Virus record (IMG/VR): IMGVR_UViG_3300043427_000075
Coordinates: 1-20,923 of that record
Length of the DNA stretch: 20,923 bases
Strand: one strand, 5' to 3'
Source of the DNA: a virus
Shown: one piece after another, positions 1 to 20,923 of the stretch
Layout: each line of letters begins with the position of its first letter
How positions within the stretch are numbered: the first letter of the stretch is position 1
The notes under the pieces: model-generated
Told to the model about the DNA's origin: nothing
The model's database searches: none
Seen by the model: only the letters and a program-made list of their open reading frames with translations
Made by a program: the position numbers and the translations under genes

Positions 1-426
1 GATGATGTCCGAGTAGCGCAGCACGTCGTCCATGCTCTTGATCATTCCGGGGTTCGTGTACAGGTAGTAGCACAGGAACAGGTTGATCAGCACCAACTCC
101 AGCACGAAGATGTACGTCACCGTCGGGCGCACGGTGCCGACGTAACTGGCAACCCACTGGCTGGCCCTGTCCAGAATCTTCTCGTCGTGCTTGAGCGCGG
201 CTTCCGTCATCTGCGCCTCGGTCTGCATCATGACTTGATCCGTGCGAATCTCCTCGATGCGCTGCTGCGCGGCGTAACCTTGTGCAGCCAGAGCCAACTC
301 GCGCTCGTTTTGCATCCTGGCCAATGCAAGCTCATGTTTCTGATCGGCCTTGTTCTGAAAGTATTCGAGCAGCTTGGGCAGGCCGCTGATGAGTAGGCCA
401 CCAAGGGTAGAGATAAGGGACAACAT
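1..426 (-). CDS. Holin-like membrane protein (3TM type), C-terminus beyond window
   Basis: Partial gene, at least 142 codons, open at the left edge. The order is: a hydrophobic N-terminal segment (LISTLGGLLISGLPKLLEYF), a charged helix (25-85, with KHELALARMQNERELALAAQ and EEIRTDQVMMQTEAQM), then WVASYVGTVRPTVTYIFVLE leading to a membrane span LVLINLFLCYYLY (about 107-122). The VRP.VTY motif ahead of a span fits the 3TM holin family described in gene-transfer-agent release. It would permeabilise the inner membrane to release the endolysin. The ATG at 426 has GAGGAG ahead, inside the end of the previous gene. The endolysin is not in view and may follow to the left. Confidence 0.72.
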   Translation of the reverse strand, partial: MLSLISTLGGLLISGLPKLLEYFQNKADQKHELALARMQNERELALAAQGYAAQQRIEEIRTDQVMMQTEAQMTEAALKHDEKILDRASQWVASYVGTVRPTVTYIFVLELVLINLFLCYYLYTNPGMIKSMDDVLRYSDII

Positions 427-429
427 TGA

Positions 430-3216
430 TTACTCCTCGTAAACGTAGAAAGGCTCGGTTTCTGTCGTCATGATCTGACTTGGGCTTGCGGCCACAGTGC
501 CACCAATGTATCCAGTACGAGCCACATTCAATCCCATGACCTTGGCAAAGTTCAGCAAATCACGGGCTTGAACCTCTTTCTTCCAGTCGATCTCTTTACC
601 GTCCTTAGTTACCAGCTTCATAGAGGCATTGCGAATAGCATCAATACCACTTGGATCAAGGAACAACCGCCTCTGGGCATCTTTGGTGGCCTGATCAATG
701 TTCGCCTGCCCAATCAATCCCATAATCCTATAGCCCTTTTGCAAGACGCTATAGATGCCGTTGACAAGCACATTGCTGACTTCCTGGGGCTTTGCACCAC
801 CCAAGAACCTCTGCATCATGTTCTGTTCTTCAAGAGCAGCTTTATTGACCGGGAGCTTATCTACATCGATCTTCCTAGAAAGACGAGCAACATCGGCCAT
901 AGCAGTGATGCCATCAAGCTCTTTTGGCGTGTAGATGCTGTTAAAGGCCGTCCTGTTCTTTCGGAGGTAAGCAAATGGATCACCAGAATCAAGCATCTGC
1001 GTGACCAACTGATTACGCAAAGCCATCTTGACGTTGGATTGCTCTTGAACTGGCAGCTTGTTGATGTCAGCCATTAGCCTAGCGGTGTAGCCCCTGCCTT
1101 CGCCACCAGTCATCCTGGAAGCAATACGCTCCACACCACCAGAGTCATAGTCTCTTAGGAAGCTAGTTCCAATGCGAATACGCTCTGCAGAAACAGCGTC
1201 ATCCAAAGCGATTTTCTCAGCAGCAAGTGCCTGCGCCCTCTGAGTGCTGTCCTGTAGCCTCCCTTTGAGGCCAGGGGTCATGTCCAAGATGTCCCTGTAG
1301 CCGCCGTTGTTGCTGTCACGGGTCAGCAGTTTGTCCAACTTGTTGTAGTCAATCAACCCGTTGGTTAGTGACTGATGATAGAGCCTTGACATGATCGACT
1401 TTTCAGCCAATGGCAAACCCTCGTCACCAGCAACACGCAGAAACTGAGAAAGCGCTGTTGGAGAAGAGGCGATCTGAGGCGCAATCTTTTCTGCGTACTC
1501 TTGCGAACTGATACGCTGCACAGCATCGGCATCTCGGAACGGGATCCCAACCTTCGTGTAGTAGTCAGTGTCAAGTTGTCGCATGGCATCACCAAAGGTG
1601 ACATTCTCGCCACGGAAATTGACATTGATGTTACCGCTGGCGTTCTCAACCTTGTTCAGAGCCTCATCCACTCGCTGTTGCAGCAGAGACAGCTTTTCAC
1701 GGATAGCAGGATCACGGACATCACGAAGATCCTTGGCGACTCGGCGTTTCAACGAGTCCAAGCTCGTAATATCCAGGCCTATAGTCAAATCTGGGCCTGT
1801 TGTAGCCGGCAGCATCTCACCACCAGGAGCAGGCGCACGAGAAGCCCTAAGTGCCTTAAAGTTCTCAGACTGCTGGTTAACAAGTCGCAGCAAATCAGAC
1901 TGACGACCCCAAGGATCTCGCCTGAACAAGTCAAAGGCCGTGTTCAAAAGATCTTGTGTGTCTTGGGCAGGAAGAATTGCGCCTTGGTCAGAAGCCTGCT
2001 GTTTGACAGAGTTGTACTCAGGAGACAACGCTTCCCTAGCTGCTCTCTCACGAGCCACCACAAGATTCTGAATGGATGCGCCAAGTTGGGCAGGTGCAGT
2101 CGTGCCCATTAGATTCAAATTAGCGGTCATGTTGCTCAACTGATCGTTGATAGCATTAACACGCTTGTTGAAGTCTACCTTGACATCTTCCAAAGCCTTA
2201 ATTTGCGATGGGAACTGCATTGGCAAACTGGGGAACTCGGTTTTCGCCCTTGCTGCAACCGCCCTCTGTAGATCAGCGTACAACTTCGCCAACTCGCCCC
2301 TGAATTTCAGATCCTTACTGGCCAAATCAGTCAGAGTGGTACGCAATGCAGCGTTGTCAAGACCACTGATGCCAGCGCCAGTGCCGATGTCTTTCCCGGT
2401 GACAAACTTGACCCTGGCCTGGATTTCATTGACTCGCTTGAGCAGATCAGGATCTGAGTCAATTGCTCTGGAAACGAGGCTCTGTGCCCTGGACAAGCCT
2501 TCCATGTTTGCCAAGTCAGCAACATCAACTTTCCCGGCACCACGAACTTTATCAATAGCAGCTTCACCTGCTTTTAGAGCGCCAGCGCCACTGAACAGAG
2601 AGAAAGTTATGCCTCCAATGACGCGGCCAACATCCCCACTAAGTTGTCCTCCGACCTCTCCACCAAACTCACCGCCGACACCAGCCATGCCGCCAGCAAG
2701 TGCTTGTACACCTTTACGGGCCAGACCAGCACCTCCCAACAAATTCAAAGGATCTCCAAATCCTTCTGCAAAACTCATCAAATATTTCTGTGCTTCTGTG
2801 GTGGGACGAACATTACCTCCACCAAGCATCCCAGTAATATTTCGCTGAGTGCTTTGATAAGATTGCTGAAATGCTTGTCCTGGTGAGGGACGAGGCTCAA
2901 CTTGCGAAGACGCATCAAAGAACCTGGGACCAATTGGGAATACTACTCCTGGTGTACCAAGCATAAATGGCGTACCACCTTGAGTCATCCCTTGGCCAGC
3001 CATTGAACTAAGACCCATAAACAGGCTAGGTGTACCAGCAACAGCTCGCCTCAATCCTTCTACTAGTACCTCACCAGTAGAAGAAGCAGGGCGAACGTCA
3101 GCGACATCACGAGGCCGCATACGGATCGCCATAGCAGCTAGTTGCTTCGCATCCTCCGTGTTTCCAGCCGCATCAGCACGGCGCAATGCCTCTAGAACTT
3201 GCTCGTAGGTTGCCAT
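430..3216 (-). CDS. Large internal virion / ejection protein candidate 3
   Basis: Predicted 928-residue protein, the largest in the window. The N-terminus MATYEQVLEALRRADAAGNT and EDAKQLAAMA is a repeating helical motif I associate with phage internal proteins. Glycine-rich hydrophobic stretches lie at about 55-100 and 155-215 (GGMAGVGGEFGGEVGGQLSG). The remainder (about 220-900) is long amphipathic helix with many R, D and Q. I see no lysozyme, transglycosylase or protease signature. T7 gp16 is larger and carries a transglycosylase, so if this is the equivalent it lacks that part. It would help DNA cross the cell envelope (inference). The ATG at 3216 follows TGGAGC. Confidence 0.67.
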   Translation of the reverse strand: MATYEQVLEALRRADAAGNTEDAKQLAAMAIRMRPRDVADVRPASSTGEVLVEGLRRAVAGTPSLFMGLSSMAGQGMTQGGTPFMLGTPGVVFPIGPRFFDASSQVEPRPSPGQAFQQSYQSTQRNITGMLGGGNVRPTTEAQKYLMSFAEGFGDPLNLLGGAGLARKGVQALAGGMAGVGGEFGGEVGGQLSGDVGRVIGGITFSLFSGAGALKAGEAAIDKVRGAGKVDVADLANMEGLSRAQSLVSRAIDSDPDLLKRVNEIQARVKFVTGKDIGTGAGISGLDNAALRTTLTDLASKDLKFRGELAKLYADLQRAVAARAKTEFPSLPMQFPSQIKALEDVKVDFNKRVNAINDQLSNMTANLNLMGTTAPAQLGASIQNLVVARERAAREALSPEYNSVKQQASDQGAILPAQDTQDLLNTAFDLFRRDPWGRQSDLLRLVNQQSENFKALRASRAPAPGGEMLPATTGPDLTIGLDITSLDSLKRRVAKDLRDVRDPAIREKLSLLQQRVDEALNKVENASGNINVNFRGENVTFGDAMRQLDTDYYTKVGIPFRDADAVQRISSQEYAEKIAPQIASSPTALSQFLRVAGDEGLPLAEKSIMSRLYHQSLTNGLIDYNKLDKLLTRDSNNGGYRDILDMTPGLKGRLQDSTQRAQALAAEKIALDDAVSAERIRIGTSFLRDYDSGGVERIASRMTGGEGRGYTARLMADINKLPVQEQSNVKMALRNQLVTQMLDSGDPFAYLRKNRTAFNSIYTPKELDGITAMADVARLSRKIDVDKLPVNKAALEEQNMMQRFLGGAKPQEVSNVLVNGIYSVLQKGYRIMGLIGQANIDQATKDAQRRLFLDPSGIDAIRNASMKLVTKDGKEIDWKKEVQARDLLNFAKVMGLNVARTGYIGGTVAASPSQIMTTETEPFYVYEE

Positions 3217-3228
3217 TGGATGCTCCAG

Positions 3229-5226
3229 TTATCGCGGATTTTGGCCAGGGTTTTGGCCATACTTACGCAAAAGCGCGTTTTCTTCTTCCCTTGACATAGT
3301 CCTGCCACCCGCACCAGGAGCCGTTCCTGCCCCAGGAGCAGCAGCCGCTCCAGGAGATGGCTGTGGTTGCACTTCGCGGAATTTCGCCAACTCGTCGTCA
3401 ATCTGTTTCAGTCGTTTCTTGAAACTTGGAGAGTCGGCGTAACCCAAGATGTCTGCCTGACTTGCGTATACATTCCGCTGCTCAAGCAAAGCACCACGAT
3501 AAACATTGGTCATAAAGCGTTCTGCTTGCTGTTTGGTGACAGAAGTCACGCGGCCTGTGAAGAACTCAGCCGCCATAGCGGCAAGACGGTCATCCAGGCC
3601 ACCCGTCCGAGCATAACGAGCAACATCTTTATCAGAAAGCTGGTTGCTGTCAAACAACTTGGCGATACTGGTTGGCAATGCTCTAGCTGCAAAATCGTTG
3701 GAAGTGGACTGACGAATCACATTCAATACACTAGGAGCAGCAGAAATCATTGCCGCCGTCTGCTTAAACGTAGGCTGATCCTGTAAAAATTTCTCAAATT
3801 GAATCCAATCTTTTGGAGGGATTGGCTGTCCGGGGAGAACTGTCGCACCAGATTTGGCTTTATCCTTGTCTTCGTCAGTGATGCGTTTATTGACACGTTC
3901 CTGTTGAGTGGGTGTCAAATTGATATACGAAGTTCCGTTAAACATAGAAAGAGCATAACGGTTTGCTCGCTCTCCAAAGCTCAACTGTTGCCCAGTCTCT
4001 TTTGAGATGGCGGCATCAAAGTTACGCACAAGTGAACTATTAACATCTGCCCCATTACGAATGGCTTGATCACGTTCAGCAATAAGACGACTCAGAGGCG
4101 TAGGCTTAGATGCCTCGCGGATAGATTTCAACTCATCTTCTAGTTGCTTGCCTTCAAGTTCTGCATCTTTGACACCAGCAGCACGGGCGCGACGAATTGC
4201 TGAGAGCCGTGTTTCGATCTGCGATATCCTAGAAACTGTTTCATCCCTTGCATCAGCAGCCTGTGCAGCAGGAGCAGCGGGAGCGGAAGGAGCGGAAGGA
4301 GCGGCTTGAACCGCAGATGCAACAGCAGCAGGAGCAGATGGTGTTCCAACGATTGGAGATCGGGGTGCCGTACTTGGAGTGCCATACGGCCGAACCAACT
4401 GAATGCCGTAGAGTGTTTCAAGTGATTTCCGGAGGTCTTCTGCTATGCCAAGTTCCTTTTGTCTTGCGTTTGCATCCAAAGGTTCTTTTCCAGCCCACCA
4501 AGAAGGTGTTTCACCAGCAGCAAGCTGCATAGCTTGGTTGTAAGTCCTAATTGCACTGTTAATACGCCCAGCTTCATCTTCGGAAACGGCTCTCGTTGGA
4601 TTGCTAAAAACAGCATCTTTTCTTGGAAACACCGATTCTGCGGCTACAGGCCTATCAACAGGTTGCGCTGCCGGTTGTGCAGCAGCCGATGGAGGCATTG
4701 CTGCTTCTACTGGTGCAGCAGCCTGTGCTTGAGCCGGTTGTGCGGGTCCACCCTCACCTCGATATGCCTTAGTAGCTTCAATTAGCTCTGCTTCTTTACG
4801 CCTCAAGGCCTCCGTTTCAGCCAGTGTTTTACCAGTACTTGCTCTAGAAGACTCAGCCGCTGCCTGATTTTGAGCGATATCAGAAAGGGTCTTCATGCGC
4901 TGTTGGTACACCTGAGCCAGTTGCATAGCACCAACAGAATCACCAGCTTGTTGCAGAGCTTGAATACCGCGCATCATGGATTGAAGGTCTGTAGGATCAA
5001 TCTGACGCGCAATAGCATTGCGATTGCTGATCATACGCAGTTGTGGGTCTTCACCTCCCAAAGCACGACCTAGTTGATACGCACCAATGCCCATGCCATA
5101 GGATGCCCTTTGGAATGGATCTAGTTTTGCAAAAGCAAGTGCCCTATCTGATGCAGCTTGCTGCTGTGCGAGTTGATATGACTCTGGCGTAATTCCGAAG
5201 AGGGAAGGTACGATGTCAGTTGCCAT
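3229..5226 (-). CDS. Internal virion / ejection protein candidate 2
   Basis: Predicted 665-residue protein. The order is: a helical, Q/A-rich N-terminus (1-155, with YGMGIGAYQLGRALGG at 43-58), an Ala/Pro linker (160-195), a helical block, a second Ala/Pro linker (295-326), a long helical block (330-610) and a Pro/Gly/Ala tail ending in RKYGQNPGQNPR. No lysozyme or protease motif is visible. Disordered Ala/Pro linkers between helical domains suit a protein that must pass through the tail tube unfolded (inference). It starts with ATG two bases after the previous gene. By position it corresponds to T7 gp15, without visible sequence likeness. Confidence 0.66.
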   Translation of the reverse strand: MATDIVPSLFGITPESYQLAQQQAASDRALAFAKLDPFQRASYGMGIGAYQLGRALGGEDPQLRMISNRNAIARQIDPTDLQSMMRGIQALQQAGDSVGAMQLAQVYQQRMKTLSDIAQNQAAAESSRASTGKTLAETEALRRKEAELIEATKAYRGEGGPAQPAQAQAAAPVEAAMPPSAAAQPAAQPVDRPVAAESVFPRKDAVFSNPTRAVSEDEAGRINSAIRTYNQAMQLAAGETPSWWAGKEPLDANARQKELGIAEDLRKSLETLYGIQLVRPYGTPSTAPRSPIVGTPSAPAAVASAVQAAPSAPSAPAAPAAQAADARDETVSRISQIETRLSAIRRARAAGVKDAELEGKQLEDELKSIREASKPTPLSRLIAERDQAIRNGADVNSSLVRNFDAAISKETGQQLSFGERANRYALSMFNGTSYINLTPTQQERVNKRITDEDKDKAKSGATVLPGQPIPPKDWIQFEKFLQDQPTFKQTAAMISAAPSVLNVIRQSTSNDFAARALPTSIAKLFDSNQLSDKDVARYARTGGLDDRLAAMAAEFFTGRVTSVTKQQAERFMTNVYRGALLEQRNVYASQADILGYADSPSFKKRLKQIDDELAKFREVQPQPSPGAAAAPGAGTAPGAGGRTMSREEENALLRKYGQNPGQNPR
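4249..4302 (-). repeat. Short tandem repeat encoding Ala/Pro linker
   Basis: The DNA here repeats units of CGCTCC and CGCTCCTTC on the minus strand and encodes APSAPSAPAAPAAQ in ejection protein candidate 2. Such in-frame repeats can lengthen or shorten without destroying the gene. Confidence 0.7.
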
Positions 5227-5228
5227 GA

Positions 5229-6272
5229 TTAGAACTCCAAAGAACCCATGTATTCACCACTAAACGGATTTACTCCAGCACCATAGCCGCCAGCACCAAA
5301 TCCACTTACAGCAGGTCTACTCCTGAAAAGATTGGATACTCCTTGTGTGAATGCCGGAGTCTGAGCTCCTTGGAGCAAAAAGTCTGCAAATGGGTTATAA
5401 GCATTAGCAGCCAGCATTGTTTGAGCGGCACCAGTACCACCTCTGTAAAGAAGATCTGCTGCTGCTGGGCTTTGACCTTTAGCACCAATGTTGATGCCAA
5501 TGTTCAAAGGCTGTTGTCCAAGCGCTTCAAGATTCTGAGCGCCAGTAAGATATGCCTCATATGGGGACAGTGCTGCAACCTGACCCGTATAGCCTTTACC
5601 CAGCAAATCTGCGCCAGTGCCAAACAATCCAGCACCAAACGCAACCTGACGACGACCCTCTTCTGCAGCACGAGTAGCCAACTCAGCATCTTGTTGAGCT
5701 ATGGCGTTGTAATAAGCCTCCGTCTCAGGAGTAGTCGCACGAAGTCCAACCGCTCCACTAGGACGGGTACCAGTAGCGCCAAGAGAAAGACCCTCACGGC
5801 CAGTTTGGAACAGGCGATTCTGAAGTTGTGCAAACTGCCTCTCGCGACTAGGAGCCAAGAGGTCTTGCTGGCGCAGCATGTACTGCTGTGCAGCCTGCTC
5901 AGGAGATTGCGCTAGATACTGTTGACCAAGACCAAACAAGCCCTGGCCAGCGCCAAACAGAGGCTGATACATCCCAGGTGCAGCCTCGGCCTGGGTCAAT
6001 CCCATGCCAGTCAAGCCCATCAGACGGTCTTGGTAAGCACGAAGCGCTGGAGCCAACTCGTAGCTAGCACCCGTTACTCGGCCATCTGGACCAGTCTGGA
6101 ACATGGATTGGCCGAACCGAGTAGTGATACCTACTGGTCGGAATCGAGCTTCCTCGGCTCCTATACGAGCCGCTTCAATTGTTGCATTGGCGGCTGTTTG
6201 CGCTGCATTTCTAGCAGATCGTGAGCTTAGAAGACTCCCACCCAAGCCAATTGCTGCTGCTGCTATAGGCAT
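5229..6272 (-). CDS. Internal virion / ejection protein candidate 1
   Basis: Predicted 347-residue protein with a small hydrophobic start (PIAAAAIGLGGSLLSSRSAR). Helical A/Q-rich stretches follow (NAAQTAANATIEAARIGAEE; RQFAQLQNRLFQTGREGLSL), and the C-terminus is Gly-rich (SGFGAGGYGAGVNPFSGEYM). No enzyme motif is visible. The start is the ATG at 6272, one base after the cupin stop with GGAG six bases ahead, in preference to TTG 6284. It is the first of three large alanine- and glutamine-rich genes following the tail genes, the place of T7 gp14-16 and P22 ejection proteins. It would be packed in the head and injected (inferred). Confidence 0.66.
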   Translation of the reverse strand: MPIAAAAIGLGGSLLSSRSARNAAQTAANATIEAARIGAEEARFRPVGITTRFGQSMFQTGPDGRVTGASYELAPALRAYQDRLMGLTGMGLTQAEAAPGMYQPLFGAGQGLFGLGQQYLAQSPEQAAQQYMLRQQDLLAPSRERQFAQLQNRLFQTGREGLSLGATGTRPSGAVGLRATTPETEAYYNAIAQQDAELATRAAEEGRRQVAFGAGLFGTGADLLGKGYTGQVAALSPYEAYLTGAQNLEALGQQPLNIGINIGAKGQSPAAADLLYRGGTGAAQTMLAANAYNPFADFLLQGAQTPAFTQGVSNLFRSRPAVSGFGAGGYGAGVNPFSGEYMGSLEF

Positions 6273-6273
6273 A

Positions 6274-6567
6274 TCAAACTCCAATCAAAACATCATCCAC
6301 TTTTGACGCATCTTTCTCGTCAGTTGCATGGATACAGAACCAAACACAATCTTCAATCGCTTTTACGCCATGCGTAAGACCAGCCTTGATCTCAATGCAA
6401 GCAGGTGCGCTCACAATCTTCACATCATCGCCCATCATCACTGCAACTTTCCCATGAGCCAAGATTGATAGATGGCTGAACTCATGTGTATGCTTGAGAA
6501 TGACAGATCCAGCAGGGAATCTTGCTTCTTTTGCATACAGACCGTCACTGAAGTGATGTGTAATCAC
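6274..6567 (-). CDS. Small cupin-domain protein
   Basis: Predicted 97-residue single-domain cupin. Motif 1 reads PAGSVILKHTHEFSHLSILA with His26, His28 and His32; motif 2 has AGLTHGV with His66. These four histidines would bind a metal, and the usual glutamate of motif 1 is replaced by His. Start choice: GTG 6567 overlaps the fibre stop as GTGA and has AAGGA ahead; an upstream GTG at 6582 has no ribosome site. Being coupled to the collar fibre suggests a role with it, such as modifying sugar or protein during assembly, but no substrate is visible. Cupins next to fibre genes occur in other phages by my recollection. Confidence 0.72.
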   Translation of the reverse strand: MITHHFSDGLYAKEARFPAGSVILKHTHEFSHLSILAHGKVAVMMGDDVKIVSAPACIEIKAGLTHGVKAIEDCVWFCIHATDEKDASKVDDVLIGV

Positions 6568-7229
6568 GCAGTCCTTTTCCACATGTATACAGTGATGTAC
6601 GGCTGGTAGTTAGCATTGGTGCCAGAGGAGCCAGACGATGCCACAGTGGTTGCAACTGTAATGCCCGTGGTCGATGTCCCAGTCACTCCAGCTTGCTGTG
6701 GAACTCCTCCAGCTGGCTGGCCATATGAGGGTGCGTTTTGGCTTTGCGCTGTATGGTTGTGACCTGGATCAGTAACAGTTGATGTTGCTGTGTGAGTGTG
6801 ACTTACAACAATTGCATCAGCACTACCGCCCGTTTCTTCAGCAGTATCAAATAGTGAGTTGCTTGCATTAAAACCCACTGGAACACGACCAGCGCCAAAA
6901 GCTGACCAAGTACCAAAACCTAGCAGCGTTCCTGGATTTGTAGAGTCTGTTGCATTGATATAAATAGATCCGACAGGATGCAGCGCCTGAAGAGCAGCTT
7001 GCACAAACGCCGTTGTTGCGAGTTGTGTCGTGCTAGTACCATAAGAAGCAGTTGGGGCAACAGGCGTACCAGTGAACGTAGGCGATGCAAGATCAGCCTT
7101 TGTAGAGATAGCCGTGGCAATGTTATTGAACTCAGTGTCAATCTCAGTGCCCTTGACAATCTTCAGAGGATTGCCAGATGACAGCGCATCTTTGGTAGCA
7201 AAGTTGGTACTCTTGGTATAGTTGCTCAT
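6564..7229 (-). CDS. Tail-collar domain fibre
   Basis: Predicted 221-residue fibre. The N-terminus (residues 1-80) has the usual short-fibre pattern ending SPTFTGTPVAPTASYGTSTT and QLATTAFV. A Tail Collar domain follows: HPVGSIYINATDSTNPGTLL then GFGTW..FG.GRVPVGF (84-120). After it come ETGGS, the metal-type histidine motif SHTHT (143-147), GHNHT (156-160) and the terminal NYQPYITVYMWKR. The H-x-H pairs in T4 gp12-type proteins bind metal inside the trimer (family knowledge). This is a receptor-recognising or short tail fibre. Its stop overlaps the GTG of the cupin gene by 4 nt. Confidence 0.87.
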   Translation of the reverse strand: MSNYTKSTNFATKDALSSGNPLKIVKGTEIDTEFNNIATAISTKADLASPTFTGTPVAPTASYGTSTTQLATTAFVQAALQALHPVGSIYINATDSTNPGTLLGFGTWSAFGAGRVPVGFNASNSLFDTAEETGGSADAIVVSHTHTATSTVTDPGHNHTAQSQNAPSYGQPAGGVPQQAGVTGTSTTGITVATTVASSGSSGTNANYQPYITVYMWKRTA

Positions 7230-8785
7230 GACAGCTTCCCATCCTTATATTGGATTTCAATGCGCTGAATTGACAGCGACGATCCGTTGATATCTGACTC
7301 GTAACCAGTTTGCACAATCTTTCCGCTGCCAGTTGCAGGCACAGACAAGATCTGCATCAATACTCCCTCGGAGTAGTAAGCAACAGGCACGCCGTTAGCG
7401 CCGTACTCGGCAATGCCGTACTCAGAAATGCCTTGGGTCGGGATCGTAGAGTTGGCCGACTGATAGTTGGTCAACAGATCAAATCCCCACTTCATCGTAA
7501 CCGTCTGGTTTGTGCCACCGATGACAGTAGCCTTGAGCCTCTTGAGAATCGATGTGACGTTCTGGTTGCCAAGGTCGGCATGGTTGGTGTAGTACAACAT
7601 CCTGTACGCCACACCATCGTCTTGGAACGTCCCGTACTTCCCGATGTATCCAGTTTTGCCGATCAAGACATCACCATTTCTGCGAGACAACAAAGCAGTT
7701 GGCTCTATCGAGTCCCAAATAGTCACCCTGAACGAACCGTCTTGTAGCTGGCCCCTTGTGTCGAAGCAGTACACCTCTTTGACAGAAGGCAGCGTAATCA
7801 AGTAAAAGGCCTCTTTCTCAGAATACACAGACTTGATGTTGGCAAGCGTTTCGCCAGCAACAATGTCCATGATGTCATTACGCACGTTCTTGGAAAGATC
7901 TCCAAGCGGCGCAGACTTCTCGATGATAGTCCTGGCGAACGACCTGACACCAGAGTTAGACAAGAACAGCACATCCTTGCCAGTGGTCTGGATCGTATCC
8001 CGTGCGATACAGCCGATACCGCCAACGGTGTCACTAAGCTGCATCGTAGATGGCGTAGTGGCATCTTGATAGACCAGAATCTGCCGCTTGCCGAAGATGA
8101 TCAGAAAGCCGTTGTGGGCAGCAAGACCTTGGATCTCATCAGGGCCATTAGGCCAGATCCTGTCAACATTGAGAGAGCCAGCAGTGCCAGTAGACCACAC
8201 ATGACCCGCCAACAGATCAGAGAAGTAGACCGTGTTCTTGACGGTGGACGTATTGGCTACCCACATACGGCCATAGGCAGATAGAGCGATGTTGGCACTT
8301 GGGACTGTGGCAACATAACCGCTTTTTTCACTTACGCGACGATAGGTTGTAGTGCTGACAGCGGGGTCATAGATCAGCGGATCATGGCCCGTCTGAAAGA
8401 AATAGGTGATTCCATTGAGGGATGCACAAGACCAATTGTTTGCAGTGATAGTAGGAGCGGAGCCACCCCCCCCATAGGTCAATTCCACGACAGCGTTAGA
8501 GCCATCGATCTTGAACAGCTTGTTATTGCCTGCGAACAATACAGTCAGCGTGCCATCAGACTGCACAAGCTCATTGATCACGCCAACAGGATTAGCCCCA
8601 AGATTGCCCGAGGAACTGTTGACCTTAGACCAGCCCTTGCGAGAGCCGATACGGCCATACTGGTCGATGATGCAGTTCGTCGCAACAAGAGCAAAGCCAG
8701 CCGCCAGATCAAGAGGCGAGTCTTGCGTGTTCAGCCCGAAGAAGCCTGGGGCCGAGATGCTGGCAATCTGAAGCGGCTCACTCAT
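7226..8785 (-). CDS. Tail nozzle-like protein (gp12/gp10 functional class)
   Basis: Predicted 519-residue protein, beta rich. It starts with FFGLNTQDSPLDLAAGFALV and CIIDQYGRIGSRKGW, typical of short-tail nozzle or stabilisation proteins. Repeated strand pairs through the middle (LVQSDGTLTVLFAGNNKLFK; GLAAHNGFLIIFGKRQILVY) look like propeller blades. A short tandem repeat SEYGIAEYG lies at about 450-458. Length is near P22 gp10 and shorter than T7 gp12. It follows the adaptor gene, with 4-nt overlaps on both sides. It probably forms the tail tube tip that closes the portal channel. Note a run of eight G in the coding strand at 8466-8473. Confidence 0.72.
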   Translation of the reverse strand: MSEPLQIASISAPGFFGLNTQDSPLDLAAGFALVATNCIIDQYGRIGSRKGWSKVNSSSGNLGANPVGVINELVQSDGTLTVLFAGNNKLFKIDGSNAVVELTYGGGGSAPTITANNWSCASLNGITYFFQTGHDPLIYDPAVSTTTYRRVSEKSGYVATVPSANIALSAYGRMWVANTSTVKNTVYFSDLLAGHVWSTGTAGSLNVDRIWPNGPDEIQGLAAHNGFLIIFGKRQILVYQDATTPSTMQLSDTVGGIGCIARDTIQTTGKDVLFLSNSGVRSFARTIIEKSAPLGDLSKNVRNDIMDIVAGETLANIKSVYSEKEAFYLITLPSVKEVYCFDTRGQLQDGSFRVTIWDSIEPTALLSRRNGDVLIGKTGYIGKYGTFQDDGVAYRMLYYTNHADLGNQNVTSILKRLKATVIGGTNQTVTMKWGFDLLTNYQSANSTIPTQGISEYGIAEYGANGVPVAYYSEGVLMQILSVPATGSGKIVQTGYESDINGSSLSIQRIEIQYKDGKLS

Positions 8786-9429
8786 ATTGCAACAAATTCT
8801 TGGTTCTCAGGGTACCGAGTGCTTTCAAGAGCGATGTAATCTGCTAGCATGGCTCTATAAAGCTGGTAAGCCTCAGATGAAGCTAACCCACCATCTTCCC
8901 CGCGCTCCACCAGGGCACGAGCATAGGCATTCTGTACCACCAGAACGTCTGGAACCAGTACAGATGTACTGTCCGACGACAGCGTAGCCTGCGGCACAGT
9001 CAGGCTGAAGTTCATTGTGTAGACACCATCTGGCCGACCAAATAGCACTACTTTAGTGTCGCCATTGCCATCAACACCATCAAACGAATAGGCCTCTGGA
9101 ATCCCAGAGAGCGGAGTTGAGAAGTTTTGCAGACGGTTCATCTCCACAAAACTGATGTTCCGCAAGCCAACGTTGGACGTTACATTGAGTGCGTCCATCA
9201 CTTGGAACTTTTGACCAGCACCAGTCATCGAGTAGATGTAAGTCCCGCCAACGGTATTGAACGTCAGAGTCTGGCCCAACACGTTCCAGGCGTAGGAATC
9301 CTCGATTTGGCGCTTGGCATCATTGACAAACTTGCCAACCAGAGTGGAGTAGGTCGTTTCCGTGCTGGTAGATACGGTAGTCTCCCGCAGCCTAATCAGC
9401 ACATCATTGATGAGTTCTAGGTAGGTCAT
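8782..9429 (-). CDS. Tail tubular protein A-like head-tail adaptor
   Basis: Predicted 215-residue protein. The N-terminus MTYLELINDVLIRLRETTVS and the segment KFVNDAKRQIEDSYAWNVL fit the helical core of adaptor proteins that bind the portal (T7 gp11 / P22 gp4 functional class). A beta region follows, and the C-terminus has helices with VVQNAYARALVERGEDGG. Proteins of this kind form the ring between portal and nozzle in short-tailed phages. It is coupled by ATGA overlaps to both neighbours and precedes the nozzle-like gene, the classical order. The family call is by motif and context. Confidence 0.75.
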   Translation of the reverse strand: MTYLELINDVLIRLRETTVSTSTETTYSTLVGKFVNDAKRQIEDSYAWNVLGQTLTFNTVGGTYIYSMTGAGQKFQVMDALNVTSNVGLRNISFVEMNRLQNFSTPLSGIPEAYSFDGVDGNGDTKVVLFGRPDGVYTMNFSLTVPQATLSSDSTSVLVPDVLVVQNAYARALVERGEDGGLASSEAYQLYRAMLADYIALESTRYPENQEFVAI

Positions 9430-9761
9430 TGCCGTGTCAATCCTGTTTCTTCAAAGGTGGCGATGAAGCTAAACGAACTGCCAGATTCAGTCGTAATCTT
9501 GATCGAATCACCTTCTTCCAACACAATGTACGCATTGCCATCGAACTGCAAGTAGTTCTTAGCTGATAAGGTGTACTCTGTCAGAATGTCGTAAGTGGCA
9601 CTTGCGCTGGAGTCAATCCACTGCACCGTGATGTGCTTTGTTGATCCACCAGTATTGTGGATGTACATCACCGTGAACTTGGCGTAGTAACCCGTCGGAA
9701 CCGTATAAACGGTTGTTAGCGTTGCCGCTGTTGGATTTACACCGACGGAAACTGGCTTCAC
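9426..9761 (-). CDS. Small beta-sandwich-like virion protein
   Basis: Predicted 111-residue protein with alternating hydrophobic strands and little charge. It includes TVYTVPTGYYAKFTVMYIHN, HITVQWIDSS, and IVLEEGDSIKITTESGSSFS followed by an aromatic strand. The pattern is that of a small jelly-roll or beta-sandwich found in phage head or tail accessory proteins. It starts at GTG 9761 with a GTGA overlap of the previous stop, and overlaps the next ATG by 4 nt. Placement just before the adaptor gene suggests a neck or tail component; the exact role is unknown. Confidence 0.57.
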   Translation of the reverse strand: MKPVSVGVNPTAATLTTVYTVPTGYYAKFTVMYIHNTGGSTKHITVQWIDSSASATYDILTEYTLSAKNYLQFDGNAYIVLEEGDSIKITTESGSSFSFIATFEETGLTRQ

Positions 9762-10051
9762 TTCTTGTTCCTCGCTGAGATCGCCTTAGCTTTCGACCTT
9801 GCATCTGCTTTGGACGATGCGCCCCAGGCTCGGAGGGACAAAAGAAGGCGAGTGGGTTCGCCATTCTTGTACTCAGGCCCAGGCATATTGCCCATACGCG
9901 CTAGGAAGGAGGCCCTTCGTGGGTTATCGCCTGATTTGACGGGAGGTTTGAGATCCCCGCCTGTAGACTCATTATAGGACTTTCTGCCTTTGGCGTTAAG
10001 CCCTCCAGCAGGATTTTTACCCTCTTTTCGAGTCCAGGCAGCAGTCTTCAT
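9758..10051 (-). CDS. DUF6321-like basic protein
   Basis: Predicted 97-residue protein. The motifs AWTRKEGKNPAGGLNAKGRK, then SYN...GG.LKPPV, then GDNPRRASFLARMGNMPGPE, then PTRLLLSLRAWGASSKADAR match my memory of the DUF6321 family, seen in phages. The protein is basic, with R and K spread over the length and a K/R-rich end (KAKAISARNKK). The dense, near-invariant motif structure suggests a defined fold or binding surface rather than a disordered tail. It is coupled by 4-nt overlaps on both sides. Function is unknown; association with DNA or the head-tail neck is a guess from charge and position. Confidence 0.72.
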   Translation of the reverse strand: MKTAAWTRKEGKNPAGGLNAKGRKSYNESTGGDLKPPVKSGDNPRRASFLARMGNMPGPEYKNGEPTRLLLSLRAWGASSKADARSKAKAISARNKK

Positions 10052-10203
10052 TTCTTCCTCGCCGCACGAATATTGTCAATCAGATTAGGATAAGGCCGAC
10101 CAGCAGCCTTAGCCATCTTTTTTGCAGCAGCCTTTTTAGCAGGAGTCAGAGGTTTAGGAGCGCCCAAGGCTTTTGGACGCTTTTTGTCCCAGACCTCTTT
10201 CAC
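10048..10203 (-). CDS. Basic 51-residue microprotein
   Basis: Short gene with a GTG start encoding 51 residues, 12 Lys and 4 Arg against 3 acidic residues. It starts KEVWDKKRPKALGAPKPLTP, has an A/K helix (22-34), then GRPYPNLIDNIRAARKK. The GRPYPNL..NIRAAR end is a pattern I associate with small phage proteins of unknown role. The GTG at 10203 overlaps the previous stop, and its TGA overlaps the next ATG (ATGA). Both junctions and the coding-like conservation of the ends support a real gene. No function can be assigned. Confidence 0.6.
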   Translation of the reverse strand: MKEVWDKKRPKALGAPKPLTPAKKAAAKKMAKAAGRPYPNLIDNIRAARKK

Positions 10204-10358
10204 TTCTTCTTCCGGGATTTCCCGGCCTCAGACAGTGCAATGGCAATGGCTTGCTTGCGAGAGGTCACTTCTGGGCCTTTCTTCGACCCAGAGTGCAGCT
10301 TTCCAGCCTTGTACTCCCGCATTACACGGGAGATTTTCTTCTCAGCCTTGGTTTTCAC
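10200..10358 (-). CDS. DUF6496-like basic 52-residue protein
   Basis: Short gene with a GTG start encoding 52 residues, 13 Lys and 4 Arg. The sequence runs TKAEKKISRVMREYKAGKLH, then SGSKKGPEV, then SRKQAIAIALSEAGKSRKKK. This closely matches my memory of the DUF6496 family, found in phages and bacteria with no known function. GTG at 10358 is chosen because GTGA overlaps the upstream stop and it gives the expected family N-terminus; no ATG lies nearby in frame upstream. Its stop overlaps the next start by 4 nt as well. Probably a nucleic-acid-associated or structural small protein, which is inference. Confidence 0.65.
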   Translation of the reverse strand: MKTKAEKKISRVMREYKAGKLHSGSKKGPEVTSRKQAIAIALSEAGKSRKKK

Positions 10359-10513
10359 TTCATTTTGCCCTTGGGCATCTTTTTAGCGGCCATCTTAGGA
10401 CGGCTAATGGCAACCATGACCGCCACAGGCATAGCTTTCTTGGCTCCATAGGCTTTAGCCTCCTTTTTGCCCTTAGCGGTGTAAGGGAACTTTTTATCTC
10501 CAACCATCGGCAT
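10355..10513 (-). CDS. Lysine-rich 52-residue microprotein
   Basis: Short gene encoding 52 residues with 14 lysines, one arginine and only two acidic residues. The N-terminus (MPMVGDKKFPYTAKGKKEAK) is a pattern I have met in small phage proteins. The rest has A/M/K-rich stretches ending KKMPKGKMK. The ATG at 10513 follows AAGGAG in the end of the previous gene. Its stop overlaps the GTG of the next gene by 4 nt. Composition suggests binding to DNA or another polyanion, but no domain is recognisable. Reality is supported by coupling and by three similar neighbours. Confidence 0.62.
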   Translation of the reverse strand: MPMVGDKKFPYTAKGKKEAKAYGAKKAMPVAVMVAISRPKMAAKKMPKGKMK

Positions 10514-10514
10514 T

Positions 10515-10715
10515 TCATTTCTCCTTGGGTTTAGGGGGTCGTCCGGGCTTTTTGGCCACCACAGGGGCAGTCATAGGAAGAGGACGGCTTTCTTCCTGTT
10601 GAGATTCTGGCTCATCAATCTGGATGTAGCCAGCATGACCTTTCATGGATTCAATGTCGTGCGTGTAAGTGAACGAAACCGTATTGCCACTTGCCAAACA
10701 ACGATAGGTTGCCAT
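10515..10715 (-). CDS. Small protein with AT-hook-like basic tail
   Basis: Predicted 66-residue protein starting MATYRCLASGNTVSFTYTHD, a compact beta-type N-terminal segment. A Q/E-rich linker (34-45) follows, then a basic, proline-rich tail KKPGRPPKPKEK whose GRP core resembles an AT-hook minor-groove binder. I use the ATG at 10715 rather than an in-frame GTG at 10751. The ATG has a GGATAAG site ahead, leaves a 4-base gap from the upstream stop, and gives the natural ATYRC start. It is the first of a run of basic small proteins. DNA binding is suggested by the tail, not shown. Confidence 0.58.
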   Translation of the reverse strand: MATYRCLASGNTVSFTYTHDIESMKGHAGYIQIDEPESQQEESRPLPMTAPVVAKKPGRPPKPKEK

Positions 10716-10719
10716 TGTC

Positions 10720-10995
10720 TTATCCGTAGATAGGGATGTACCCATCAGCACTCACAAGCCATGCTTTGGTTGCTGATGCGTCTTCGTAAACAGGGATGTA
10801 GTCAATCCAGGCTTTCTTGCCAGTGGTTGACCCAAGGATGTCTGCGTGAATGTTCCCGTCATAGGAATTCAGGATTCCTGGGGAGCCAGCAGTTTTGACA
10901 GGGATGTAATCGGACCAACGCCTCAGTCCTGTGAGGGTTGTGATCTTGAAAACAACCATCTTCCCGTTGTTAGAGGGGAAAGTCTGAGGAACCAT
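10720..10995 (-). CDS. Small virion-region protein with repeated YIPV motif
   Basis: Predicted 91-residue protein. The motif aromatic-YIPV/I recurs three times: SDYIPV at 28-33, IDYIPV at 64-69 and DGYIPI at 84-89. Each follows a tryptophan or polar residue, which suggests short repeated beta hairpins. There is no membrane segment or catalytic motif. The ATG at 10995 follows GGAGATGTAA. It lies between the capsid block and the basic microprotein cluster. Function unknown; a structural role is likely from position. Confidence 0.6.
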   Translation of the reverse strand: MVPQTFPSNNGKMVVFKITTLTGLRRWSDYIPVKTAGSPGILNSYDGNIHADILGSTTGKKAWIDYIPVYEDASATKAWLVSADGYIPIYG

Positions 10996-11004
10996 TTACA
11001 TCTC

Positions 11005-11035
11005 CAAAGAAAACAGGGGGCTTGTGGCCCCCCGT
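11005..11035 (-). terminator. Probable second intrinsic terminator
   Basis: After the stop of the 107-residue gene, the minus strand has a 9-bp stem of mostly G-C pairs with one G-U (11035-11027 with 11021-11013), a five-base CACAA loop, and then TTTCTTT. The T-run is short and the next gene's GGAG follows at once, so this may be a weak or leaky terminator or an mRNA-stabilising hairpin. Confidence 0.5.
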
Positions 11036-11037
11036 CC

Positions 11038-11361
11038 TTACACAGCGCGCCCAATAATGAGCGTAACAGTGGTTCCAGCCAGATTCACAGAACCGGCAGT
11101 TGGGTTGTAGGTAACGATAGTCACCGTGTCAGCAGCAGAAACGTAGGCCCGTTTGACCAGACCAGCTTCGCTAACACCATGCGAAAAACCGATAACCATA
11201 TCACCCAGTGCCACACCGGGAACAGCAACAGTATCCGTGTCGGTAGCACCAGCCGAAACTGCGCCAGCGTCAAGAGTACATTGCACTTCCCAGGTGTCCG
11301 AGAACAAGCCTCGGAATTGGTCATTTCCACGGCGGGAAATAACAGCGGTTGCAGCAGCCAT
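11038..11361 (-). CDS. Beta-rich virion protein, possible capsid decoration
   Basis: Predicted 107-residue protein. After a short N-terminus with RRGNDQFRGLF, it becomes Thr/Val/Ala/Gly rich and probably all beta: DTDTVAVPGVALGDMVIGFS, VSAADTVTIVTYNPTAGSVN and a final TLIIGRAV. Such V/T/G strands are typical of small surface or spike proteins in phages. The gene directly follows the capsid gene behind a terminator and has its own strong ribosome site (TAGGAGATTGAAATG). Position suggests a capsid decoration or stabilising protein. No named family is clear, so the role is inferred. Confidence 0.6.
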   Translation of the reverse strand: MAAATAVISRRGNDQFRGLFSDTWEVQCTLDAGAVSAGATDTDTVAVPGVALGDMVIGFSHGVSEAGLVKRAYVSAADTVTIVTYNPTAGSVNLAGTTVTLIIGRAV

Positions 11362-11375
11362 TTCAATCTCCTATA

Positions 11376-11405
11376 AGAAAAAGATCCCTCCCCCGAAGGG
11401 GAGGG
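11376..11405 (-). terminator. Intrinsic terminator after the capsid gene (UUCG loop)
   Basis: On the minus strand, 11 nt after the capsid stop, there is a perfect 8-bp GC stem (11405-11398 with 11393-11386). Its loop is TTCG closed by C-G, the very stable UUCG tetraloop. It is followed by ATCTTTTTCTT. This is a textbook rho-independent terminator reading in the gene direction. It resembles the placement of the T7 late terminator just after gene 10 (known biology). Confidence 0.85.
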
Positions 11406-11416
11406 GACAACTGCAA

Positions 11417-12391
11417 TTAGGCCGGGACAGCCAGGGCAAAAGCAGCGGAAGCGTCAGCAGCAGTGCTGGTAGCGTTCGTACGCAGAGCCTTCACACCGTA
11501 GATCGTATCAGCGGTGAACAGGGTACCCAGGTACTCTTGTTTGTACTGAGTCTGCGAACGGATGCCAAGCTGCTCAACCAGAACCATCGCATCGCGGTGG
11601 CCCATCAGGCAGATACGGTCATTGCCAGAGTTACCGGCACCAGAGTCAGCGTTCGACGAAGAGAACACTGCCATGCCGTACAGTTGGCCAATCTCACCGT
11701 TGCGGATAGCATCGCCGTTGCCAACGAATGCTTGCTCGGTGTAACGGGCCAGACCCATCAGGGTGTTGCGGCTCGACGGGGGGATCAGGAAGAAACGGCC
11801 GTCCATAGGAACGTCGTTGTCATCCAGGCGCTGAATCGTGCGACGGATAGCAGCATCAGTCAGAGCGGCAGCGTTGGACGAGGTGCTGTTGTAAGCAGTC
11901 GTGCCATCAGAGCCGATGAACGCCTTGGTCGAGGTGTTGCTGGTAGCGTAGTCGTTCGTGCCAACGGTTGCGCCGTTGAATGCACGACCAAGCTGAACCA
12001 GATCCGTGTCCATGCGACGAGCCAGAGCGTAACCAGCGTCTTCCGTGTAGAAAGCACGCAGGCTGGTCAGGGCTTGCACTTCAACGATGTCCTCGATCAA
12101 GCGGCTGTATTCAAAGTGCTTGTTGATCAGCACTTGAATGTTGGTGTCGCTCTCTGCAATCAGAGTAACGGCATCGGTAGCCACCTTAGCGTTGGCGGTG
12201 CCACGAGCGGGGGACGGGATGTTAACGGTGTCACCCTTCTTGCCTTTGAAAGACATACGCTTGACCAGATTGGCCAGAACGAGGTTCTTTTTAAAGGCGG
12301 CAACAATTTCATCACTCCAAATTTCGGGGATGAAGTTCGCTGCAGAGGTGGTGGTAACCGCATTGTTCGGTGCGAAAGCAGTGTTTGCCAT
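11417..12391 (-). CDS. Major capsid protein
   Basis: Predicted 324-residue coat protein of HK97-fold type. The N-terminal arm (FIPEIWSDEIVAAFKKNLVL) leads to an E-loop-like hairpin (about 50-85, GDTVNIPSPARGTANAKV). A long spine helix follows (about 95-138, IEDIVEVQALTSLRAFYTED). The P-domain includes RRTIQRLDDNDVPMDGRFFL and a C-terminal YGVKALRTNA strand. This pattern is typical of podovirus capsid proteins. The ATG at 12391 follows TTGGAGATTT. Position after the scaffold and the strong terminator immediately downstream both fit the most heavily expressed virion gene. It would form the icosahedral shell. Confidence 0.88.
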   Translation of the reverse strand: MANTAFAPNNAVTTTSAANFIPEIWSDEIVAAFKKNLVLANLVKRMSFKGKKGDTVNIPSPARGTANAKVATDAVTLIAESDTNIQVLINKHFEYSRLIEDIVEVQALTSLRAFYTEDAGYALARRMDTDLVQLGRAFNGATVGTNDYATSNTSTKAFIGSDGTTAYNSTSSNAAALTDAAIRRTIQRLDDNDVPMDGRFFLIPPSSRNTLMGLARYTEQAFVGNGDAIRNGEIGQLYGMAVFSSSNADSGAGNSGNDRICLMGHRDAMVLVEQLGIRSQTQYKQEYLGTLFTADTIYGVKALRTNATSTAADASAAFALAVPA

Positions 12392-12418
12392 GTTAAATCT
12401 CCAAGAAACAAAGGTTGT

Positions 12419-13147
12419 TTACTTGACTCGCCCCTCGGAATAGGCTTGCATGATCTCGTCACTCAAAGCCTCATACCTAGCAGGGTCCGTCATTTTTAGC
12501 CGAATCAGGTCGGCACGTCTATAAACCCTCTTAGAACTCTCTCCAGATCCACCCACATCAACTTGTGCGGCTTTCATTGATTTAGCCCTGCTTGCATCGC
12601 TTGCTTGCTCTGCTTGCTTGGACTTCACCCCGCGCAGTTGCTTGAAGGTCGACAACAGTTCGTTGGCAGAGTCATAGTCAAACTCAGAATCGGCCTTCGC
12701 GTAGAGCGCCAAACGAACGGATGAACCTTTCACCCAGTTCTGGAACTCCGAGTCGCCAACCACTTGCGTGTAGTCGGGATGCTCTTGCGTCAGCTTCTGC
12801 TGAATCTGCAGCCTCTTGAACTCCATGCTGGCCTGACGGGCAGCGAGGACATCAGGATGCTTCTCTATGGTTGCCTGAACCGCCTTTTGAGGGTTCTCAA
12901 AGAAGTCTACTTCAGGTTCTTCCTGTTTTGCTGGTTGCTTAGAACTGATGTTCTGCTTTATAAGCTCATCTGCAAGTTTTCGGACTTCACCGACCTCTTG
13001 GGCCTGTTTACCAATCAGCTTTTCAGCCTCTTGGTGCATCCGAATGATTTCTTCCAAACTTTTGTCCCTGTACTTTTCAGGGAGTTCGGACTTCGCCGCC
13101 TCGACTTCAAGTTCGCCTAGCTCGTCAGGTTCTTTGTCAATCAGCAT
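12419..13147 (-). CDS. Scaffold-like capsid assembly protein
   Basis: Predicted 242-residue protein. It lies directly upstream of the major capsid gene, the standard place for scaffolding protein. The acidic N-terminus and the motif PEKYRDKSLEEIIRMHQEAE (about 23-42), then a coiled coil, match scaffold-like proteins of podoviruses. The middle is E/Q rich with no globular signature. The C-terminus (VYRRADLIRLKMTDPARYEA and beyond) is a basic helix, as expected for the coat-binding end of a scaffold. I chose the ATG at 13147, preceded by AGGA at good spacing, over an in-frame TTG at 13183. It would line the procapsid and leave before or during packaging (family knowledge). Confidence 0.75.
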   Translation of the reverse strand: MLIDKEPDELGELEVEAAKSELPEKYRDKSLEEIIRMHQEAEKLIGKQAQEVGEVRKLADELIKQNISSKQPAKQEEPEVDFFENPQKAVQATIEKHPDVLAARQASMEFKRLQIQQKLTQEHPDYTQVVGDSEFQNWVKGSSVRLALYAKADSEFDYDSANELLSTFKQLRGVKSKQAEQASDASRAKSMKAAQVDVGGSGESSKRVYRRADLIRLKMTDPARYEALSDEIMQAYSEGRVK

Positions 13148-13197
13148 GTTTTTTCCTGCCAAAAATGGTTGTAGGAGATTCAACTCGGTCCAATGAC

Positions 13198-13425
13198 TTA
13201 TGAGTTGGCTTTGCGCTCCGCGTTCAACTTTTCGATGTGCTTGCGCTCAAACCGACCATGTTCGCTCGGAAAAGCACCAGACCATCCTTCAAGTTTGAAT
13301 TTAGGAGCACTCATGATGCGATGGGCGATGCCACCACACCCACACTGAACAGTAGTTGTCTCATAACCAACTAGCTTCTCAGTGTGCTGTCCGCATTCGC
13401 AGACAAATTCATACATTCTTCGCAT
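13198..13425 (-). CDS. FmdB-like zinc-ribbon protein
   Basis: Predicted 75-residue protein with a small zinc ribbon at the N-terminus: MYEFVCECG (Cys9, Cys11) and VQCGCGGIAHR (Cys28, Cys30). The MYEF-C start and the GG..HR after the second pair resemble the FmdB family of putative regulatory proteins, but the knuckles here are CxC rather than CxxC. The C-terminal half is basic (FERKHIEKLNAERK). The ATG at 13425 is preferred because GAGGA lies five bases upstream; an ATG at 13416 is an alternative. It sits just before the scaffold gene. The role in the phage is unknown; zinc binding is inferred from the four cysteines. Confidence 0.62.
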   Translation of the reverse strand: MRRMYEFVCECGQHTEKLVGYETTTVQCGCGGIAHRIMSAPKFKLEGWSGAFPSEHGRFERKHIEKLNAERKANS

Positions 13426-13648
13426 TCAAGTCCTCGTATGCGTCTTCGCTAACCTTTTTCAAGGTTTTTAGCCAAGTAAGAATGGAAATCTCACCTTTAC
13501 GAAATTGTAAAGCCTTTTCGTCAGGGATACTACTTACATTGTTCATAGATGCCAACATATTGTCAACATCTTCCATCAAATCGGCCCATCCAGGCTGCGA
13601 CAACAGGTCAAACCTGTCTTCGTAGTACCTTTGTAGCTCTGGAGTCAC
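13409..13648 (-). CDS. Small phage protein of unknown function
   Basis: Predicted 79-residue protein, acidic at the N-terminus (TPELQRYYEDRFDLLSQPGW, then ADLMEDVDNM) and more basic near the end. The start is GTG, chosen because the GTGA overlaps the upstream stop, a pattern used repeatedly in this genome. No metal, membrane or catalytic motif is visible. Proteins beginning with a YYEDRF-like helix recur just upstream of zinc-ribbon genes in related phages by my recollection, but without known function. It overlaps the zinc-ribbon gene by 17 nt. Confidence 0.55.
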   Translation of the reverse strand: MTPELQRYYEDRFDLLSQPGWADLMEDVDNMLASMNNVSSIPDEKALQFRKGEISILTWLKTLKKVSEDAYEDLNAKNV

Positions 13649-14118
13649 TGGTTCATCCCTTCAAGAAGTGCCCAAATAACGGCTGCAATCGATCCCAAGG
13701 CGACCAACAGGCCGACAATGATGATAAAAAGCTCGTCCATTTCCTCTTTTTTGCGTTTATCAGCCTCTTTTTTGCGCCTAGCAGCATGTGCTGCGTCTGC
13801 TTCCATCCTTTGCGCCCTGGCTGCAATTCTGGCCCAGACGTCCATCTTGTTGCTCTGGAAGAAGAGTAATTTGATCTGGTTCTCGAACTCCTTGGCCTGC
13901 TCCACTGCAAGCTCTAGCTCAAGCGCCTTACCCAGCGCAGACCCCTTGAACTCGCCCTGCTGCGAACGTTGAACTACTTCAATCGCATCGGCTTTAGCAT
14001 CAAAATACTTTCCCAACACGGGCCCGAGCGAGGTGACGTCATCGACAGTTGCCGAGACTTTCTTTACAAGCTCAACGGCTGACGAGATTGCTGCGAGTGC
14101 GGTTATGGGATCGATCAT
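13645..14118 (-). CDS. Coiled-coil protein with C-terminal membrane anchor
   Basis: Predicted 157-residue protein. The N-terminal 90 residues are helical and A/V/L/E rich. A highly charged K/R/E coil follows (about 95-128, including ARRKKEADKRKKEEMDE). A hydrophobic segment at about 129-151 (FIIIVGLLVALGSIAAVIWAL) is a single C-terminal membrane span. The basic coil next to the span suggests the bulk of the protein is cytoplasmic. It follows the 70-residue membrane protein after one base and overlaps the next gene by 4 nt (GTGA). Function unknown; a lysis or membrane-associated assembly role is possible. Confidence 0.58.
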   Translation of the reverse strand: MIDPITALAAISSAVELVKKVSATVDDVTSLGPVLGKYFDAKADAIEVVQRSQQGEFKGSALGKALELELAVEQAKEFENQIKLLFFQSNKMDVWARIAARAQRMEADAAHAARRKKEADKRKKEEMDELFIIIVGLLVALGSIAAVIWALLEGMNQ

Positions 14119-14119
14119 T

Positions 14120-14332
14120 TCAGCCGCCTTTAAAGTGTCCTGCTATCCATGCTACAGCAGCACCGACTGAACTGGCAATAGTCATTCCCATCCAGAAACC
14201 ACCTTTTCCCTTGTTTGCTAGGGCTAGCAGTTCCTCGATCTGACCTTCCATTTTGTCGATCTTCTTGTCCATGTTCTGGACACGTTCCCAAAGTACGCCA
14301 TACTTAATGGGGTCGATTTCAGTCGGCTCCAT
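14120..14332 (-). CDS. Small protein with coiled coil and one C-terminal membrane span
   Basis: Predicted 70-residue protein. Residues 1-45 are a charged, heptad-like helix (VLWERVQNMDKKIDKMEGQI) followed by a single hydrophobic span (about 46-65, FWMGMTIASSVGAAVAWIAG) and a short basic tail. This architecture resembles XhlA-type phage membrane proteins and some holin accessory proteins. No strong sequence signature decides between those and an unrelated membrane protein. The next gene also encodes a protein with one membrane span, only one base away, so the two may act as a pair at the membrane. Confidence 0.58.
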   Translation of the reverse strand: MEPTEIDPIKYGVLWERVQNMDKKIDKMEGQIEELLALANKGKGGFWMGMTIASSVGAAVAWIAGHFKGG

Positions 14333-14341
14333 GTCCTACTC

Positions 14342-14572
14342 CTATGGCATGAGTGCTTTGAGTTGCTCAGGGGTCTGCGCTGCATCCATCTGAGCCTGAA
14401 GAGCAGCGTACTTGTCACGAATGGCTTGACGAGCGGCCTCGGCTGCTGCCGAGTCAGCGCCAGGAATCTGCTTCATGATAATTGCGTCATGCGGCTCAAA
14501 CTCAGCGGAACGAGCAGCACGACGAGCATCGTGGGCGATGGCCTTCGCCTTTGTCATATTGATCTGGATCAT
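14342..14572 (-). CDS. Small helical phage protein of unknown function
   Basis: Predicted 76-residue protein, mostly helical and alanine rich: TKAKAIAHDARRAARSAEFE at the start, and an A/Q/E-rich helix ending TPEQLKALMP. No catalytic or metal-binding motif is visible. It is translationally coupled to the preceding 62-residue protein by a 4-nt overlap, so the pair probably act together. Position next to the fibre cassette suggests an assembly role, but nothing in the sequence proves it. Confidence 0.57.
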   Translation of the reverse strand: MIQINMTKAKAIAHDARRAARSAEFEPHDAIIMKQIPGADSAAAEAARQAIRDKYAALQAQMDAAQTPEQLKALMP

Positions 14573-14757
14573 GCGTACTCCCAGGCGTTGCGGAACGTGC
14601 GGTCAGTTGGAATGTCAGAGGCATCCACGATCTTGTAGGGCTTGCCTGCCGGTACGTCCTTGGCCGCGATCTGTTCAATCGTCAGGCCGCACTCGGCAGC
14701 AGGCACGATGACGGACACGCCGCCGTCGTCGTTGGGGTAAATGATGCGTTGGTTCAT
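14569..14757 (-). CDS. Small conserved phage protein of unknown function
   Basis: Predicted 62-residue protein. It starts NQRIIYPNDDGGVSVIVPA and ends KPYKIVDASDIPTDRTFRNA then WEYA. I recognise this pattern as recurring in small proteins beside phage fibre genes, but I know no assigned function. It has no membrane segment or metal motif. The gene follows fibre-tip B closely and its stop overlaps the next start by 4 nt, so it is made together with the next protein. It could be a small fibre-assembly partner, which is a guess from position. Confidence 0.6.
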   Translation of the reverse strand: MNQRIIYPNDDGGVSVIVPAAECGLTIEQIAAKDVPAGKPYKIVDASDIPTDRTFRNAWEYA

Positions 14758-14769
14758 GATATCTCCTGA

Positions 14770-15252
14770 TTAACGAAAGATGGTGATGTTGCTGTACAAC
14801 GTATCGACTCCACCAGTATTCGGCTCAAACGCCTGTACCCTGACCGAAGTTGTAGTTGGTGCGGAATTGTTCTTAATGTTGATGTTTTGATCCCTTGCAG
14901 TTCCAGAAGCGGAGAAAGTCCCGCAAGCTGCAACACTGTAATTCCCATCCGGCATCGCCGTGGTGAAGTTAACCGTGTAATCCCCGGTACCGTTGTCAGT
15001 AATCGAAGTCACGTTGCCCGACGCACGAATCGCCACAGTACTTGTGCCGTTGAAGTTGACCCAGGCACGGCATCCATAGGCTGTGGCAACAGAGCCGTAA
15101 CCAGAGTTGAACTGGAACAACCCAGCAGCAGTAATGGTTGCCTGTGTAGTGCCGTTTTGTTGGAAGTTGGTGATGCCATCATTGCCTCCTGTAGTCTTTA
15201 GACCAGAGGAGCCTGATACAACACCATCATCGCTATTGATTATGCTTGGCAT
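14770..15252 (-). CDS. Fibre-tip protein B (paralogue of the preceding gene)
   Basis: Predicted 160-residue protein. Residues 46-105 carry the same core as the upstream paralogue (GYGSVATAYGCRAWVNFNG, DYTVNFTTAMPDGNY). The N-terminal 45 residues (SIINSDDGVVSGSSGLKTTG and onward) and the C-terminal 55 residues are unrelated apart from a similar final IFR. The N-terminus resembles short fibre proteins that begin with a T/G-rich strand. The two genes look like a duplication whose ends were swapped or diverged. The ATG at 15252 comes 9 bases after the upstream stop. Likely an alternative or second tip subunit; the role is inferred. Confidence 0.62.
   Translation of the reverse strand: MPSIINSDDGVVSGSSGLKTTGGNDGITNFQQNGTTQATITAAGLFQFNSGYGSVATAYGCRAWVNFNGTSTVAIRASGNVTSITDNGTGDYTVNFTTAMPDGNYSVAACGTFSASGTARDQNINIKNNSAPTTTSVRVQAFEPNTGGVDTLYSNITIFR
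14938..15117 (-). repeat. Direct repeat copy 2: conserved fibre-tip core
   Basis: This 180-bp segment encodes residues 46-105 of fibre-tip protein B and is the partner of 15433-15612. Most base differences are silent, indicating that the shared core is kept under selection. Confidence 0.85.
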
Positions 15253-15261
15253 GGATGATCC

Positions 15262-15783
15262 TTAACGGAAGATGGCGACACAATACAAATCCAAATCTTC
15301 AAACGTCGCCGTCCCAAAATTTAGTGTGTACGATTCTTTTAACCTTAAAGCACTTGCGGTTGGCGTTTCACCATAAGTTGCAAAAACCCTTGGGTATGCG
15401 TTATTGGCATTGTTAAAACCCACTGTGAACGCGTAATTTGCATCCGGCATCGCCGTCGTAAAGTTCACCGTGTAATCGCCAGTACCGTTATCCGTGATGC
15501 TGGACACATTACCAGACGCACGAATCGACACGGTTCCAGTGCCGTTGAAGTTGACCCATGCTCGACATCCATAGGCTGTAGCAACTGATCCATAACCAGA
15601 ATTGAACTTGAAGTTACCAGAGGCATCGAACTCACCAACCTGTACACCGCCCTCTGCAAAGCCAATCCTGTCGGCTCCTGGGAAGTAAATGCCTGTGTTT
15701 GCATCTGTGCCCCTGATGGCAGGAGTAGACGCAGAGCCGTCTACATCAGACAGGCCCGTGTCACCGTTGAGAATGAGTGTCAT
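15262..15783 (-). CDS. Fibre-tip protein A (paralogue of the next gene)
   Basis: Predicted 173-residue protein. The N-terminus (TLILNGDTGLSDVDGSA, then GTDANTGIYFPGADRIGFA) matches a common attachment segment of short phage fibres. Residues 58-117 form a core containing SGYGSVATAYGCRAWVNFNG and DYTVNFTTAMPDANY. This core is 55/60 identical to that of the gene downstream (14770-15252). The C-terminal 56 residues are different, which fits a receptor-contacting tip. ATGA overlap with the assembly-like gene places it in the fibre cassette. Probably a receptor-binding or tip subunit; this is inference from architecture. Confidence 0.62.
   Translation of the reverse strand: MTLILNGDTGLSDVDGSASTPAIRGTDANTGIYFPGADRIGFAEGGVQVGEFDASGNFKFNSGYGSVATAYGCRAWVNFNGTGTVSIRASGNVSSITDNGTGDYTVNFTTAMPDANYAFTVGFNNANNAYPRVFATYGETPTASALRLKESYTLNFGTATFEDLDLYCVAIFR
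15433..15612 (-). repeat. Direct repeat copy 1: conserved fibre-tip core
   Basis: This 180-bp segment encodes residues 58-117 of fibre-tip protein A. It matches 14938-15117, offset by 495 bp, in the same orientation, with five amino-acid differences in 60 and many silent base changes. The sequence on either side does not match. Confidence 0.85.
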
Positions 15784-16052
15784 GGTTGAGCCTTTGGATA
15801 ACGAGCTTTGATTTCAGCTACTTTGGCTTGCCAATCGTCCATTGTGGCCTCGCCACGTTGTGCCTTAAAGAACAATGGATCCGCTTCAGAAATATAGGCT
15901 TTTTGACGCAGTGTGGAGGAGTTATCAATCTTCCATTGAGCCTCTGCCTGCGCTGCTTGTTCTGCTTGCGTGTTGGCTTGGCTAATTTCTGATTCGGTCA
16001 ATCTAATGACCTTCTTCTCGCCAGTGGTTACATTAACTTGTATGCGTTCCAT
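15780..16052 (-). CDS. Tail fibre assembly-like (chaperone) protein
   Basis: Predicted 90-residue protein. The C-terminal half contains EADPLFFKAQRGEATMDDWQ followed by KVAEIKARYP, a pattern I associate with phage tail-assembly chaperones, where ADPLFFK and W...V..IR.RYP recur. The N-terminal half is Q/A/E rich and helical, joined by a short linker. Proteins of this type normally help the neighbouring fibre fold or trimerise and are not themselves in the virion. It starts with ATG three bases after the upstream fibre-like gene. Its stop overlaps the start of the next fibre-tip gene by 4 nt (ATGA), which supports a functional pairing. The family assignment is by motif only. Confidence 0.6.
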   Translation of the reverse strand: MERIQVNVTTGEKKVIRLTESEISQANTQAEQAAQAEAQWKIDNSSTLRQKAYISEADPLFFKAQRGEATMDDWQAKVAEIKARYPKAQP

Positions 16053-16055
16053 GAC

Positions 16056-16670
16056 TTACTCGTACAAGATGTTGATTGAGCCAGCGTCGAAGGTGTCAGT
16101 GCCGTTGACGGTTGTGATGCGGACGCGGTCTAGGGTGCCACCGAGCGCAAGCGAGCCGTTTGTGAAATATGTGCTCGCCAGCGCGTCTGATCTGCCGACA
16201 CTGCCAGCAGCAGCCCAAGTATTGCCCGTCTGCAAATTTAATACTATTGCCCCGTGAACGACAACATTTGACGCCCAATTAGATGTGTTTACGCCAATTC
16301 CAAAACCAGATGTAAATAGTGCCGATCCAACTGTTGAATTGGTGACGATAGTGCTAGACCCCAAATACCCTGAAGTAGTAAAGCTTCCCGCGCCAATTTG
16401 AATTTGCGGAGGAGACGATCCATTGGTGGAAACGCCTACAAACATTACGGTAATCCGCCGCACCCAAGACGGAATGCCAGTAAAATCAATCGATGTACCA
16501 GAGGTGGAGTTCTGAGCGGTAGCAGCAGTGATCGCACTATTGATTCCGTTGACAACAAAAGTCCCAGTTCCATCAGGCAAAGACAGGGTTCGGCTGGAGT
16601 TTGAGTTCGGAGATGCAATAGTGAACGTACCCGTTCCACTTGCATTGCCTTCAATAGCGATCTTGCTCAT
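16056..16670 (-). CDS. Beta-rich tail fibre-like structural protein
   Basis: Predicted 204-residue protein, Ser/Thr/Gly rich with almost no charged clusters, typical of a beta-stranded fibre or tip subunit. The N-terminus contains GTGTFTIASPNSNSSRTLSLP, a pattern frequent at the start of short phage fibre proteins. A central stretch, SGTSIDFTGIPSWVRRITVMF (about 57-77), looks like the core strand of a widespread virion domain. The C-terminal half is variable-looking. The ATG at 16670 follows AAGGAT. It lies between the collagen fibre and the assembly-like protein, supporting a role in the same adsorption structure. Function is inferred from composition and position. Confidence 0.62.
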   Translation of the reverse strand: MSKIAIEGNASGTGTFTIASPNSNSSRTLSLPDGTGTFVVNGINSAITAATAQNSTSGTSIDFTGIPSWVRRITVMFVGVSTNGSSPPQIQIGAGSFTTSGYLGSSTIVTNSTVGSALFTSGFGIGVNTSNWASNVVVHGAIVLNLQTGNTWAAAGSVGRSDALASTYFTNGSLALGGTLDRVRITTVNGTDTFDAGSINILYE

Positions 16671-16679
16671 CTTTTATCC

Positions 16680-18590
16680 TTACAGAACAAGCCAACGCTG
16701 ACCTGAAGATACGGTCACAGTGACACCAGAGTTTACTGTCATCGGTCCTACGCTCATGGCGTTCTGACCAGATGCAACCGTGTAGCTTGCTGCAACTGTG
16801 GTGCTGTTAATTATCAGACCGTTTGTCGATACCGAAGCAGATGCCTGCAACTCGCCAGTGGATGGCTTGTAGAGGTACTTGGCATTGCTTGTGTAAATGA
16901 CCGTTGGTGTACCAGAAGTTGCAGCAGCAAACAGCGGATACAGGTTGGTTGATGTGCTGGTGTCGTTTGTAATCGATGCACCAGCATTGACCGTAGCCCA
17001 CGATGTGTTCGTGCCATCAGTGGTCAGGTACTTGCCAGACTGAGATGACTGACTAGGCGCAAGAGCGTTAAACGCAGCATTGGCCGTTGTCTGTCCCGTA
17101 CCGCCATTGCCAATAGGTAGCGTGCCGGTCACTTGAGTGGTGAGATCAACACCAGAAAGAGTGCCGCCAAGCGTCAAATTACCGCTAGACGTAACCGTGC
17201 CACTAAGAGTAATACCGTTTACAGTGCCAGTGCCACCAACAGAGGTGACCGTGCCAACGTACTGATCGTTTGATGTGATCGTGAAGTTAGGGTACGTCCC
17301 AGAGATGCTGGTAGTACCAGCCCCGGTCAGCAAAACAGTTTGATCTGGCGCACTGTTCGTAATCGTTACCGTGTCTGTGCTGTCGTTTGTAGTGATTGTG
17401 ATGCCGGTGCCAGAGGCCAGCGTCAGCGTGTCGTCATTCGTATCTGCAACAACCGTGTTCTGTCCAGCAACGGCTACGTTCTTAAAGATGTTTTGAGACG
17501 AGCCACGATCCGAATTAGTGATCGTGAAGTTGGGATACGTCCCAGATGTGCTGATCCCAGTGCCAGCAGTAAGCGCAACCGTCTGATCTGGTGCACTATT
17601 GGTGATCACACCCGTCGAAGTGCTGTAGCTAATGCCTGTGCCAGCACTCAGAGCAGAACGCGCCCTAGAGTCCAGATAGTATTGATTGGTGCCCTCGCTG
17701 ATGTTTGTGGTGGTAAGCACCACAGCACCAGTTTGCGAGTTGACAGAGGTCACCAAGTTGGATTGGTCGATCTTCTGCCACACCGTACCGTTAAACATTA
17801 GCCAATCACCGATCTGCCAGTCAGTGATGCCATCCAGATTCGTCGATCCTGCCGTCGCAACGATGTAGTAGTAGCCGTTTGTACCAACACCAGAAGCTAG
17901 CGTCGGAGTGTTTGCCGATGCATTCCAAGTGCCCTGGTAGCTCAATCCACCAGCAACTTGTGCCCAAGACAACACAGAGCCGTTCGTCGTCAGAAACTTG
18001 CCTGCTTGACCAGTTTGGCTAGGGATAAGGTTGTTGATCTGGGTCTGAAGGCTGGCCAATGTGTCAAGCACTGATTGACTAGTGCCTCCACCATTGGTAA
18101 TCACCTTGATCTTCTCAGCGAGATCAGGCGCAACCACCTCACCCACATTGATCGTCCTGCCACTCGACAGGCTAATGATCAGACTGCCGTCAAAGTCGAT
18201 GTGTGCGTCAGTGACTGATACGCCATCTTCACCGTCTTTGCCATCGCGGCCATTCAGCCCGTCTTTGCCCTTTGGACCCATCGGACCGACAGATCCATCG
18301 CGGCCATCCCGGCCATTAGCGCCGTTTCTGCCGTCTTTCCCGTCTTTGCCGTCCTTGATAGACCTAACGCGAGACTCGATCTTGTTGCCAAGGTCATCGT
18401 ATCTGTCGCGTATATCAGACTCAATCTTCTTGAGAGCCTGAATAACTAGTTGGGCGTTCTCGCCAACCTTCTGTTTCTGTAGCTCCCGCGTCTTCTGGAC
18501 AGATTCGCGGATAGACATCAGAACAGCCTTCTGCTGTTCCTCCGTCATCCCCTTAAGAATCAGTTGTTTGGCGAGGCTTTCAACGTCCAT
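16680..18590 (-). CDS. Tail fibre with collagen-like segment
   Basis: Predicted 636-residue tail fibre, a trimeric adsorption protein. The order is: an N-terminal coiled coil (1-78, Q/K/E rich), fourteen uninterrupted Gly-X-Y triplets (81-122), a stretch with the fibre-type motif DWQIGDWLMFNGTVWQKI (about 257-274), then a repetitive Thr/Ser/Gly beta region. Residues 330-362 and 411-442 are copies of one unit built around SAPDQTV and SGTYPNFTIT. The motif NGGTGQTTANAAFNAL lies at about 495-510, and the C-terminus VTVSSGQRWLVL is a common fibre ending. The ATG at 18590 has GGGAG upstream. The N-terminal coiled coil may attach it to the tail (inference). It sits directly behind the portal, an unusual place for a fibre. 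Confidence 0.82.
   Translation of the reverse strand: MDVESLAKQLILKGMTEEQQKAVLMSIRESVQKTRELQKQKVGENAQLVIQALKKIESDIRDRYDDLGNKIESRVRSIKDGKDGKDGRNGANGRDGRDGSVGPMGPKGKDGLNGRDGKDGEDGVSVTDAHIDFDGSLIISLSSGRTINVGEVVAPDLAEKIKVITNGGGTSQSVLDTLASLQTQINNLIPSQTGQAGKFLTTNGSVLSWAQVAGGLSYQGTWNASANTPTLASGVGTNGYYYIVATAGSTNLDGITDWQIGDWLMFNGTVWQKIDQSNLVTSVNSQTGAVVLTTTNISEGTNQYYLDSRARSALSAGTGISYSTSTGVITNSAPDQTVALTAGTGISTSGTYPNFTITNSDRGSSQNIFKNVAVAGQNTVVADTNDDTLTLASGTGITITTNDSTDTVTITNSAPDQTVLLTGAGTTSISGTYPNFTITSNDQYVGTVTSVGGTGTVNGITLSGTVTSSGNLTLGGTLSGVDLTTQVTGTLPIGNGGTGQTTANAAFNALAPSQSSQSGKYLTTDGTNTSWATVNAGASITNDTSTSTNLYPLFAAATSGTPTVIYTSNAKYLYKPSTGELQASASVSTNGLIINSTTVAASYTVASGQNAMSVGPMTVNSGVTVTVSSGQRWLVL
18225..18350 (-). 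repeat. Collagen-like Gly-X-Y repeat (14 triplets)
   Basis: This is a 126-bp stretch of the fibre gene encoding fourteen consecutive Gly-X-Y triplets, mostly GKD, GRD and GPx. Collagen-like triplets in phage fibres form triple helices that join or register the trimer. The 9-nt periodicity makes the DNA repetitive, so copy number could change by recombination or slippage. Confidence 0.9.
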
Positions 18591-20607
18591 TGCTCAACTC
18601 CCTGGACAATTCTTCCAAGAAGTCTTCTTCCATGCCGGTTACCTTGTTCTTTTTCTCGGCCATCTGGAGTTCGACGATCTTAGACTTGTTTTTGATGTCT
18701 GCCTCTTTGAGCATCAACTCGGCAATCTTAACCCGCTTGTCAAACTCGCTAGCCTCTTGACCTTGCGGCAGGTTCGTAGTCGTCGAAGCGATGACTTTAG
18801 CCTGTACTTCTTGCGGCATGAGTTGCGCTTCAGTGAGCAATTTCTGCGCTTCAGCACGATTCTTCTCGGCCTGGGTCGTTTTGTCAGCGATCTGAGCCTG
18901 AGCCGCTTGCAACTCCAACTGCCGTGCTGCCATAGCCATTTGCTGGGCTTCTGGATCTGGCTGCGACATCTGATCTAGGGCTGCGATCAACTCATACCTG
19001 TTGGACAGGCTAGAGTTGTTCAGAATCCCCTTCAAAATCAGCGGCAGAACCGGCGTATTCGGACCCAGAGTCTGCAGCAGACCGATAAATTGCTGCTGCT
19101 CGTACTCTCGGGCGATGATGCCCAAGGTAGCAGTCGGGATGAACTTCATATCCACGCTCGGATACCGCTCAGGATCGAACTGCATGTACCTGAACGAGGC
19201 CTTTTGGATGAACGGGATCAAGAAATCCTCTTGGAAGTTCACCAGAGTGCGCTTGTACTTCTTGATGATCGTTGCAACGGCGGTGGACATTGCCTGCCCG
19301 TCACGCGCACCGTTCGTGACCATGCCCTGGCTATCCAGAGTACCAGTTGCTTGAAGCAACATGCGCTCAAATTCTTGGGCGGTACGCAGGTTATCCGGGC
19401 TGGTCTGGCCAAACTTGAAGGGATACAGGATCTCGGCAGGGTTGCCGTTGACCATGAATGCCTTACCCGGTTTTACTTCAAACCTAGCACCCCTCGGCAG
19501 GCGCGTAGCGTCCATTCCCATCATTGGGGCAGTCGTCAGAGCCAGCGAATCCAGGTGCGAACGGATCTGGGCATCGATAGCCTTCTGCATGTTGTAGGAC
19601 TTTTCAACAGTCCCACGGCCCAGCAAGCGGTTCGGCACGGTATCGTCCTGGTACGAAATGACCGGACGATCCTTCATCATGTACGGATTCTCTTCTGCCT
19701 TCAGAAGCATCGAACCGTTGGCGATGACCACAATGGCTTCGACCATATCCGTGTAGTCTTCAGCGACAGAGTCGTCAGGAAACAGCACAACCGTCTCGGT
19801 GTCATTCTCCTGAAGGTATTCACGCGGCACGAGACCATAGTAGGTCAGCAGCAGAACCTTCTCGTCTTGGTACTGGCTAGGCTCTTGAGTCGGCTCAAGG
19901 TCGGAGTCCTCGTAGGTAGTCCCGATGTTGACCTTCTTGTAGATGCCTTTTTCAATGCCCTCGACGACTTTGTGGATCGAGACGTACTTTTCGATAGCCA
20001 CGCCCATGCAGTCGTCAATAGACGTACCGTTGGGGTCAAACAGGAAGTTCTTTGGGTTGACCGGATTGAGCTTGACAGCCATCCGGTTCTTTTCAATCAC
20101 ACCAATGGCGGCTTGTCCAGGCTGGCCAGGGATAGGCTGGGTTGCTGGCTCAAAGATTTTCTCGGTCTTGACGATAATCTCGCCAATGCCAGTGCCGTAG
20201 ATCTCGGCCATCAACTCAATCTGGTCGATAGACTTGCGGATCTTGTCCTGTTTGAAGTCCTCCATAAGCTGTGCCTTGAGGATAGACACATCGAGAGGAT
20301 TGCCGTTCACATCCCTGAGATCATCTTGGATGTCAAAGAACTCGCCCTGGCCAAAAATCGCTTCCATGATCTCTGCATGGCGGGTTTCGACGGCTTGTTG
20401 GGTAGCGGGAGTGACGATGCGGGAACGCTCGGAGTCACGAACCTTGTCTTCAGCGGCCCACTCGCCACGGAAGATGCGCTCGTATTCCAGCCAAGAGTCT
20501 AGAAAGTTGGTGTTTCGGTAGTCGCGCCACCGATCACAGTGATCTACGACGAACGCCGTCAGTTCTTTGTCGTTCTCTGTCGGCTCGTAGAACTCATTTT
20601 GATCCAT
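18580..20607 (-). CDS. Portal protein
   Basis: Predicted 675-residue portal, the dodecameric ring at one capsid vertex through which DNA is packaged and ejected. The length fits P22-like portals rather than the shorter T7 type. The N-terminal part (residues 20-100) is helical and rich in W, R and E, with a SRIVTPATQQAVE segment. The middle has a YQDDTVPNRLLGRGTVEKSYN stretch and a region around GARDGQAMSTAV that I associate with podovirus portals. The last roughly 119 residues (557-675) are a Q/A/E/K-rich coiled coil, which could form a barrel extension as in P22 (inferred). The ATG at 20607 is preceded by AGGAGT. The gene follows terminase directly and overlaps the next gene by 11 nt. Confidence 0.88.
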   Translation of the reverse strand: MDQNEFYEPTENDKELTAFVVDHCDRWRDYRNTNFLDSWLEYERIFRGEWAAEDKVRDSERSRIVTPATQQAVETRHAEIMEAIFGQGEFFDIQDDLRDVNGNPLDVSILKAQLMEDFKQDKIRKSIDQIELMAEIYGTGIGEIIVKTEKIFEPATQPIPGQPGQAAIGVIEKNRMAVKLNPVNPKNFLFDPNGTSIDDCMGVAIEKYVSIHKVVEGIEKGIYKKVNIGTTYEDSDLEPTQEPSQYQDEKVLLLTYYGLVPREYLQENDTETVVLFPDDSVAEDYTDMVEAIVVIANGSMLLKAEENPYMMKDRPVISYQDDTVPNRLLGRGTVEKSYNMQKAIDAQIRSHLDSLALTTAPMMGMDATRLPRGARFEVKPGKAFMVNGNPAEILYPFKFGQTSPDNLRTAQEFERMLLQATGTLDSQGMVTNGARDGQAMSTAVATIIKKYKRTLVNFQEDFLIPFIQKASFRYMQFDPERYPSVDMKFIPTATLGIIAREYEQQQFIGLLQTLGPNTPVLPLILKGILNNSSLSNRYELIAALDQMSQPDPEAQQMAMAARQLELQAAQAQIADKTTQAEKNRAEAQKLLTEAQLMPQEVQAKVIASTTTNLPQGQEASEFDKRVKIAELMLKEADIKNKSKIVELQMAEKKNKVTGMEEDFLEELSRELSNGR

Positions 20608-20608
20608 A

Positions 20609-20923
20609 CTAGACTCCTGATATTACGTCGATAGGCTCCCAGCCATCATCAGCCTCTTCAAAGTAGCTTGTCACAGCCAACTGGTCGATATAGCTGAGTG
20701 CATCTGGCAGATCATCGTGTACCCCTTGCGCGGGAAACATCAGAAGTTGGTCAACAAAGTCGTCCCAATTCTCTTCGCTGTTTAGCACTATTCTGCCGTG
20801 TTCAAACCGGCCTTGCAATGCCCACACGATTCTATCCGTTTTCTTGCGATTTCCGTGAGTTAAATCAACGATGTGCGAAAACACGTTGTTTTTCCTCATG
20901 AGATCGCTCAAATACGGCAAAAC
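20609..20923 (-). CDS. Terminase large subunit, C-terminal fragment (partial at window edge)
   Basis: This is the C-terminal part of the packaging motor's large subunit, whose nuclease domain cuts concatemeric DNA during head filling. About 104 codons are visible and the frame is open to the right edge, so the ATPase domain lies outside the window. The visible part shows the usual end of the RNase H-like nuclease domain: a basic KKTDRI stretch, FEHGRIVLN, a W..F..QLLMFP segment, then the acidic signature HDDLPDALSYID, whose aspartates fit the metal-binding site. It stops with TAG one base before the portal ATG, in the normal terminase-portal order. Exact terminase subfamily cannot be decided from this fragment. 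Confidence 0.87.
   Translation of the reverse strand, partial: VLPYLSDLMRKNNVFSHIVDLTHGNRKKTDRIVWALQGRFEHGRIVLNSEENWDDFVDQLLMFPAQGVHDDLPDALSYIDQLAVTSYFEEADDGWEPIDVISGV

Follow-up and report, generated by a model that had tools for sequence, protein, structure and literature searches.

Exchange of tip modules in a very widespread phage tail-fibre domain with a near-constant core

The window, by which we mean the whole 20,923-base stretch analysed (virus record IMGVR_UViG_3300043427_000075), encodes a portal of the SU10/P22 kind and a major head protein, and the open reading frame list places its structural genes on the minus strand. Two small adjacent genes, A and B, lie there together with the features collected in Table 1. 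A ribosome-binding-site-like AAGGA of gene B overlaps the stop codon of gene A at their junction (TTAAGGATCATCCATG), so that the conserved end of one gene also serves the next. The 90-residue gene upstream of A could be assigned to no family. The gene for the collagen-containing fibre holds a 36-nt direct repeat (17275-17310 and 17518-17553, 89% identical) encoding the repeat motif SGTYPNFTIT. The 204-residue protein matches the C-terminal end of PHROG 29482 (positions 334-474 of 477) and, on the strength of this match, may be a further fibre tip with a gene of its own.

Table 1. Genes A and B, their parts and their neighbours in the window
Feature	Positions	Strand	Remark
636-aa collagen-containing fibre	16680-18590	-	
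204-aa protein	16056-16670	-	
90-aa gene, upstream of A	15780-16052	-	
Gene A, 173 aa	15262-15783	-	
Gene A N-terminal part, residues 1-60	15604-15783	-	presumed fibre attachment/stalk
Gene A conserved core, residues 61-120	15424-15603	-	predicted tip beta-sandwich, first half
Gene A hypervariable tail, residues 121-173, ends VAIFR, plus stop	15262-15423	-	predicted beta-sandwich, second half
A/B junction CCATCTTCCGTTAAGGATCATCCATG	15250-15275	-	A end, B start; homology resumes here after the variable tail
Gene B, 160 aa	14770-15252	-	
Gene B N-terminal part, residues 1-48	15109-15252	-	99% DNA identity in five contigs
Gene B conserved core, residues 49-108	14929-15108	-	
Gene B hypervariable tail, residues 109-160, ends ITIFR, plus stop	14770-14928	-	
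Gene C, 62 aa, conserved neighbour downstream of B	14569-14757	-	

An earlier note on this DNA had described the two genes as sharing a 60-residue core at 55 of 60 identities, with mostly silent differences. Both reading frames exist and both coordinate pairs are correct: 15433-15612 and 14938-15117 on the minus strand correspond to residues 58-117 of A and 46-105 of B, and the five differences are K/Q, G/S, S/A, S/T and A/G. At the DNA level the cores are 82.2% identical over 180 nt (blastn), and a repeat finder returned them as a direct repeat (14938-15130 and 15433-15625, 80% identity, spacing 495). The 38 differences in 189 nt are indeed mostly silent (NG86 dN of 0.09 against dS of 1.03; dN/dS of ~0.09). 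The core is clearly under purifying selection, and its constancy may serve folding, a trimer interface or assembly. Both proteins match PHROG 11355, a tail fibre protein family (A, E = 5.4e-18 over residues 73-132; B, E = 1.8e-18 over residues 61-160), and given these matches and the hundreds of relatives described below, their likeness goes far beyond chance.

Scanning viral contigs with proteins A and B as queries gave at least 583 and at least 596 confirmed relatives, and from the retrieved loci we took 155 distinct proteins; core and tail were both complete in 147. At a threshold of 50% identity these 147 formed 2 clusters by core, 129 by tail and 61 by N-end. Their mean pairwise identity was 79% in the core (a somewhat overstated conservation, since most relatives were recruited by core-derived peptide patterns), 26% across the tail and 32% over the 48 residues preceding the core. 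The core is thus carried on many different ends and is not limited to the arrangement seen in the window, which bears out the earlier suggestion of a conserved part with exchanged ends. Searches with the tails alone, which are free of the core bias, listed 4 and 3 contigs, and all five distinct contigs with a real tail-only match had a core upstream. In 151 of the 155 proteins 40-69 residues follow the core; most end in [IV]FR, and the domain terminates the polypeptide in nearly all members, including fibres of up to 960 residues. It is present in 25 bacterial genome contigs and in 56 phage records, including phages of Synechococcus, Vibrio, Rhizobium, Nitrincola and Puniceispirillum. No paper naming the motif AWVNFNG came up in a search that covered mainly open-access literature.

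Exchange within this family can be read directly in the DNA. The N-terminal part of gene B recurs at 99% identity in L083, L084, L085, L006 and L086; the core is 81-84% identical to that of the window gene in the first four and 64% in L086, a contig that ends inside the core, and the four readable tails reach 52-57% by gapped alignment, which is the chance level. For gene A, identity in L006, L083 and L085 is 92-96% in the N-terminal part, 76-79% in the core and 46-56% in the tail. Past the variable tail, homology is back above 90% from the stop codon on and in the gene that follows. The swaps have one boundary in the core and the other at the gene end. In 24 protein pairs chosen for N-terminal parts at least 95% identical, mean identity was 96-99% ahead of the core; inside the core it went from 92-98% over the opening 60 nt to 79% at 150 nt, and in the tail it was 40%. 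The tails differed in 21 of the pairs. Such a decay through the core is the pattern expected if crossovers fall at varied points within it. The window tails themselves turn up elsewhere: tail A, 77% identical, sits on a different N-end in L009, and tail B, 90% identical, on a different N-end in L154, where it adjoins two further core genes. A sister contig, L149, has 3 mismatches against the window in 5195 nt, none of them in A or B, and the same junctions; as it carries both genes unchanged, the pair is stable on short time scales.

Whole tip genes are also gained and lost. Gene B is absent from three contigs (L003, L007 and L008), in which gene A is followed directly by gene C, and L006 holds between A and B (2967-3040) a shortened copy of the gene C start (ATGAACCAACGC...TCCGCATAA) that ends in a stop codon, the scar of an insertion or duplication; L086 holds a stretch similar to it. 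These contigs and the scar indicate that gene B comes and goes. The earlier note had foreseen deletion or a chimera through recombination across the repeats: forms without gene B do exist, but the product joining the N-terminal part of A to the tail of B was not found, and the two cores match perfectly over no more than 20 nt at a stretch. That a phage may carry two tips, as the note also proposed, fits what we see, with A and B side by side here and one or up to five core genes in other contigs; at least two occur in 29 of 115 contig groups after overlapping loci were merged.

The description of A and B as duplicates is more doubtful. Their cores are not mutual closest relatives, the similarity between them ranking 5th and 6th of 140, and paralogous cores in one contig are no more alike than cores from different contigs (permutation p = 0.96), with fourfold-site divergence about equal within and between contigs. 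We therefore set aside a recent tandem duplication; judged by their sequences, A and B appear to be two tips that were acquired independently, which fits these rankings and divergences better than a fresh duplication would.

The ends of the proteins are related in ways that simple alignment misses. A profile of 116 tails, each less than 35% identical to both window tails, gave 30.1 bits for tail A and 40.0 bits for tail B (best of 500 shuffles, 5.8 and 10.1), and in a half-and-half profile test 63 of 65 unseen tails outscored every shuffle. The framework residues kept are a PTTSxxR patch, one Asp (128 of 130), a final F (116 of 130) and a final R (129 of 130). With the last 8 residues removed, tail B still scored 30.5 bits; tail A scored just 9.6, and 1 of 500 shuffles did as well. 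Given the shared profile and the kept framework residues, the tails most probably share a single fold whose surface has been replaced, rather than being unrelated sequences. At the other end, a plain HMM test failed for the whole N-terminal parts of A and B (46 of 500 shuffles were as good), whereas their final 22 residues align in a profile-profile comparison (E = 9e-6) and the predicted strands preceding the core are equally spaced in both models. For this reason we claim homology for the last ~22 residues alone, which look homologous. The unrelated ends around which the earlier note had built its module are therefore only partly so: the C-terminal ends are homologous by profile, and the N-terminal parts look homologous over those last ~22 residues.

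AlphaFold models of the monomers (A, pLDDT 80 and pTM 0.63; B, pLDDT 78 and pTM 0.54, with residues 63-69 of B unreliable) place core and tail together in one predicted C-terminal beta-sandwich in both proteins. This prediction and the homology of the C-terminal ends argue against the earlier picture of a separate folding or trimerisation core set between foreign ends; homologous ends were among the outcomes that the note itself had named as refuting it, and the C-terminal ends bear this out in part. Residues 71-173 of model A match the C-terminal domain of the phiAB6 tailspike (Z = 8.4), and further matches of this model are the receptor-binding domain of the Pam1 tailspike (7EEA; Z = 7.9 over 70 residues, 1.9 A, 21% identity), AP22 gp53 (4MTM; Z = 6.3), LKA1 gp49 (Z = 6.1), Helix pomatia agglutinin (Z = 6.0) and R-pyocin fibres (6CL6; Z = 5.2). 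The best phage matches of model B are again phiAB6 and Pam1, with unrelated folds close behind. These scores (best 8.4 for A and 7.0 for B) are middling and would not by themselves settle the fold. The structural neighbours are C-terminal domains of phage tailspikes and fibres, and lectins, and for model A the set is nearly that reported for the R-pyocin foot. Foldseek returned no match against the PDB at E ≤ 0.001 and 71 matches against viral models, mainly unnamed phage proteins together with the fibres of Syn5, S-TIM5 and ACG-2014f. A sequence search of the PDB gave nothing relevant. Pfam matches below threshold (FNG, Big_13, TcdA1_RBD_3 and Gp53-like_C) were taken as chance or as a common beta-sandwich pattern.

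We consider it likely that A and B are receptor-binding tip cassettes that resemble the R-pyocin foot and AP22 gp53 and are reshuffled by recombination in the core. They would be short tail-fibre tip proteins, each tied to the fibre by its N-terminal stretch and ending in one beta-sandwich with a nearly invariant core, while the hypervariable tail, apart from the framework residues and the last strand, would probably bear the loops that contact the receptor. A crossover in the shared core, paired with a second one at the end of the gene or within the gene that follows, would replace core and tail and let the phage keep its own N-end, and such a swap would change its specificity; the same process could add or remove whole tip genes, with genomes carrying one to five. 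We infer that the receptor contacts lie in the tail, that the tips form trimers mounted on the virion, and that the swaps arise by homologous recombination. Perfect matches between cores have a median of 12-14 nt, and those of the window cores to other cores do not exceed 30 nt, so RecA alone would probably work poorly on them, or on the 20 nt shared by A and B. A phage annealing enzyme would suit the swapping; among the 22 contigs searched RecT was found in none, ERF in 2 and a Sak4-like protein in 1, so that no common recombinase can be named.

Two biological alternatives were considered. It is unlikely, in our judgement, that A and B are decoration, spacer or assembly-cap proteins whose tails vary through phage-specific contacts or escape from host surface defence. 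Such a role would be compatible with a functional assignment that rests on fold and family names, and with the eight related domains that Syn5 gp46 carries inside a long fibre and not at its end; the position of the domain at the extreme C-terminus in nearly all members, 40-69 residues past the core, its adhesin C-terminal domains as fold neighbours and the PHROG tail fibre match all speak for a tip instead. We hold improbable, and strongly disfavoured, an origin of A and B by plain tandem duplication in which diversifying selection drove the ends apart where they stand and phages exchanged nothing. In its favour, the two neighbouring genes have a similar layout and their tails are homologous by profile. 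Yet divergence in place would not leave 99% identical N-terminal parts beside chance-level tails with abrupt junctions in several contigs, join tails A and B to unrelated N-ends in other contigs, or leave the paralogous cores of one contig with no more resemblance than cores taken from different contigs.

The remaining explanations concern how the junctions and the tails came about. Every locus with junctions is an assembled metagenome contig, and assemblers could in principle have joined different phages in the shared core. This is very unlikely: the identical runs of at most 30 nt between the window and other cores are below the long words of assemblers, L149 repeats the window with identical junctions, and two named isolates, HMO-2011 and Syn5, each have several copies whose ends differ. 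A hypervariable C-terminal end on an otherwise constant body also resembles the targets of programmed systems, and a diversity-generating retroelement or an invertible shufflon might be thought to make the tails. We regard this as highly implausible, since among 24 records of 17-58 kb, possibly incomplete, a reverse transcriptase was found in none (the control was positive in 3 genomes) and a serine recombinase in 1, the repeat finder returned no inverted repeat at the A/B locus, and the tails differ in length and in all bases.

Modular tip exchange in this very widespread phage fibre domain is thus real and well-delimited, and it offers a natural case in which to test how receptor-binding tips move among unrelated phages. 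Through swaps of the second half, a phage can probably change its attachment target. The host range of most uncultured aquatic phages is not predictable, and the domain provides a handle on it: once the core has been located, the tail can be read and set against the hosts. A more tentative idea, to which we give rather less than even weight, is that the core serves as a shared recombination adaptor among the tailed phages of many aquatic bacteria, by which any phage picks any hypervariable tip half from a common pool, with arrays of single-gene tip cassettes growing and shrinking; if so, one phage community would share one adhesin repertoire.

Among known families, PHROG 11355 is matched by both window proteins and has no mechanism or structure attached to it. 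Two isolates carry the domain in other layouts. In HMO-2011, a Puniceispirillum phage, it occurs in at least five small tandem genes, all five ending in GDLA instead of IFR and with a core less like those of A and B; they lie in a series of some twelve small tail genes (L183, 1479-6318). Synechococcus phage Syn5 gp46 (L181, 4624-8685) has eight tandem copies of the domain in one 1353-residue fibre, again with a less similar core, and differs from A and B in that the copies are fused into one protein.

The constant motifs of T2-type gp38 adhesins reportedly can act as recombination arms (Tetart and colleagues). As in our family, constant motifs there flank hypervariable receptor-contacting segments; gp38 folds as a polyglycine-II sandwich that bears several variable loops, whereas A and B are predicted beta-sandwiches with one contiguous variable half. 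The glycine-rich motifs that accompany the hypervariable segments of gp38 (PMC12892980, PMC12529663) were not seen in the A/B family sequences.

The R-pyocin fibre foot and AP22 gp53 are trimers of a lectin-like jellyroll whose distal loops vary (PMC6363177, PMC6116203). If the middling structural matches of the models hold, A and B would share with them a C-terminal beta-sandwich at the fibre tip, with variable segments on a conserved scaffold. A and B nevertheless form a distinct sequence family: a Pfam search gave the window proteins no match to Gp53-like_C (PF21882), and 5 of 77 family members reached E ≤ 0.1 (best, 0.0014), short of the Pfam cut-off. The conserved part of the A/B family is a contiguous first half, ~80% identical across unrelated fibres, and the second half of the domain is replaced wholesale. 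In principle this exchange is close to known adhesin swapping, and the split inside one domain is unusually sharp.
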